64,000 bases of DNA from Agromyces sp. Marseille-P2726 (GTDB taxonomy: Bacteria > Actinomycetota > Actinomycetes > Actinomycetales > Microbacteriaceae), in NCBI RefSeq assembly GCF_902809835.1, contig NZ_CADDWM010000011.1, positions 186,001 through 250,000 on the forward strand, written 5' to 3'. A program made the translations under genes and the position numbers. Below the pieces are notes generated by a model. It ran no database searches, was not told the DNA's origin, and saw only the letters and a program-made list of their open reading frames with translations. Of this stretch, positions 1 through 64,000 are shown in pieces (the stretch's first letter is position 1; every line of letters starts with the position of its first letter).

Positions 1-1761
<1,761 letters not shown>

Positions 1762-1825
1762 CCCGCACGTGCTTCACCCCACGGGGTGCTCCACCCGCAC
1801 GGTGCTCCGCCCCGCACGTTGCTTT

Positions 1826-1893
1826 GTAGGACACACGGGGATTCGTAGGACGCGACGACGCCTGAGCGTCCTACGAATCCCCGCTCGTCCTAC
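1826..1893. repeat. Four-box palindromic repeat, left copy
   Basis: Two forward GTAGGAC boxes (1826, 1845) and two inverted GTCCTAC boxes (1868, 1887), spaced 19, 23 and 19 bp. The inner pair extends to a perfect 17-bp inverted repeat (1837-1853 with 1866-1882) around a 12-nt loop. The same box order and spacing recur at 2972-3039 on the other side of the DUF559 gene. It would fold as a nested hairpin and may end transcription of acs and the DUF559 gene, but its resemblance to the second copy suggests a mobile or recognition role. Confidence 0.9.
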
Positions 1894-1955
1894 ATGCCCG
1901 GGGCTGCGCGGTGCCGCGGCATCTGCACGCGGACACCCTCCGCCGCGGCATCCGT

Positions 1956-2825
1956 TCACCAGTTGTGACGACCCTGAGCGATGATGCTCAGCACGGCCGA
2001 CTCGATCATCGGCCACTCGTGAACCACCGCGTCACGACCGAATCGCAGCACGACGTATCCGCGGCGAACGAGGCGGGCGTCCTCGCGGAGATCCTTGTTG
2101 CGCTGCTTGCGCGAACGATGCGGCCCGAACCCATCGAACTGCAGCACGAGCCGCTCGCCCACCAGTCCGTCGACCCGGTGGCCGTCGACCACGACCTGCG
2201 GGATCATCGCGACGCCTCGCTGGGCGAGTCGCACCCGCGGAATCGATTCGATGCCGCTGTCTGCGAGCGGGTGCACGTGCTCGACGACGCGGAGCATCAC
2301 CGAGTCGGATGCCGCGAGCCCGCGCAGCTCGGGCATCGACGTGATTCCGCGACGCACAGCCGAGTCGAAGACGGCCACCGCCTGATCAAGGGGCTGACAC
2401 CGGGCGATCTGCCTGAGGATGCGCGGGAGGCCGTCGACGATGGGGCGAACACGCGGCTCGGTCGGGGCCGTCGGCGTCCGCGTCCAGTGCACGAGGAGCT
2501 TCCGTTCGTCGTGGGCGAAGGCGGCCAGTGGCGTTCGATCGATTCGCGGACAGTTCCGTGCAGCTGTGACGTGGATATCGGGTGGATCGACATCCCACAT
2601 CCCGAGAACCGCCGCTCCTGAAACGCAGGCGAGGGTCACGCCGGCATGGAGGGCACGCTCGACGAGCGGGTTGCACTCGGCACCGACGATCCAGTCGCGG
2701 CGCACGGACCTCACCGTTCCAGCATCGAGTGCAGCCCTGAGATGTTTCGGCGCGACACCGGCGTCTCGCAGCGTGCGTCGGTGAGCAGCGTTGAGCGTGC
2801 CCAGAGTGGTTTCGATCGATGCCAC
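1956..2825 (-). CDS. DUF559 (Vsr-like) protein with AbiEi-like N-terminus
   Basis: About 289 residues. The N-terminal ~60 residues (RRTLRDAGVAPKHLRAALDAG...RRDWIV) resemble the winged-helix antitoxin-like domain found on many actinobacterial DUF559 proteins. The C-terminal ~100 residues match the Vsr/PD-(D/E)xK fold of DUF559, with D219 (RVDG) and a FDGFGPH...RNKDLREDARLVRRGYVVLRF block. The motif normally reading I-E-x-DG has Gln at residue 229 instead of Glu, so nuclease activity is doubtful. I chose the GTG at 2825. An ATG at 3005 extends the frame but lies inside the right-hand repeat, so it is less likely. No clear ribosome-binding site precedes either. Role unknown; the flanking matched repeats are its main oddity. 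Confidence 0.8.
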   Translation of the reverse strand: MASIETTLGTLNAAHRRTLRDAGVAPKHLRAALDAGTVRSVRRDWIVGAECNPLVERALHAGVTLACVSGAAVLGMWDVDPPDIHVTAARNCPRIDRTPLAAFAHDERKLLVHWTRTPTAPTEPRVRPIVDGLPRILRQIARCQPLDQAVAVFDSAVRRGITSMPELRGLAASDSVMLRVVEHVHPLADSGIESIPRVRLAQRGVAMIPQVVVDGHRVDGLVGERLVLQFDGFGPHRSRKQRNKDLREDARLVRRGYVVLRFGRDAVVHEWPMIESAVLSIIAQGRHNW

Positions 2826-2971
2826 GATTCCAGTCTTCGCGCCGGCATCGGCGCTCGTGGCGAATCCGGCCGACCGGTGAGCTGGTTGAGGTGCTCGCAC
2901 CCTGTGGAGGGCGAGAGGCACGGACTCCGCGCACGTCCCGGCAACCTCGGAGAGCGCAGGAAACTTCGTAT

Positions 2972-3039
2972 GTAGGACAAACGCCTGCTTGGAGGACGCC
3001 CACATCCCTGATCGTCCTACGAAGACCGAAACGTCCTAC
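2972..3039. repeat. Four-box palindromic repeat, right copy
   Basis: Boxes GTAGGAC (2972), GGAGGAC (2991, degenerate), GTCCTAC (3014) and GTCCTAC (3033). Spacing 19, 23, 19 bp is identical to the copy at 1826-1893, although the spacer sequences differ. Both inverted boxes continue as ...CTACGAA, as in the left copy. It sits between ridA and the start of the DUF559 gene. Confidence 0.88.
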
Positions 3040-3064
3040 GAACCCGACGTGGCAGGCCGTGGCG

Positions 3065-3084
3065 CCGGGGCTGCGCCGCCCCGG
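3065..3084. terminator. GC-rich hairpin beyond ridA
   Basis: CCGGGGC (3065-3071) pairs with GCCCCGG (3078-3084) around a 6-nt loop, 18 bp past the ridA stop in its direction of transcription. There is no T tract, so this is a weak candidate terminator for the DUF4177-ridA pair. Confidence 0.3.
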
Positions 3085-3101
3085 GCAGCGGCGACCTGCG
3101 C

Positions 3102-3572
3102 CTACGCGAACTCGACGACGAGCTCGACCTCGACCGGCGCGTCGAGCGGCAGCACCGCCACGCCGACCGCCGATCGCGCGTGTCGACCGGCCTCGCCGAA
3201 GATCTCGCCGAGCAGTTCGGACGCGCCGTTGACGACGCCCGGCTGCCCGGTGAACGACGGGTCGGATGCCACGAACCCGACGAGCTTCACGATGCGCCGG
3301 ACCCGATCGAGCGATCCGAGCTCGGCGCGCACCGCGGCGAGCCCGTTCAGCACGCAGGCCCGCGCGTACTCCTTGGCGTCGTCGGCCGGAACGAGCCCGT
3401 GTCCGTCGCCGACCTTGCCCGTGGCGGGCAGGGCGCCCGCGATGAACGGGAGCTGGCCCGACGTGTAGACGTACGAGCCCGTGACGAGGGCGGGCACGTA
3501 GGCCGCCACCGGCGGTGCGACCTCGGGAAGGTCGATGCCGAGCTCGGCGAGGCGGGCCTCGAAGCCCGCCAT
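3102..3572 (-). CDS. ridA: RidA/YjgF-family enamine/imine deaminase
   Basis: 156 residues, normal for the longer actinobacterial RidA group. RidA proteins are small trimeric cytoplasmic enzymes that hydrolyse reactive enamines and imines produced by PLP enzymes. The family pattern is visible: YTSGQLP near residue 37, A-V-R-A-E-L-G-S-L-D in the middle, and the C-terminal R-S-A-V-G-V-A-V-L-P-L-D-A-P-V-E-V-E-L-V block carrying the conserved Arg and Glu of the active site. The ATG overlaps the stop of the DUF4177 gene by one base, so the two are translationally coupled. This pairing is common in actinobacteria. Confidence 0.9.
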   Translation of the reverse strand: MAGFEARLAELGIDLPEVAPPVAAYVPALVTGSYVYTSGQLPFIAGALPATGKVGDGHGLVPADDAKEYARACVLNGLAAVRAELGSLDRVRRIVKLVGFVASDPSFTGQPGVVNGASELLGEIFGEAGRHARSAVGVAVLPLDAPVEVELVVEFA

Positions 3573-3805
3573 CAGGCGTGACCTTCGCCTTCGAACTGCT
3601 TGGCCGCCTCGGCCGACGCCGCGAGGCCGGCCGAGGCCTCAGCCGACGCCTCGCCGCCGACGGGACGCTTCAGGTACGCGACGAGCCCGCCCTCGGGCCC
3701 CTGCACGACCTGCACGAGCTCCCATCCCTGGGAGCCCCAGTTGTTCAGGATCGCGGCGGTGTTGTGGATGAGCAGGGGGGTGGTGATGTACTCCCAGGAC
3801 GGCAT
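3572..3805 (-). CDS. DUF4177 small protein
   Basis: 77 residues starting MPSWEYITTPLLIHN, with W-G-S-Q-G-W-E-L-V-Q-V-V and V-A-Y-L-K-R-P, the full DUF4177 pattern, followed by an Ala/Glu-rich tail. I took the ATG at 3805 because GAGGGA lies 7-8 nt upstream; a longer frame to 3859 has no such signal. It is the first gene of a pair with ridA and is divergent from the penicillin-binding protein gene. Biochemical role unknown. Confidence 0.85.
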   Translation of the reverse strand: MPSWEYITTPLLIHNTAAILNNWGSQGWELVQVVQGPEGGLVAYLKRPVGGEASAEASAGLAASAEAAKQFEGEGHA

Positions 3806-3897
3806 GCGTTCCCTCGTCTCGGCCGGTGGTGATCTCGGGCACGGCACTCCGCCCGCCATGGCGGGTTTTGCCAGCCTTCTCAGTTAAGCTCCACTAT

Positions 3898-6477
3898 ATG
3901 TCTGCCCAAAAACGTACGATGAGCGACGTCGGTTCCGGCATCCTCGGCTTCGTCGGATTGAGCGCTCTCGCCGGTGTCCTCGTCACGGCAGCAGTGACCC
4001 CGGCTCTCGCAGTGACCGGTCTGGCTGCGAACAACAGCATCTCGATGTTCGAGAACCTGCCCGGCTACCTCGACATCGGCGAGCTCTCGGAGAAGACGGA
4101 CATCTACGCGACCGCAGCCGACGGCACGCCCATCCACCTCGCGTCGTTCTTCGACGAGAACCGGGAGGAGGTCCCCTGGGACAGCATCAGCCAGTACGTG
4201 AAGGATGCCGCGATCGCCGGTGAGGACCCCCGGTTCTACGAGCACGGCGGCGTCGACCTCCAGGGCACCATCCGTGGTGCGCTGAGCACGTACGTCCTGA
4301 ACCAGGACGTCCAGGGCGGATCCTCGATCACGCAGCAGTACGTGAAGAACGTGCTCATCAACAACGGCGTGCGCGAGGCGAAGACCGAGGAGGAGAAGGA
4401 TGCCGCGTACGCTGCGGCGACCGAGACCTCACCCGAGCGCAAGCTCAAGGAGATGCGATACGCGATCGCCCTCGAGAAGAAGTTCTCGAAGGACGACATC
4501 CTGCTGGGCTACCTCAACATCGCCGCCTTCGGCGGCCGCGTCTACGGCATCGAGTCGGCGGCGCAGTACTACTTCGGCAAGACGGCCGCCACGCTGACGC
4601 TCGCCGAGGCAGCCAGCCTCATCGCGATCGTCAACCACCCCGAGAAGTTCCGTCTCGACCGACCCGATAGCGAGACGAACGGGGCGGCCACCGTCGTCGA
4701 CGGGCAGCCGGTGCCGTACGCCGAGAACAAGCAGCGCCGCGACTACATCCTCGAGCAGATGCTCAAGGAGACGAGGATCACGCAGGAGGAGTACGACGTC
4801 GCCGTGGCGACGCCGGTGGCGCCCGTGATCACCGAGCCGAGCACGGGCTGCCAGAGCGCGGGCGGCAGCGCGTTCTTCTGCGACTACGTGACGTGGGTCA
4901 TCAAGAACAACTACGACGACCCCACCACCGAAGACGTCAACGAGGGCGTGCAGATGCTGCAGCAGGGCGGCCTGCAGGTCTTCACGACGCTCGACCTCGA
5001 CCTCCAGGCCGCTGCCGAGGCCGCGATGACCGAGAACGTCCCCTACTGGGACGACCGGTTCGACGTAGGGTCCTCGGCCGTGACCGTGCAGCCCGGCACG
5101 GGCCGCATCCTCGCGATGGCCCAGAACAAGATCTTCTCCAACGACCCCGACGTGCTCGCCTCCAGCCCCGTCTACAGCGCGGTGAACTACGCCACCGACT
5201 ACGAGTACGGCGGCTCGAGCGGCTTCCAGCCGGGTTCGACCTACAAGGTGTGGACGCTCGCGGAATGGCTGAACGCCGGCCACTCGCTGAGCGAGACCTT
5301 CAACGGATCGCGGCGCACCTTCACGTCGTTCACCGACAGCTGCGAGGGCAACTGGTCGGGCAGCTTCAACCCGCGCAATGACGACGGCACCAACGCCAAC
5401 AATGCGGTCAACGCGACGAAGTACTCGGTGAACACGGCCTTCATGGCGATGGCCGAGCAGCTCGACCTCTGCAAGATCAAGCAGACCGCACAGGCGTTCG
5501 GCATGCACCGCGCCGACGGTCTCGAACTGCAGATGAACCCCTCCGACGTGCTCGGCACGCAGGAGCTCGCGCCGCTGACCATGGCGGCCGGCTTCGCCGG
5601 CATCGCCAACAACGGCATGACCTGCACGCCGATCGCCATCGACCGGATCATCAACGCCAAGGGCGAGGACATCACGCCGCCCGCGTCGACGTGCACCCAG
5701 TCGGTCACGCCCGAGGTCGCGCACGCCATGGCCTACGCCATGGAGCAGACCTTCAACGGCGGAACCGCGGACGCGTCGAACACGGGCACCGGTGTCGCGC
5801 ACCTCGGCAAGACGGGTACGACCGACAACGCGGTCGACACGTGGATGGTCGGCTCGAGCACCACGGCCGCCACGGCCGTCTGGGTGGGCAACGTGACCGG
5901 CGGCGACAACCGCACGAACCTCCGCAACGTCAGCTTCGACAGCGGCAGCGCGGCGACCGCGCGTCACCGCATCTGGCCGTGGATCATGGAGACCGCCGAC
6001 AACAAGTACGGCGGCGAGGACTTCCCCGAGCCCGACGCCAGCGCGTTCCGGCAGGTCATGGTCGACATCCCGCAGGTCGTGGGCCTGTCGCTCGACGCCG
6101 CCAAGCAGGCGCTCGAGGACGCCGGCTTCGTCTTCGAGGACGGCGGCCAGCAGGACTCGAACCTTCCCGCCGGCACCGTGACGGGAACCGACCCCTCGGG
6201 TCAGGCCGGTCGCGGAAGCACGATCCGCGTCTTCACGAGCAACGGCAACAGCAATGCGACGACCGTTCCCGACCTGACGGGCATGAACGCCCTGCAGGCG
6301 AAGGCGGCACTCGACGCCGCCGGGCTGAAGATGAAGGGCGGCGGAGGCAACCCGACGGCGGTCGTCGAGAGCCAGAACCCGGCGCCCGGCACCCCGGCCA
6401 AGCGTGGTGACGACGTCACCGTGAACTTCGGCGGCGGCGGGGGCCCGGGCAACGGCAACGATTCCGACGGAGACTAG
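3898..6477 (+). CDS. Class A penicillin-binding protein with PASTA domains
   Basis: 859 residues; a bifunctional peptidoglycan glycosyltransferase and DD-transpeptidase at the outer face of the membrane. A membrane segment near residues 15-45 anchors it. The GT51 domain has the catalytic motif EDPRFYEHGG at ~109, then GGSSITQQYVKN and RKLKEMRYAIALEKKFSKD. The transpeptidase has S-T-Y-K at ~447 (SxxK), S-V-N at ~510 and K-T-G at ~638. Two PASTA domains follow (about 722-850), ending in a Gly/Asp-rich tail. No Shine-Dalgarno precedes the ATG, but TAAGCT ends 7 nt upstream, consistent with a leaderless message. It lies 7 bp ahead of the metallophosphoesterase gene, a pairing common in actinobacteria. 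Confidence 0.95.
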   Translation: MSAQKRTMSDVGSGILGFVGLSALAGVLVTAAVTPALAVTGLAANNSISMFENLPGYLDIGELSEKTDIYATAADGTPIHLASFFDENREEVPWDSISQYVKDAAIAGEDPRFYEHGGVDLQGTIRGALSTYVLNQDVQGGSSITQQYVKNVLINNGVREAKTEEEKDAAYAAATETSPERKLKEMRYAIALEKKFSKDDILLGYLNIAAFGGRVYGIESAAQYYFGKTAATLTLAEAASLIAIVNHPEKFRLDRPDSETNGAATVVDGQPVPYAENKQRRDYILEQMLKETRITQEEYDVAVATPVAPVITEPSTGCQSAGGSAFFCDYVTWVIKNNYDDPTTEDVNEGVQMLQQGGLQVFTTLDLDLQAAAEAAMTENVPYWDDRFDVGSSAVTVQPGTGRILAMAQNKIFSNDPDVLASSPVYSAVNYATDYEYGGSSGFQPGSTYKVWTLAEWLNAGHSLSETFNGSRRTFTSFTDSCEGNWSGSFNPRNDDGTNANNAVNATKYSVNTAFMAMAEQLDLCKIKQTAQAFGMHRADGLELQMNPSDVLGTQELAPLTMAAGFAGIANNGMTCTPIAIDRIINAKGEDITPPASTCTQSVTPEVAHAMAYAMEQTFNGGTADASNTGTGVAHLGKTGTTDNAVDTWMVGSSTTAATAVWVGNVTGGDNRTNLRNVSFDSGSAATARHRIWPWIMETADNKYGGEDFPEPDASAFRQVMVDIPQVVGLSLDAAKQALEDAGFVFEDGGQQDSNLPAGTVTGTDPSGQAGRGSTIRVFTSNGNSNATTVPDLTGMNALQAKAALDAAGLKMKGGGGNPTAVVESQNPAPGTPAKRGDDVTVNFGGGGGPGNGNDSDGD

Positions 6478-6484
6478 CCGACGA

Positions 6485-7471
6485 GTGTCTGCCACGAGCA
6501 CGCGCACCTCCCCTGCTGCGGCGATCACGCTCACGATCGCCGCAGCAGCGGCGGGAGCGTTCGCCTGGGGTGCGTTGATCGAGCGCACGCGCTGGACCCT
6601 CAGGCGAGCGGATGTCCCGGGGCTGCCGCCGGGCGCGCAACCGGTTCGCGTGCTGCACCTCTCCGCCCTGCACATGGCGCCGTGGCAGCGTGACAAGCAG
6701 GAGTGGGTGCGGGGCCTTGCCGAACTGGAACCCGACCTCGTCGTCAACACGGGCGACAACCTTGGCCACGAGCGGGGACTCGAGGGCGTCCGACACGCAC
6801 TCGAGCCGTTCCGCGGCATCCCAGGCGTCTTCGTCAACGGGTCGAACGACTACTACGGCCCCGCGATACGGAACCCCATCGCCTACTTCGGCGGTCCATC
6901 AGGGCCGGGCAGCCGCCCCAAGGTGCTCGACATCGGTGCGCTCCACGAGTTCTTCGGCGAGCTCGGGTGGGCCGACGTCGACAACGCCGCGACCAGCTTC
7001 GACATCCGGGGCACCCGCTTCGAGTTCTTCGGCGTCGACGACCCGCACCGCGGCTACGACCGCCTCGACGTCATCGCGGGCGCCATCGACGAGTTGCGGG
7101 CGAACGACCCACTCGGCGACGACACGTGGCCCGACGAGGCATCCGTCACCGACCGCCGCCGCCCGACCGTCACGGTCGGCGTCACCCATGCCCCCTACCA
7201 GCGGGTGCTGAACTCGTTCGTGAACCATGGAGCCCAGCTCATGCTGGCCGGCCACACGCACGGCGGCCAGGTGTGCCTGCCCCGATTCGGCGCACTCGTC
7301 ACGAACTGCGACATCCCGCGCCAGCAGGCGAAGGGGCTCAGCGTGTGGCGGCACGGGCTGCGGTCGGCGTTCCTCAACGTGTCCGCGGGCCTCGGCACGT
7401 CGATCTACGCGCCGGTGCGTTTCGCGTGCCCACCCGAGGCGTCGCTGCTCACGCTGGTTCCCGCCGACTAA
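6485..7471 (+). CDS. Membrane-anchored metallophosphoesterase
   Basis: 328 residues from a GTG 7 bp behind the PBP stop. An N-terminal hydrophobic segment (about 12-32) precedes a calcineurin-like phosphoesterase domain. Visible metal or active-site motifs are V-N-T-G-D-N-L, V-N-G-S-N-D (in place of GNH-D), V-T-H-A-P-Y and A-G-H-T-H-G-G-Q-V. The first motif, usually S-D-x-H, reads L-S-A-L-H, so the first Asp metal ligand is Ala. The partner role with the PBP suggests cell-envelope work, but the substrate is unknown. Confidence 0.88.
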   Translation: MSATSTRTSPAAAITLTIAAAAAGAFAWGALIERTRWTLRRADVPGLPPGAQPVRVLHLSALHMAPWQRDKQEWVRGLAELEPDLVVNTGDNLGHERGLEGVRHALEPFRGIPGVFVNGSNDYYGPAIRNPIAYFGGPSGPGSRPKVLDIGALHEFFGELGWADVDNAATSFDIRGTRFEFFGVDDPHRGYDRLDVIAGAIDELRANDPLGDDTWPDEASVTDRRRPTVTVGVTHAPYQRVLNSFVNHGAQLMLAGHTHGGQVCLPRFGALVTNCDIPRQQAKGLSVWRHGLRSAFLNVSAGLGTSIYAPVRFACPPEASLLTLVPAD

Positions 7472-7573
7472 CCGAGCCCGCGCATCGACTGACGGCGACG
7501 GATGCCGCGGCAGCCGCCGTGGTCGGGGGGCCGCGTTTTATCGGCTATCCTTGTGGAGGCTCTTCGGGGCCAC

Positions 7574-7650
<77 letters not shown>

Positions 7651-7659
7651 TCACCTGCG

Positions 7660-7694
7660 AGAAGGCTCCCTCCGTGCGAGGGAGCCTTCTTTCG
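7660..7694 (+). terminator. Rho-independent terminator after tRNA-Pro
   Basis: A perfect 13-bp inverted repeat (7660-7672 with 7678-7690) around a 5-nt loop, followed by a short T-rich run (TTCT-TTC). It is placed right behind the tRNA and also faces the end of the GH15 gene. Confidence 0.88.
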
Positions 7695-7767
7695 TCGCAC
7701 CCGGTCCCGCGACCGGTGACCAGGGCGCCGCCGCGACTGCTCAGAGCGTGAGCTCACGGTCGACGGG

Positions 7768-9600
7768 TCAGGCGTGGGCGCTCCGGGCCAGCGTCTGACG
7801 CGCGCCGGCCGACGCGGTGCCGCGGGCGGCGGCGATCGCGTCGGCGGCACGCACGAGCGCGAGGTGGGACAGCGCCTGGGGTGTGTTGCCGGCCTGTCGC
7901 CGCGTGATGGGGTCGGCCTGCTCGGACACGATCCCGAGCGGACTGCAGCAGGCGAGCAGGCGGTCCATGAGCTCGATGGCGTCGTCGAGGCGGCCCGAGT
8001 TCGCGTACTGCTCCACCAGCCAGAACGAGCACGCGAGGAAGGCGTTCTCGTCGCCGGGCACGCCGTCGATGTCCGCCTCGGTGCGGTACCGGCAGACGAG
8101 CCCGTTGCGGACGAGGGTCTGCTCGATGCGCGCGACGGTGCCCAGCATGCGCGGGTCGTCATAGGCGACGTAGCCGATCTGCGCGAGCTGCAGCAGGGCG
8201 GCATCCACCTCCGTGGTCCCCGCGAACTGCACGTAACTGCCGAGCGCCTCGTCGTAGCCGTCCTGCTCGATGCGATCGGCGAGGCCGGCGCGGGTGGCTC
8301 TCCACTCGTCGACCGGACCCTCCAGTCCGTCGTGCTCGACGGCGCAGATCGCGCGGTCGAACGCGGCCCAGAGCATCGCCCGCGAGTGGGTGAAGTTACG
8401 CTCGGGCCCGCGGATCTCCCAGATGCCCGAATCGGGGCGATCGAGCTGCGCTGCCGCCTCGTCCAGCAGCGCCACCTGCAGCGACCACGAGAACGCATCC
8501 CGTTCGATCCCGGCGTGGCGGGCGGCGTCGAGCGCGATCAGCACCTCTCCGAAGACGTCGGCCTGGTACTGCTCGGATGCCGCGTTGCCGACGCGCACCG
8601 GCCTGCTGCCTGCGTAGCCGGGCAGCGTGGTGACCTCCCATTCGGTGAGCCGCCGCTCTCCGGCGAGCCCGTACATGATCTGCACGTCGCCGGGATCGCC
8701 GGCGATGGCGCGGAGCAGCCATTGCCGCCACGCCTCGGCCTCGTGGTTGTAGCCATGGCTCATCAGCGCCTCGAGGGTGAGTGCGGCATCCCGGAGCCAC
8801 ACGTAGCGGTAGTCCCAGTTGCGCGCACCGCCGAAGTCCTCGGGCAGGCTCGTGGTGACGGCCGCCACGATGCCGCCCGTGTCCTCGTGGGTGAGCAGGC
8901 GCAGCACCAGCAGCGAGCGCCGCACGGCCGCGTCGTAGGCGCCCGGCTCGGCGCACGAACGCACCCACGACCGCCACCAGGACGCCGTGTCGTCGATGAC
9001 CGCATCGACGTCAAGCGGCTCGGGCGGCGTCAGGTGCGCGGGGAACCACGACAGCTGCAGGTCGATCGTCTCGCCCTCGCTGACCTCGAACTCGCCGCGA
9101 TGGCGGTGGTCGCCGGGGGTGAGCCGGGGTCCGCGAACGACGATGGCGTCGGGGCCGGCGACGGCCAGCAGTACGGGTGCATCGGGTGTGCCGACCTGGC
9201 GAACCCACGGCATGGCCGCGGCGTACTCGAAGCGCACGCGCAACTCCTGCTGCACGGTCACGCGACCACGGATGCCGCGGACGCGCCGGATCACGTCGCT
9301 GCGGCGGTCGGAGTGTTCGCCCACGGGCATCAGGTCGGTCACCTCGACCTCCCCGTCGGCGGTGACCCAGCGGGTGACGAGCGTGAAGGTGTCGGTGGCG
9401 TACTCGCGCGTCGTGGTGGCTGCGGCATCCGCCGGCCTGAGCAGCCACCGGCCCTGCTCGGCGTCACCGAGGAGTGCGCCGAACATGGATGCGGCGTCGA
9501 ATCGAGGCATGCAGAGCCAGTCGATCGACCCGTCGGTGCCGATGAGCGCGGCAGTGCGACAGTCGCCGATGACGGCGTACTCCTCGATCGGCTGTGGCAT
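7768..9600 (-). CDS. Glycoside hydrolase family 15 protein (glucoamylase/trehalase type)
   Basis: 610 residues starting MPQPIEEYAVIGDCRTAALIGTDGSIDWLCMPRFD, the typical N-terminus of actinobacterial GH15 proteins, several of which are trehalases. An N-terminal beta-sandwich of about 250 residues precedes the (alpha/alpha)6 barrel with V-W-L-R-D-A-A-L-T, G-I-W-E-I-R-G (general-acid Glu) and, near the end, S-F-W-L-V-E-Q (candidate general base). No signal peptide, so it is cytoplasmic. The ATG at 9600 has AAGG about 10 nt upstream and matches family starts; the frame stays open to 9672. Trehalose or maltose-type alpha-glucoside hydrolysis is inferred from the family; the exact substrate is uncertain. 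Confidence 0.9.
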   Translation of the reverse strand: MPQPIEEYAVIGDCRTAALIGTDGSIDWLCMPRFDAASMFGALLGDAEQGRWLLRPADAAATTTREYATDTFTLVTRWVTADGEVEVTDLMPVGEHSDRRSDVIRRVRGIRGRVTVQQELRVRFEYAAAMPWVRQVGTPDAPVLLAVAGPDAIVVRGPRLTPGDHRHRGEFEVSEGETIDLQLSWFPAHLTPPEPLDVDAVIDDTASWWRSWVRSCAEPGAYDAAVRRSLLVLRLLTHEDTGGIVAAVTTSLPEDFGGARNWDYRYVWLRDAALTLEALMSHGYNHEAEAWRQWLLRAIAGDPGDVQIMYGLAGERRLTEWEVTTLPGYAGSRPVRVGNAASEQYQADVFGEVLIALDAARHAGIERDAFSWSLQVALLDEAAAQLDRPDSGIWEIRGPERNFTHSRAMLWAAFDRAICAVEHDGLEGPVDEWRATRAGLADRIEQDGYDEALGSYVQFAGTTEVDAALLQLAQIGYVAYDDPRMLGTVARIEQTLVRNGLVCRYRTEADIDGVPGDENAFLACSFWLVEQYANSGRLDDAIELMDRLLACCSPLGIVSEQADPITRRQAGNTPQALSHLALVRAADAIAAARGTASAGARQTLARSAHA

Positions 9601-9718
9601 CGTGCGGCCTTCCCGTGGAACCGGTTCCATTCTGCCGCACGGGACCGCGCCGCGAGTCCCCCGGGTCTCCATGCGCGACGGCTGTGCCGACGCGCCTCGA
9701 CCACCGGAGGCGCCGACG

Positions 9719-11020
9719 CTACGGTCGCCCGAGGCCGCGATAGCCCCACCCGGCCTTCCGCCAGGCGACGGGATCGAGCACGTTGCGTCCGTCGATCCCC
9801 CGCGCGCCCGCCACGAGCCGCCCGGTCACGACGGGGTCGAGCGACCGGTACTCGCGCCACTCGGTCACGAGCACCATGAGGTCGGCGCCACGCAGCGCCT
9901 CGGACGTCGACGAGGTGTACTCGAGCTGAGGATGCCGCAGGCGCGCGTTCTCGATCCCCTGCGGGTCGGTGGCGATCACCTCTGCGCCGAGCCCCTTGAG
10001 CTGCACGGCGACGTCGAGGGCGGGCGAATCGCGGACATCGTCGGATTCGGGCTTGAACGTGACGCCGAGTACGGCGATCTTCTTGTGGAACACGGATCCG
10101 CCCAGCGTCTCGATCGCCAGATCGACGACCCGCTGCCGCTGGCGCAGGTTGATCGCGTCGACCTCCTTCAGGAACCGGAGCGACTCGCCCCGCCCGAGCT
10201 CATCCGCGTGGGCGGTGAACGCCCGGATGTCCTTGGGCAGGCACCCGCCGCCGAACCCGACGCCCGCGTTCAGGAATCGGCGGCCGATGCGGGCGTCGTG
10301 GCCGATCGCGTCGGCGAGGAGCGTGACATCCGCTCCGGTGGCGTCGGCGATCTCGCTCATCGCGTTGATGAAGCTGATCTTCGTCGCGAGGAAGGCGTTC
10401 GCCGCGACCTTCACGAGTTCGGCGGTCGCGTAGTCGGTCTTGAGACGCGGCGTGCCGGCCTCGATCGCGGCCCGGTAGACGTGATCGAGCACGGATGCCG
10501 CGTGGTCGTCGGCCACACCGTACACGAGGCGATCGGGCTCGAGCGTGTCCTTGACCGCGAACCCCTCGCGCAGGAACTCGGGGTTCCAGGCGAGCGACGC
10601 GTGCGGCGCCTCGTCGGCCAGCCGAGCCGCGAGGCGAGCCGCCGGGCCGACGGGGACGGTGCTCTTGCCGACGACGAGCGCGCCGTCGGCGAGGTGCGGC
10701 AGCAGCGACTCGAATGCCGCGTCGACGTGGGTGAGGTCGGCGGCGTGGGTGTCGGACGACTGCGGCGTGCCGACGGCGAGGAAGTGCACCTCGGCGCTCG
10801 CGGCATCCGCGATCTCGGTGCTGAACCGGAGCCGGCCGCTCCCCGTCGCCGACGTGAGGATCTCCGCGAGTCCGGGCTCGAAGAAGGGTGGCCGACCGGC
10901 GGCGAGCGCCTCGATCTTGCGCGGGTCGACATCGATGCCGACCACCTCATGTCCGAGTTCGGCCATCGCCGACGCGTGCACGGCACCGAGGTAGCCGCAG
11001 CCGATCACCGAGATGCGCAT
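9719..11020 (-). CDS. ugd: UDP-glucose 6-dehydrogenase
   Basis: 433 residues; oxidises UDP-glucose to UDP-glucuronate with two NAD+, supplying acidic sugars for surface polysaccharide. The N-terminal Rossmann motif G-C-G-Y-L-G is at residues 8-13. A-V-G-T-P-Q, K-S-T-V-P-V-G and W-N-P-E-F-L-R-E-G-F-A follow, and the catalytic Cys is residue 260 in F-G-G-G-C-L-P-K-D. The C-terminal UDP-binding domain carries F-K-P-E-S-D-D-V-R-D-S-P. All key residues are present and the length is normal. Its place at the edge of the glycosyltransferase region fits precursor supply. Confidence 0.95.
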   Translation of the reverse strand: MRISVIGCGYLGAVHASAMAELGHEVVGIDVDPRKIEALAAGRPPFFEPGLAEILTSATGSGRLRFSTEIADAASAEVHFLAVGTPQSSDTHAADLTHVDAAFESLLPHLADGALVVGKSTVPVGPAARLAARLADEAPHASLAWNPEFLREGFAVKDTLEPDRLVYGVADDHAASVLDHVYRAAIEAGTPRLKTDYATAELVKVAANAFLATKISFINAMSEIADATGADVTLLADAIGHDARIGRRFLNAGVGFGGGCLPKDIRAFTAHADELGRGESLRFLKEVDAINLRQRQRVVDLAIETLGGSVFHKKIAVLGVTFKPESDDVRDSPALDVAVQLKGLGAEVIATDPQGIENARLRHPQLEYTSSTSEALRGADLMVLVTEWREYRSLDPVVTGRLVAGARGIDGRNVLDPVAWRKAGWGYRGLGRP

Positions 11021-11135
11021 GCAGGGATTCCTTTCGTGGGCGGGCCTTCATTCTCTCAGCGTCCGGCCGCGGGCGAGTGACGGGTGCCCGTGCGGGCGGC
11101 TCAGCCGACGGATGCCCCGAAGCTACGCTGGAGCC

Positions 11136-11585
11136 ATGACCACCTCCTCCGACACGACGCCCCGGCGTCTGCGTTGGACGGTCATCGCACGCGTCGCACT
11201 CGTCCCCTACCTGGTCGCACTCGCCCTCGTCGTGTTCCTGCCCGCGCGGGACGCCGGGCGCGTGACGGGAATCGTCGGATGGGCGGCGGACCTCGTCGCC
11301 GCTTGGCTCGGCCTGGCTCGGGAACCCACCGGGGTCGTGTTCGAATTCCTCGCGAACATCCTGCTGTTCGTGCCGTTCGGCGTACTCCTCGCGCTTGCGG
11401 CTCCGCGATGGTCGCCCCTGGTCGTCATCTCCGCGGGATGCCTCCTCAGCGTCGCCATCGAAGTCGTGCAGCTGGGTATTCCGTCACGGGTCTCGGCGCT
11501 GTCCGACGTGATCGCGAACACGACGGGCACCGCGCTCGGACTACTCGTGATCGCCCTCCCCCGCATCCGCTCCACCACGGGTTGA
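11136..11585 (+). CDS. VanZ-like membrane protein
   Basis: 149 residues with four predicted membrane helices. The family signature is visible: an N-L-L-F-V-P-F-G-type motif (N-I-L-L-F-V-P-F-G) about two-fifths into the protein, then S-V-A-I-E-V-V-Q and S-D-V-I-A-N-T-T-G. VanZ is linked to teicoplanin resistance, but most homologues have no known function. The ATG at 11136 follows GGAG closely, and TACGCT ends 6 nt upstream of it, as in leaderless actinobacterial genes. Divergent from ugd. Confidence 0.88.
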   Translation: MTTSSDTTPRRLRWTVIARVALVPYLVALALVVFLPARDAGRVTGIVGWAADLVAAWLGLAREPTGVVFEFLANILLFVPFGVLLALAAPRWSPLVVISAGCLLSVAIEVVQLGIPSRVSALSDVIANTTGTALGLLVIALPRIRSTTG

Positions 11586-11618
11586 CGCCCCGGTGCGGGC
11601 TGCACGCGGGTGGCGATC

Positions 11619-12464
11619 TCACCTGACGATGACCGTGGGCGCGTCCAGATGCGTGAGGATGCCGTGACTGACCGATCCGAGCAGGAACCGCGCCAGGGCG
11701 CCGCGGCCGTGGCTGCCGACGACGAGCAGGTCGGCGTCCTCCGCGGCATCCCCCAGCACCTCGACCGGGTCGCCCGCGACGACGACCTTCCTGACCTGCA
11801 GGTCGGGCCGCTCGGCGATGACCGGCTCGAGCACTTCGTCGAGGAGCGCCTCGGCGGCTCTCGAGAGGTCGTCGGTGGCGGGCGTGTCGAAGCCGTACCC
11901 GTATTCGAGGTTGGTGTTCCACGCGACGTCCCAGGCATGAACCGCGATGAGCGGCACCTTGCGCCGGGTCGCCTCGTCGACGGCGAAGGCGAGCGCGGCA
12001 TCGGAGGGACGCGACCGGTCGACCCCGACCGCGACGCCGCGACGCCCTGACACGTCGATATCGGGAATGACGGCGACCGGCACCTTGCTTCCGGCGGCGA
12101 TACGGAGGCTGGTGAGACGGCGACGACTGGCCCGATTGCCGCCGTGCCAGTCGCTTCCCACGACGAGCAGGTCGGCGTCGCCCGAGAGGCGGTCGAACAC
12201 CTCGACCGGTTGCCCCTGCTTCGCGTCGGTGACGATCTCGACATCGGGGTCGACGGCGATCGCGGCCGCTCGCGCCTCGTCGAGGCTGCGGAGCGCGGCC
12301 TGCTCCACCTCGGCTCGCGCGGCCTCATCGGCCGTGTCCTGCCCGTCGAGGGTGTACACGAGACGCAGACGGATGCCGCGTGCCGACGCCCGCTCGGCCG
12401 CCCACCGCACCGCGGCCAGGGCTGCGGGTCCGCCGATGTTCGCTCCGACGACGATCTCGCTCAC
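11619..12464 (-). CDS. Universal stress protein, two Usp domains
   Basis: 281 residues with tandem Usp domains (about 1-140 and 145-281). The second carries the full ATP-binding signature V-G-S-H-G-R-G-A-L-A-R-F-L-L-G-S-V-S; in the first the equivalent G-S-D-W-H-G-G...G-S is degenerate. Homologues such as the mycobacterial tandem Usp proteins are cytoplasmic and bind ATP under stress or hypoxia. I chose the GTG at 12464 because GGAGG lies 5 nt upstream; ATGs at 12491/12488 have no such signal. Convergent with the first VanZ-like gene. Confidence 0.88.
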   Translation of the reverse strand: MSEIVVGANIGGPAALAAVRWAAERASARGIRLRLVYTLDGQDTADEAARAEVEQAALRSLDEARAAAIAVDPDVEIVTDAKQGQPVEVFDRLSGDADLLVVGSDWHGGNRASRRRLTSLRIAAGSKVPVAVIPDIDVSGRRGVAVGVDRSRPSDAALAFAVDEATRRKVPLIAVHAWDVAWNTNLEYGYGFDTPATDDLSRAAEALLDEVLEPVIAERPDLQVRKVVVAGDPVEVLGDAAEDADLLVVGSHGRGALARFLLGSVSHGILTHLDAPTVIVR

Positions 12465-12728
12465 TCGCACCTCCGATGTCACTCCCATCATGTTCCGGAT
12501 GCCGCGGCCCCGCCAGTACGCTCCCGGAGCGGCGGCGGCGCCGACCCGGGGCTTGCAGCCGCCCGATCACCTCTGCGTCCTCCGGTGTCTCCGGCACTTC
12601 GGCACGTCGGCACTCCGGCACCGGCTTCCGGAACGGCGGACACCCTTGCGACGCGGAGCGCACACCCGAGGCGCGAGTGCACCGCCGGCCGCTAGGCTGC
12701 ACCCCAGGACGTACGCAGGGGGTGCCGC

Positions 12729-13229
12729 ATGACCGCGACGCCGGCACGCGTGGAGCCGGCCGATCGTGCCGGCCGTTGGGCGGCGCTCGTGCTCGTGGTC
12801 TACGCCCTGGCGGCAGGCGCCGCGCTGGTCGTTCCCCGGCCCATCGATACGGGATTCACTCCATGGATCCGAGGGCAGCTCTCATTCCTGCAGCGGGGCG
12901 GGCTGCGCGCCTGGATCGACTACGAGCTCGTCGAGTACGCCTCGCATGCGGTGTTGTTCGCGCCGCTGGGCATCCTCGCCGTGGTGGCCGCGGGTCGACG
13001 ACTGGCATGGCTCGCGACGCTCCTGGCGGTCGGCATGGCGGTGCTCGTCGAGGCCGCGCCGTCGTGGATCTCGGCGGACCATCGGGCGTCGGCGCTCGAC
13101 CTGGCGCTCAACGTCGTCGGAGCCGTCGCGGGCGCGGCGGTGGGGTGCGTCGTGCTCCGGGGCCCGCGTGGCACGGCGTCGACGCGCGCACCGGCGCCTC
13201 GGCCGCCGGGTGGCGCGCAGAGCAGGTAG
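12729..13229 (+). CDS. Second VanZ-like membrane protein
   Basis: 166 residues, about four membrane helices, with E-Y-A-S-H-A-V-L-F-A-P-L-G and V-L-V-E-A-A-P-S-W-I-S matching the VanZ core, then D-L-A-L-N-V-V-G. A run AGGGGG sits 8 nt before the ATG, and TAGGCT about 30 nt upstream could be a -10. The Pro/Arg-rich last 25 residues look non-globular. The 3' 310 bp overlap the opposite-strand membrane glycosyltransferase frame, an unusually long convergent overlap. Confidence 0.78.
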   Translation: MTATPARVEPADRAGRWAALVLVVYALAAGAALVVPRPIDTGFTPWIRGQLSFLQRGGLRAWIDYELVEYASHAVLFAPLGILAVVAAGRRLAWLATLLAVGMAVLVEAAPSWISADHRASALDLALNVVGAVAGAAVGCVVLRGPRGTASTRAPAPRPPGGAQSR

Positions 13230-14734
13230 GCGCCCGTCGACAGCAGCAGCTCGCACTCGGGCGGCGCGACGGCCAGCCAGACCTGGGCGTCGTCGGCCAC
13301 GGCGGCGCCCGCGTCGACCAACCCGGCATGCGCGCCCGACAGGACGATCACGCTGACCGGGGCATCCCAGGTGCTCGCGAGCCGGTCGTGACCGAGTTCC
13401 GCGATGTCTCGCGCGGCCGCTCGCTGCTGGTCGAGCGTCTCCCACGTGCCGTACGACGGCGTCATGATGCGGCCGACGAGCGAGACCGCGAGCAGCGCCA
13501 TGCCGGCGAGCCCGAGCACGACGGCCGAGACCCGCCACGGCGCCGGCCGAGGTGCACCGCGCGACCCCAGGGCGACGCGAGCAAGGGCGATGACGGAGGC
13601 CACGACCACCGGCAGGAATGCGAGCACACCGGGGGCCGGATGCCGCAGCCACCCGGGTGTGTGCGACGACCCCAGCCCCCACGCGAGGTAGGTGACGAGG
13701 CCCACGGCGGCCGCGCCGGCGGTCACGGTGAACTCGCGCCCTTCGACCCGCGCCAGGCCGATGGTCGACAGGGCCGACGGCTCTCGCCGAACCGCCACGA
13801 TGCCGATCACGGCGAGCACGACTCCCAGGAGCGCGACGGTCGCGACGAGCCACCACGGCAGATGCCAGGCATCGAGGAACGCGCCGATCTTCTCGACCGG
13901 GGACACCCGGTAGCCCGCCTGGCCGCCGCTGAGCAGGAACCTCGCCTGGAACCGCAGGTTCTCGACGTAGCCTGCCGGGCCGAGGGCGAGGAGCTTCCAC
14001 AGCTCGACCGCGACGGTGGGCGCGGCCGCGCACACCGCCGCGGCGAGCACCCGCCGCCAGGTGGCCCGAAGCCGCTGCCCGAAGCCCGGGCCGGGAGCGT
14101 CGAGGATGCCGGCGATCGCGAACGCCGGCACGGCCAGCAGCGCGATGAACTTCGCCTGCACCGCGAGGCCGAGCAGCAGCCCGGCGAGCCAGGGCCGGCG
14201 ATGCAGCACGAGCAACGCGGCCGCGAGCAGTGCGGCCGCGCTCACCTCGCCGAGGATGTCGACGGGCGTCTGGATCGGCGACGGCAGTGCGTCGGTCGCG
14301 TACGCGAGCGGCAGGGCGGCCGCCGCCAATGCAGCCCAGCGACCACCGAGCCGACGGCCCAGCAGCCAGAGGCAGCTGAGCAGTGCTCCGTAGCCGACCA
14401 GCGCGACCGAGCGCCCGGCGATGACGGGGTCGATGCCGAGCGCCATGAGCGCCGCGATCGGAAGCAGCACGACGGGCCCCGTCGAGATGCGCACGTCGAA
14501 CGGGGTGAGCTCGCTGCCCGAGAGGGTGCCGTCACTCGTGTAGCCGAGCCCGCGCAGCAGGTTGAGCGGCACGGTGAGATTGAACGCCTCGTCCTCCCAG
14601 AGCCGCACCGTGGTGAACGCGGGGACGAGCACGAAGAGGTTGGCGACCACCGCCGCGGTCACGGCGACCCAGAACAGCACGTCGATCGCACGAAGGGCGC
14701 GACGCGTCGTCGGTTCGGTCGCCTGCGCCGTCAT
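12920..14734 (-). CDS. Polytopic membrane glycosyltransferase-like protein
   Basis: 604 residues in the open frame, with roughly 10-12 hydrophobic helices and the short extracytoplasmic motif L-W-E-D-E-A-F-N near residue 40, as in the GT39/PMT-like (GT-C) superfamily where the acidic pair is catalytic. Such enzymes use polyprenyl-phosphate sugars on the outside of the membrane. The ATG overlaps the stop of the GT2 gene by 4 bp, and a GT2 of the dolichyl-phosphate-mannose synthase type makes a fitting donor. The last ~110 residues are Ala/Thr/Ser-rich, antisense to VanZ, and look non-coding; a frameshift near 13200 would instead end the protein at 13108. Confidence 0.75.
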   Translation of the reverse strand: MTAQATEPTTRRALRAIDVLFWVAVTAAVVANLFVLVPAFTTVRLWEDEAFNLTVPLNLLRGLGYTSDGTLSGSELTPFDVRISTGPVVLLPIAALMALGIDPVIAGRSVALVGYGALLSCLWLLGRRLGGRWAALAAAALPLAYATDALPSPIQTPVDILGEVSAAALLAAALLVLHRRPWLAGLLLGLAVQAKFIALLAVPAFAIAGILDAPGPGFGQRLRATWRRVLAAAVCAAAPTVAVELWKLLALGPAGYVENLRFQARFLLSGGQAGYRVSPVEKIGAFLDAWHLPWWLVATVALLGVVLAVIGIVAVRREPSALSTIGLARVEGREFTVTAGAAAVGLVTYLAWGLGSSHTPGWLRHPAPGVLAFLPVVVASVIALARVALGSRGAPRPAPWRVSAVVLGLAGMALLAVSLVGRIMTPSYGTWETLDQQRAAARDIAELGHDRLASTWDAPVSVIVLSGAHAGLVDAGAAVADDAQVWLAVAPPECELLLSTGAYLLCAPPGGRGAGARVDAVPRGPRSTTHPTAAPATAPTTLSARSSADARWSAEIHDGAASTSTAMPTARSVASHASRRPAATTARMPSGANNTACEAYSTSS

Positions 14735-15501
14735 CCGCGCCGCCTCGGCTTCAGCGAGACGCTCCAGAGTTCGACCGCGGCGCCGCGGACGAACTGCCGG
14801 AGCCGCTTCGGCGGCAGCAGCGGCGGCCGGTGCGGTGCGGCACCCCACATCGTGCCCTGCTCGTCGCCGCCTCGCCGGGGCAGGCTTCGCACCCGCACAT
14901 AGCGCACGCGGCATCCGCGTCGCACCTCGGCCAGGGAGAAGTGCACGTGCGGTACGGATGCCTCGACCGGAACGGAGGCCACGAGCGCCTCGAGGGCCTC
15001 GGGACGATACGCGCGCAGCGGAGTGTTCACGTCGGGGATGCGCCGGCCGGCGACCACGGCCACGAGGCCGCCGACGATCGCGGTGAGCACGCGGCGGAAC
15101 CACGGGTCGGAGCGGCCGACGCGAACACCGTGCACCACGTCGGCGTTCGTGTCGACCGCGGCCGCGACGACGCGCGCGAGGTCGGCGCCGGTGAACTGTC
15201 CGTCGCCGTCGACGTGCACGATGAGATCGGGATGCCGCTCGAGGCCCGCGCGGTAGGCGGCGAGCGCCGTGGCCCCGTGCCCGCGGTTCGCCTCGGCGGT
15301 GACCACGGTGATGCCCGGAAGCTCCTTCGCGAGGGCGCGCAACACGCCCGCGGTGGCATCCGTGGACCGATCGTCGATCACCACGATCTCGAGCAGCTCG
15401 GCCAAGGGCGTGAGACTGTCGTGCACCTCGCTCACGAAGCCCGGTATGCCGGCCGCCTCGTTGTACGCCGGCATGACGACGGCGAGGTGATTCAGGCGCA
15501 C
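14731..15501 (-). CDS. Family 2 glycosyltransferase (polyprenyl-phosphate sugar synthase type)
   Basis: 256 residues. Core GT-A motifs are visible: V-V-M-P-A-Y-N-E, V-V-I-D-D-R-S-T-D-A-T, and the D-x-D-like H-V-D-G-D-G-Q-F, followed by D-V-V-H-G-V-R-V-G-R and D-V-N-T-P-L-R-A-Y. It resembles dolichyl-phosphate mannosyl/glucosyl synthases but lacks C-terminal membrane helices. I chose the GTG at 15501, with GGGAGA 4 nt upstream; a start at 15573 would overlap the divergent gtrA start. Coupled to the downstream GT-C-like protein by an ATGA overlap, implying that it makes that enzyme's lipid-linked donor (inference). Confidence 0.85.
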   Translation of the reverse strand: MRLNHLAVVMPAYNEAAGIPGFVSEVHDSLTPLAELLEIVVIDDRSTDATAGVLRALAKELPGITVVTAEANRGHGATALAAYRAGLERHPDLIVHVDGDGQFTGADLARVVAAAVDTNADVVHGVRVGRSDPWFRRVLTAIVGGLVAVVAGRRIPDVNTPLRAYRPEALEALVASVPVEASVPHVHFSLAEVRRGCRVRYVRVRSLPRRGGDEQGTMWGAAPHRPPLLPPKRLRQFVRGAAVELWSVSLKPRRRG

Positions 15502-15563
15502 GCCGTCTCCCAAGCACTCGATCGTGCGCGAATCGCACGGAACAGAGTAGTAGCGTAGTCGAG

Positions 15564-16061
15564 ATGTCGACACGCGCCCGCTTGCGCAGCCTCGCCGGGC
15601 TCGGTGCCCGGTTCCTCACCGTGGGCGCCATCAGCACCCTCATCGAGATCGGCGTCTTCAACCTTCTCTACCTCGCCTTCGGGTGGGATCCCGTCGCCGC
15701 GAAGATCGTCGCCTCGCTGGTGGCGCTCGTGAACGCCTACTTCGGCAATCGCGAGTGGACCTTCCGCCACCGCGACCGGCGTGGCCGCATCGCCGAGGTC
15801 GTGCTGTTCCTGCTGGTGAACCTGTTCTGCACCCTGCTCGGCGCGGCGATCGTGTGGGCCGGGGTGGAGGCGGCGCAGTTGCTCCTCGGCCGCACGGTCG
15901 GGCCGTTCATCGTGAACGCGGTGAACCTCGTCAGCATCGCCGTCGTCGTGCTGGTGCGGTTCTGGCTCTACCACAGCCTCGTGTTCCGGACGTCGCCCCG
16001 CGACGAAGCGCCCCGCGCCGACGCACAAGCCGACGCCGACGCCGGCCGCGGCGCCCGCTGA
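15564..16061 (+). CDS. GtrA-family membrane protein
   Basis: 165 residues with four membrane helices and the GtrA pattern R-F-L-T-V-G-A-I-S-T-L-I-E-I-G-V-F-N, Y-F-G-N-R-E-W-T-F-R-H-R and R-F-W-L-Y-H-S-L-V-F. GtrA-like proteins are thought to help move undecaprenyl-phosphate sugars across the membrane, which suits the adjacent divergent GT2 gene. No Shine-Dalgarno is seen; TAGCGT ends 7 nt before the ATG, so the message may be leaderless. The acidic Ala/Asp tail is not conserved in the family. Confidence 0.88.
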   Translation: MSTRARLRSLAGLGARFLTVGAISTLIEIGVFNLLYLAFGWDPVAAKIVASLVALVNAYFGNREWTFRHRDRRGRIAEVVLFLLVNLFCTLLGAAIVWAGVEAAQLLLGRTVGPFIVNAVNLVSIAVVVLVRFWLYHSLVFRTSPRDEAPRADAQADADAGRGAR

Positions 16062-16078
16062 GCGGCACCGCGGCGGGG

Positions 16079-17860
16079 TCAGCAGCCCGGCATCGAGACC
16101 GTGACGTCGGTGGGCTGCACCATCGGCGTGTGCCACACCTCGAGGGGACCGTACTCCCCCGCCGCGCCGGTGAACGTCGCCGCGACCGTGTGGCTCTCGC
16201 CGGGGCCATTGAGGATGTTCACCTTCACCGCCGGGCGACCCAGGTGCGGGAGCGCGGTGGCCTCGGCCGGCGCCCCGTCGACGGTCGCCGACGAGAACGT
16301 CGAGCCGACCGGCCCGTAGAGCACGAGGTCGGTCGAGATCCACCCCTTCTCGAAGAAGCGCGCCGGCGAGATGTACTCGGCGAGGTCTTCGACGGCGGCC
16401 GGATCCAGGGTCGATGCGAACGTCGCGGTGGTCGTGAACGTGGGTGCGTCGGCGGTGCATTGGTCGGATGTCGCGTCGACCGCGAGCTTGGCGTAGTAGT
16501 CGAGCTTGCCCTCGGTGATGTCGTCGACGTAGACGCCGACGATGGTCTGCCCGGTGTTGTCGACGGGCAGCGTGCCCGAGACCCGTGTGTCGGCGATGTA
16601 CTCGGCCTCCGCGGCATCCGATGGCACGTACATCAGGCGCCCCTCGTCGATGGCGCGGCCGAGGGACTCGACGAGGGCGCTCATGTCGCCCGAACCCGAA
16701 CGAAGCACCTCGAAGACCGTCGCCGCAGCGCCGGCGAAGAACGCGTCCTGCTCCTCGGCCTCGTATCGGAAGTACACCTCGTTGAGCAGCTGCGACACCG
16801 CGTTCTCGCTCGTCAGCGTCTCACCGGTCGGCAGGGTCACCGGACCGGTCGCACCGAGCAGGTAGCTGAGCCCGACCGGGTCGAACGAGACGACGCCGTC
16901 GACCTGCGTGCCGAACGTCTCGGCCCACCACGCGCGCATGATCTCGGCGCTCTCGGTGAAGTCGGGCGTCAGTGTGATGTCCTGCATGAAGCGACCGATC
17001 TTGTCACCGTAGAGCGCCTCGGTCTCGGGATCGATCGCGACGATCGGCTCAGGCCGGTTGTTGGCGAAGTCGGCGCTCGACGCCTGCTGCGCGATCGAGA
17101 TGACGCCGTCGGTCACGTTGACCATGACGATCGCCGCGGGGTTGCCTCCGGTTCCCCGGGACTCCGCGTTGTTCTGGAAGAGCATCAGGTAGTTGCGCGG
17201 ACCGTCGGCGCCGAGTGCGGCCGGCAGCAGCTTCAGGGTCTTGTCGGCAGCATCGAGGGTGGGCGTCAGCTCGGCGACCACCCGGTCGAGCTTCGCGATG
17301 CCGTCGGCGACCGGGCCGATCAGCGCCGGCCGGTCGAGGCGCTCGAGTTCGGCGGCCACGTTCCGCACCGAGCTCGCGGCGGTACCGACCGTCTGGGCCA
17401 GCTGCTCGACGGCGGCGACGTCGATGGCCCCCCCCTGGGGCTTCAGCGCCTCGACGCTCACCTCCGTCGCGGGCAGGACGGCATCGGAGACGAGCTCATC
17501 GACCGACGCGGATGCGACGCGGACGGCCTGCAGGTTCGGCCCGGCCACCGGCACCCACTCCAGCGAACGCCACAGCGGGTCGTCCGTCTGCTTCCGCGCC
17601 TCGGCCGCGTACTCGGTGACCTGCTGCGCGGTCGCCTTCGCTCCCTCGTTGTCGCCGGCCGCCAGCTGCTGCTGCGTCTGCTCGGCGAGCGGGATCGCCG
17701 CCTCGAGCGCGTCCTTCGCCGCGAAGGCACGGTTCGCGAGCAGCATGCCGACGATGCCGAGCCCGACGATGACGACCACGATGCCCACGGGAACCCACAG
17801 GCGGGCGCTGCGGATCAGGGGTCGTTTCGTCGCGGGGGCTCGGCTGGTCATCCCAGACAT
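16079..17860 (-). CDS. DUF4012 membrane-anchored extracellular protein
   Basis: About 593 residues. One membrane segment (V-P-V-G-I-V-V-V-I-V-G-L-G-I-V-G-M-L, roughly 20-45) precedes a coiled-coil-prone stretch and the DUF4012 body with N-Y-L-M-L-F-Q-N-N-A-E-S-R-G-T-G-G and D-G-V-V-S-F-D-P-V-G-L. Function is unknown, but DUF4012 genes usually sit in exopolysaccharide or cell-wall glycan clusters. Here it directly follows the polyprenyl glycosylphosphotransferase gene. The start is unsure: ATGs at 17860 and 17851 and a GTG at 17899 are possible, none with a clear ribosome-binding site. Confidence 0.85.
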   Translation of the reverse strand: MSGMTSRAPATKRPLIRSARLWVPVGIVVVIVGLGIVGMLLANRAFAAKDALEAAIPLAEQTQQQLAAGDNEGAKATAQQVTEYAAEARKQTDDPLWRSLEWVPVAGPNLQAVRVASASVDELVSDAVLPATEVSVEALKPQGGAIDVAAVEQLAQTVGTAASSVRNVAAELERLDRPALIGPVADGIAKLDRVVAELTPTLDAADKTLKLLPAALGADGPRNYLMLFQNNAESRGTGGNPAAIVMVNVTDGVISIAQQASSADFANNRPEPIVAIDPETEALYGDKIGRFMQDITLTPDFTESAEIMRAWWAETFGTQVDGVVSFDPVGLSYLLGATGPVTLPTGETLTSENAVSQLLNEVYFRYEAEEQDAFFAGAAATVFEVLRSGSGDMSALVESLGRAIDEGRLMYVPSDAAEAEYIADTRVSGTLPVDNTGQTIVGVYVDDITEGKLDYYAKLAVDATSDQCTADAPTFTTTATFASTLDPAAVEDLAEYISPARFFEKGWISTDLVLYGPVGSTFSSATVDGAPAEATALPHLGRPAVKVNILNGPGESHTVAATFTGAAGEYGPLEVWHTPMVQPTDVTVSMPGC

Positions 17861-17888
17861 CGTAAGTGCCGCCGCTGCATCGGCGGAA

Positions 17889-19364
17889 TCAATACGCACC
17901 CTCCGCCCGGGCCACGGAACGCACGGTGCGGTAGAGGACGATGATGTCGCCGGTCAATGACCAGTTCTCGACGTAGTAGAGGTCGAGCCGCACGCTGTCC
18001 TCCCACGAGAGGTTCGAGCGGCCCTGCGTCTGCCAGAGCCCCGTGATGCCGGGTCGCACGAGCAGCCGGCGACGGGCCCAGGTGTCGTAGCGCTCGACCT
18101 CCGACGCGAGCGGAGGCCTGGGACCCACGAGCGACATGTCGCCGAGCAGCACGTTCACGAGCTGGGGTAGCTCATCGAGGCTGTACTTGCGGAGCACGGC
18201 CCCCACCCTGGTCACGCGCGGGTCGGCACGAAGCTTGAAGAGCACGCCGTTGCCGTCGGTGCGGTCGAGGAGGGACGGCAGCTGCGCTTCGGCGCCGACG
18301 ACCATCGACCGGAACTTCAACATGTGGAACCGCTTGCCGTTGAGCCCGACGCGCTCTTGAAGGTAGAACGCGGGCCCGGGGCTGTCGCTGCGAACCAGCA
18401 CCGCGATGACGAGGAACACCGGGCTCAGCAGCACGAGCGCGAGGAACGACACGACGAGGTCGAAGGCTCGCTTCGCGGCGTACTTGCGCCCTTCGAACTC
18501 GGGATAGTCGACCTGGATGAGCGGCAGCCCGGCCACGGGTCGGGCGTGGATGCGCGGGCCGGCGACATCCGTCAGCGCCGGGGCGACGATGAGGTTCGTC
18601 GACTTCGCCTCGAGCTCCCAGCCGAGCTCGCGCATGCCGCGGGGGTCGATGGTGTCGGCACCCGTGAAGATGACGGTGTCGGCGCGCGCCTCCTCGAGCA
18701 CCCGGGTGAGGTTGTTGAAGTCGCCGAGCACCGGAATCCCCGGGCAGAGCTCTCGATCGACGGTGCCGCGCTCGGTGATCGCGCCCACGATGCTGAATCC
18801 GGATGTGCCGTCGCGGGCGATCTGCTGGGCGACGTGCACCGACTTCTGCCGCTCTCCCATGAGGATCGCGCGATGCGAGAACGCCCCCTCGGCGCGGCGG
18901 TGGATGAGCCACTTGCGCCATGCCCACCGGGAGACGAGGAGCAGGGCGAGGCCGAGCGGGAGTGCGACGAGCAGGTAACCGCGTCCGACCTCGGACTGCA
19001 GCAGGAATGCGACGATCGCCAGCAGGGCGAACACCCGGATCGTGGCATCCGTGATGCGCCGGTACTCACTGGTTCCGGCTCCGATGATGTTGCGGTCGCG
19101 GGTCGCGAACAGTGCCAGCGCGAGCAGCCAGCCCCCCGCCAGGATCGCCGAGACCAGCGTGTAGTTGAGCTCGAAGACCCCGCCCTGTTCGCCGGGAATG
19201 CGCAGCATCTCGCGATGCGTGCCGAATCGGATGAACTGCGACGCGTAGACCGCGAACACGATCACGATGAGGTCGGTGACCAGGAGGCGCCGAGCGTAGG
19301 CCCGCTGCCACGCAGCAACGACCGCGACCGGCGAACCGGCGACACTCTGTCGTGTCAGGGTCAT
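17889..19364 (-). CDS. Exopolysaccharide polyprenyl glycosylphosphotransferase
   Basis: 491 residues; transfers a sugar-1-phosphate to undecaprenyl phosphate to start a glycan repeat unit. The N-terminal half has about four membrane helices and a CoA-binding-like domain. The C-terminal catalytic domain begins K-R-A-F-D-L-V-V-S-F, then L-K-F-R-S-M, D-E-L-P-Q-L-V-N-V-L-L-G-D-M-S-L-V-G-P-R-P and R-P-G-I-T-G-L-W-Q, all complete. The ATG at 19364 has GAGGAGG 5 nt upstream. No flippase or polymerase gene is in the window, so the rest of the pathway is elsewhere. Confidence 0.93.
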   Translation of the reverse strand: MTLTRQSVAGSPVAVVAAWQRAYARRLLVTDLIVIVFAVYASQFIRFGTHREMLRIPGEQGGVFELNYTLVSAILAGGWLLALALFATRDRNIIGAGTSEYRRITDATIRVFALLAIVAFLLQSEVGRGYLLVALPLGLALLLVSRWAWRKWLIHRRAEGAFSHRAILMGERQKSVHVAQQIARDGTSGFSIVGAITERGTVDRELCPGIPVLGDFNNLTRVLEEARADTVIFTGADTIDPRGMRELGWELEAKSTNLIVAPALTDVAGPRIHARPVAGLPLIQVDYPEFEGRKYAAKRAFDLVVSFLALVLLSPVFLVIAVLVRSDSPGPAFYLQERVGLNGKRFHMLKFRSMVVGAEAQLPSLLDRTDGNGVLFKLRADPRVTRVGAVLRKYSLDELPQLVNVLLGDMSLVGPRPPLASEVERYDTWARRRLLVRPGITGLWQTQGRSNLSWEDSVRLDLYYVENWSLTGDIIVLYRTVRSVARAEGAY

Positions 19365-19536
19365 GGCAGCCTCCTCGCCGTCCCGTTCTTCGGGCGACGG
19401 GGCGACGAACCCGCCGTTCGGGCGGCGGGCAAGCACAGGCTAACCCGGAATGTCCCCCGAAGAGAGGACTCCCCGACAAGTTACCCCCGAAATGGGGAGG
19501 AAACGTAGCCCGCCACCCGTTTCGTCACCGGTCGCA

Positions 19537-20658
19537 CTACCTGGCCTCAGGAGCCGTGGCGGCATCCGCTCGATCCCGCCCGCTCGCCCACCGCAGCACC
19601 TGCTCGAGCGGCCCCCGCCCGACGTATCGGCGCCACAGCCATGCGAACACCATCGAGCCGACCACGAGACCGATGAGCAGGGGCCAGGAGTCGTCGGTGA
19701 CGACGCCGTTCTCGGTGCGTTTCGCACCCGCGATCACCACGAGGTGGATCGTGTAGATGCTGAGCGGCATCGCTCCCATGGCGATGATCGGCGACAGCAG
19801 GGTCCGGGCAACCCGACGCACGGGCGGGCGGGCGAGCGCCGTCACGGCCACGAGCGCTGCGACCACGACCACGCAGACGCCGACGTTGCCGACGGTCATG
19901 ATCGACTCGTGCAGCGGCACCGACCACGACGCCTCGCTCACGACCTCGGGGCCCGGCATGCTCGCCGCGATCGGCAGGAACACTGCGGCCGCGAGGCTGC
20001 CGATCAGCGCGGCCGCCGCGAGCACGCGCGCGCGTGCGAGGTCCAGTCGCGCGAGCGCGAGCCCGATCAGCATCACCGGCACCCACACGATGACCGGATA
20101 GGCACCCCCGACGACCCAGTCGGAGAGGAACTTGACCGGGGTCTGGCGCACCGCCTGGACGAACTCGGTTCGCGCGCCCAGCTCCGCCAGGCCGGGGGCG
20201 ATCACCACGAGGCCGACGCCCAGCGCCAGCGCCACCCACGGACGCAGGAACAGCAGCGGCAGCATGATGAGGAACGCGACACCGTAGACGTCGAGGATGA
20301 TGAAGACGAGCGGGTTCAGCAGCGCCCAGATCAGGAAGCCGAGCACGATCAGGATGACCGCGCGAATCGCGATCTGTCGGCGCAGCGTGTCGCGGCCCTC
20401 CGTGATGGGGGCCGCGCCGCCCGAGATGAACCCGAGCCCGATTCCGGCCGTCAGTGCGAAGAGCAGGCGTGGCCGCTCCTCGGCGATGGAGAGGAGCTGC
20501 GTCACCTCCACCGAAGCCACCACGGGCGCGACGTGCGCCACGAACATGCCGATGAGCGCCAGACCGCGTGCCGCGTCGACCCCGTCGACCCTGCGGGGCA
20601 TCCGGTTCGCCTGGCGCGTCGGGTTCGCCTGCGGCATCCGTTGGTCTCGACTCACCAC
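19537..20658 (-). CDS. DUF418/DUF1624-type polytopic membrane protein
   Basis: 373 residues, about nine membrane helices. The N-terminal R-R-V-D-G-V-D-A-A-R-G-L-A-L-I-G-M-F-V-A-H matches the heparan-alpha-glucosaminide N-acetyltransferase/DUF1624 start, and the C-terminal P-L-S-I-Y-T-I-H-L plus W-R-R-Y-V-G-R-G-P-L-E-Q-V-L-R-W matches DUF418. Such proteins probably acylate envelope molecules; the substrate is unknown. The GTG at 20658 is 19 bp from the tdk stop with only a weak ribosome-binding site; ATGs at codons 8 and 20 are alternatives. Confidence 0.82.
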   Translation of the reverse strand: MVSRDQRMPQANPTRQANRMPRRVDGVDAARGLALIGMFVAHVAPVVASVEVTQLLSIAEERPRLLFALTAGIGLGFISGGAAPITEGRDTLRRQIAIRAVILIVLGFLIWALLNPLVFIILDVYGVAFLIMLPLLFLRPWVALALGVGLVVIAPGLAELGARTEFVQAVRQTPVKFLSDWVVGGAYPVIVWVPVMLIGLALARLDLARARVLAAAALIGSLAAAVFLPIAASMPGPEVVSEASWSVPLHESIMTVGNVGVCVVVVAALVAVTALARPPVRRVARTLLSPIIAMGAMPLSIYTIHLVVIAGAKRTENGVVTDDSWPLLIGLVVGSMVFAWLWRRYVGRGPLEQVLRWASGRDRADAATAPEAR

Positions 20659-20677
20659 GTGGTCGTCGCTCGACCGG

Positions 20678-21307
20678 CTACCCGACCGCCGTGTGGTGAC
20701 GTCCGTTCAGCACGCCGCCGCTCTCCTGGAGGTAGCAGACACCGCAGAGCGACTCGTACGTGACATCCTGGCCATCGATGGCGACCTGATCGCCGTCGAA
20801 GACGAACCGTCCGTCGATGAGCCGGCCGTTGAAGATCGCCTTCCGCCCGCACCGGCAGATGGTCTTCAATTCCTCGACGCTGTGCGCGATCTCGAGCAGG
20901 CGGCGACTGCCGGGGAACGCCACGGTACGGAAGTCGGTGCGGATGCCGTAGGCGAGCACCGGGATGTCGTCCATGAGCGCGATGCGCAGCAGGTCGTCGA
21001 CCTGATCGGACGTGAGGAACTGCGCCTCGTCGAGGAGCAGGGCGCTGACGTCGCGCCCGAAGGCCTCGATGACGCGTGTGCGGTGCTCCTGGAACCGGTC
21101 GAGCACGTTCGTGTCGGGCTCGAGGGTGAAGTCGACGTCGCGCGTGACCCCGAGCCGCGAGAGGATGCTCCGATCGCCCTTCGTGTCGATCGAGGGCTTG
21201 GCGAGCAGCACCCGGTGGCCGCGCTCCTCGTAGTTGAAGGCCGCTTGCAGCAACGCCGTGGACTTGCCGGAGTTCATCGCTCCATACCGGAAGTACAGCT
21301 TCGCCAC
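20678..21307 (-). CDS. tdk: Thymidine kinase (TK1-like)
   Basis: 209 residues; phosphorylates thymidine with ATP for salvage. The P-loop G-A-M-N-S-G-K-S-T is at residues 9-17, the Walker B-like L-L-L-D-E-A-Q-F (catalytic Glu) near 93, and Y-G-I-R-T-D-F-R follows. The zinc lasso has C-R-C-G and C-G-V-C. All key residues are present. It starts with GTG sharing its first base with the stop of the upstream response-regulator gene, so it is probably co-transcribed with the sensor cluster. Confidence 0.95.
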   Translation of the reverse strand: MAKLYFRYGAMNSGKSTALLQAAFNYEERGHRVLLAKPSIDTKGDRSILSRLGVTRDVDFTLEPDTNVLDRFQEHRTRVIEAFGRDVSALLLDEAQFLTSDQVDDLLRIALMDDIPVLAYGIRTDFRTVAFPGSRRLLEIAHSVEELKTICRCGRKAIFNGRLIDGRFVFDGDQVAIDGQDVTYESLCGVCYLQESGGVLNGRHHTAVG

Positions 21308-22014
21308 TAGTCGAGGTACCCATCTTCCGCCGCGCGGCGGATCAGTTCGGACTTGCGGCTCGCCGGCCGCCCGGCCTTCGCGTACTTCTCGCGCACCCGG
21401 CGAAGGTAGGTCTTCGCGGTCTCGTAGCCCACTCCCATGTGGCGCGCCACCTCGAGCGTCGAGAAGCCCTGCGTGTACAGGCGCAGCGCGCGCTCCTCCG
21501 CGGCGCTGAGGTGGGCGGAATCGTGCTCATCCTGAGCGGGTCGGCCGTCGCGCGCGGCCACGCCCTTCGACCCGGGCGGATGCCGCCGCAGCTTCTCGCC
21601 CCGGGCGACGCGTCGGGCCAGCTCGACCAGCTCCTCGGCCGGCAACGTCTTCGAGACGAATCCCGAGGCGCCCGCAGCGAGGCAGCGATCACGGGATGCC
21701 TCGTCGTCGAGCGCGCTCACCACGAGCACCTTCGCTCCGGCCGCCCTGCAGGCACGGATCCGGGACTCGATCGAGACTCCGTCGGGCAGCTGCAGGTCCA
21801 TCAGCACGAGGTCGACGGGGAACGCGGGGCTGCGGATGAGCTCCATCCACGTCGTCGCGCGCACCACGACCGAGAAGTCGGGGGCGTGGTCGCCGAACCA
21901 GGTCGCGAGACTGTCGACGATCAGGCCGTGATCGTCGAGGAGCGCGAGTCGCACGGGAGGCGGTGATGCCGGCTCGGGTTCGGCGACCGGAGTCGTGGTC
22001 TCAGTCGGGCACAT
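21307..22014 (-). CDS. LuxR-family response regulator
   Basis: 235 residues: a receiver domain (about 21-140) with the acidic pair L-D-D-H near 26-28, phospho-acceptor Asp at 73 (L-M-D-L-Q-L-P-D) and K-T-L-P near 128, then a DNA-binding domain H-L-S-A-A-E-E-R-A-L-R-L-Y-T-Q-G-F-S-T-L-E-V-A...Y-E-T-A-K-T-Y-L-R-R-V-R-E-K. The start overlaps the upstream sensor gene by 14 bp. It forms one unit with two membrane sensor proteins and tdk. The signal is unknown. Confidence 0.9.
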   Translation of the reverse strand: MCPTETTTPVAEPEPASPPPVRLALLDDHGLIVDSLATWFGDHAPDFSVVVRATTWMELIRSPAFPVDLVLMDLQLPDGVSIESRIRACRAAGAKVLVVSALDDEASRDRCLAAGASGFVSKTLPAEELVELARRVARGEKLRRHPPGSKGVAARDGRPAQDEHDSAHLSAAEERALRLYTQGFSTLEVARHMGVGYETAKTYLRRVREKYAKAGRPASRKSELIRRAAEDGYLD

Positions 22015-23140
22015 GCGTCACCTCCACCTTCACATTCTCACCCGTCAGGGCCACTTCCGCGCGCAGTGCGACGGCACGGGCCACGGCCGCGAACCGGTCG
22101 AGCTCGCGCCGGGTCGGCGGTGCGGCTCCGTTCACGGCCCGGATCGTGATGCGGTGACGCGGCGGATCGATCGCCAGCACCACCTCGATGGCGGTCGTGC
22201 GCCCCGAGTCCGAGAGCCACGAGAGCAGCGCCGTGAGCGCCGAGCGCTGGTCGGATGCGAGGTCGTCGGCGGCACCCGACGGATCGTCGACGACGACATC
22301 GATGGCGCGCGTCAGCTGCAGGTTCGCGGCGAGGTCGTCGAGCCAGGTCGACTCGATCCCCGCCTTCAGGGCATGCCGCAGGGTCTCGGCGAGCTCGCGG
22401 GCGTGATCGGCGTCGTCGACCGAGATGCGGTCGGCGGGCATGACGCCCGCAAGGAACGGGAGCACCTCCCTGCCGAGCACCGAGACCTGGCTCTGCTGCA
22501 CCGAGCGAGCAATGCCGGCGCGGAGTTCTGCGTCTCGCTGGAGGGCGGCGCGGTTCGCCTTGCGCTGCCAGGCGAGCGTCTCGTCGACGATCGCGTAGGA
22601 GTACCCGGCGGCTGCGGCCGACAGCGAGAGGACCGCGGCGGAGTTCACCGCGATCAGCGATGCGATGGGGACATCCACGGCCGTGGCCATCGCGGATCCG
22701 ACGACGAGGAACGACAGCACCGCCGCCGACAGGAGGCCGGCGGCGAGCAGGGAGAGCCAGGTGCAGTACGGGGCGAGCGCGAGGATGAGCATGCCGATCA
22801 CGATCGATCCGAAGTCGTCGTAGAGCATGCGGTTCGCGCCGATGGTGCTGACGTACTCGGCGACGGCCGCGGCCACCGCGAGGCCGACCACGAGCCAGAG
22901 CCGCTCGGTCGTGAAGGGCGCGCGTTGCGGAGTCGCCGAGACGGCGGCGACGATGCCCGCCACGGCGACCAGCCCGAGGGCGATGATGGCGGCCACCGGG
23001 GAAACGACCTCTCGCCAGTGGGCGACGGTCTGCACGACCGCCGTGCCGAGGGCCAGTGCCGCGCCGATGGTGACGATCCAGGCCGCCGTGATGCCACCGA
23101 TCGGGTCGGCCTCCTGCTGGCTCAGGCGTATCCGGTTCAT
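22001..23140 (-). CDS. Membrane sensor-like protein without a clear histidine motif
   Basis: 379 residues: about six to eight membrane helices in the first 210, then a cytoplasmic region with a helical stretch and a C-terminal part (V-V-L-A-I-D-P-P-R-H-R-I-T-I-R-A-V-N-G) that may be a degraded ATPase fold. I see no H-D-x-x-x-x dimerisation motif and no canonical N, G1 or G2 boxes. It is coupled to the preceding histidine kinase (ATGA overlap) and overlaps the regulator gene. It may be a partner subunit or an accessory signal receiver. Confidence 0.75.
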   Translation of the reverse strand: MNRIRLSQQEADPIGGITAAWIVTIGAALALGTAVVQTVAHWREVVSPVAAIIALGLVAVAGIVAAVSATPQRAPFTTERLWLVVGLAVAAAVAEYVSTIGANRMLYDDFGSIVIGMLILALAPYCTWLSLLAAGLLSAAVLSFLVVGSAMATAVDVPIASLIAVNSAAVLSLSAAAAGYSYAIVDETLAWQRKANRAALQRDAELRAGIARSVQQSQVSVLGREVLPFLAGVMPADRISVDDADHARELAETLRHALKAGIESTWLDDLAANLQLTRAIDVVVDDPSGAADDLASDQRSALTALLSWLSDSGRTTAIEVVLAIDPPRHRITIRAVNGAAPPTRRELDRFAAVARAVALRAEVALTGENVKVEVTHVPD

Positions 23141-24378
23141 CGGCCGCCCTCCGGTACGGTCAGCACGACCGTCGTTCCGATGCCCTTCGTCGACCAGACC
23201 CGGACGGTGCCGTCCTCCTGCTCGATACGGGCCCGCACCGAGGTGCGGAGGCCGATCCGGTCCTCGCCCACCTCGCTCTCGTCGAAGCCGACACCGCTGT
23301 CCATGACGGCGACCGTCACTTCGCCGCCTGCGAACCCGATCGCCAGCTCGGCCTCGCCGACCCCCGCATGCCGGGCGACGTTGATGACGCACTGCGCCGC
23401 TGCCTGGTCGAGGGCGGCTGCGCGGCCCGGCCCCAGCGCTCCCAGCACTGCGAGATCGCCGGTCACGCGCAGCTCGAGTCCGGCATGCTCTGCCGCGGTG
23501 AAGGTCTGCTCGAGCGTCGGCGCGGTCTGGGTCGCCGCGTCCGCCGGCCGCGACCCCGGCGAGCCCGCGCGGGCCGCAGCGCCGTTGCGCCCCGGCTCGT
23601 CGGCGAAGTGCGCGTGCTCGGTCGCCCAGTCACGGCCGACGATGAGGCCCAGGTCTCGTCGGATGCCTTCGCGGAGTCGCTCGTCGACCGGTCCGGACCC
23701 GGCCGCCGCGATGGCGACGAGGTGACTGAGCGCCGTGTCGTGAAGCCTGGCCGTCGCGCGAAGCTCGTAGTCGTGCCGGATGGCGAGTTCGCGGTTCTGC
23801 TGGCTGGCCCGATGCAGTCCGGTCTCACGACGTTGATCCGAGGAACGGGTGACGCCGTCGTAGATGCGGACCACGAGGAAGATGCCGAATGCCATGCCGG
23901 CGGCCAGGTTCGGCGCCCAGGTCGCACCCGCGATCATCGCGCCGAGGAAGGTGGCCGCGAGGCCCAGGCCGTACCCGAGCGTTCCCCACGTGATCGCGAT
24001 CGCGGTGCCGACTCCAGCTCCCCCGACGAGGATGAGGGCGACACGCGGAAGGGCCAGGAGCACGTTGTTCGTCGATTCGAATCCGTACGCCGGATCCATG
24101 ACCAGCACGGTCGCGGCGAGCACCGCGCCGGCACCGGCCACGAGGTACAGCACCGTGAACGTCACCGAATCGAACCGTGCGACGAGCAGGAGCAGCAGCG
24201 CCATCGCGCCGCAGAGCGCCGCTCCTGCCCAGCCCGCGGGGTCGGCGTTCACGACGGCGCCGATGAGGCTGATCAGCGCGCCGATGCCGAGGCAGACCCA
24301 TGCCGCGCAGTGGCCAGCATGCGCGAGGGCGCGGCTCATGGAGTCCCGCGCAAGGTGGCCCGGTAACCCCAGGGTCAT
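23137..24378 (-). CDS. Membrane sensor histidine kinase (HisKA_3 type)
   Basis: 413 residues: five to six membrane helices (about 20-172), a linker, the phospho-acceptor region A-R-L-H-D-T-A-L-S-H-L with His213, and a HATPase domain with I-N-V-A-R-H-A-G, M-D-S-G-V-G-F-D and I-G-L-R-T-S-V...G-I-G-T-T-V-V-L-T-V-P. This is the NarL/LuxR-partner class of kinase. GGAGGAAG lies about 5 nt before the ATG. It is the first gene of a four-gene unit: kinase, sensor-like protein, regulator, tdk. Confidence 0.88.
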   Translation of the reverse strand: MTLGLPGHLARDSMSRALAHAGHCAAWVCLGIGALISLIGAVVNADPAGWAGAALCGAMALLLLLVARFDSVTFTVLYLVAGAGAVLAATVLVMDPAYGFESTNNVLLALPRVALILVGGAGVGTAIAITWGTLGYGLGLAATFLGAMIAGATWAPNLAAGMAFGIFLVVRIYDGVTRSSDQRRETGLHRASQQNRELAIRHDYELRATARLHDTALSHLVAIAAAGSGPVDERLREGIRRDLGLIVGRDWATEHAHFADEPGRNGAAARAGSPGSRPADAATQTAPTLEQTFTAAEHAGLELRVTGDLAVLGALGPGRAAALDQAAAQCVINVARHAGVGEAELAIGFAGGEVTVAVMDSGVGFDESEVGEDRIGLRTSVRARIEQEDGTVRVWSTKGIGTTVVLTVPEGGR

Positions 24379-24510
24379 CGTGCTTCCTCCGCTCGGGGGC
24401 CCCGCAGCACTGGGGTGTGCGGTGGCCTTGACCCGGATTATCCCAGTTCGACCCGGTTCGCGGCATCCGTCGAAAGACGCAAGCAGTTTCTCGCTCCAGG
24501 GCCTGCCTTC

Positions 24511-25599
24511 TCAGAAGAGGGCGGACGGGTCGGATGGCGCTCCGAACGCGTCGGGCAGTGAGGCATCGGTTCGCCGGGGCGCTCGCCCGCGCCTCGCCGC
24601 CTCGAGGGCGGTCGACCTGACGCCGCCCGTCGACGGATCCTCCCGCCCCTGTTCGAGACCGTGCGCCCTGATGAGCGGGCGGATGCGATCGGCGAGCCAC
24701 CGGCGGTACTCCTTGGGCGCGTAGGTGTTCTTGCCGTAGTACATCGACCGGTACTTCGGTACCAGCTCGGGATGTTCCCGCTCGAGCCACTGCATGAACC
24801 AGGCCTTCACGCCCGGCTTGAGGTGCAACGCGGTGTAGAGCACGCTCGTTGCGCCCGCGTCCTTGGCCTGCCGGAGGGACTCGTCGAGGTGCGCCCGAGT
24901 GTCGGTGAGGTACGGGAGGATCGGCATGAGGAACACCGAGCAGTCGAGCCCGGCCTCGCGCACCGCAGTGACGGTCGCGAGGCGCGCCTTCGTGGTGGGC
25001 GTGCCCGGCTCGATGGACTGCTGCAGGTCGTGGTCGTACACCGCGATCGACATGGCGAGGTCGACGGGCACACGCGTGGCGGCATCCGCCAGCAGTGGCA
25101 GGTCTCGTCGCAGCAGCGTGCCCTTCGTGAGGATGCTGAACGGCGTGCCGCTCGACGTCAGCGCATCGATGATGCCGGGCATGAGCGCGTAGCGACCCTC
25201 GGCGCGCTGGTAGGGGTCGGTGTTCGTGCCGAGCGCCACCGGCTCATGGCGCCACGACGGCCTCGCGAGCTCGGTGCGCAGCACGTCGCCGACGTTCACC
25301 TTCACGATGATCTGCCGATCGAAGTCGTCGCCCCCATCGAGGTCGAGATACGTGTGCGTCGGCCGCGCGAAGCAGTAGACGCACGCATGGCTGCAGCCCC
25401 GGTAGGGGTTGATCGTCCAGCTGAATGGCATCGCCGACTGGCCCGGCACGCGGTTGAGCGCGGACTTCGCGAGCACCTCGTGGAAGGTGACCCCAGCGAA
25501 CTCGGGCGTCTGCACCGAGCGCACGAGGTTGTTCAGCTTCGCGAGCCCCGGCAGCGTGTCCGACTGCTCGACGCCGAGTTCCCGGTTGCTCCACCGCAT
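24511..25599 (-). CDS. Rv2578c-family radical SAM protein
   Basis: 362 residues. The [4Fe-4S]/SAM motif C-S-H-A-C-V-Y-C is near residue 70 inside N-P-Y-R-G-C-S-H-A-C-V-Y-C-F-A-R, as in the Rv2578c/SplB-like group; N-T-D-P-Y-Q and S-I-L-T-K-G-T-L follow. M. tuberculosis Rv2578c belongs to the LexA regulon, and here a perfect LexA box lies 9 bp upstream of the ATG, so DNA-damage control is likely. The chemistry is not known; SplB relatives repair spore photoproduct. Start taken as M-R-W-S-N by family similarity, although no ribosome-binding site is visible. Confidence 0.9.
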   Translation of the reverse strand: MRWSNRELGVEQSDTLPGLAKLNNLVRSVQTPEFAGVTFHEVLAKSALNRVPGQSAMPFSWTINPYRGCSHACVYCFARPTHTYLDLDGGDDFDRQIIVKVNVGDVLRTELARPSWRHEPVALGTNTDPYQRAEGRYALMPGIIDALTSSGTPFSILTKGTLLRRDLPLLADAATRVPVDLAMSIAVYDHDLQQSIEPGTPTTKARLATVTAVREAGLDCSVFLMPILPYLTDTRAHLDESLRQAKDAGATSVLYTALHLKPGVKAWFMQWLEREHPELVPKYRSMYYGKNTYAPKEYRRWLADRIRPLIRAHGLEQGREDPSTGGVRSTALEAARRGRAPRRTDASLPDAFGAPSDPSALF

Positions 25600-25607
25600 A
25601 CCGACAT

Positions 25608-25623
25608 TCGAACACACGTTCGA
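25608..25623. promoter_or_regulatory. LexA (SOS) box
   Basis: TCGAACACACGTTCGA matches the actinobacterial SOS consensus TCGAAC-N4-GTTCGA with no mismatch. It lies immediately upstream of the radical SAM gene, where bound LexA would block its transcription until DNA damage. Confidence 0.9.
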
Positions 25624-25697
25624 AACTCAGGCAAGCGCATGTGGCGGCGAGCCGCAGCGCGCCGGGGTGTCGGGAGCTGGAGGCGACGCCTCTCGGT

Positions 25698-26123
25698 TCA
25701 CCCGTGGAAGGGCGTCGCCGAGATGATCTCGCCCTCGATGAGCCGGCCGGTCGGCGTCTCGTACGCGAACCCGTCGCCCGCGTACTTGCCGATGATCGCC
25801 TCGCCCAGCGGAGAGGTCGGCGAGTACACGTCGATGTCGATGTCGGCGTCGTCGGCGGTGAGGCCGCGCTGCGCGAGGAGGAACGTCGTCGTCGAGGCAT
25901 CGCCGCCGAACTGCACGACGATGATCATGCCCGGCTCCACCAGCCCGTCGTCGGGCTTGTCACCCACCTCGGCTCGCCGAAGGATCGACTTCAGCTCGAG
26001 GATGCGCGCCTCCGTCTGCGGGCCGACATCCCCCGTGCGGCTGGTGAGCTCGCCGAGCTCCGCCTGGAGGCGATCGTAAGCGGCTTGCGTGAGCCAGAGG
26101 GTGTCGTGCGAAGACGTCGACAT
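25698..26123 (-). CDS. GreA/GreB-family protein with shortened coiled coil
   Basis: 141 residues against ~158-165 for GreA. An N-terminal helical hairpin (L-T-Q-A-A-Y-D-R-L-Q-A-E-L...R-I-L-E-L-K-S-I-L-R-R-A-E-V) is followed by the FKBP-like domain ending L-G-E-A-I-I-G-K-Y-A-G-D. The hairpin tip lacks the D-L-S-E-N-A-E-Y element that carries the acidic residues needed for RNA cleavage by RNA polymerase. It may therefore act like mycobacterial Rv3788, a Gre homologue that binds polymerase without cleavage activity (inference). AGGAGA lies 6 nt before the ATG at 26123. Confidence 0.82.
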   Translation of the reverse strand: MSTSSHDTLWLTQAAYDRLQAELGELTSRTGDVGPQTEARILELKSILRRAEVGDKPDDGLVEPGMIIVVQFGGDASTTTFLLAQRGLTADDADIDIDVYSPTSPLGEAIIGKYAGDGFAYETPTGRLIEGEIISATPFHG

Positions 26124-26224
26124 CAGGTCTCCTGTCGTATCGGGCCACTCGGTTCGAGCTCCCGCCGATGAAACGTAAACTGCCAGTTTACCCGAGCCGG
26201 CGGCGGATGGAGATTCCCGCCCGC

Positions 26225-28135
26225 TCACACCGCCTCGGGCGCATATGCTTCCTCCGGCATGGGCGGCGGCTCCGGCATGCCGACCCTGCGACCGGCCGTG
26301 AGTTCGAGGGTCTCCCCCGCCCACCGACGCCGCAGCCACCGGTCGTGGCTGGCGATCACGACGGCACCCGGATACGTGCCGAGTGCGTCTTCGAGATCGG
26401 TCGCCAGGTCGAGCGACAGGTGGTTGGTCGGTTCGTCGAGCAGGAACACGTGCGGCGGCCGCGCGATGACGAGCGCGAGCGCCAGCCGACGCTGCTGGCC
26501 GACCGAGAGGGCGCCGACCGGCCGCGACTCATCGCGCCGGGAGACGAGCCCGAGGCTCGACAGCGGCCCCTGCCCCGCCCGCCGCTCACCGAGAACGCGC
26601 TCGTACAGCCGTCGCGGCGAGACATCCGCGTCGCCGAACCGCACATCCTGCTCGAGCAACTGCACTCGCAGGCCCTTGCGCCGGTGCACGGCGCCGCGGT
26701 CCACGGCGGTCGTGCGCGCCATGACCCCGAGGAGCGTCGACTTGCCCGCTCCGTTCGCGCCCGTCACGAGCAACCGCGTGAGCGGAGCCACCCACAACGC
26801 CTCGATGTCGAGTCGGCCGGCGACCGCGACATCCGACAGCTTCAGCAGCAGGCCGGATGCCTCGTCGAGCGCGTGCGACCCCGACGGGATGCCGGCGAAC
26901 TCGAGCGGCGCCGGGGGCTTCGGGACCTGCTCGCGCTCGAGGACTGCGAGACGTTGGGCGGCATTGCGCACTCGCCGACTGATCTGCCCGTCGACGCGAT
27001 CGCCCTGGCGACCGTAGGCCATCTTGTTGCGATCGGCCATCGGGGCGTGATGCGAGACGTGACGCGCGGTCTCAGCCACCCCGGTGCGCAGGCGCTGCAA
27101 CTCGTCCTGCTCGGCCTCGTACTGGCGGCGCCAGCGCTCGCGCTCGGCGGCCTTCACGTGGAGGAACTCGCTGAACCCCCCGCCGAAGACGGTGCCGCCG
27201 GATGCCGCGAGCCGGTCGCGTCTCGTGATCGCCGGGTCCGCGGTGGCGTTGCGGGTGCCGTCGCCGGCGAGCGCGAGGGCTCCCGCGCGCGCCGGATCGA
27301 GGTCGAGCAGGCCGGTTGCCACGCGGTCGAGGAACTCGCGGTCGTGGCTCGCGAACATCACGGGCCCACGCCAGGCGCGAAGTCGTGTCTCGAGGAACTC
27401 CGCCGCGGCATCGTCGAGGTGATTCGTGGGTTCGTCGAGCAGCAGGGCGTCGGGCGCGCGGAGCAGCAGCGCCGCGAGCGCGAAACGGCTGCGCTGGCCG
27501 CCCGAGACCTCGTCGAGGCGGCGGTCGAGGCCGATCCCCGCGAGCCCGAGTCCGTCGATCAGCTCGTCGCGACGTGCCTCGGCGGTCCAGACGTCGACGC
27601 GCTCTGCCGCCTCGAGGGCATCGGCGTAGCGGTCGGCGGGGTCTGCGGGTCGAGGAGCGCCGCCGAAGGCGGCGCGTCTCGAGGCCACTCCCGCGGCAGC
27701 CGGGTCTCGAGACGCGTCGCTTCGCGGCGCTCCTCGACCCTCAGCTGCCGCGTCCGCGAGCGCGGCGGCCGCCTCGTCGAGCTCGCGCTCGATCGCGCGG
27801 ACCTCGGCAAGTGCGTCCTCGAGCACCTCGCCGATCCGGTCGTGGGGCCGGAACGGCAGCTCCTGCTCGAGGAAGCCGGTGCGGAGCGGCCGCGAGAGGC
27901 GCCCCGAGACCGTGGCGCGTTCGAGTGCGGGGTCGGATGCGGCATCCGCTCGCCCAGCGCTCGTCGCGATGAGTCGCAGCAGCGTGGACTTTCCGGCGCC
28001 GTTCTCTCCGATGAGGCCGAGCCGCTCGCCGGGCGACACGGCGAAGCCGAGATCGGTGAAGACGCGTCGATCGGGATACGAGGCCGACAGGCCGTCGGCG
28101 TGGATGTGGAGGGAGTGTGAGAGTCGTACAGCCAT
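26225..28135 (-). CDS. ABC-F family ATPase
   Basis: 636 residues with two ATPase cassettes and no membrane domain, the ABC-F plan of ribosome-acting or drug-resistance factors. Cassette 1: Walker A G-E-N-G-A-G-K-S-T near 43, signature V-S-G-G-Q-R-S-R, Walker B A-L-L-L-D-E-P-T-N-H-L-D. Cassette 2: G-A-N-G-A-G-K-S-T, a variant signature L-S-V-G-Q-Q-R-R, Walker B V-F-L-L-D-E-P-T-N-H-L-S. The first cassette holds an Arg/Ala/Pro-rich insertion encoded by two inverted REP-like palindromes (27648-27740), still in frame. The linker between the cassettes is the usual charged helical hairpin. Ribosome protection or translation quality control is inferred. Confidence 0.9.
   Translation of the reverse strand: MAVRLSHSLHIHADGLSASYPDRRVFTDLGFAVSPGERLGLIGENGAGKSTLLRLIATSAGRADAASDPALERATVSGRLSRPLRTGFLEQELPFRPHDRIGEVLEDALAEVRAIERELDEAAAALADAAAEGRGAPRSDASRDPAAAGVASRRAAFGGAPRPADPADRYADALEAAERVDVWTAEARRDELIDGLGLAGIGLDRRLDEVSGGQRSRFALAALLLRAPDALLLDEPTNHLDDAAAEFLETRLRAWRGPVMFASHDREFLDRVATGLLDLDPARAGALALAGDGTRNATADPAITRRDRLAASGGTVFGGGFSEFLHVKAAERERWRRQYEAEQDELQRLRTGVAETARHVSHHAPMADRNKMAYGRQGDRVDGQISRRVRNAAQRLAVLEREQVPKPPAPLEFAGIPSGSHALDEASGLLLKLSDVAVAGRLDIEALWVAPLTRLLVTGANGAGKSTLLGVMARTTAVDRGAVHRRKGLRVQLLEQDVRFGDADVSPRRLYERVLGERRAGQGPLSSLGLVSRRDESRPVGALSVGQQRRLALALVIARPPHVFLLDEPTNHLSLDLATDLEDALGTYPGAVVIASHDRWLRRRWAGETLELTAGRRVGMPEPPPMPEEAYAPEAV
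27648..27740. repeat. REP-like palindrome pair inside the ABC-F gene
   Basis: Segment 27648-27684 starts GGTCGAGGAGCGCCGCCG and ends CTCGAGG. Segment 27702-27740 starts GGTCTCGAGACGCG and ends GGCGCTCCTCGACC, nearly the inverse of the first. Each unit has a GTCGAGGAGCGC end and a GTCTCGAG end. They encode the low-complexity stretch G-R-G-A-P-R-S-D-A-S-R...S-R-R-A-A-F-G-G-A-P-R. Confidence 0.7.
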
Positions 28136-28447
28136 GCGGAACGTCCGTTCGCGAAGGCTCCCGGGTCGCCGACCCTCGCCACGTCGGGCGGGCGGCACCG
28201 AACGATGCACCGAGCGGGCGCACCCGCCTGCGGTGCGAGGCGGACGACGACCCGGGAGCGGAGTGGAAGATCCCGCCGGGCATCTACCGTCACGAAGGGA
28301 GCGCACGCGAACACTGTCGCGATCAGTGCGAGGAGCACACCCGACGTCAACGGCGCCTCAGGCGCGGGACGATGGGATGTGCTCACTTCATAGCGGGGTC
28401 GACGATAGCAGGTCGTGCGCACGTTCGCCACCGTCGGGGGAGAGCAC
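28136..28447. other. 312-bp interval between ABC-F and ppsA genes
   Basis: No recognised gene. On the minus strand a GTG near 28392 opens a frame beginning with a Ser/Pro-rich stretch and one hydrophobic segment (V-L-L-A-L-I-A-T-V-F-A-C-A-P-F), which could be the start of a small membrane protein, but it has no clear stop or ribosome-binding site before running into the ABC-F gene. It may be the decayed start of a gene or only promoter DNA for the ABC-F gene. Confidence 0.25.
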
Positions 28448-30832
<2,385 letters not shown>

Positions 30833-30914
30833 CGTTGTGTCCCTCGCTCGGTGTTGCGTCGTGGTCGCCGTGTTCTTGCCCCGGCCATGGTTCGCGGTGT
30901 CTGCCCGTGTCGGG

Positions 30915-31772
30915 TCATGCCCGCAAGTGCATGGTCTGCATGATGACGGCCGACATCTCCTCGACGCTCTTCGTCGAGGAGTTCAGGAATGGGATGTGGT
31001 TGCGGCGGTAGAGGTCTTCGGCGCGTCGCAACTCGAGCGTGCACTGCTCGAGGCTGGCGTACCGCGAGTTCGGGCGACGCTCGTGCCGCACCTGGCTGAG
31101 CCGCAACGGCGTCGTGGTCAGCCCGAAGCAGCGTTTCGCGTATTTCGCGACGGAACGCGGCAAACCGTCGGTGGGGAAGTCGTCGTCGGTGAGCGGATAG
31201 TTGGCGACGAGGAGGCCGTACTGCAGCGCGAGGTACATGGTGGTCGGGGTCTTGCCGCATCGGCTCGGGGCGATGAGCACGACGTCGGCCTGGTCGAGGG
31301 CCCGCCGACTCTGGCCGTCATCGTGCTCGATGGCGTACTCGACGGCGCGCATCCGCGCGAAGTACTTCTCGACGTCGCCGACGCCGTGGAACTGCCCGAG
31401 CTGGGCCGACGCGGTCGTGCCGAGCGCCTCCTCGAGCTCGACCAGGTGGCCGGCGAGCAGGTCGATGATCACCGCGTTCGCGCCGGCGATCACGGCGCGC
31501 ACGTCGGCCGCCTTGACCGTGGTGAACACGATCGGCAGGCCACCGTTCGCGGCCGCCTGATCGATGTCGTGAACGACTTTGCGCGCGCCTTCCACCGTGT
31601 CGATGAACGGAATCGTGTGGCGCGCGAACCCGATCGTCGGGAAGTTGGCCAGGAGGGCGTTCCCGACGGTTTCAGCGGTGATGCCCGTGCTGTCGGAGAC
31701 GAAGTACGCCCGGCGCTTCGCCGTCTGCACCGGGATCGACCCGGTCGCGATCGGAACGCTGCGGTCGATCAT
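30915..31772 (-). CDS. ppsR: PEP synthase regulatory kinase/pyrophosphorylase (DUF299)
   Basis: 285 residues. Reversibly phosphorylates PEP synthase on Thr next to its catalytic His, using ADP, and removes the phosphate with inorganic phosphate. Family marks: [15 protein letters not shown] near 23, and the P-loop [15 protein letters not shown] near 168. The R-T-C-H-A site it would modify is present in the adjacent PEP synthase. Likely co-transcribed with ppsA. Confidence 0.93.
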
Positions 31773-32027
31773 GGGATGCCGCTCTCACGCGTGGCGCCAC
31801 GGCAGAAGGATCCCCTCATGAATTGACCCTAACCTCGAGGACTGCTCTTCCTTCGCCGCTCCCGACGAGAAAGAACCGGACTTCTTGCTCTGTCATCATG
31901 ATCACGCGCTCAACGGACCGGTCGTCGCTCTGCCCGTCGGCTCGGCTTCAGGCCGACGGCGTGGGATCAGGACGAGTCGGCGCGGTCCGGTCCTGGTTTC
32001 GCGGTGTCGGCCTCCTGATTCCGCGTC

Positions 32028-32529
32028 TCAGCTGCTCAGTGCGCGCAGGCGTGGGGCGAGGTCGCGTTCGAACAGCTCCAGGAACCGGCGCTGGTCGTGG
32101 CCGGGGGCGTGGAACACGAGGTGGTTGAACCCCCAGTCCACGTATTGCTTGATTCCGGCGACGACCTGGTCGGGGTCGGTGCCCACGATCCACCGCTTCG
32201 CGATCTGCTCGATCGGTAACGCGTCCGCGACCCGCTCCATCTCGACCGGGTCGGTGATGTCGTGCTTCTGCTGCTTCGACAACGACAACGGCGACCAGAA
32301 CCGGGTGTTCTCCAACGCGGCATCCTCGGTCTGTTCGTACGACACCTTGATCTCGATCATCCGGTCCAGGTCATCGAACGAACGGTCGGATGCCGCGGCC
32401 CCCTCCGTCACCGCCGGGATCAGCTGATCCACATACAGCTCGGCACCCTTGCCCGAGGTGCAGATGAACCCGTCCCCGGCCCGGCCCGCGTACTTCGCCA
32501 CCGTCGGCCCGCCCGCCGCGATGTACACC
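32028..32529 (-). pseudogene. 3' remnant of an F420-dependent dehydrogenase (FGD-like)
   Basis: Encodes about 166 residues that align with only the C-terminal half of luciferase-like F420-dependent glucose-6-phosphate dehydrogenases: [28 protein letters not shown], then ...[10 protein letters not shown]...F-H-A-P-G-H-D-Q. The first ~170 residues, including the F420-binding part of the barrel, are missing. Homology stops abruptly near 32528, where a different gene remnant on the same strand begins in another frame. It is therefore a deletion product, not a short functional gene. Confidence 0.8.
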
Positions 32530-33202
32530 TATAAGCGACAGCCCCCGGCGCGACCGGCTCGGACGCCGCCGGAGTGACCGGCTCGGGCGCCGCGGTCGCC
32601 GGTGCCAACCCAGCCGCAGGCCACGGCTCGCCGCCCTTGACACGCGGCAGACCACGACGAAGCGCGCGACCGGATGCGGTCGCCGCCGTCGCGACGACCG
32701 GCGCTCCAGCAGTGTGCGAGGTCGGCACGGCGGCGGCAACGCCATCCCCCTCCGCCGCGGGAGACTGGACCGTGACGCTCGGCGCCTCCGCCGCCGGAGC
32801 CGCGTGCTGCGGTGCCGGGGCGGTGACCGACGCCGCGGCGGGCAGCGTCACTCGGCCGGCGGACGGCCACGGCTCACCGCCCGCGACCCTCGGCAACCCG
32901 CGACGGATCGGCCGAGAGCCACCCGTCGGCGCGGCAGGCGCCGCAGCCGCCACGACAGGGTCCGCCACGCCGGGGTCCGCCACGACGGGCTCCACCGCGG
33001 CCGGTTCCGTCACGCTGGGTGCGGGCGGCGTCCCGGAGATCACCGACGGGGCCGCGGCATCCGCTCTCATCGGCTGCTCGGGTGCAACCGCGACAGGGTC
33101 GCGATCGAGTACCGCTACCGGGGCCTCCCCGCCGGGCGGCCAGGGTTCGCCCCCGGGCCATCGCGGAAGACCGCGTCGAACCAACCGAGCGTACGTTGCC
33201 AT
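32530..33202 (-). pseudogene. 5' remnant of a repeat-rich gene downstream of etfA
   Basis: Starts [22 protein letters not shown], 6 nt after the etfA stop. Three copies of an R-R-G-L-P-R-x-x-G-G-E-P-W-P motif are separated by Ala/Pro/Val-rich linkers. Around 32530 the frame runs into the FGD-like remnant out of frame and stops at 32420. The real protein evidently continued into a domain now lost. The position behind etfBA suggests a partner in electron transfer, but I do not recognise the family with certainty. Confidence 0.7.
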
Positions 33203-33208
33203 TGGTGC

Positions 33209-34183
33209 CTACTTCGTCTTCTTCGCGTCGAGTGCCGAGATCAGCTGCGGCACCACGGTGAACACATCGCCGACCACGCCGAAGTCGGCGATCTCGAAGA
33301 TCGGCGCCTCGGCGTCCTTGTTGATCGCGACGATCGTCTTCGCGGTCTGCATGCCGGCGCGGTGCTGGATGGCGCCCGAGATGCCGAGCGCAACGTACAG
33401 CTGCGGCGACACCGACACGCCCGTCTGACCGACCTGGTGGTTCTGCGGAATGTAGCCCGCATCGACCGCGGCACGCGACGCACCCACGGCAGCGCCGAGC
33501 GCATCCGCGAGTTCCTCGACGAGCGCGAACTTCTCCTCCGAGCCCAGCCCGCGACCGCCCGACACGACCTTCGCCGCCCCGCGCAGCTCGGGCCGGGACG
33601 AGGTCACCACGGCCTCGTCGACCGAGACGACCGTGCCCGCCTTGCGGCCCGACGCCGCCACCGCGAGCTGCTCCACCACCGGCGGCGCGACCGCCTCGGC
33701 GCGGGCATCGATCGCGCCCTGCCGGACCGTGATCACGGGCGCCCCGAACGTCACCGCGGAGTCCACGTTGTAGGCGCCGCCGTAGACGGAGTGATGTGCG
33801 ACCACACCCTGGTCGTCGCGCGAGATCCCGACCGCGTCCACCGCGAGGCCCGAGCGAGTACGCGCAGCGAACCGGCCCGCGACTTCCCGTCCTTCGATCG
33901 AGTTCGACACCAGGATCGCATCCGGTCCCACCAGGTCGGATGCCGCGACCAGCGCATCCACGATCGGAACCGTCAGCCCGGACCCGGGCGCCGCGACCAG
34001 CACGGTTGCCGCACCGAGGGCGGCTGCGGCATCCACCAGCCCTGCGGCATCGGAGGTCAGCAGCGCCACCGGTGTGCCCACCCCTGCCGCCGCACCGAGC
34101 AGGCCAGGAGCGCTCTTCGCGAGCTGGCCCGACGGGGTCACGTCCAGCAGCACCAGGATCGAATCGTTTGCGTACACAGCCAT
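33209..34183 (-). CDS. etfA: Electron transfer flavoprotein, alpha subunit
   Basis: 324 residues; with EtfB passes electrons from acyl-CoA dehydrogenases to the respiratory chain. The C-terminal FAD domain is complete: [55 protein letters not shown]. The stop of etfB lies 11 bp upstream. The acyl-CoA dehydrogenase of the nearby valine operon is a natural donor. Confidence 0.96.
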
Positions 34184-34194
34184 GGTCGCGCCTT

Positions 34195-34971
34195 TCACAC
34201 CAGTCGGTTCTGGACCAGGAACTCCGCGAGCTGCTCGCCCGCGTCGCCCTCATCCGAGATCTTCACGCCCGCCGCCCGCGGCGGCTTCTCGGCGAGCCCG
34301 ATCATGATCGACCGGGCCGCCTCCGGATCCTCGGGATCGACACCGAGATCGGCCAGGCTCAACGTCTCGAACGGCTTCTTCTTCGCCGCCATGATGCCCT
34401 TGAAGTTCGGGAACCGGGCATCGGGCAACCGCTCCGTGACCGAGATCACGGCCGGCAACTCCGCGGTCACCCGCATCGTTGCCCCGTCGCTCGCCCGCTC
34501 GCCCGACACGGTGCCGTCACCGATCTCGACCGAGTTCAGGTTCGTGGCGGCCGGCACATCGAGCAGCTCCGCGATCATCGCGGGCAGCACCCCGCCCGAC
34601 CCATCCGTCGACAGGTTGCCCGCGACCACCAGGTCGAACCCGGCGCGCTTCACCGCCGCAGCCAGCACCTCGGCCGTGAGCCCGAGGTCGGCGCCCAGCA
34701 GGCCCTCGTCAGCTACGTGCACCGCCGACGCGGCACCCATCGCGAGCCCCTTCCGGATCGTCGAGGCCGACCCCTCGGGCGCCATCGACATCACCACGAC
34801 CTCGGTATCAGCATGCTTGTCGGCGTAGCTGAGCGCGACCTCGAGCGAACGCTCGCCGATCTCATCGAGCACCGGCTCGCTCGCACCACGATCCGCGAGG
34901 CCGGTCTCGAGATCCAACTTCCGGTCCCCGTACGTGTCGGGAACCTCCTTGACCAGAACGACGATCTTCAT
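34195..34971 (-). CDS. etfB: Electron transfer flavoprotein, beta subunit
   Basis: 258 residues; binds AMP and forms the ETF heterodimer. Typical features are V-L-V-K-E-V-P-D at the N-terminus, [20 protein letters not shown] near 65, the [11 protein letters not shown] nucleotide loop, and [13 protein letters not shown] near 195. GAGGAG lies about 8 nt before the ATG. First gene of the etfB-etfA unit, divergent from a MarR gene. Confidence 0.96.
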
Positions 34972-35014
34972 CGGCTACTCTCCTCTGCCGGGGGTCGAAT
35001 CGAAATGTCGGGGA

Positions 35015-35029
35015 TTCCGCGCTGCGGAA
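35015..35029. promoter_or_regulatory. Dyad between etfB and marR
   Basis: TTCCGC-GCT-GCGGAA is a perfect 6-bp dyad in the 123-bp divergent interval. A TAGCGT candidate -10 for the MarR gene lies at about 35052. It is a plausible MarR binding site; no experiment supports it. Confidence 0.4.
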
Positions 35030-35094
35030 GCCCGTGAGGCCCGTGAAGGGCTAGCGTGGACAGGAATGCCCGAACGCGTGCGAAGGAGGTCGGC

Positions 35095-35628
35095 ATGGCA
35101 CAGCGGAGGCCGCTGCCCGTGGACCCGATCGCCGAAGCGAAACGCCAGTGGGCCGAGCACGGATGGACGGATGCCGCGACCGGCATGTCGGCGGTCACGT
35201 CGATCATGCGCGCGCAGCAGATCATGCTCGGGCGCGTCGAGCGCGCGCTGAAGCCGTTCGGTCTGTCGTTCGCCCGGTTCGAGATGCTTCGACTGCTCGC
35301 GTTCACGCGTGAAGGGCGGATGCCCATGGCCAGCGCCATCGCGCGACTGCAGGTGCATCCGACCAGCGTCACGAACACGGTCGACCGGCTCTCACGAGAT
35401 GGCCTCGTGCGGCGGGAGCCGCATCCTGAAGACGGTCGGGCAGCCCTGGTCGTGCTCACTCCCGAGGGTCGGGAACTGGTCGAGCGGGCGACGCTCGCCC
35501 TCAACGAGGTCTTCGTCGAGCCGGGCCTGGCCGAAGACGACACCCTGCAACTGGTGCGGATCCTCGCCAGATTCCGCAAGGAGGCCGGCGACTTCGCCGA
35601 CCCGCAGCCCATGCCCGACCCGCTCTGA
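35095..35628 (+). CDS. MarR-family transcriptional regulator
   Basis: 177 residues; winged-helix core with R-F-E-M-L-R-L-L-A-F near 60, the recognition helix region V-H-P-T-S-V-T-N-T-V-D-R-L-S-R-D-G-L-V and the wing R-R-E-P-H-P-E-D-G-R-A-A-L-V-V-L-T. AAGGAGGT lies 4 nt before the ATG. Divergent from etfBA and convergent with the valine operon; it may control etfBA or the acyl-CoA genes in response to a CoA thioester or aromatic ligand (inference). Confidence 0.9.
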   Translation: MAQRRPLPVDPIAEAKRQWAEHGWTDAATGMSAVTSIMRAQQIMLGRVERALKPFGLSFARFEMLRLLAFTREGRMPMASAIARLQVHPTSVTNTVDRLSRDGLVRREPHPEDGRAALVVLTPEGRELVERATLALNEVFVEPGLAEDDTLQLVRILARFRKEAGDFADPQPMPDPL

Positions 35629-35640
35629 GTTCGTGCCTGC

Positions 35641-36417
35641 TCAGCTGTGAGTGAATTCGGGTGTGCGCTTCTCACGGAACGCCCCCATCCCTTCACGCTG
35701 GTCGTCGAGCGCGAACGTCGCGGCGAACGCCTGCTTCTCGATGCGCAGCCCCTCCGAGAGCCCGGCCTCCTGGGCGGCCTGCAGGGCGTCCTTGGCGGCA
35801 TAGACGACGGGCAGCGACTTCGATGCGATGATCTCGGCGACCTTCTCGGCCTCGGCGAGCAGGTCGGCGGCGGGCACGATGCGCGAGACGAGGCCCGCGC
35901 GCTCGGCCTCTTCGGCACCCATCATCCGGCCTGTCAGAACGAGTTCCGCGGCCTTGTACTTGCCGACGGCGCGCGGCAACCGCTGCGTGCCGCCGATGCC
36001 CGGGATGACACCGAGATTGATCTCGGGTTGGCCGAACTTCGCCGTGTCGGCAGCGAGGATGATGTCGCACATCATCGCCAGCTCGCATCCTCCGCCGAGG
36101 GCGAAGCCCGACACTGCCGCGATGACGGGCGTGCGGAGTCGTCCGAAGTCGCCCCACGACTTGAACGGGTCGTGCAGGTACATGTCGACGTACCCCTTGT
36201 CGGCCATCTCCTTGATGTCGGCGCCGGCGGCGAACGCCTTCTCGGAACCGGTGAGCACGATCGCGCCGATTCCCGGGTCGTGATCGAACTCCTTGCCGGC
36301 CGTGACGATCTCACGGATGAGCGTCGAATTGAGGGCGTTGAGCGCCTCGGGCCGGTTCAGGGTGATCCATCCGACGCGTCCGCGCGTCTCGACGATGATG
36401 GTCTCGTAGTCGGTCAC
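35641..36417 (-). CDS. Enoyl-CoA hydratase (methacrylyl-CoA step)
   Basis: 258 residues, crotonase fold. The oxyanion-hole and catalytic pattern is complete: [25 protein letters not shown] (first Glu) and [20 protein letters not shown] (second Glu). Position as the last gene of the isobutyryl-CoA operon points to hydration of methacrylyl-CoA to 3-hydroxyisobutyryl-CoA. GTG start at 36417 chosen because AAGGAG lies 6 nt upstream. Confidence 0.9.
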
Positions 36418-36427
36418 TGGAGCTCCT

Positions 36428-37354
36428 TCATGCCTCGACGCTCGCGACGTCCGCGAGCGATTGGTCTCGAATCGTGTTGATGATGCCCGAGAAATCCCTG
36501 CCGGCCCCCTCACCTGCGGCGAATTCGCCGTAGATGCTGCGGGCGAGCAACCCGAGCTTGGCGTCGACGCCGGTGAGGGCGATCGCGTGCTCGGCGAGCC
36601 CGAGGTCCTTCGACATCAGCGCGCCGGCGAAGCCGGGCTGGTAGTCGTTGTTCGCCGGGCTGGTCGGCACTGGTCCGGGCACCGGGCAGTTCGTCGTGAG
36701 CGCCCAGCACTGGCCCGACGCGTTCGATGCGACGTCGAAGAGCGCCTGATGCGTGAGGCCGAGACGCTCACCGAGCACGAAGGCCTCGGCGACGGCGATC
36801 TGCGAGATGCCGAGGATCATGTTGTTGCAGATCTTCGCGGCCTGGCCGAGGCCGGCACCACCGCAGTGGACGATGCGACGGCCCATGGCCTCGAGGATCG
36901 GGAGGGCCTCGGCGAAGTCCGCTTCGCTGCCGCCGACCATGAACGCGAGGGTCGCGTTCTCCGCTCCGACGACGCCGCCCGAGACGGGTGCGTCGAGGCT
37001 GCGATGCCCAGCAGCCTCCGCGAGTCGATGCGCCGCGCGCGACTCGTCGACGGCGATGGTCGACGAGTCGATGAACAGCGTCCCGGGTCGGGCCGCGGCG
37101 AGCAGTCCTGTGCTCTCGTCCGGACCGTCGTAAGCCTGGTGCACGTGACGGCCGCTGGGCAGCATCGTGATGACGATGTCGGCGGATGCCGCGGCGTCCG
37201 CTCCCGACGCCGCCACCGTGACGCCGGCCGCTGCCGCCGCCTCGAGGGCAGTAGGCACGACGTCGAAGCCGACGACGTCGTGGCCGGCCTTCACGAGGTT
37301 TGCGGCCATGGGACCACCCATGTGGCCGAGTCCGATGAATCCGATCGTGCTCAT
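36428..37354 (-). CDS. mmsB: 3-Hydroxyisobutyrate dehydrogenase
   Basis: 308 residues; NAD-dependent oxidation of 3-hydroxyisobutyrate to methylmalonate semialdehyde. The Rossmann start [17 protein letters not shown] is at residues 4-20, the substrate loop [11 protein letters not shown] near 122, and the catalytic Lys in [10 protein letters not shown] near 172. ATG overlaps the upstream hydrolase stop by 4 bp and has AAGGAGA 5 nt upstream. Confidence 0.94.
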
Positions 37355-38430
37355 GCTGTCTCCTTCGACGCGAGTTCTGCTGACAAACCGAGGTCCCCGT
37401 CGGACGGCTCCTCGAAGACTGCGGCGACGTCCGCGTGGGTCACCGCGCCATGACTCGACGGACTCCATTGCGGGTTGCGGTCCTTGTCGATGAGCTGAGC
37501 GCGGATACCCTCGGCGAAGTCGGGGACGCCCGACATGTGGCGGGAGACTCGATATTCCTGATCAAGAGCGGCCTCGAGCCCGGGAAGCTCCCGCGCACGG
37601 CGCAGGGACTCGAGCGTGACGGCCAGCGCGAGCGGCGACTTCCGGTCGATGCTGTCGGCGAGGGCGGATGCCTCGGGGTCGCCCTGCTCACGCAGCCGGT
37701 CGATGATCTCGGTGACCGAGTCCCCCGCGAAGGCGTCGTCGGTCCATTCGCGCTGGCCCGCGAGGACACCGGGCTGGGGCGCGTCAGCGAGCATTGCGAT
37801 GGCCGTGGTGGGCGCCTGCCATTCGAGCGCCCTCAGCAGCGCCGGAATGCGTTCACTGGGCACGAAGACGTCGGCGAAGCCCACGAGGATCGCGTCAGCC
37901 GGGCCGATGCTGGCCGCCGCGAGCGCGAGGCGGGTGCCCAGTCCGCCGGGAGCACGCGACAGCAGCCAGGTGGCGCCGACGTCGGGCACGAATCCGATGG
38001 TCACCTCGGGGAACCCGAGCATGGATCGCTCCGTCACCACCCGATGCGAGCCGTGCGCCGAGACGCCGATGCCGCCACCGAGCACGATGCCGTCCTGGAT
38101 CGCCACGAACGGCTTGGGATAGGTGGCGATTCGCGCGTTCATCGCGTACTCGTCGCGCCAGAAAGCTGCGGCCCCCATGCCGTCGGACCCGGTGACATCC
38201 CGATGCAGGCTGACGACGTCGCCGCCCGCGCAGAGCCCGCGGTCGCCGGAACCGATCACCGCGACGGTGGCAATGGAATCATCGTCGGCCCACCTGTCGA
38301 GCGCGGCACTGATGAGGCGGACCATCTCGTGCGTCAGCGCATTCATCGCCTTGGGCCGATTCAGCGTCAGCAGACCGAGCTTGCCTCGTTGCTCGACGAT
38401 GACCTCGGCGCCGACGCCGTGCGCGCTCAT
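37351..38430 (-). CDS. 3-Hydroxyisobutyryl-CoA hydrolase (HIBYL-CoA type)
   Basis: 359 residues; longer than enoyl-CoA hydratases and typical for HIBYL-CoA hydrolases. It frees 3-hydroxyisobutyrate from its CoA ester. Motifs: L-N-R-P-K-A-M-N-A-L-T, R-G-L-C-A-G-G-D-V, G-I-V-L-G-G-G-I-G-V-S, M-L-G-F-P-E-V-T-I-G-F-V-P-D-V-G-A-T-W-L-L (catalytic Glu/Asp), and the C-terminal E-G-I-R-A-Q-L-I-D-K-D-R-N-P-Q-W block. Coupled on both sides by 4-bp overlaps. Confidence 0.93.
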   Translation of the reverse strand: MSAHGVGAEVIVEQRGKLGLLTLNRPKAMNALTHEMVRLISAALDRWADDDSIATVAVIGSGDRGLCAGGDVVSLHRDVTGSDGMGAAAFWRDEYAMNARIATYPKPFVAIQDGIVLGGGIGVSAHGSHRVVTERSMLGFPEVTIGFVPDVGATWLLSRAPGGLGTRLALAAASIGPADAILVGFADVFVPSERIPALLRALEWQAPTTAIAMLADAPQPGVLAGQREWTDDAFAGDSVTEIIDRLREQGDPEASALADSIDRKSPLALAVTLESLRRARELPGLEAALDQEYRVSRHMSGVPDFAEGIRAQLIDKDRNPQWSPSSHGAVTHADVAAVFEEPSDGDLGLSAELASKETA

Positions 38431-39575
38431 CGTGCCCTCGCCAAGAGGTCGCGGCCGACGATGAGCTTCATGATCTCGTTGGTCCCCTCGAGGATCTGGT
38501 GGACCCTGAGGTCGCGGACGACGCGCTCGATGCCGTACTCGTGCAGATAGCCGTCCCCGCCGTGCAGCTGCAACGCGGCATTGGCGGCATTGAATGCGGC
38601 GTCGGTTGCATACCGCTTGGCGAGCGCGCAGGCGGCGGCCACGTCGGGGGCGTCCTCGTCCATCTTGTCGGCGGCACGCTGCAGGAGCGCTCGGGCGGCC
38701 TGCAGCTCGGTCTCCATGTCGGCGAGGGTGAAGACGATCGACTGGTTCGCCGCGAGCGGCTTGCCGAACGCCTCACGCTCCTGCACGTACTGGAGGGCGC
38801 GCTCGAGCGCCCACTGGGCACCGCCGAGCGAACAGGCGCCCATGTTGACGCGGCCACCGTTGAGCCCCTTCATGGCGATCGCGAAGCCGTCGCCCTCGGC
38901 ACCCAGGCGGTTCGAAACCGGCACGCGCACGTCGTCGAAGATCACCTGACGTGTGGGTTGCGCGTTCCAGCCCATCTTGTGCTCGTTCGGGCCGAAGCTG
39001 AGCCCGGGGGTTCCACCCGGCACCACGATCGCCGAGATGCCCCGTGATCCTGAGCCGGGTTCGCCGGTGCGGGCCATGACGACATACACCGCTGAGGAAC
39101 CGGCGCCCGAGATGAACTGCTTGACCCCGTTGATGACGTAGTCGTCGCCCTCGCGTCGGGCCGAGGTCGTGATGGCCGCGGCATCCGACCCCGCGCCCGG
39201 TTCGGTCAGGCAGTAGCTGCCGAGATCGGTCATCGCGACCATGCCGGGGACCCAGGTCTGACGCTGCACCTCGTTGCCGAACGCGTCGATCATCCAGGCC
39301 ACCATGTTGTGGATCGAGATGTATGCGGCGATGGTGGTGTCGCCCTTCGCGAGCTCCTCGAAGATCGCGACGGCGTCGGCGCGTGACAGGCCCGAGCCGC
39401 CCACGTCCTCCTGCACGTAGACGCCGCCGAGCCCGAGCTCTCCGGCCTGTGCGAGCGCGTCGACCGGGAAGTGCTTCGAGGCGTCCCACTCGGCCGCGTT
39501 CGGAGCCAGCACCGTCGACGCGAAGTCACGGACCGCCTCGACGATCGCGAGGCGTTCTTCGGTGATGATGGTCAT
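38427..39575 (-). CDS. Acyl-CoA dehydrogenase, probably isobutyryl-CoA
   Basis: 382 residues, full-length. FAD and substrate motifs are Y-C-L-T-E-P-G-A-G-S-D-A-A, K-Q-F-I-S-G-A-G, R-E-A-F-G-K-P-L-A, L-H-G-G-D-G-Y-L-H-E-Y-G-I-E-R-V-V-R-D and Q-I-L-E-G-T-N-E-I-M. Electrons go to ETF, encoded 3.5 kb away. The operon context makes isobutyryl-CoA the likely substrate. It follows mmsA by 14 bp. Confidence 0.92.
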   Translation of the reverse strand: MTIITEERLAIVEAVRDFASTVLAPNAAEWDASKHFPVDALAQAGELGLGGVYVQEDVGGSGLSRADAVAIFEELAKGDTTIAAYISIHNMVAWMIDAFGNEVQRQTWVPGMVAMTDLGSYCLTEPGAGSDAAAITTSARREGDDYVINGVKQFISGAGSSAVYVVMARTGEPGSGSRGISAIVVPGGTPGLSFGPNEHKMGWNAQPTRQVIFDDVRVPVSNRLGAEGDGFAIAMKGLNGGRVNMGACSLGGAQWALERALQYVQEREAFGKPLAANQSIVFTLADMETELQAARALLQRAADKMDEDAPDVAAACALAKRYATDAAFNAANAALQLHGGDGYLHEYGIERVVRDLRVHQILEGTNEIMKLIVGRDLLARAR

Positions 39576-39589
39576 GGGTCTCGTCCGCC

Positions 39590-41110
39590 TCAGTGCATCG
39601 TCGGGATGACGAAGCTCGCGCCCTCGCGCAGATCGTGCGACAGCCAGCGGCTCGTGACGGTCTTGGTCTTCGTGTAGAAGCGGAAGGCGTCGGGGCCGTG
39701 CTGGTTGAGGTCGCCGAAGCCCGAGCGCTTCCAGCCGCCGAACGTGTGGTACGCGATCGGCACCGGGATCGGCACATTCACGCCAACCATGCCGACGTTC
39801 ACACGGGCGCTGAAGTCGCGGGCGGTGTCGCCGTCGCGGGTGAAGATCGACACGCCGTTGCCGTACTCGTGATCGGTCGCCATGGCGAGCGCCTGCTCGT
39901 AATCGTCGGCGCGGGCGATGAACAGCACCGGACCGAAGACCTCCTCCTTGTAGACCGTCATGTCGGTGGTGACGTCGTCGAAGAGCGTCGGACCGAGGTA
40001 GAAGCCGTTCTCATAGCCCTCGACGGTGTAGCCGCGGCCATCGGCGAGGAGTGTGGCCCCCTCCTCGATGCCCTTCTGGATGTAGCCCTCGACGCGCTGG
40101 AGCGCCTCTGCGCTGACGAGGGGTCCATAGTCGACTCCCTCTGCGAGTGCGGGGCCGACCTTCAGTTCCTTCACCCGCTCGGTGAGCTTGACCGACAGGG
40201 CGTCAGCCGTCTCCTTGCCGACCGGCACGGCGACCGAGATGGCCATGCACCGCTCGCCCGCCGAGCCATACCCGGCGCCGATCAGGGCATCGGCGACTTG
40301 ATCGAGATCGGCGTCGGGCATGACGATCATGTGGTTCTTCGCCCCGCCGAAGCACTGGGCGCGCTTGCCGTACGCTGCGGCCGTTTCGTAGATGTACTGC
40401 GCAATCGGCGTCGAGCCGACGAAGCCCACGGCCTTCACGCGGTCGTCATGCAGGATCGCGTCGACCGCCTCCTTGTCACCGTTGACCACGTTCAGCACGC
40501 CCTCGGGCAGGCCGGCTTCCAGGAAGAGCTCAGCGATGCGCAGCGGAACGGAGGGGTCGCGCTCGCTCGGCTTCAGGACGAAGGCGTTGCCGGCGGCAAG
40601 TGCAGGGCCCATCTTCCACAGCGGAATCATGGCCGGGAAGTTGAACGGGGTGATTCCCGCGACCACGCCGAGGGGCTGGCGCATGGAGTACACGTCGATG
40701 CCGGTGCCTGCACCAGTCGAGTACTCGCCCTTCAGCAGGTGCGGTGCGCCCGCGGCGAACTCGATGACCTCGACACCACGCTGGATGTCGCCGAGCGAGT
40801 CCTCGTACGTCTTGCCGTGCTCGCGCGACAGGGTCCGGGCGAGCTCGGGGGCGTCCTTCGCGATGAGGTCGAGGAACTTCAGCAGCACACGCGCGCGCTT
40901 CTGCGGGTTCGTCGCGCCCCAGGCCACCTGTGCCGCCTCGGCGTTCGTGATGGCCGCCTGGACCTCGGCGGTGCTCGCGAGCGGGACCCTCGCCTGCACT
41001 TCGCCGGTGCTCGGGTCGAACACATCGCTGTAGCGCCCGGAGGCGCCGTCGACGTGTCGGCCGCCGATGAAGTGGGTGAGCGTCTTCGTCTCGGTCAGCG
41101 TGTCGGTCAT
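39590..41110 (-). CDS. mmsA: Methylmalonate-semialdehyde dehydrogenase (acylating)
   Basis: 506 residues; converts methylmalonate semialdehyde to propionyl-CoA with NAD+ and CoA. Motifs: P-F-N-F-P-A-M-I-P-L-W-K-M, F-V-G-S-T-P-I-A-Q-Y-I-Y, and catalytic Cys288 in G-S-A-G-E-R-C-M-A-I-S-V. MmsA-specific N-V-P-I-P-V-P-I-A-Y-H-T-F-G-G-W and S-G-F-G-D-L are present near the end. AAGGGAT lies 5 nt before the ATG at 41110. First gene of the five-gene operon that runs down to 35641. Confidence 0.96.
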   Translation of the reverse strand: MTDTLTETKTLTHFIGGRHVDGASGRYSDVFDPSTGEVQARVPLASTAEVQAAITNAEAAQVAWGATNPQKRARVLLKFLDLIAKDAPELARTLSREHGKTYEDSLGDIQRGVEVIEFAAGAPHLLKGEYSTGAGTGIDVYSMRQPLGVVAGITPFNFPAMIPLWKMGPALAAGNAFVLKPSERDPSVPLRIAELFLEAGLPEGVLNVVNGDKEAVDAILHDDRVKAVGFVGSTPIAQYIYETAAAYGKRAQCFGGAKNHMIVMPDADLDQVADALIGAGYGSAGERCMAISVAVPVGKETADALSVKLTERVKELKVGPALAEGVDYGPLVSAEALQRVEGYIQKGIEEGATLLADGRGYTVEGYENGFYLGPTLFDDVTTDMTVYKEEVFGPVLFIARADDYEQALAMATDHEYGNGVSIFTRDGDTARDFSARVNVGMVGVNVPIPVPIAYHTFGGWKRSGFGDLNQHGPDAFRFYTKTKTVTSRWLSHDLREGASFVIPTMH

Positions 41111-41153
41111 TTCGGATCCCTTCGCGCGCACGTCTGGGGGTGCGCCTCGTCCA

Positions 41154-41196
41154 ATGTTATTTGGCGTACCAATAATTTACTAGGTGTTGCTAGTAA
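41154..41196 (-). promoter_or_regulatory. Promoter and operator of the mmsA operon
   Basis: TAACAT on the minus strand (41154-41159) is a -10 candidate about 44 bp before the ATG. A 7-bp dyad TTACTAG-N6-CTAGTAA (41177-41196) covers the expected -35. This short stretch is strikingly AT-rich for the genome. Which regulator binds is not evident; the IclR and MarR genes nearby are candidates. Confidence 0.5.
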
Positions 41197-41234
41197 TTAT
41201 TCGGACTCACGATTTCTTGTCAGGTTCTGGCGTG

Positions 41235-41990
41235 CTATCTGCCGACGAAGGCGGCGCGGAGCGTCGCGGATTCCTCGGTCGAGGACAGGCGCGCGATCGA
41301 GTCGCGTTCCTGTTCGAGGTGCTCGCGGTACCCGGGGAGCCACGCGGCGGCGAGCAGTCGCTTGGACGCCGCACGCGCCGGCCGCGGCATCCGGGCGATC
41401 TTCTCGGCCGCCTCGCGGGCGACCGTGCCGACCCGGTCGGCCGGCTCGACCGTGTTCACGATGCCCCAGTCCCGCGCGGTCGCGGCGTTCAGCGGGCGCC
41501 CGACCAGCACGAACTCGGTCGCGCGGGTGGGGCCGACGATCCTCGGCAGCAGGTACGAGGTGCCGCAGTCGGGGCTGAGCGCAACCTTGGAGTACGCGCT
41601 CACGAACGACGCATCCTCGGCGGCGACGACGTAATCGCAGTTCAACACGAGCCCGAACCCGCCACCGGCCGCGGGCCCGTGCACGGCGCCGACGAGCACG
41701 AGGTCGGAATTCGCGAACGCGAGCAGCGCCTCGTGCACGGTGCCGGCGAGCTCACGCACGTAGTCGGCGGGCGAGGCGGCCGCAGACACGCCGGCGAGGT
41801 CGCCGCCACCGCAGAACAGCACCCCCTCCGCGTCGATGAGCACCACGGCGCAGGACTCGTCGGCGCTCAGGGTGCGGGCACCGTCGCGCAGCGCCCGAGC
41901 CAACTCGAGGTCGAGCGCGTTCCCCGCCGTGGGACGGTTCAGCGTCAACCTGGCGATCGGCCCGTCGCGTTCGATGCGGAGCACGCTCAC
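41235..41990 (-). CDS. Enoyl-CoA hydratase/isomerase family protein
   Basis: 251 residues, crotonase fold with L-N-R-P-T-A-G-N-A-L, V-L-F-C-G-G-G-D-L and G-P-A-A-G-G-G-F-G-L-V-L-N-C-D. The first catalytic Glu position is Gly/Phe, and the second region reads S-P-D-C-G-T-S-Y-L-L-P-R, as in PaaG-like isomerases rather than hydratases. It may therefore isomerise a double bond or cleave a ring. Last gene of a four-gene operon, coupled to the SDR by a 4-bp overlap. Confidence 0.88.
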   Translation of the reverse strand: MSVLRIERDGPIARLTLNRPTAGNALDLELARALRDGARTLSADESCAVVLIDAEGVLFCGGGDLAGVSAAASPADYVRELAGTVHEALLAFANSDLVLVGAVHGPAAGGGFGLVLNCDYVVAAEDASFVSAYSKVALSPDCGTSYLLPRIVGPTRATEFVLVGRPLNAATARDWGIVNTVEPADRVGTVAREAAEKIARMPRPARAASKRLLAAAWLPGYREHLEQERDSIARLSSTEESATLRAAFVGR

Positions 41991-42745
41991 TGCGGTGCCA
42001 TTCGCAGGGCGGCGTCCATGCGGATCGTCTCACCGTTCAGGTAGTCGTGGGCGACGATCATCGACACCAGATCGGCGTACTCCTCCGGCCTGGCCAACCG
42101 CGCCGGGAACGGCACCGACTTCGCCAGCGATGCGCCCACCTCCTCGCCGAGCGAGGTCAGCATCGGCGTCGCCACGATCCCCGGGGCGATGGTGTTCACC
42201 CGGATCCCCGACCGTGCGAGGTCACGGGCCGCCGCGATGGTGAGACTGACCACTCCGCCCTTGGATGCCGCGTATGCGGCCTGCCCGATCTGGCCCTCGT
42301 ACGCCGCGACCGACGCGGTGTTCACGATCACCCCGCGCTGGCCGTCCTCGTCGGGATCCTGATCCGCGATGATCTCGGCGGCCAGCCGCAGCACGTTGAA
42401 CGTGCCCACCAGGTTCACCTCGATCGTGCGGCGGAACACATTCAGGTCGTGCACCCCACGTGACGACAGGATGCGCACCGCGGGCGCGATCCCGGCGCAG
42501 TTCACGACCAGGCGCAGCGGCCGCCCGGTCTCGCGCACCGCGTCCAGCGCGACCGCGACATCCGACGGGTTCGTGACATCCGCCGCCACGTACCGCACGT
42601 TCTCGATCGCCGGAGCCGACTCGACCCCCTTCGGCAGGTCGAGTCCGATCACCCGCGTGCCCTCGGCGGCCAGCCGCGCGGCCGTCGCCGCCCCCAGGCC
42701 GGAAGCGGCGCCCGTCACAAGCGCAGTTGCGTTGTCGATTCTCAT
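41987..42745 (-). CDS. SDR-family oxidoreductase (3-hydroxyacyl-CoA dehydrogenase type)
   Basis: 252 residues. Cofactor motif T-G-A-A-S-G-L-G-A-A-T-A near residue 11, acidic D-L-P after beta-2 suggesting NAD+, N-C-A-G near 84, catalytic Ser in V-N-T-A-S-V-A-A-Y and Y-A-A-S-K with Tyr/Lys. Closest in style to HSD10/type II 3-hydroxyacyl-CoA dehydrogenases, a match to the neighbouring crotonase-fold enzyme. Confidence 0.9.
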   Translation of the reverse strand: MRIDNATALVTGAASGLGAATAARLAAEGTRVIGLDLPKGVESAPAIENVRYVAADVTNPSDVAVALDAVRETGRPLRLVVNCAGIAPAVRILSSRGVHDLNVFRRTIEVNLVGTFNVLRLAAEIIADQDPDEDGQRGVIVNTASVAAYEGQIGQAAYAASKGGVVSLTIAAARDLARSGIRVNTIAPGIVATPMLTSLGEEVGASLAKSVPFPARLARPEEYADLVSMIVAHDYLNGETIRMDAALRMAPQ

Positions 42746-42757
42746 GCTTGCCCTCTC

Positions 42758-44546
<1,789 letters not shown>

Positions 44547-44589
44547 CTTCGTCCTCCATCGGCGTAGACGTGACTGCATTCGCAGTGCC

Positions 44590-44615
44590 ATCCTATCAAT
44601 GTTCTACAGGATAGG
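44590..44615 (-). promoter_or_regulatory. Extended -10 promoter of the SDR operon
   Basis: On the minus strand TTGATAGGAT (44590-44599) is an extended -10 (TGA-TAGGAT), with TTGGCC 18 bp upstream as a weak -35. CCTATC/GATAGG arms (44592-44615) form a dyad across it, a possible operator. The transcript would start about 37 nt before the TTG start codon. Confidence 0.45.
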
Positions 44616-44658
44616 CCAAGCCCGACGCTCGCTGCCTCTGGAGGACCTGCCTCGACCG

Positions 44659-45558
44659 TCATGCGGCGGAGAGCGACGGCCATTTGCCGCCGATACGCCG
44701 AGTCACGCGCCGCGCCGCGCCGAGGGCGATCTCGCCGATCTCGCGCAGGCGATCACCTCGAACCCCCGACAGCCCCGTCAGCGTCATCGCGAACACCACC
44801 GAGCCTTCGGCGTCGAAGACCGGAACTGCAAGGTTCGCGACGTCGTACACCTCGTCGGGCTGAATGCCCTCGGCGACGTAAGCAGGCCCCTGCTTCGGAA
44901 TGGCCTCCCAGAGCCGTCGACGGACCTCGTCGCGGTCGACCACGGTCAACTCGTCGATCAGTGCGATGACCTCCTCGACGGGGTCGTTGGCCAGGCCGAC
45001 GACGTACCCGTCTTCACGGACCCGTTCCAATGACGCCAAGAGCCTCTGACGAAGCAGTGCCTCCTGCTCTCCGCGCCCGATCGTCCCGAGCCAACGGTCG
45101 ATCTCGGCCTTCGACGACCATGCGACGAACACCTGGCCGAATGGCGGCACCATGGGCACCCGCTGCCCGACCCAGGCCTCACGGGACTTCGCCCCAGGAT
45201 GTCCTTCGATCGCCACGAACAGAATCTCACCGGCGGTGGCGACCGTGCCCACGCATTCGTTGCCGAGATCCGCAAGCTCGCGCATCTCATCTTCCGCTGC
45301 TTCGATGGCGGGGTACTGGAGCGCCGCGGCGTGGCCGAGCGCGACACCCGCGGGGCCGAGGGTGTAGGTCTTCCGACGCGGATGCCGTGACACGTAGCCG
45401 GCGTCCGTCAGTGCGAGCAGCAACGCCGAGAGCGAGGCCGCGTTCACATCGAGCGCACTCGACAGTTCCGACAGCGTGAACGAGACTCCCGGATGCGCCG
45501 TCAGGTAGTTCAGGGCGGACATGGCCCGCACGACCGCGGGCGCCGGCTTCGTTGACAC
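44659..45558 (-). CDS. IclR-family transcriptional regulator
   Basis: 299 residues: an N-terminal winged helix (V-S-F-T-L-S-E-L-S-S-A-L-D-V-N-A-A-S-L-S-A-L-L) and a GAF-like effector domain (E-C-V-G-T-V-A-T-A-G-E...V-P-P-F-G-Q-V-F-V-A-W...G-Y-V-V-G-L-A-N-D-P...V-P-V-F-D-A-E-G). The GTG has no ribosome-binding site; TACGCT ends 7 nt before it, so a leaderless message is likely. Divergent from a flavin reductase that carries a similar effector domain. Confidence 0.92.
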   Translation of the reverse strand: MSTKPAPAVVRAMSALNYLTAHPGVSFTLSELSSALDVNAASLSALLLALTDAGYVSRHPRRKTYTLGPAGVALGHAAALQYPAIEAAEDEMRELADLGNECVGTVATAGEILFVAIEGHPGAKSREAWVGQRVPMVPPFGQVFVAWSSKAEIDRWLGTIGRGEQEALLRQRLLASLERVREDGYVVGLANDPVEEVIALIDELTVVDRDEVRRRLWEAIPKQGPAYVAEGIQPDEVYDVANLAVPVFDAEGSVVFAMTLTGLSGVRGDRLREIGEIALGAARRVTRRIGGKWPSLSAA

Positions 45559-45565
45559 CCAACTG

Positions 45566-45621
45566 AGCGTAGCGGCATCCGTGACGGGTTTACCTTATAA
45601 GGAATAACCAGTTGGTAAGGT
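45566..45621. promoter_or_regulatory. Divergent iclR / flavin reductase control region
   Basis: iclR -10 TACGCT on the minus strand at 45566-45571; flavin-reductase extended -10 TTGGTAAGGT on the plus strand at 45612-45621. Between them lies the perfect palindrome CCTTATAAGG (45593-45602), AT-rich in a GC-rich genome and placed to cover the -35 of both promoters. Likely the IclR operator (inference). Confidence 0.55.
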
Positions 45622-45694
45622 GTGTCCGGGTCGTCGAAGCCAGGGCGCCCGAACCGTCGGTTGTCCTGACCCAAGAGTGGACGAGGGAGTCATT

Positions 45695-46873
45695 GTGTCC
45701 GCAGAACCCCAGAGCGGCGTGATCGCGCCACGACTGTTCCGTGACGTGCTCGGGCACTTCCCGACCGGTGTCGCGGTGATCACGTCGGTCGGTGACGACG
45801 GCCAGCCGATCGGCATGGCGGTGGGCTCATTCACCTCGGTCTCGCTCGATCCGCCGCTCGTCGCGTTCCTTCCCGACCGTGGGTCATCGACATTCCCGGC
45901 GATTCGGAACGCCGGGCGATTCTGCGTGAACGTGCTGGCCGGCGGACAGGAGGACATCTGCCGGACCTTCGCCACGCGTGGTGCCGATCGTTTCGGATCG
46001 GTCGAGTGGCGGCCGGCCCCGCACACGGGGTCACCGGTCCTCGACGGGGTGGTGGCCTGGATCGATTGCGAACTCGGCGACGTCCACGAAGCGGGCGACC
46101 ACGACATCGTCATCGGCAGGGTGCTCCATCTGGAAGTGGCGAATCCGACGCTGCCCCTGCTGTTCTTCCAGGGTGGCTACGGAACCTTCGCTCCCCGGTC
46201 GCTCGTCATGGCCTCCCGCGGTCGACCGAGCGAAGCCGTGCGTGCCGCCGAGGCGGCGCGTGACGACCTCGAACGACTCGCAGAAGAGGTCGGCTTGGAG
46301 TGCCGCGTGCTCGCTCGCGAAGAGAACGGTCTCGCCATCGTCGCGACCGCCGGGCATGCCAGCGGCGCGGACCCGGTCGGGGCGATCCTGCCGTTCTACC
46401 CGCCGTTCGGCGGAACCATCGCCGCCTGGGGATCGCCCGAGCTCCGGGCCGAGTGGTACGACAGTTTTCCGGCTGAACTCGGAAGCGAGCAACGAGCGGA
46501 ATTCGACGCTGACCTCGACCGGATGCGCAAGCGGGGCTGGACGCTGACGTTCCAGAGCGACGCCGCCACCGAGGCCGAGACGCTCGTCGAGGCCATGGCC
46601 GAGTACGGTCGCACCCCGAGCCTGGAGCGCCGGCTCTTCGAAGCGGGCAAGGAGATGAGCGGACTCGACGACCCTGATCTGCTGGACGACTCCACGGCGA
46701 GCCAGGTCCGCACCATCACGGCTCCCGTGATCGGCGCGAACGGTCCACTCCTCCACCTGACCCTCTACGGGTTCCCGCCCGACGCGTCGCTGGATTTCGT
46801 CGAGGGGGCACGCGATGTGCTGGTGGCGACGTCGCGGACCCTCAGCGAGCGGTTCGGCGGCCGCGTCGACTGA
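45695..46873 (+). CDS. Flavin reductase fused to an IclR-like effector domain
   Basis: 392 residues. Residues 1-~165 are a flavin reductase-like FMN domain: F-R-D-V-L-G-H-F-P-T-G-V-A-V-I-T, G-M-A-V-G-S-F-T-S-V-S-L-D-P-P-L-V and F-C-V-N-V-L-A. Residues ~180-392 resemble the ligand-binding half of IclR regulators: L-P-F-Y-P-P-F-G-G-T-I-A-A-W parallels V-P-M-V-P-P-F-G-Q-V-F-V-A-W of the divergent IclR protein. The baumannii HPA hydroxylase reductase likewise has a C-terminal regulator-like domain that binds substrate and stimulates reduction, so substrate-activated flavin supply is a reasonable reading. GTG start with GAGGGAG 5 nt upstream. Likely supplies FADH2/FMNH2 to the monooxygenases in this region. 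Confidence 0.85.
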   Translation: MSAEPQSGVIAPRLFRDVLGHFPTGVAVITSVGDDGQPIGMAVGSFTSVSLDPPLVAFLPDRGSSTFPAIRNAGRFCVNVLAGGQEDICRTFATRGADRFGSVEWRPAPHTGSPVLDGVVAWIDCELGDVHEAGDHDIVIGRVLHLEVANPTLPLLFFQGGYGTFAPRSLVMASRGRPSEAVRAAEAARDDLERLAEEVGLECRVLAREENGLAIVATAGHASGADPVGAILPFYPPFGGTIAAWGSPELRAEWYDSFPAELGSEQRAEFDADLDRMRKRGWTLTFQSDAATEAETLVEAMAEYGRTPSLERRLFEAGKEMSGLDDPDLLDDSTASQVRTITAPVIGANGPLLHLTLYGFPPDASLDFVEGARDVLVATSRTLSERFGGRVD

Positions 46874-46891
46874 CATCAGTCGTTCGACGGC

Positions 46892-47800
46892 TCAGGCGTA
46901 TGCCACGGTGATCGTCTCTCGGACCAGCCCGGCCACCTGCTGAGCGGCTGCCGAGAGCCGGTGAGCCTGCGAGTACACGATCCCGTAGTTCGCGGAGGTC
47001 TGGGGTGCCACGTCGATGTCCAACCGTCGTAGACCGAACTCGGGTCGTAGCGCCTCGATGAGCTCGGTCGCGAGGAGCACGGCATCGGTGCGTCGAACGA
47101 GGTCGGCGAGCAGGTCGTAGTCGTCGAGTACGAACGCCGGGGCTGCGAAGCCGTGCCGCTCGACGTCGGCTCCAACCGAGGTGTCGCGCGCGAAGGTGCC
47201 CGCCACGACGGGAAAACGCCGGCGCAGGTCGGGGTCATCGGGCGATTCGAGCAGCGGATGACCCTCGCGCGTGAGGAGGGCAAGGCGTGAGCGAGCGCGA
47301 ATGGCGTCGACGCGCAGACCCTCCTCACCACCCGATACGCGAGATTCGCGAGGCACGCCGCCCACGTAGAAATCAAGTTCTCCCGCGTCGAGCATGTACC
47401 GCAGCTCACTGTTCGAGCCCACCTTGACCCGCACCGGGAACTGGTTCGTGAGTCCCAGGAGGTCCTCGAGGATGCGCGGGAGGAAGAGGGTCGCCGATAT
47501 CGGTCCCATGCCGACGTTCACCGCGGCATCCCGACCGGCGCTGATGTCGCGCAGATCGCTCTCGACGGAGGCGGCGTGCCGCACCAGCTGCTCCGCCTGC
47601 GCGATGAACCGCGTGCCCTCGGGAGTCAGCTTGGCCCCCGCCCGGCCCCGCACGAACAGTCGAACGCGGAACTCGGACTCGAGGGACTGGATGCTTCGTG
47701 TCAGCGCCGATTGCGACATGTGCAGCGCGAGCGCCGCAGCACCGAATGTTCCATGCTCGGCGATGGCGACCGCGTGGCTGAGGCGGTTCACATCGATCAT
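46892..47800 (-). CDS. LysR-family transcriptional regulator
   Basis: 302 residues, full length: helix-turn-helix (residues ~1-60, G-T-F-G-A-A-A-L-A-L-H-M-S-Q-S-A-L-T-R-S-I-Q-S-L-E) followed by the periplasmic-binding-like effector domain. AAGGAA is 5 nt before the ATG at 47800. Divergent from the short flavin reductase gene, its probable target; convergent with the fused flavin reductase. Confidence 0.92.
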   Translation of the reverse strand: MIDVNRLSHAVAIAEHGTFGAAALALHMSQSALTRSIQSLESEFRVRLFVRGRAGAKLTPEGTRFIAQAEQLVRHAASVESDLRDISAGRDAAVNVGMGPISATLFLPRILEDLLGLTNQFPVRVKVGSNSELRYMLDAGELDFYVGGVPRESRVSGGEEGLRVDAIRARSRLALLTREGHPLLESPDDPDLRRRFPVVAGTFARDTSVGADVERHGFAAPAFVLDDYDLLADLVRRTDAVLLATELIEALRPEFGLRRLDIDVAPQTSANYGIVYSQAHRLSAAAQQVAGLVRETITVAYA

Positions 47801-47919
47801 CTGATTCCTTGCATCTTGCGCATGATAAGCGGCTTTACTTGCACTATACACACCGACCTTGCTGGCCGACGATGGAAAGCGAATACCCGCACATCGATTG
47901 ATGACAGAGGAGTCCGACG
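47801..47919. promoter_or_regulatory. Divergent lysR / flavin reductase interval
   Basis: 119 bp. CTTGCGCATGATAAG (about 47813-47827) fits the LysR T-N11-A box, and TATAGT on the minus strand near 47845 could be the lysR -10. No clear plus-strand -10 was found. GAGGAG precedes the flavin reductase ATG. Confidence 0.4.
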
Positions 47920-48420
47920 ATGACCATGACCGACATTGCCCCGCCGCCGCTGATCCAGGACGAGTTCCGCATGGCCATGGGAAACATCGCCACTCCCGTA
48001 TCGATCGTGACCGCACACGAGCGCGACACTCCGCACGGCACGACCGTGAGCGCATTCGCATCGCTCTCCATGACGCCCCCGATGATGCTCGTCTCGCTCG
48101 ATCGTCGATCAGCACTTCTCGAGGTCGTGCGGCGCACCGGTTGGTTCGGCGTCAACGTCCTCAGCGCTCAGCAGGCTGACACCGCTGTGCGGTTCGCGTC
48201 CAAGGGCGTCGACCGGTTCGCCGATGTCGAGTGGTCGCTCGACGCCGGCCTGCCCCGGCTCGGAGGTGCAGCGAGCTGGGTCGCCTGCGAGGTGCAGTCG
48301 TTCATCGACGGCGGTGATCACGAGGTGGTCATGGGTACCGTGGTGCGCGCCGACCACGACGAGCTCGCCCCGCTGACCTATCACAACCGCCGCTTCGGCA
48401 CTCACGCCACTCACGGGTGA
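47920..48420 (+). CDS. Flavin reductase (short, single domain)
   Basis: 166 residues: M-G-N-I-A-T-P-V-S-I-V-T-A, G-T-T-V-S-A-F-A-S-L-S-M-T-P-P-M-M-L-V-S-L-D, G-W-F-G-V-N-V-L-S and H-E-V-V-M-G-T-V-V. It reduces FAD or FMN with NAD(P)H for two-component monooxygenases; the acyl-CoA dehydrogenase-like monooxygenase encoded convergently next door is the obvious partner. GAGGAG lies 7 nt before the ATG. Confidence 0.9.
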   Translation: MTMTDIAPPPLIQDEFRMAMGNIATPVSIVTAHERDTPHGTTVSAFASLSMTPPMMLVSLDRRSALLEVVRRTGWFGVNVLSAQQADTAVRFASKGVDRFADVEWSLDAGLPRLGGAASWVACEVQSFIDGGDHEVVMGTVVRADHDELAPLTYHNRRFGTHATHG

Positions 48421-48425
48421 TTGCA

Positions 48426-48461
48426 ACGGATGCCGCGGCCCACGAGGGCCGCGGCATCCGT
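48426..48461. terminator. Bidirectional terminator hairpin
   Basis: A perfect 16-bp inverted repeat (48426-48441 with 48446-48461) around the tetraloop ACGA, between two convergent genes. Its arms are built from the genome's frequent GGATGCCGC word. There is no T tract on either side. Confidence 0.7.
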
Positions 48462-48468
48462 CTCCGCT

Positions 48469-49668
48469 TCAGTCGTCGAGATAGGTCTCGAGGATCGGTC
48501 CGGCGGCGCGCAGCATGGTCAGCGGATTGATCAGCAGGTGGTTCTTCGCCACCTGGTAGTCGCGCGTGCAGCGCCCGATCGCACTCGGCAGGCGTACCGC
48601 CTCCGAACCCGCCCAGAGATGGGCGAAGCCCACCACGCCATCCGCCACCTCGTGGACGTACGTGGTCGCCTGCTGGATGCGCGCACCCAACTCGGGCGAA
48701 ACCTCGTTCGTCTCTGCGGCCGACTTCTCGATCTCGGCCAGCGTATCGAGGAAGTAGGCCCGCGCTGCCCGGTACGAGGCTTCACGCGAGGCGAACTCCT
48801 TCCGGAAGACGTCGGACTCGGCGAGCGTTCCGCTGACGCCCTCGCGCTTCTTGGTGGTCGTGATCCTCGCCACCTCCTGCAACGCCCGCTTCATGATGCC
48901 GAGCACGACGCCGCCGTGTCCGGCCACGCCCAGCGACGCGCGGCTGATGACCGGACCCGAACTCGCGTTGGCCGCGCCCAAGCGGGCATCCCGCTGCTTC
49001 ATCACGAACTTGTCGGGAATGAACTGCTCGGGCACCCGGTAGTCGTAGCTGCCTGTTGCAACAAGGCCCATCACGTCCCAGTTGCCGAGGATCTCGAACC
49101 TGTCCCGAGGGATGTAGGCGACGCGCGTGAACGGGGTCCCATCCTCCAGGTAGCGCTGATTGCCGTCCTCGTCGACGATCTTCATGTGCGCCGCGATGTT
49201 CGTGATGTAGGTCGAGCCGCTGCCGAAGGGCAGGCGATCTGCGCGCCCGCGCAGGCCCCCTTCGACCTCGACCGCCACGCCGAGCGGTCCGCCGAAGCCA
49301 CCCAGGATCGCCTTCTCGGGTCCCCCGAACAGGGCCTGCCGGCCCTCGTCGTCGAGGTAGATGGCGGCGTTCCGCGTGCCGACGGAGGTCGCCATCAACA
49401 CCCAGCCCGTCGAGCCGTCGGCCCTCGAGATCTCCTCGATCGCCTCGAAGCCGCCCACCAGGTCGGCGCCGAGCCCGCCCAGTTCCTCGGGCACCCACAT
49501 CCAGAACAGCTCGGCCGCCTTGAGCGCGTCCGCGGCCGTGGGAGTGACGTCGGTTCCGGCCTCGCCCGCATCAGCCTCGGCGTCGATCACCGGGGCGACG
49601 GACTTCGCTCGTTCGAGCGGACTGCCCGTGATCGTCGTCCGGATCTGGTCGTCCTGCGTCATGGTCAT
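48469..49668 (-). CDS. Flavin-dependent monooxygenase, acyl-CoA dehydrogenase fold
   Basis: 399 residues with the acyl-CoA dehydrogenase fold but a type-2 C-terminal domain, as in HsaA, DszC and HpaB-like (group D) monooxygenases that use reduced flavin from a separate reductase. Visible: W-V-P-E-E-L-G-G-L-G near 60, A-D-G-S-T-G-W near 85, N-W-D-V-M-G-L-V-A-T-G-S-Y-D-Y near 207 and H-G-G-V-V-L-G near 253. No acyl-CoA base motif is seen. AGGAAG lies before the ATG at 49668. Last gene of the P450 operon; a paralogue lies at the right end of the window. Confidence 0.85.
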   Translation of the reverse strand: MTMTQDDQIRTTITGSPLERAKSVAPVIDAEADAGEAGTDVTPTAADALKAAELFWMWVPEELGGLGADLVGGFEAIEEISRADGSTGWVLMATSVGTRNAAIYLDDEGRQALFGGPEKAILGGFGGPLGVAVEVEGGLRGRADRLPFGSGSTYITNIAAHMKIVDEDGNQRYLEDGTPFTRVAYIPRDRFEILGNWDVMGLVATGSYDYRVPEQFIPDKFVMKQRDARLGAANASSGPVISRASLGVAGHGGVVLGIMKRALQEVARITTTKKREGVSGTLAESDVFRKEFASREASYRAARAYFLDTLAEIEKSAAETNEVSPELGARIQQATTYVHEVADGVVGFAHLWAGSEAVRLPSAIGRCTRDYQVAKNHLLINPLTMLRAAGPILETYLDD

Positions 49669-49707
49669 TCGTTCTTCCTCTCTCGACACGCGTGTTCGCG
49701 TATCCAC

Positions 49708-50862
49708 TCAGACAGCAGCGGCCTCGCGAGCCGGCTCGACGACGACCTTCATCGCCGACCCGTCCTGCATCGCGGCGAGGGCATCGCCGACGCGCTCCAA
49801 CGGGTAACGGTGCGTGACGATCTCGGCGAACGGGAAGCGCTCGCGATTCGCCTGCACGAACCGCAGTGCCTGCAGTCCCACCTCGGGCCGGGACCCGAGG
49901 TTCCCGATGATCCGAGCCGACTTGAGCGTGATCGGCACCGGATCGAACGACACCTCTCGCGTGCCCGAGTACAGACCCGACAGCAGGTATCGACCGTGAC
50001 GGGCGAGCAGTGAGACCCCCTCTGGGAATGCCTCGGGCACCCCTGCCGCCTCGATGACGACATCCGCCCCACGTCCGTCGGTGAGTTCGTGAATCCGCGC
50101 CAGCCGCTCCTCGGCGCTCGTCGCCTCGAGGTCGATCGTCACGGTCGCCCCGAACTTGCGAGCAAGCTCGAGCCGGTGCGCGGGTGCGCCGATCACGATG
50201 ATGTTCCGGGCCGGGCTGATCGAGGCGACCATCGCGGCCGCGATGCCGACCGGGCCTGCGCCCTGCACCACCACCGTCTGCCCCGCTTCGATGAGACCGA
50301 GGCGCCGCTGTCCGCTGATCGCGGTCGGAAGGGCGCAACCGAAGGCGGCGAGTTCCTCGTCGGTCACAGGCCCGTCGACACGGAAGAATGGCACGCGACG
50401 CGACAGGGTCGCGGTGTCCCGGTAGCCCGCGGCGTTGGGGATCGACGAGGGCAATGGCCACTGACGATCGTCACAGGCCTCGCCGGTCGTTCGGCACCCT
50501 CGACACTCACCGCACGGCGTCGAACCGGCGTACCAGATGATGCGATCGCCCACCGAAACCGGGACTCCGCCCCAGTCGACGGTCAGACCCTCGCCGAGCT
50601 CCTCGATGACTCCCACGGCCTCGTGTCCGAACGACACACGACCGACGGCATCCTTCACATGGCCCACGATGCGGTGCACATCGCTCCCGCACACTCCCGC
50701 GAGCGTCACGCGTGCGATGAGTCCACCAGGTTCGGCCACCGCGCCGGGAGCGTGCTCGATCGAGAGCGTCAGCGCGTCCATATCGAAGACCGCCTGCCGC
50801 CCGCCGCCATTGTCGGTGCCGCTCATGTGCTCGTCCATCCCATCCTGCTCGTGTGCTTTCAT
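49708..50862 (-). CDS. Zinc-dependent alcohol dehydrogenase
   Basis: 384 residues, MDR superfamily. Catalytic zinc ligands in V-C-G-S-D-V-H and G-H-E-A-V-G; structural zinc Cys in C-G-E-C-R-G-C-R-T-T-G-E-A-C; Rossmann motif G-A-G-P-V-G-I-A-A. It is likely to oxidise a hydroxyl introduced by the P450 or monooxygenase. ATG at 50862 overlaps the upstream stop by 4 bp; a later ATG (M-S-G-T-D) is possible. Confidence 0.9.
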   Translation of the reverse strand: MKAHEQDGMDEHMSGTDNGGGRQAVFDMDALTLSIEHAPGAVAEPGGLIARVTLAGVCGSDVHRIVGHVKDAVGRVSFGHEAVGVIEELGEGLTVDWGGVPVSVGDRIIWYAGSTPCGECRGCRTTGEACDDRQWPLPSSIPNAAGYRDTATLSRRVPFFRVDGPVTDEELAAFGCALPTAISGQRRLGLIEAGQTVVVQGAGPVGIAAAMVASISPARNIIVIGAPAHRLELARKFGATVTIDLEATSAEERLARIHELTDGRGADVVIEAAGVPEAFPEGVSLLARHGRYLLSGLYSGTREVSFDPVPITLKSARIIGNLGSRPEVGLQALRFVQANRERFPFAEIVTHRYPLERVGDALAAMQDGSAMKVVVEPAREAAAV

Positions 50863-52013
50863 TCGGCGCCGACCGCGACCGGTTTGATGCCGTGCACCTC
50901 GTCGCTCCATGCGGAGACGAAGGGTGCGGATCCCTCGGGAGGCGCCTCGTCCGAGATGAATCCCTTCCAGGTCGTCAGGTACTCGATGAAGCCGTCACCG
51001 ACTGACTGCGACCGCAGATACGAAGCCGACACGGGCAACCACTCGGGTTCGAGCCCGGGATCCTGGAGGAGCATCCGGGGGAAGTCGGGATACAGGATGC
51101 CCGCCTTGCCGATCGCGAGGTAGTCGCTGCCCTCGTCCAGTGCCGCTCGCACCGACGCGCCGGTGCGGATCCGGCCGGTGACGCCCATGCGCACAGCCCC
51201 GCGGGGAATACGCAGGAAGTGCCGCATGATCGGCGCGCGATCGGCGCGCTCGTCGTCGGGGAACTTGCCGGCGTCCCAGAGCGACATGTCGATCGAATCG
51301 ACCTTTCGCTCATCGATCAGTCGCTCGACCACGGCAGTGATCTCGAAGAGGTCCTGGCCATACCGCTCCGGCGAGAGCCGGACGCCGAGCTGGAATTCGG
51401 GACCCGTCGAAGCGCGGATGGCATCGATGATCGCGAACAGGAATCGTGCCCGGTTCTCGGGTGACCCGCCCCAGTCATCCCGGCGTCGGTTCAGGGTGCC
51501 GCTGAGGAACTGGCCGATCAGGTAGCCGTGCGCGCCGTGGAGTTGAACGCCGTCGAATCCCGCCGCCTCGCACCGGGCCGCGGCGCTCGCCCACGCCGCG
51601 ATCACACCGGGAATCTCATCCTCTCGAAGCGCTCGCGCGCCGGTGTCTGCGTCGTCCGAGGAGCTGACCCGTTCTTCCGCGCGGTAACCACGCATGCCGG
51701 CGTGGTTCAACTGCACGGTCGCCAGGCTGCCCTCTGCCTTGATCGCGTCGGCGAGCCTCGTGAGGCCCGGGATGTGGGCGTCGGAGTGAGTGCCCGGCTC
51801 GGTGGCGAATCCCCGCCCGCGTGCCTCCACGCCGCTCTCACTGGTGACGATCCCACCGAACCCGCCCTGCGCCCGACGAACGAGCCAGTTCACCTCGGCA
51901 TCGAGTACGGTGCCGTCGAGTGCGCTCTGCTTGTTCGTCATCGGCGCCAGGACGAACCGATTGGGCAGCGGCCGCCCGCGCATGAAGGAGAGCGGAGTGT
52001 CGAGCACCGTCAC
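50859..52013 (-). CDS. Old-yellow-enzyme family NADH:flavin oxidoreductase
   Basis: 384 residues, FMN barrel: N-R-F-V-L-A-P-M-T-N, L-N-H-A-G-M-R-G, D-G-V-Q-L-H-G-A-H-G-Y-L-I-G-Q-F-L-S, N-R-R-R-D-D-W-G-G-S-P-E-N-R-A-R-F and G-V-T-G-R-I-R-T-G. Reduces C=C bonds next to carbonyl groups. GTG start coupled to the upstream gene by a 4-bp GTGA overlap. Suggests that the pathway handles an unsaturated ketone or aldehyde. Confidence 0.9.
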   Translation of the reverse strand: MTVLDTPLSFMRGRPLPNRFVLAPMTNKQSALDGTVLDAEVNWLVRRAQGGFGGIVTSESGVEARGRGFATEPGTHSDAHIPGLTRLADAIKAEGSLATVQLNHAGMRGYRAEERVSSSDDADTGARALREDEIPGVIAAWASAAARCEAAGFDGVQLHGAHGYLIGQFLSGTLNRRRDDWGGSPENRARFLFAIIDAIRASTGPEFQLGVRLSPERYGQDLFEITAVVERLIDERKVDSIDMSLWDAGKFPDDERADRAPIMRHFLRIPRGAVRMGVTGRIRTGASVRAALDEGSDYLAIGKAGILYPDFPRMLLQDPGLEPEWLPVSASYLRSQSVGDGFIEYLTTWKGFISDEAPPEGSAPFVSAWSDEVHGIKPVAVGAE

Positions 52014-52963
52014 GCGGCACCTCCAGGGGCCGCCGCGTTCGCGAGGTTCGGCGCGAAGCGACCTTCGAGTTCGGCGACGTCGTCGTAGGTGATGGCGAGC
52101 AGCGCCTCGCCTGCGCCGACCCACGCGTCGGTTCCGCGGAAGGACTCCACGTACGACCGGTAGTCGTCGACGGGCTTGAGCTCACCGCTTTCGGCCACGG
52201 AGCGCAGCAGGTTCCAGACCTCGTGCACCCCAGGCAGCAGGAACGGAACGATCTGGATCGACTGGCCCATGCGGGTCATCTCGGCCACCGACGGTGTCGG
52301 CCCCGCATTGCGATGCGGAATGGCGTAGGCGGGCCCCGGGGTCTCGCGGAGTGCCGTCTCGATCTCGTCCCAGGTCTCGAGTCCCTCATAGAAGATGACG
52401 TCGACGCCGGTCTCTTCGCGATACAACCGGCCCCGCCGGATGGCCTCGTCGAGGCCGCCGCCATCGACCGCGCCGTAGCCGTCGGTCCTCGCGACGAGGA
52501 CGAAGTCGGGATCGCGCCGATCCCGCTCCTCCACGGCGGCGGTGAACCGGCCGATCGCCTCGGCATCGGACACCAGGCGGATTCCGCCTCGTCCACCCGC
52601 CTTCTTCGGCTCGGCCTGATCTTCGAGGTGGATCCCCGCGACCCCTGCCTCGATGAACGCGCGCGTGGTTCGCTGCACGTTCACGGGGCCGCCGTAACCC
52701 GTGTCGGCATCGCAGAAGACCGGGATGTCGACCGCGCGGGCCACGCGCGCGGCATGCTCGACGATCTCCGTCATCGTCAGGTAGCCGACGTCAGCGACAC
52801 CGGCGAGCCAGAACGACGAGTAGCCGCCCGAGACCTCGAAGGCCTGGAAGCCGGCCTGCTGCGCCATCCGCGCGTGCAACGGCAGGACCCCGAAGGGCAT
52901 CAGCGTCGTCTCCTTGGACTCGAACAGCGCGCGAAGCCGCGCCCCCTTCGATGCGTCCGTCAT
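52010..52963 (-). CDS. Isocitrate lyase/PEP mutase superfamily protein
   Basis: 317 residues, one barrel. V-F-C-D-A-D-T-G-Y-G-G (Mg2+ Asp) near 83-91 and H-L-E-D-Q-A-E-P-K-K near 112-121 are conserved. The catalytic K-K-C-G-H of isocitrate and methylisocitrate lyases reads K-K-A-G-G (120-124), so the acid Cys and His are absent. The protein is more likely a decarboxylase, hydrolase or another C-C lyase. AGGA lies 10 nt before the ATG at 52963. Substrate unknown. Confidence 0.85.
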   Translation of the reverse strand: MTDASKGARLRALFESKETTLMPFGVLPLHARMAQQAGFQAFEVSGGYSSFWLAGVADVGYLTMTEIVEHAARVARAVDIPVFCDADTGYGGPVNVQRTTRAFIEAGVAGIHLEDQAEPKKAGGRGGIRLVSDAEAIGRFTAAVEERDRRDPDFVLVARTDGYGAVDGGGLDEAIRRGRLYREETGVDVIFYEGLETWDEIETALRETPGPAYAIPHRNAGPTPSVAEMTRMGQSIQIVPFLLPGVHEVWNLLRSVAESGELKPVDDYRSYVESFRGTDAWVGAGEALLAITYDDVAELEGRFAPNLANAAAPGGAA

Positions 52964-52967
52964 GTGA

Positions 52968-53591
52968 TCAGTCCTCTCGTTGTGTCGCACGGCTGGCCGC
53001 GGTGATGCCGACGCTCTCGTCGGGAAGCGGAATACGCGGGCCTTCGGTCCGGTCGATCACCGTCTGCACGAGCCGCGCGAACGTCGTGATGGCGTCCGGG
53101 TCGTCACCGGGCTCGTACGCATCCAAGGTGTGAACGGATGCCGCGATGCCGAAGAGTATCGACAGCACGGTCTTGGCATGCCGTCGGTCACCGGTGGAGT
53201 CGCCGATGATCGCCGCCATGTTGTGAACGTATCGGTCACGGATCTCGTCCCGGATCGGCTCGGGCTCGGGTGCGGACCTGACGAGGTACGGCGCGACGGC
53301 GTACGGGTCCCCGGCACCGGCCCTGCGGCGGGCGAAGATGCGCCGCACGAGCTCACGACCGAGGTCGTCCTTGGGCACGAGCTCGCGCTCCTCCTCGAGC
53401 CCGGCGTTGGAGGCGACCCTCGGCGCGACGAGCCAGAACAACCGCTCCTTGCTGCCCATGAGCTTCATGACCATCGCCGGCGAGTACCCGGCGTCCGCCG
53501 CGATCGCGCGGATGGTCACGTCTCGATAGCCGTCCTCGGCAAACCGCGCCCGCGCGGCCTCGAGGATCGCCTGGTAGGCGGCGTCGCTCAC
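52968..53591 (-). CDS. TetR-family transcriptional regulator
   Basis: 207 residues: helix-turn-helix V-T-I-R-A-I-A-A-D-A-G-Y-S-P-A-M-V-M-K-L-M-G-S-K-E-R-L-F near 24-51, then a helical ligand-binding domain with a PaaX/TetR_C-like layout. GTG start overlaps the HtaA gene stop by 4 bp. Being inside the operon headed by the P450, it probably binds the tandem dyads at 56957-56999 and so controls its own synthesis. Confidence 0.9.
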   Translation of the reverse strand: MSDAAYQAILEAARARFAEDGYRDVTIRAIAADAGYSPAMVMKLMGSKERLFWLVAPRVASNAGLEEERELVPKDDLGRELVRRIFARRRAGAGDPYAVAPYLVRSAPEPEPIRDEIRDRYVHNMAAIIGDSTGDRRHAKTVLSILFGIAASVHTLDAYEPGDDPDAITTFARLVQTVIDRTEGPRIPLPDESVGITAASRATQRED

Positions 53592-54040
53592 TGCGTCTCC
53601 GGTTCGATGCTGAGCGGTGCGAGTTCGGCGCCGACCTGGTACACGTCGCCGAGGATCCGGACGCCCTCGAACGTGAGCTTCGGCGCGGCGGTCCAAGAGT
53701 TCCCGGGCCGGTACGGCTCGCCACCCTCGATCGTCGCGATGTGCACGCGTGCGGCGATCGCTGCGGGGCCGACGAGCGCGGTCACCTTCGCCTCAGTACC
53801 GTCGAACTCGACCATCGGGTCGACGAGCCGCACGTCCAGCATGCCGGCGAAGCCCGTGAAGTGCACTCCGCCGCTGAACAGCAGCTCCCCGTCTTCCCCG
53901 GACTCGCCGGGGAAGACGAACACGCCGTCCTGGAGCTCGCAGCCGTCGAACGTCTCGATGTCGCCGTCGTCGAGTCCCCGGATGTACGCGATGAACGATT
54001 CCTTGACCGCCCAGTGCAGCCGACCGACCGTCTCGCTCAT
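53588..54040 (-). CDS. Cytoplasmic single HtaA-domain protein
   Basis: 150 residues with the HtaA pattern L-H-W-A-V-K-E-S-F-I-A-Y-I-R-G (7-22), F-V-F-P-G (41-45), G-G-V-H-F-T-G-F-A-G-M-L (57-68) and D-P-M-V-E-F-D-G. HtaA domains normally bind haem on secreted proteins of haem uptake; this one has no signal peptide or anchor. Tyr19 fits the haem-ligand Tyr, but the usual G-H-x-G His is Phe64, with His60 four residues earlier. Placed between the ferredoxin reductase and TetR genes of a P450 operon, it may handle haem or a hydrophobic substrate for the P450. Function not established. Confidence 0.75.
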   Translation of the reverse strand: MSETVGRLHWAVKESFIAYIRGLDDGDIETFDGCELQDGVFVFPGESGEDGELLFSGGVHFTGFAGMLDVRLVDPMVEFDGTEAKVTALVGPAAIAARVHIATIEGGEPYRPGNSWTAAPKLTFEGVRILGDVYQVGAELAPLSIEPETQ

Positions 54041-55278
54041 GCCGGCTGCGCCTCGGCGACGAACGATTTCAGCGGTACCGACGGATCGGCGAGGCGGGGA
54101 TCGCCGGGGAGCACTGTTCGACCGATGAGGGCCTTGGCCTGCGCGTAGTCCTTGACGTTGTTGATCGCGTCGACGGCGGCCACGGTGTTGCCTCGCAGGT
54201 ACACGACGCTGAACTTGCCGCTGGCGGGGTCACCGCGAAGCACCGGGGCGTCGTAGCCCGTCAACACGCCGGCCGTCTGCAGCCGGTCGTCGTACTGGTG
54301 AGACCAGAACCAGGGCAGCGCGTCATATGGCTTCGGGTCACCCAGGATGGCGTTGGCCACGGTCTTCGCCTGGTCGTTCGCGTTCTGGACCGACTCCAGC
54401 CGCAGTCGATCGCCAGGCACCCAATCCGACTCGAAGCTGGCACAGTCGCCGATCGCGTAGACGTCGGGCAGCGATGTCCGGCAGAGCTTGTCGACCAGCA
54501 CGCCGTTCCCGACTTCGGCGCCAGCGTCCGCCAATTGGCTGACGTTAGGAACGAGTCCGATTCCGACGACGACCAGATCGGCGGGGAGCTCCCGACCCGA
54601 CGACAAGCGCACGCCGGTGACGTGGCCGGCATCGCCGATGAGCTCGCTCACCCCGGTGCCGAGCAGGATGTCGACACCCTCCCGCTCGTGCCGCGCCTTG
54701 ATGTAGGCCGCGACATCCTCGCCGGTGACTCGCTGCAGCAGTCGCTCGAGCGCCTCGACGACCGTCACGTTCACACCGAGCTTTCGGAGCGAAGCAGCAG
54801 TCTCGAGGCCGATGTATCCGCCACCGATGACGACGGCGTTCTTGATCGTGCCGAGGCGCTGCTTGACACGCTCCGCGTCACTCAGCTTCCGCACGACGTG
54901 GACTCCGTCCAGATCGGCACCCGGGACCGGCAGGCGACGCGCCTCTCCCCCGGCGCTCCAGACGAGTGTTCCGTAGCCGATCGCTCCCCCGTCCTCTGTC
55001 GTCACCGTATGCGCCTCGGCATCGACGGCCACCACTCTGGTACCCAGGTGACGCTCGACGTTCGAGCCGGCCCACCAGGACTCGGATCGGAAGGCCAGGT
55101 CCTCGGAGAGGGTCTCGTCAGCCAGATACCCCTTGGTGAGCGGCGGCCGTTCGTACGGAGTGGCGACCTCATCCCCGATGAGGGCGATGGAGCCGGTGAA
55201 CCCTCCGGCGGTGAGTGCGAAGACGAGCTGGGTGCCGGCATGGCCTGCACCGACGACCACGACGTCGTAGTGCGACAT
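54037..55278 (-). CDS. FAD-dependent ferredoxin reductase
   Basis: 413 residues, putidaredoxin-reductase type. FAD motif V-V-V-G-A-G-H-A-G near 7, R-P-P-L-T-K-G-Y near 44, NAD motif V-V-I-G-G-G-Y-I-G-L-E near 147, Y-A-I-G-D-C-A near 268 and the W-F-W-S-H-Q-Y element near 304. Passes electrons from NADH to the ferredoxin encoded 16 bp upstream. ATG at 55278 preferred (AGGAA about 9 nt upstream); a GTG two codons earlier is possible. Confidence 0.93.
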   Translation of the reverse strand: MSHYDVVVVGAGHAGTQLVFALTAGGFTGSIALIGDEVATPYERPPLTKGYLADETLSEDLAFRSESWWAGSNVERHLGTRVVAVDAEAHTVTTEDGGAIGYGTLVWSAGGEARRLPVPGADLDGVHVVRKLSDAERVKQRLGTIKNAVVIGGGYIGLETAASLRKLGVNVTVVEALERLLQRVTGEDVAAYIKARHEREGVDILLGTGVSELIGDAGHVTGVRLSSGRELPADLVVVGIGLVPNVSQLADAGAEVGNGVLVDKLCRTSLPDVYAIGDCASFESDWVPGDRLRLESVQNANDQAKTVANAILGDPKPYDALPWFWSHQYDDRLQTAGVLTGYDAPVLRGDPASGKFSVVYLRGNTVAAVDAINNVKDYAQAKALIGRTVLPGDPRLADPSVPLKSFVAEAQPA

Positions 55279-55294
55279 TGTCACGGGTTCCTAT

Positions 55295-55606
55295 CTATCC
55301 GGGGATCCGGGCGATGATGCCGTCGAGCTCGCTCGAGTACTTGATCTGGCAACCGAGCCGGCTCTCGTCAGTGAAGAGATCGTCGGCCTCGAGCAGATCC
55401 AGCTCATCCTGCGATGCGCGCTTGAGCTTCGTGGCGCACTCATCGCCGATCCAGACGTGGCAGGTCGCGCACGACATCTCGCCGCCGCATTCACCCTCGA
55501 TGGCGTCGATGCCGGCCTGCACCGCGACCTGCATGAGCGACTCGCCCTCGCGAGCCTCCACGGCACGCTCGCCGCCATCGGGCAGTACGTAGATGACCTT
55601 TCCCAT
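55295..55606 (-). CDS. [2Fe-2S] ferredoxin, adrenodoxin/putidaredoxin type
   Basis: 103 residues. The cluster Cys are in C-G-G-E-M-S-C-A-T-C (C-x5-C-x2-C) plus a final Cys in L-G-C-Q-I. Acidic surface D-E-L-D-L-L-E-A-D-D typical of P450 partners. GAGAGGAAA lies 5 nt before the ATG. Sits between P450 and reductase genes, completing a class I P450 chain. Confidence 0.95.
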   Translation of the reverse strand: MGKVIYVLPDGGERAVEAREGESLMQVAVQAGIDAIEGECGGEMSCATCHVWIGDECATKLKRASQDELDLLEADDLFTDESRLGCQIKYSSELDGIIARIPG

Positions 55607-55617
55607 GATGTTTCCTC

Positions 55618-56874
55618 TCAGACGCTCGCCGGAACGAGCGGGGTGTACGTGACGTCGAAACGGCTGAATCCTGTGGTGATGTTGTCGGGAATCCACTCGG
55701 GCTCAGCCGCGACCTCCATGTCGGGGAACGCCTGCAGCACCTTGGGGAACAGGCAGGCGAGCTCGAGACGCGCGAGGTAGCGGCCGAGGCAGAGGTGGAC
55801 GCCCTCACCGAAGCTCAGGTGCGGGTTCGGGTTCCGAGTGATGTCGAACTTCTCGGGATTCTCGAAGACCGTCTCGTCGTAGTTCGCAGAGACCTGGGAC
55901 CCGAACACCCAGTCGCCCGCACGGATCTCCTTGCCGCCGATCTCGACGTCTTCCATGGCAATGCGGAAGCGCGTGCGGGCCGGGGTCACCCAGCGCAGGA
56001 CCTCGTCGATCGCACTGTTGATGAGCGAGGGGTCGTCGAGCAGGAGCTGGCGCTGGTCGGGGTTCTTCAGGAACTGCCAGAGTCCGACCGCCGCGGTGTT
56101 GCGGGTCGTCTCGAGACCGCCGCCGATGAGGATCGTGAAGTAGCTGCGCATCTCGTGCACGCTGAGTGGGTCGCCGTCGATCATGACGCGGCTCAAGACC
56201 GTTGCGAAGTCATCCTTCGGTTCGGCGCGCCGCGCGAGCGCGAGCTTCTCGCAGTAATCGAGCAGCTTCGAGTGACCGAAACGGTGCGTCTTGAGCACGT
56301 CGCCATCGATTATGTAGCTGGGGTGCGCCGGCGCCAGCCACTGCCATGCGGCCTCCCGAAGCATGTCCCAGTCCTCCTCGGGAACGCCGAGCAGCCGGAG
56401 GATCACCTTGACCGGCATGTCGCCCGCGATCTCCTCGACGACATCGGCCCGACCCTTGTCGGCCACGCCGTCGATGATCTCGTCGATGATCTCCTCGACG
56501 TGCCCGCGCATCTTGTTGATGGCCGGCGCGCTGAAGTGCTTGTTCACCGGCTTGCGGTAGAGGTCGTGGATGGGCGGATCGTTGCGCGCCATGCTGACGT
56601 CGAACCCCATCTCGAAGCGCTCCTCGGGCGTGTAGCGCTTCGTCGTCTTCGGCGGCCGCGTGTCCCAGCGCGAGCTGAAGACCCGTGGATCGAGCAGCAT
56701 GTTGCGAACGTCTTCGTAGCGCGTCAGGAACCAGTAGTGCTTGCCGTACGCGTCATCCTGGGTCCAGTGCACCGGATCTTCGTGACGCAGTCGCTTGAAG
56801 ACCTGGTGGTACTCCTGGGTCCTGTACCAGTCGGGGTCCTGCAGCTTGTTGTCGATCTCATACCACTCGGACAT
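55618..56874 (-). CDS. Cytochrome P450 (class I)
   Basis: 418 residues. I-helix G-G-G-L-E-T-T-R near 242, the K-helix E-V-L-R, and haem-binding F-G-E-G-V-H-L-C-L-G-R with ligand Cys362. No membrane segment. The N-terminal half resembles the CYP125/CYP142/terpene-hydroxylase style of bacterial soluble P450s, which oxidise bulky hydrophobic molecules; no finer assignment is justified. AGGAG lies 7 nt before the ATG. First gene of a nine-gene operon reaching 48469. Confidence 0.94.
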   Translation of the reverse strand: MSEWYEIDNKLQDPDWYRTQEYHQVFKRLRHEDPVHWTQDDAYGKHYWFLTRYEDVRNMLLDPRVFSSRWDTRPPKTTKRYTPEERFEMGFDVSMARNDPPIHDLYRKPVNKHFSAPAINKMRGHVEEIIDEIIDGVADKGRADVVEEIAGDMPVKVILRLLGVPEEDWDMLREAAWQWLAPAHPSYIIDGDVLKTHRFGHSKLLDYCEKLALARRAEPKDDFATVLSRVMIDGDPLSVHEMRSYFTILIGGGLETTRNTAAVGLWQFLKNPDQRQLLLDDPSLINSAIDEVLRWVTPARTRFRIAMEDVEIGGKEIRAGDWVFGSQVSANYDETVFENPEKFDITRNPNPHLSFGEGVHLCLGRYLARLELACLFPKVLQAFPDMEVAAEPEWIPDNITTGFSRFDVTYTPLVPASV

Positions 56875-56956
56875 CTGTGCTCCTGCTTCGTTGCTGGGAT
56901 TTCGGCCGTAGGTCGGCCGGCGGACCATGCGGGCCCGGGATTGCATGGAACCTCAG

Positions 56957-56999
56957 GGTAAACATTTGTTCACCAAGCGGGGGTGAACACATGTTCACC
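56957..56999. promoter_or_regulatory. Tandem 18-bp operators upstream of the P450 operon
   Basis: Site 1 (56957-56974) reads GGTAAAC-ATTT-GTTCACC; site 2 (56982-56999) reads GGTGAAC-ACAT-GTTCACC, a perfect 7+4+7 dyad. Starts are 25 bp apart. A half site (TATGAAC) follows at 57009-57015. They lie 83-125 bp before the P450 start. TACCCT on the minus strand (56955-56960), touching site 1, is a possible -10. Probable binding sites for the TetR protein of the operon. Confidence 0.75.
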
Positions 57000-57017
57000 A
57001 TCCCCTCATATGAACAT

Positions 57018-57053
57018 ATCGGCCGGAGACCTGTCAAGCGGCCCCCGGCCGAT
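57018..57053 (-). terminator. Hairpin after the first TRAP lipoprotein gene
   Basis: ATCGGCCGG (57018-57026) pairs with CCGGCCGAT (57045-57053), a perfect 9-bp stem with an 18-nt loop, 13 bp past the stop. No T tract. It could separate this gene from the P450 operon. Confidence 0.45.
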
Positions 57054-57066
57054 ACGTCACTCGAGG

Positions 57067-58299
57067 TCAGGGCCGATAGGGCGCCAGATACTCGTGCAGG
57101 GCGTCCCGGTATGCGTCCCAATCGATGTCCTCGACCGAGCGGTAGAGCTCGATCCAACCCTCCTGGGTCGACGGGCTGCCAGACTCGATTTCAAGCCCGC
57201 CGGCCAGTTCGTCCCACTTGCCGGCGAACTCGCCAAGCTCGTCGGCGAACGCCTTCGGATCAGCGATGGCGGCCGGGGCCTCGTCGAGGGCGGCCTCCGT
57301 GTAGGCGTCACGAGCGGCGTCGATCGCCTTGTTGAATGACGTCGGGTCGACGAACGTCACACCCTTCGCGGGGGCCTCGTTCGCCCACTGGACGTTGCGT
57401 TCGAGCGACGCCTCGACGATGTTCGCGAGCAGGTCGACTCGGGCGTCGAAGATGATCTGCTGCGCCTCGATCGGCAGCTCCTCCAGGACGGACTTCTTGA
57501 TGAGCAGCTGCGAACCGTACGACGAGGCGAAATGAGCCGGGATGAAGTACTTGGCCTCGTCCCAGATGCCGAGGGTGATGAACGGACTGATGACGTTCAT
57601 GAAGCAGTCGATGACGCCGCGCTGGAGGCCTTCGAAGACATCCGTGACCGGGAGGGTGACGTTCGTCATCGTCAACTCCTCGACCTCGTTCAGGAAGGGC
57701 GGACCCGGCGTGCGGATCGTCTTTCCAGCGGCCTGGTCGGCCGAGGTGACCTCGGACTTGCACATCACGCTGTTCGGTGCGGTGCCCCAGGTGACGAGGG
57801 TCTCCGCGTCGTACGCCGCAAGCTCGTCGGCCAGCGGGCCCTCCTCGTAGGCGGCCGACTGGACGGGCGTCCCCTGGATGAGCGACATCGGGAACTCCGG
57901 CTCGATCGCGCTCTGCGCGATCGTGGTCTCCCAGAGCGCGGCCGGCATCAGGTCGGGCACATTCGAAGGAGAGACGAAGGTGATGTCGGTCAGCCCCGAC
58001 TGGATCGCGCTGAGCGACTCGGTCACCGGGTGCAACGCCGCGGCATAGTACGTCTCGAACGTGATCTTCCCGTCGGTCGCTTCAGTGACCTGCTCCATGA
58101 ACTCCTGCATCGCAATGACGTGCGCGGCGGTCTCGACGTTCGAGTCGCTGTAGGTGAGCACGATGGGGTCCATGCTGTCGAGCGACGATTCCTTATCGGT
58201 CGGCGCCGGGGATGCGCCGCCCGAGGCGCAACCGGTGAGGGCGAGCGCCATCACCAGGCCCCCTCCCATGAGCACGCGGGATTTCGAAGTGTTGAGCAT
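57067..58299 (-). CDS. TRAP transporter substrate-binding lipoprotein (DctP family)
   Basis: 410 residues. Lipoprotein signal peptide with lipobox L-A-L-T-G-C-A-S near residue 24, so the mature protein is tethered outside the membrane. The DctP fold marks are V-L-T-Y-S-D-S-N, Q-A-A-G-K-T-I-R-T-P-G near 190 and F-E-G-L-Q-R-G-V-I-D near 222. It captures an organic acid for a TRAP permease, but no DctQ/DctM genes are in the window. GAGAGG lies 6 nt before the ATG. Similar to the second copy at 61841-63085. Confidence 0.92.
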   Translation of the reverse strand: MLNTSKSRVLMGGGLVMALALTGCASGGASPAPTDKESSLDSMDPIVLTYSDSNVETAAHVIAMQEFMEQVTEATDGKITFETYYAAALHPVTESLSAIQSGLTDITFVSPSNVPDLMPAALWETTIAQSAIEPEFPMSLIQGTPVQSAAYEEGPLADELAAYDAETLVTWGTAPNSVMCKSEVTSADQAAGKTIRTPGPPFLNEVEELTMTNVTLPVTDVFEGLQRGVIDCFMNVISPFITLGIWDEAKYFIPAHFASSYGSQLLIKKSVLEELPIEAQQIIFDARVDLLANIVEASLERNVQWANEAPAKGVTFVDPTSFNKAIDAARDAYTEAALDEAPAAIADPKAFADELGEFAGKWDELAGGLEIESGSPSTQEGWIELYRSVEDIDWDAYRDALHEYLAPYRP

Positions 58300-58365
58300 G
58301 AGGATCCTCTCGTTCGCACGCCGTCGGGCGGATGCGTCACAGGCTAAACGTTGATCTCGGCAATC

Positions 58366-58398
58366 TCATTAATATATACATGATTGTTACTATAAGAT
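58366..58398 (+). promoter_or_regulatory. AT-rich promoter of the ABM-LLM pair
   Basis: TTGTTACTAT (58384-58393) gives an extended -10 TGT-TACTAT; GAGAGG and the ATG follow at 58414. The 30-bp AT-rich tract stands out in the genome and may also serve the divergent TRAP gene. It resembles the extended -10 sites at 44590 and 60163. Confidence 0.45.
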
Positions 58399-58413
58399 CG
58401 AGAGGCAACGTCC

Positions 58414-58728
58414 ATGAGCGAAAGCGACGAAATCATGCCAGTCACCTCGATCGTCACCCTGACCCTCAAGCCCGAGTCCCTGGCCGACGCGGAACGAGTT
58501 GTTCGCGAGTCCTTGGAGCTCACCCGCGGATTCCAAGGAAACCTCGGCGTCGACGTGCTCGTCGACCAGGCCGACCCGACGCGGTGGCTGCTCATCGAAC
58601 GGTGGGAGTCGGAGGAAGCCGACTCTGCCTATCGCGCCTACCGTGCTGAGAACGGCACCAGATCCGCGCTCGGCCCGCTGCTGGCCGGTGCCCCGCAGGT
58701 CGTGAAGTACGACGTGTCACCCGCGTGA
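58414..58728 (+). CDS. Antibiotic biosynthesis monooxygenase (ABM) domain protein
   Basis: 104 residues, ferredoxin-like dimeric fold: I-V-T-L-T-L-K-P, G-N-L-G-V-D-V-L-V-D and W-L-L-I-E-R-W-E-S-E-E-A-D. Such proteins oxidise quinols without cofactors, degrade haem or isomerise small substrates. It overlaps the next gene by 4 bp (GTGA), so the two are coupled. Substrate unknown. Confidence 0.85.
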   Translation: MSESDEIMPVTSIVTLTLKPESLADAERVVRESLELTRGFQGNLGVDVLVDQADPTRWLLIERWESEEADSAYRAYRAENGTRSALGPLLAGAPQVVKYDVSPA

Positions 58729-59564
58729 GCGGCATCCGGAATCGCCTCGGTCGCTACGGCCTCTGGCGAATGGGCCGCGACACCGACCCGTTCTTCGGCA
58801 TCCTGGCGGAGCGTCACGGATTCGGGTCGGTCTGGTACGGGGGCGTGAGCGCTGATCTCGACATCCCTGCACGGGTGCTGGCGGCGACCGACCACATCAT
58901 CGTGGGATCGGGGGTCGTCAATATCTTCGCGACCGATCCTCACCAGGTCGCGGCGTCATTCCATCGGCTGCAGCGCGAGTACCCCGAGCGCTTCATCCTC
59001 GGTATCGGCCTGGGTCATCCCGAACGCACCGAACTGGCTCGTCGCCCGATCGCCGCCCTGGAGGTCTACCTCGACGTCCTCCTCGCCGGGGGCGTTCCCG
59101 CCGATCGCATCGTGCTGGCGGCGCTCGGACCCCGCGCGCTCGCCATCGCCGCGGAGCGGACGGGCGGGGCGCACCCCTACCTCGTGACGCCCGAACACAC
59201 CCGTCGGGCACGCGACATCCTCGGCCGATCGCCACTGTTGATCCCCGAGCAGCGGGTGGTGCTCGACGACGTGAGGACGAGGGCGCTCGAGGCAGCACGA
59301 CCTGGTGTGGAGTTCTACCTGCGATTGCGCAATTACCGACGCAATCTCGAGCGCCTCGGGTTCAGGACCACCGAGCTGGATTCCGCTGCACCGCGTGTGA
59401 TCGACGCGCTCGTCGTCTCGGGCACGAACGCCGGCGTGAAGGCGGGCCTCGACGTGCACCTGCACGCTGGCGCCGACCACGTGCTCGCGCAGGTCGTCAC
59501 ACCTGAGGGCGAAGATCCGGCGGTGGATGTCGCGGCCCTCGCTGCGGCGCTCGACCTGGCCTGA
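58725..59564 (+). CDS. Luciferase-like (LLM) F420-type oxidoreductase
   Basis: 279 residues, TIM barrel: F-F-G-I-L-A-E-R-H-G-F, I-V-G-S-G-V-V-N-I-F, L-G-I-G-L-G-H-P-E and D-A-L-V-V-S-G-T. It resembles the F420-dependent branch of the family rather than FMN luciferases. Starts with GTG overlapping the ABM stop. Reduction or oxygenation of a pathway intermediate is plausible. Confidence 0.85.
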   Translation: MSGIRNRLGRYGLWRMGRDTDPFFGILAERHGFGSVWYGGVSADLDIPARVLAATDHIIVGSGVVNIFATDPHQVAASFHRLQREYPERFILGIGLGHPERTELARRPIAALEVYLDVLLAGGVPADRIVLAALGPRALAIAAERTGGAHPYLVTPEHTRRARDILGRSPLLIPEQRVVLDDVRTRALEAARPGVEFYLRLRNYRRNLERLGFRTTELDSAAPRVIDALVVSGTNAGVKAGLDVHLHAGADHVLAQVVTPEGEDPAVDVAALAAALDLA

Positions 59565-59604
59565 TCCCGCACGCAATGAGCGGGATCAGGCGCGGGCCGT
59601 TCGC

Positions 59605-60129
59605 TCAGGCGACACTCGCACGATCTCCGAGCAGCGGCCCCCGAATGTACGAGGGATCTTCTCGGGTCATGCTGCCGGCAGGGAAGCCCGCGGCCGCGTG
59701 CTTCTCGGCGTCGGCCACGTCGGTCGCGTAGAAGAACGACATCATCGTCTTGCGCTCGAGGATCCGCCATTCGCCGTTGCGCCGCTCCAAGCGGTCGATG
59801 TACCTGCCAGGGCTCGCATACGTCACGCCGTCGGGGCGGAGGGAATGCTGCACGAAGTACGTCTCCGCGTAGGCGAAGTCGCCGTCGAGCTCGGTGCAGG
59901 TCTGGCCGAGCACGTGCTGCAGCACCTCGAAGCGTTCTCGCACCACGGGAATCACCCAGTCGATGTAGGCCTCACGGTCGCCTTCGAACCCACCGTGCTC
60001 GTCGTACCCGTCCTCCCAGTACACGGTGCGCAGGATATCCGCGTCGGCGCGGTCGATTCCGCGGCAGTACCGCTCCTGGAGGTTCCGGATCTCCGCGATG
60101 CTGGAGAGCTCGTCGAGTGTGTATGCCAT
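59605..60129 (-). CDS. SnoaL-like (NTF2-fold) protein
   Basis: 174 residues: L-Q-E-R-Y-C-R-G-I-D-R-A-D near 18 followed by D-G-Y-D-E-H-G and E-A-Y-I-D-W-V, the start of SnoaL_4-type cone-shaped proteins that act as cyclases, hydratases or small ring-hydroxylating dioxygenase-like subunits. D-R-L-E-R-R-N-G-E-W-R-I-L-E-R is the usual C-terminal sheet. GAGGAG lies 6 nt before the ATG. Role unknown. Confidence 0.85.
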   Translation of the reverse strand: MAYTLDELSSIAEIRNLQERYCRGIDRADADILRTVYWEDGYDEHGGFEGDREAYIDWVIPVVRERFEVLQHVLGQTCTELDGDFAYAETYFVQHSLRPDGVTYASPGRYIDRLERRNGEWRILERKTMMSFFYATDVADAEKHAAAGFPAGSMTREDPSYIRGPLLGDRASVA

Positions 60130-60162
60130 GTCCGCTCCTCGTTGATTCGGATCGTTTGCCGT

Positions 60163-60172
60163 ATCCTAGCAA
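60163..60172 (-). promoter_or_regulatory. Extended -10 promoter of the SnoaL-like gene
   Basis: TTGCTAGGAT on the minus strand (TGC-TAGGAT), 33 bp before the SnoaL-like start, leaving a leader of roughly 27 nt that contains the ribosome-binding site. Nine of ten bases match the site at 44590-44599. Confidence 0.45.
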
Positions 60173-60204
60173 TCACTACAACGATCTAAGGGGAACGTTC
60201 GGGC

Positions 60205-61245
60205 ATGGCTGCACTCGACCTCGCCTCCGTCGACATCAGCATCAACTTTCCCGCGTTCGCCCTCGACCGCGTACCCGCACTCGCACAGGCGGCAGAGCAT
60301 GCCGGCTTCCGCGCACTCCGGGTCGGCGACATGCAATCGACGCACCGAGAGTTGTACACGGCGCTGACCCTGATCGCTGCGAGCACGTCGCAGGTGCAGT
60401 TCGGACCAGGCGTCACGAATCCGGTGACGCGGCATCCCGCGGTCGCCGCCTCGGCGATGGCAACACTGCACGAGTTCTCGGGTGGTCGCGCGGTCTTCGG
60501 CGTCGGCACGGGTGACAGCGCCGTCCACAACCTGGGCGCGCAGCCGGCAACCATCACAGAGCTCGAAGAGTACATCCGTGCGATCCGCCTTCTGCATTCC
60601 ACGGGGCGCGCCGACTATCGGGGCAGCGCGCTCGTGCTCGAGTGGTGGTCTGGCGGCGCCATTCCCATCGTGGTTTCGGCGCACGGTCCACGTATGCTGC
60701 GACTGGCCGGTCGCGTGGCCGATGCCGTCGTCGTCGGGCTCGGGATGGGCGAGTCGGCTCGGGAGTACGCAGCCGAGCAGATCGCCGCAGGGGCGCGCGA
60801 GGTCGGCCGGGATCCAGCCGACATCGAGGTCTGGTACCTGTCCTACTTGAATCTCGCTCGGACGGCCGACGGCGCTGCTCGCGAGGTCGGCTCGGCGCTC
60901 GCGGTCGGGGGCAACCTCCTTGCGAGGTCGGCGGCAAGGACGATCATCCCCGGCGCCCTTCGATCGCGCTTCGCGGAACTGGCGAGTCGGTACTCGTACA
61001 TCCGCCACGCCAGCGGGAGCGCCGACAACCCGAATGCCCGGCTCATCGACGAGCTCGGCCTGCGCGAGCACCTCGCCGAGCAGTTCGGCGTGTTCGGCAC
61101 CTCCACCGACGTCCGCACCCGTCTCGAGTCGTTGAATGCAGCCGGGGTCTCACGGCTCTGGGGCGCCTACGTGCTTCCGGACCTCGGTGATTTCTTCGAC
61201 CGCTGGCGAGAAGGGGTCACGCAGCCTCGTGACGAAGTGGCGTGA
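60205..61245 (+). CDS. Luciferase-like (LLM) F420-type oxidoreductase, longer form
   Basis: 346 residues; barrel with A-E-H-A-G-F-R-A-L-R-V-G-D, V-Q-F-G-P-G-V-T-N-P-V-T-R-H-P, G-G-R-A-V-F-G-V-G-T-G-D-S-A and P-I-V-V-S-A-H-G-P, close to methylene-tetrahydromethanopterin reductase-like F420 enzymes. Divergent from the SnoaL-like gene. A second LLM enzyme in the island suggests two separate F420 or reduced-flavin steps. Confidence 0.88.
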   Translation: MAALDLASVDISINFPAFALDRVPALAQAAEHAGFRALRVGDMQSTHRELYTALTLIAASTSQVQFGPGVTNPVTRHPAVAASAMATLHEFSGGRAVFGVGTGDSAVHNLGAQPATITELEEYIRAIRLLHSTGRADYRGSALVLEWWSGGAIPIVVSAHGPRMLRLAGRVADAVVVGLGMGESAREYAAEQIAAGAREVGRDPADIEVWYLSYLNLARTADGAAREVGSALAVGGNLLARSAARTIIPGALRSRFAELASRYSYIRHASGSADNPNARLIDELGLREHLAEQFGVFGTSTDVRTRLESLNAAGVSRLWGAYVLPDLGDFFDRWREGVTQPRDEVA

Positions 61246-61256
61246 ACCGGGTCCGG

Positions 61257-61751
61257 TCAGGCCGTCCTCGACGACTCCTGGTTGGCCAGCATCGCCTCGA
61301 TGATGCTCGGCTCGTCGTACTGGACGAAGCACAGACGGATCCCGAACAGGTCGTCGGGCTCGAAGATCACCTCTCGAAGGTTCCCGCACCGGAGGTTGTC
61401 GACGACGCGGATGCCGTTCGCCATCATCTCCCCGGTCGCGGCTTCGATATCGGCGACCTTGAGGTGGATGTTCCGCATCCGGTCGGCCTGGTCGGGCGTC
61501 GGCGCCTCGATCAGCTCGAACAGGCCCGAAGTGTCGATGGCCAGCGGCGTGGGCCGGCCTTGGACGGACTGCGGATCGGGGTGCAACTCCCCGCTTCGCA
61601 TCGGCAGCCGCTCCGACGAGATGTCACCTCGAGCACCCAAGACGACACTCTCGAATTTCAGCCCGAACAGTCTGGTGAACAGCTCCCGCGCACCCGCAAG
61701 GTCACTGACGTTCGCCCCCAGCACCTCAATGCGTTCCACCTCGATCGTCAT
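61257..61751 (-). CDS. VOC-superfamily (glyoxalase-like) protein
   Basis: 164 residues, two beta-alpha-beta-beta-beta modules: V-E-R-I-E-V-L-G-A-N-V-S-D-L-A-G-A-R-E-L-F-T-R-L-F-G, then R-N-I-H-L-K-V-A-D-I-E-A-A and V-I-F-E-P-D-D-L-F-G-I-R-L-C-F-V. Possible metal ligands H and E are present. Members include dioxygenases, epimerases and lyases. AGGTGG lies 5 nt before the ATG. Confidence 0.85.
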   Translation of the reverse strand: MTIEVERIEVLGANVSDLAGARELFTRLFGLKFESVVLGARGDISSERLPMRSGELHPDPQSVQGRPTPLAIDTSGLFELIEAPTPDQADRMRNIHLKVADIEAATGEMMANGIRVVDNLRCGNLREVIFEPDDLFGIRLCFVQYDEPSIIEAMLANQESSRTA

Positions 61752-61840
61752 GGTTCCACCTCTCTGCGTCCCTCGCACCACGTGACCGAACGACGGGGGC
61801 CCGCATGCCCAGTGCCGCGGGCCCGCCGCCTCTTCATTCG

Positions 61841-63085
61841 TCAGGATTCGTGGTTGGCCTTCACCACGTCGTTGAGCACCAACTCGAGCCATGGGCCGAA
61901 ATCCGGAAGTTCGCCGTTGTGAGCCGCGATGTACTCGTTCCAGTTCGCCGGCGCTCCGTCGTAGCCGGCATCCTGCACCAGTCCGAGCCACTTCTCGCTG
62001 ATCTCCAGGTAGCGGTCGAGGGAGGCGGATGGGTCTTCAAGCGGTGTGCCGGTAGCGGTCCGGCGCGACTCGAGCACCGTTTCGTGGTACTCATCGAGCA
62101 CGTCGACGATGTCGTCACTCGGTGGGAGGAAGGTCAGCTCCTCCATCTGGGCGACTTCCACGTTCGCAGTCATCTCCGCCTGCACGAAGGCCTCGAGGTA
62201 TGCAGGGAGCCCCTCGTCGAGGAATGCCTCGCGAACGAATTCCGGCATTGCTTCCCACACTCCGGTATTGACCCCGAAGACGTTGGACGACCAGCCACTG
62301 AAGGGCACGAAGGTGAAGTTCTGCGCTGCATCAGCGAGACCGACGTTGACGATGTCGGTGAGGGTGGCCACCGTGCAATCGATGACACCCCGCTGAAGGC
62401 CCTCGAAGACTTCGGTGTTCGGCAGCGCCACCGGGACGCCGCCGAGCGCCTCGACCTCTGCCGAGTGCGTCGGGCCGCCGATCCGGATGCGCTTGCCCTG
62501 CACGTCGGCCAGAGTCGTCACCTCGTCCTTGCAGAGGAGGTTGTACGCGTGCGACGTCTGGATGCGCGGAAGGAGCGGAGTGATCCCCTTCGATGTGATG
62601 TCCTCGAGGTACTCGGGGGTCTGGTACGCCCAGTCGAGTGTGGTCCCGATCGCCTGGAGGCTCCCTACCACCGGCGAATCGTCAGGGGTGAAGGCGAGCG
62701 GCGATGCCCACTCGTCGGCCGGGTAGTCGGACGCCGTGTATGCCGGGAAGAACGTTCCCATATCGGTGATCCCGTTGGCGATGGCGACGCCCTGCTCGGT
62801 GGACGGCACGAGCGCTCCGCCATAGAAGATCTCGAAGGTCAGCTTGCCACCGGAGACCTCCTCCATCGTCTCCGCGAGCGCGTTCAAGGGCTGCGAGTGG
62901 ATGTTGTCCTCGCCGCCGAAGGTGGCCATGCGGAACTCCATGGGCTCCAGCGTGTCCCACGACGCCCCATCGGCCGTCGATTCGCCCTCTTGCGCGGTGG
63001 TGCCGCCAGACGAACAGGCGGCGAGCCCGAGAGTGAGGGCGGCAGCAGCCAGCACCGCCGATCGGATGGCGGATTTCTGATTCAT
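61841..63085 (-). CDS. Second TRAP transporter substrate-binding lipoprotein
   Basis: 414 residues with lipobox L-G-L-A-A-C-S-S near residue 24. It shares D-V-Q-G-K-R-I-R-I-G-G-P and F-E-G-L-Q-R-G-V-I-D-C with the first copy, but the rest is well diverged, so the ligands probably differ. No permease genes follow within the window. GGAG lies 11-12 nt before the ATG. Confidence 0.92.
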   Translation of the reverse strand: MNQKSAIRSAVLAAAALTLGLAACSSGGTTAQEGESTADGASWDTLEPMEFRMATFGGEDNIHSQPLNALAETMEEVSGGKLTFEIFYGGALVPSTEQGVAIANGITDMGTFFPAYTASDYPADEWASPLAFTPDDSPVVGSLQAIGTTLDWAYQTPEYLEDITSKGITPLLPRIQTSHAYNLLCKDEVTTLADVQGKRIRIGGPTHSAEVEALGGVPVALPNTEVFEGLQRGVIDCTVATLTDIVNVGLADAAQNFTFVPFSGWSSNVFGVNTGVWEAMPEFVREAFLDEGLPAYLEAFVQAEMTANVEVAQMEELTFLPPSDDIVDVLDEYHETVLESRRTATGTPLEDPSASLDRYLEISEKWLGLVQDAGYDGAPANWNEYIAAHNGELPDFGPWLELVLNDVVKANHES

Positions 63086-63140
63086 GGAGAATCACTCCTT
63101 CGTGACGGTGTGGGGAACTCGACGAGTTCGGGCTTGAGAT

Positions 63141-63170
63141 GCAACATATAAATAATTATCACATCAAGCC
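63141..63170. promoter_or_regulatory. AT-rich tract upstream of the second TRAP gene
   Basis: About 30 bp of mostly A/T (AACATATAAATAATTATCAC core at 63143-63162) in the 205-bp interval before the lipoprotein gene. TTGATG on the minus strand may be a -35, but a matching -10 is not clear. The rest of the interval holds nothing I recognise. Confidence 0.35.
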
Positions 63171-63290
63171 GCCACGAGGCGGTCTTGACGATCCGGCAGG
63201 CTCGGTGGAACTCCCCGATGGCCGGTCGAGGTGCGAAGAGAGCCGCGCGCCGTCGCCCCTTCGGCCACGGCGTCCGACTCAGCTGCGCGT

Positions 63291-64000
63291 CTACTTCCAG
63301 GAGTCGATGATCGGATCCGCGGCGTTGTCGAGGGTGACGACGTCGATGAGCGCGTGGTTTCTGGCAACGACCATGTCGCGCACCGCTCGGCCCAGGTAGC
63401 TCGGGTTGCGAATCGTCTGAGTTCCACCCCACAGGCTTGCGAACATGACGACCTCGGTTGCGACCGTGTGAACGTGGGTTGTCGCCTGGCGGATGCGCGC
63501 CATCTGCTCCACGGACAACGACTCCGTGTCGCGGGTTGACGCGATGCCCTCGCGGACCACGCGATAGAAGTAGTCGCGCACCGACCAGAACTTCGCGTCC
63601 GCCTCCACGAACTCCTTCTTGAAGACCGCGTAGTCGTCGACCGGCACCGAGTAGGCCATCCGCTTCTTGCCCTCGACGATGTTCGCCACCTCGTGCAGCG
63701 CCCGCCGCATCAGGCCGAGCACGACGCCACCGTGACCGATCACGCTCGACGACATCAGGTCCAGGGTCTTGCCGCTGTAGGGCTCCCCGGGCTTCGGGAC
63801 GAGTGGGGCGGAATCGAACGTGAACTCCCCGGGCACGAAGTAGTCGTTCCAGCCGTAGCTGTAGCTTCCGGTCGCGGCCATTCCCATCACGTCCCAGTCG
63901 CCGTAGATGATCGTCTCGGACTTCGGGGCTCGGATCGCGCGGGTCAGCGGCATCCCGTTCTCGCGGAGCACTGGGTTGCCTGAGTCATCCAAGATCCGCA
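63291..64000 (-). CDS. Flavin-dependent monooxygenase paralogue (5' end outside window)
   Basis: The C-terminal ~236 residues of an acyl-CoA dehydrogenase-fold monooxygenase, open to the window edge on the minus strand. Y-G-D-W-D-V-M-G-M-A-A-T-G-S-Y-S-Y, V-I-G-H-G-G-V-V-L-G-L-M-R-R-A-L-H-E-V-A-N-I and R-I-R-Q-A-T-T-H-V-H-T-V-A-T-E-V-V match the gene at 48469-49668 position by position. It presumably uses reduced flavin from one of the two flavin reductases in the island. Confidence 0.85.
   Translation of the reverse strand, partial: RILDDSGNPVLRENGMPLTRAIRAPKSETIIYGDWDVMGMAATGSYSYGWNDYFVPGEFTFDSAPLVPKPGEPYSGKTLDLMSSSVIGHGGVVLGLMRRALHEVANIVEGKKRMAYSVPVDDYAVFKKEFVEADAKFWSVRDYFYRVVREGIASTRDTESLSVEQMARIRQATTHVHTVATEVVMFASLWGGTQTIRNPSYLGRAVRDMVVARNHALIDVVTLDNAADPIIDSWK

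Follow-up and report, generated by a model that had tools for sequence, protein, structure and literature searches.

REP and REPIN sequences are dispersed intergenic palindromes lying between convergent genes or genes of the same direction; in two papers on them (PMC3733652, PMC8049555), the RAYT gene is described as vertically inherited and flanked by its own repeats, which are more numerous where that gene is present. Proteins of the AbiEi type, according to another paper (PMC7319586), bind inverted repeats, up to four at once. No report of an association of DUF559 genes with palindromes was found in the full-text literature on DUF559, AbiEi, REP/REPIN-RAYT and EDxHD/Vsr homing endonucleases, as judged by titles and abstract openings and with most subscription papers outside the scope.

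The window analysed here is a stretch of 64,000 nucleotides from the soil bacterium Agromyces sp. Marseille-P2726. It contains a DUF559 gene bracketed by two four-box palindromic elements, and in related species this mark and the gene tend to change together, which suggests an unrecognised enzyme-and-repeat partnership. The features concerned are the following.

40..1761, plus strand: acs-like gene, left neighbour, which marks the gap in relatives
1826..1893, no strand: four-box palindromic element 1, GTAGGAC N12 GTAGGAC N16 GTCCTAC N12 GTCCTAC, box agreement 28/28
1826..1832, plus strand: element 1 box GTAGGAC
1845..1851, plus strand: element 1 box GTAGGAC
1868..1874, minus strand: element 1 box GTAGGAC (GTCCTAC on the plus strand)
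1887..1893, minus strand: element 1 box GTAGGAC (GTCCTAC on the plus strand)
1956..2825, minus strand: DUF559 gene (289 codons and a stop), its GTG start set at 2825 from orthologues
1959..2258, minus strand: Vsr/EDxHD-type nuclease domain, residues 190-289
2271..2825, minus strand: AbiEi-antitoxin-like body, residues 1-185, with a winged-helix-like part in residues 1-50
2972..3039, no strand: four-box palindromic element 2, upstream of the DUF559 gene, 146 bp from the start codon, box agreement 27/28
2972..2978, plus strand: element 2 box GTAGGAC
2991..2997, plus strand: element 2 degenerate box GGAGGAC
3014..3020, minus strand: element 2 box GTAGGAC
3033..3039, minus strand: element 2 box GTAGGAC
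3102..3572, minus strand: RidA/YjgF-family gene, right neighbour, which also marks the gap in relatives (Pfam YjgF_endoribonc, 3.2e-24)

Element 1 lies between the convergent 3′ ends of the DUF559 gene and of acs, which, judging from its sequence, probably encodes acetyl-CoA synthetase. Since comparison with orthologues sets the start of the DUF559 gene at 2825, element 2 is upstream of the gene and not within the open reading frame. The first-pass annotation had described two 68-bp elements with identical boxes at offsets 0, 19, 42 and 61; this is exact for all four boxes of element 1 and for three of the four in element 2, the second of which reads GGAGGAC. As it had also stated, the spacers of the two elements are unlike, and there is no other copy in the window, where a single stray box was seen at 60840. 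A three-box pattern was run against 100 dinucleotide-shuffled versions of the window and never matched. In the whole genome (3.56 Mb, 15 contigs), 9 elements were found at up to 3 mismatches against none with a reversed-pattern control, a non-random occurrence. Two of the nine flank the DUF559 gene; the other 7, all outside the window, are not adjacent to it. All 13 exact two-box matches fall inside the nine elements, which indicates that the unit being kept is the full four-box pattern, and alignment of the element halves extends the consensus to GGGTTTGTAGGACAT...TTTGTAGGACGC.

Some simpler origins were set aside. Spacers of these family-1 elements are 41-62% identical within genomes, too different for a recent duplication or a miniature transposon; they show no sign of recent copying, and the copies look old. 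A phage or plasmid origin was rejected, the only matches being a weak one to a phage and three Tsukamurella plasmids. An RNA element was ruled out by the absence of an Rfam match (E up to 1, positions 1700-3200) and by spacer pairing, which was generally not above that of shuffled sequence (p 0.10 in genome G333 and 0.16 in G000, G323 being the only one above, with p 0.001).

The gene was assigned to DUF559 by Pfam (21.5 bits, cut-off 20.6). Residues 1-185 of its product have the fold of AbiEi-type antitoxins (6y8q, Rv2827c), and the nuclease fold is closest to that of the EDxHD homing endonuclease I-Bth0305I. Residues E193, D219, D231, H236 and D245, presumably the catalytic-type residues of EDxHD/Vsr nucleases, are invariant or nearly so in 83 homologues. 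Fold and residues imply that the protein cuts, and the gene product is likely a DNA-cutting enzyme in which an AbiEi-like DNA-binding body is fused to a Vsr/EDxHD homing-endonuclease-like domain. It diverges faster than its neighbours, with 44-66% identity between relatives against 74-90% for the RidA and acs proteins. Pairs of proteins with the same box are more alike in the recognition helix, yet they are also closer relatives.

A DUF559 family member is present between acs and ridA in 9 genomes (G000, G300, G304, G308, G318, G321, G323, G326 and G333); it is split over two frames in G326 and lacks its middle in G321. Among 30 ridA loci that were opened, 4 had the gene, 20 had an acs-ridA gap of 72-107 bp and 6 had no visible acs, while six further acs-ridA loci comprised 5 with the gene and that of G325, in which a solo element is found and the gene is absent. 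No four-box element reached threshold in the 20 gene-free gaps. A terminator-like GGATGCC...GGCATCC hairpin is common to gene-free gaps (e.g. L172 and L176). Elements lie on both sides of the gene in 7 of the 9 orthologous loci (G000, G300, G318, G321, G323, G326 and G333), so that the paired arrangement first read in the window is kept around most orthologues; G304 and G308 have one weak, one-sided element each (25/28). The centre of the bracketing element is one base longer in G318, and bracketing boxes are partly degenerate in G326. Around the bracketing elements of G323 lie short repeats rich in GC (CTGCGCC, CTGCCGC; L087:1178-1310 and 2604-2800). In a box-agnostic scan, 15 of 34 hits on reversed sequence scored at least 25, as a mirrored four-box element still scores high; this control being invalid, bracketing rests on the flank-swap and control-gene tests given below.

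Dispersed copies were searched for with a profile built, on sequence only, from 13 elements and run on 60 Agromyces genomes, 16 of which gave matches. All nine genomes with the acs-ridA gene carry element matches, against 7 of the 51 others (Fisher p 7.7e-7, gene absence at unopened acs-ridA loci being judged from DUF559 hit scores), and the best nine DUF559 matches in the genus are all in element-bearing genomes. There are 24 full elements in G333, with nearly all boxes GTCGGAC, and 13 in G323, with GTAGGAC; G300 has GCATGAC plus older GTAGGAC forms, and the boxes of G318 and G321 are ACAGGAC or GCAGGAC. Elements without an acs-ridA gene are retained in G345, G079 and G325. The resulting catalogue of 88 entries covers elements in part for G321 (7 of about 25), G345 (7 of about 12) and G318 (3 of about 11); G304, G308 and G310 have profile matches and no entry. 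It includes L144:2100, a tandem-array register rather than a separate element, which is counted in the placement, box-comparison and near-perfect tallies. Some elements of G333 continue as tandem repeats of a 19-bp unit, made up of a box and a 12-bp spacer, whose spacers are almost identical (L144:2001-2140 and L063:1508-1600), and an additional four-box element with box GTCGGAG (27/28) was seen in G323 (L071:3442-3509). An Agromyces-type element is also present on L032 (NZ_JAGGPD010000051.1), a contig of 8.1 kb that bears the label Microbacterium sp. ISL-103 and the name of a Halomonas contig, and is possibly mislabelled or contaminating.

The box thus varies by species (GTAGGAC, GTCGGAC, GCATGAC, ACAGGAC), and flank comparison places many elements at orthologous positions across genomes. 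The lysC-asd site, read in 37 genomes, has GTAGGAC in G000 and G323, GTCGGAC in G333 and ACAGGAC/GCAGGAC in G318 and G321, with mixed or degenerate boxes in G300, G301, G341 and G345. The acs-ridA gene is absent on inspection in G341, and G301 and G345 have no close DUF559 hit; G300 is a counterexample, the gene being present and the element old and mixed. No clean empty site was found among the 37 genomes. Several species keep degenerate xCAGGAx boxes there, which marks the site as old and not newly inserted; lysC-asd is without an element in G079 and G325, which carry one beyond asd instead. In 6 of 7 genomes, no consensus matched the solo boxes better than that of the genome's own bracketing boxes, ties included. 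Only G326, with its split gene, departs from this, its bracket reading GTAGGCC and its solo boxes GTAGGAC. Near-perfect elements (27 or 28 of 28 box positions agreeing) make up 48 of the 57 catalogued in genomes with an intact gene (G000, G333, G323, G300 and G318) against 7 of 31 where the gene is lost or broken, sites and genomes sharing ancestry so that element and genome counts are not independent. G300, with an intact gene, contributes only 3 near-perfect elements of 7; G304 and G308, with an open gene, have about four and one profile matches, all too poor for the catalogue, and counting these as poor brings the intact-gene tally to about 48/62. Spacers vary within a genome and boxes shift together between species, including at orthologous sites, which upholds the earlier proposal of selection on the boxes rather than recent duplication. 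From this species-wide agreement, recognition of the box by the DUF559 protein is strongly implied.

Other DUF559 genes were found with palindromes of their own. A second one (family 2), GCGGATATACGATC followed by N38 and the complement, is dispersed in the genus with constant arms and a variable centre; there are about 31 copies in G344, 13 in G305 and 12 in G342, and the control reading gave 2 single hits. In seven genomes a DUF559 gene lies between two family-2 copies (G305, G307, G319, G340, G342 and G344, read directly in the locus DNA, and G312), and no bracketing pair was seen in copy-bearing G332, G341, G308, G310 and G326. The placement of 22 family-2 copies in two genomes was codirectional for 16, convergent for 4 and divergent for 2. 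The second DUF559 gene of the window genome (C12:298058-298936) is bracketed by a third palindrome, CGCATGAGAATCCG, with one flanking copy intact and the opposite one degenerate.

Bracketing was scored from 8-mers repeated on both sides of a gene and compared with mismatched flank pairs and control genes; a first k-mer statistic, swamped by GC-rich background, was replaced. A score of at least 6 was obtained for 27 of 69 genus DUF559 loci (the better hits, orthologues included, rather than a random draw; 1 of 70 had no usable gene call) against 4.5% of mismatched pairs of flanks and a single gene among 77 controls, which were taken from ridA and asd loci and cover few families. A score of 10 was reached by 18 of the 69, 0.9% of mismatched pairs and none of the 77. 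Without the family-1 orthologues and family 2, 58 loci remain, of which 19 pass at score 6 and 10 still do so at score 10. Order-wide, 7 of 24 DUF559 loci, in three families, scored at least 8 against 1 of 552 mismatched flank pairs (11/24 vs 12/552 at score 6, 2/24 vs 1/552 at score 10; 2 of 26 loci had no usable gene call, and one of the 24, L257, belongs to Agromyces and had a score of 0). Bracketing by a private box is common among DUF559 genes, also in other families of the order, and many bracketed genes have their own box or palindrome. In G352, a genome with ten DUF559 matches, a DUF559 gene is flanked by arrays of the box TCAGGCC: on one side it occurs six times directly and three times inverted, on a 19-bp period (L092:1192-1400), and on the other there are five exact copies (2572-2730).

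We think it probable, by analogy, that gene and palindromes work together as the two parts of one system, like that of REPINs and RAYTs but built on another enzyme. In the simplest account, each DUF559 protein of this kind would read its own box via the AbiEi-type winged helix, and the Vsr/EDxHD-type nuclease domain would act on the palindrome, with nicking or cutting as the likeliest action. One element pair brackets the gene; further copies, scattered between genes, would stay matched to it and constitute the partner population of the protein, as REPINs do for RAYTs. Copying of the palindromes by the protein might be envisaged by analogy. The likening of the locus to REP sequences around a RAYT gene, in which a Vsr-like nuclease takes the place of the transposase, gains support as an analogy from the two-sided arrangement in 7 of 9 loci, the second family, the genus-wide test and the structure.

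Alternatively, the protein could be an AbiEi-like autorepressor and the elements its operators, forming a regulon, with an incidental nuclease domain. AbiEi and Rv2827c are described as binding their own promoters at two or four inverted repeats of 23 bp (PMC7319586), element 2 is upstream of the gene, and a species-wide change of box is compatible with any DNA-binding protein; element 1, however, is downstream, between convergent genes. The catalogue (n=88) has 45 codirectional, 35 convergent and 5 divergent placements and 3 overlapping a called ORF, though divergent gaps are commoner than convergent ones in 243 kb of the same genomes (25 vs 17; binomial p 6e-11 by bases and 1e-9 by counts for 35 against 5, sites being shared between species and not independent). 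The dispersed family-1 copies therefore avoid divergent promoters. Their neighbouring genes have no common theme, as judged by eye without annotation, and the catalytic-type residues are conserved across the 83 homologues. A self-regulating operator pair alone, which the first-pass annotation had also offered, is insufficient, given an element on the downstream side and dispersed copies that avoid divergent promoters, and we consider operators with a regulon unlikely.

The palindrome-gene-palindrome unit might also be an inserted selfish gene, the solo palindromes being its homing targets, or scars of gene deletion by recombination between flanking copies. A nuclease fold nearest to a homing endonuclease, the 20 acs-ridA gaps without the gene and the solo element left there in G325 are in line with this. 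An open gene nevertheless coexists with up to 24 elements (G333), which would be cut, the gene is at the same locus in 9 of 9 carriers, and no family-1-bracketed gene was found at another locus among the matches listed, which makes homing quite improbable.

With dnaA as origin mark (contig starts, by eye, are not dnaA), all 24 elements of G333 lie within 58% of the origin-terminus distance (KS p 2.8e-4, 22 merged positions), and all 13 of G323 within 62% (p 0.03, 11 merged positions). That the elements are chromosome-organising sites through which the protein marks an origin-proximal domain is nonetheless very doubtful, as G079, G325 and G305 are not significant individually, elements are present in few species, and old sites, shared between genomes, may survive better in conserved origin-side regions.

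Returning to the gene and its palindromes as a two-part system, it is possible, though we put this forward tentatively, that actinobacterial DUF559/AbiEi-Vsr genes encode the enzymes of a large class of repeat systems so far unrecognised, each with a private palindrome code, a maintained chromosomal population and co-evolution of box and reader, providing a great many natural pairs. In this reading the nuclease itself may keep the boxes uniform, in a Vsr-like action, via biased short-patch repair. DUF559 proteins are common in Agromyces (hits in 55 of 60 genomes), and their role is not settled. If each gene owns a private palindrome, the target can be read from flanking DNA, making binding and cleavage tests simple. 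The REPIN/RAYT type of partnership would then have evolved a second time independently, which would offer a test of why bacterial genomes keep repeat populations. That dozens of dispersed boxes change in concert raises a further question, of selection at each site versus nuclease-driven repair, and natural reader-box pairs could supply material for new DNA-recognition modules.

Compared to known systems, the DUF559 protein shares a nuclease fold and catalytic-type residues with the EDxHD homing endonuclease I-Bth0305I and with Vsr, but differs from them by its AbiEi-type reader domain and its private palindromes; no intron or intein was seen around the gene. With the AbiEi antitoxins of type IV toxin-antitoxin systems it shares the fold of residues 1-185, and the recognition of multiple inverted repeats by AbiEi and Rv2827c (PMC7319586) is counted as a further likeness. 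It differs from them by the fused nuclease and by sites that flank the gene on either side and also occur scattered elsewhere, and no AbiEii nucleotidyltransferase toxin is found among its immediate neighbours (the acs-like gene and RidA). As in REP/RAYT systems, the gene is flanked by its own repeats, and the family-1 repeats are intergenic, mostly codirectional or convergent, and more numerous or better where the gene is present. In contrast to these systems, the enzyme, by Pfam and fold, is an AbiEi-Vsr nuclease and not an HUH/Y1 tyrosine transposase, and the repeat, present in about 10-30 copies, is built of four boxes of 7 bp that follow a 19-bp period while their spacers are free to vary. 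Neither is there an unpaired GTAG or CGTC tag beside a stem-loop in the Agromyces elements: the box lies inside the dyad, and starts with GTAG in G000 but with GTCG, GCAT or ACAG in relatives. The resemblance to the REPIN/RAYT partnership comes from an inherited enzyme gene with a private repeat population, the enzyme being unrelated and the repeat different.
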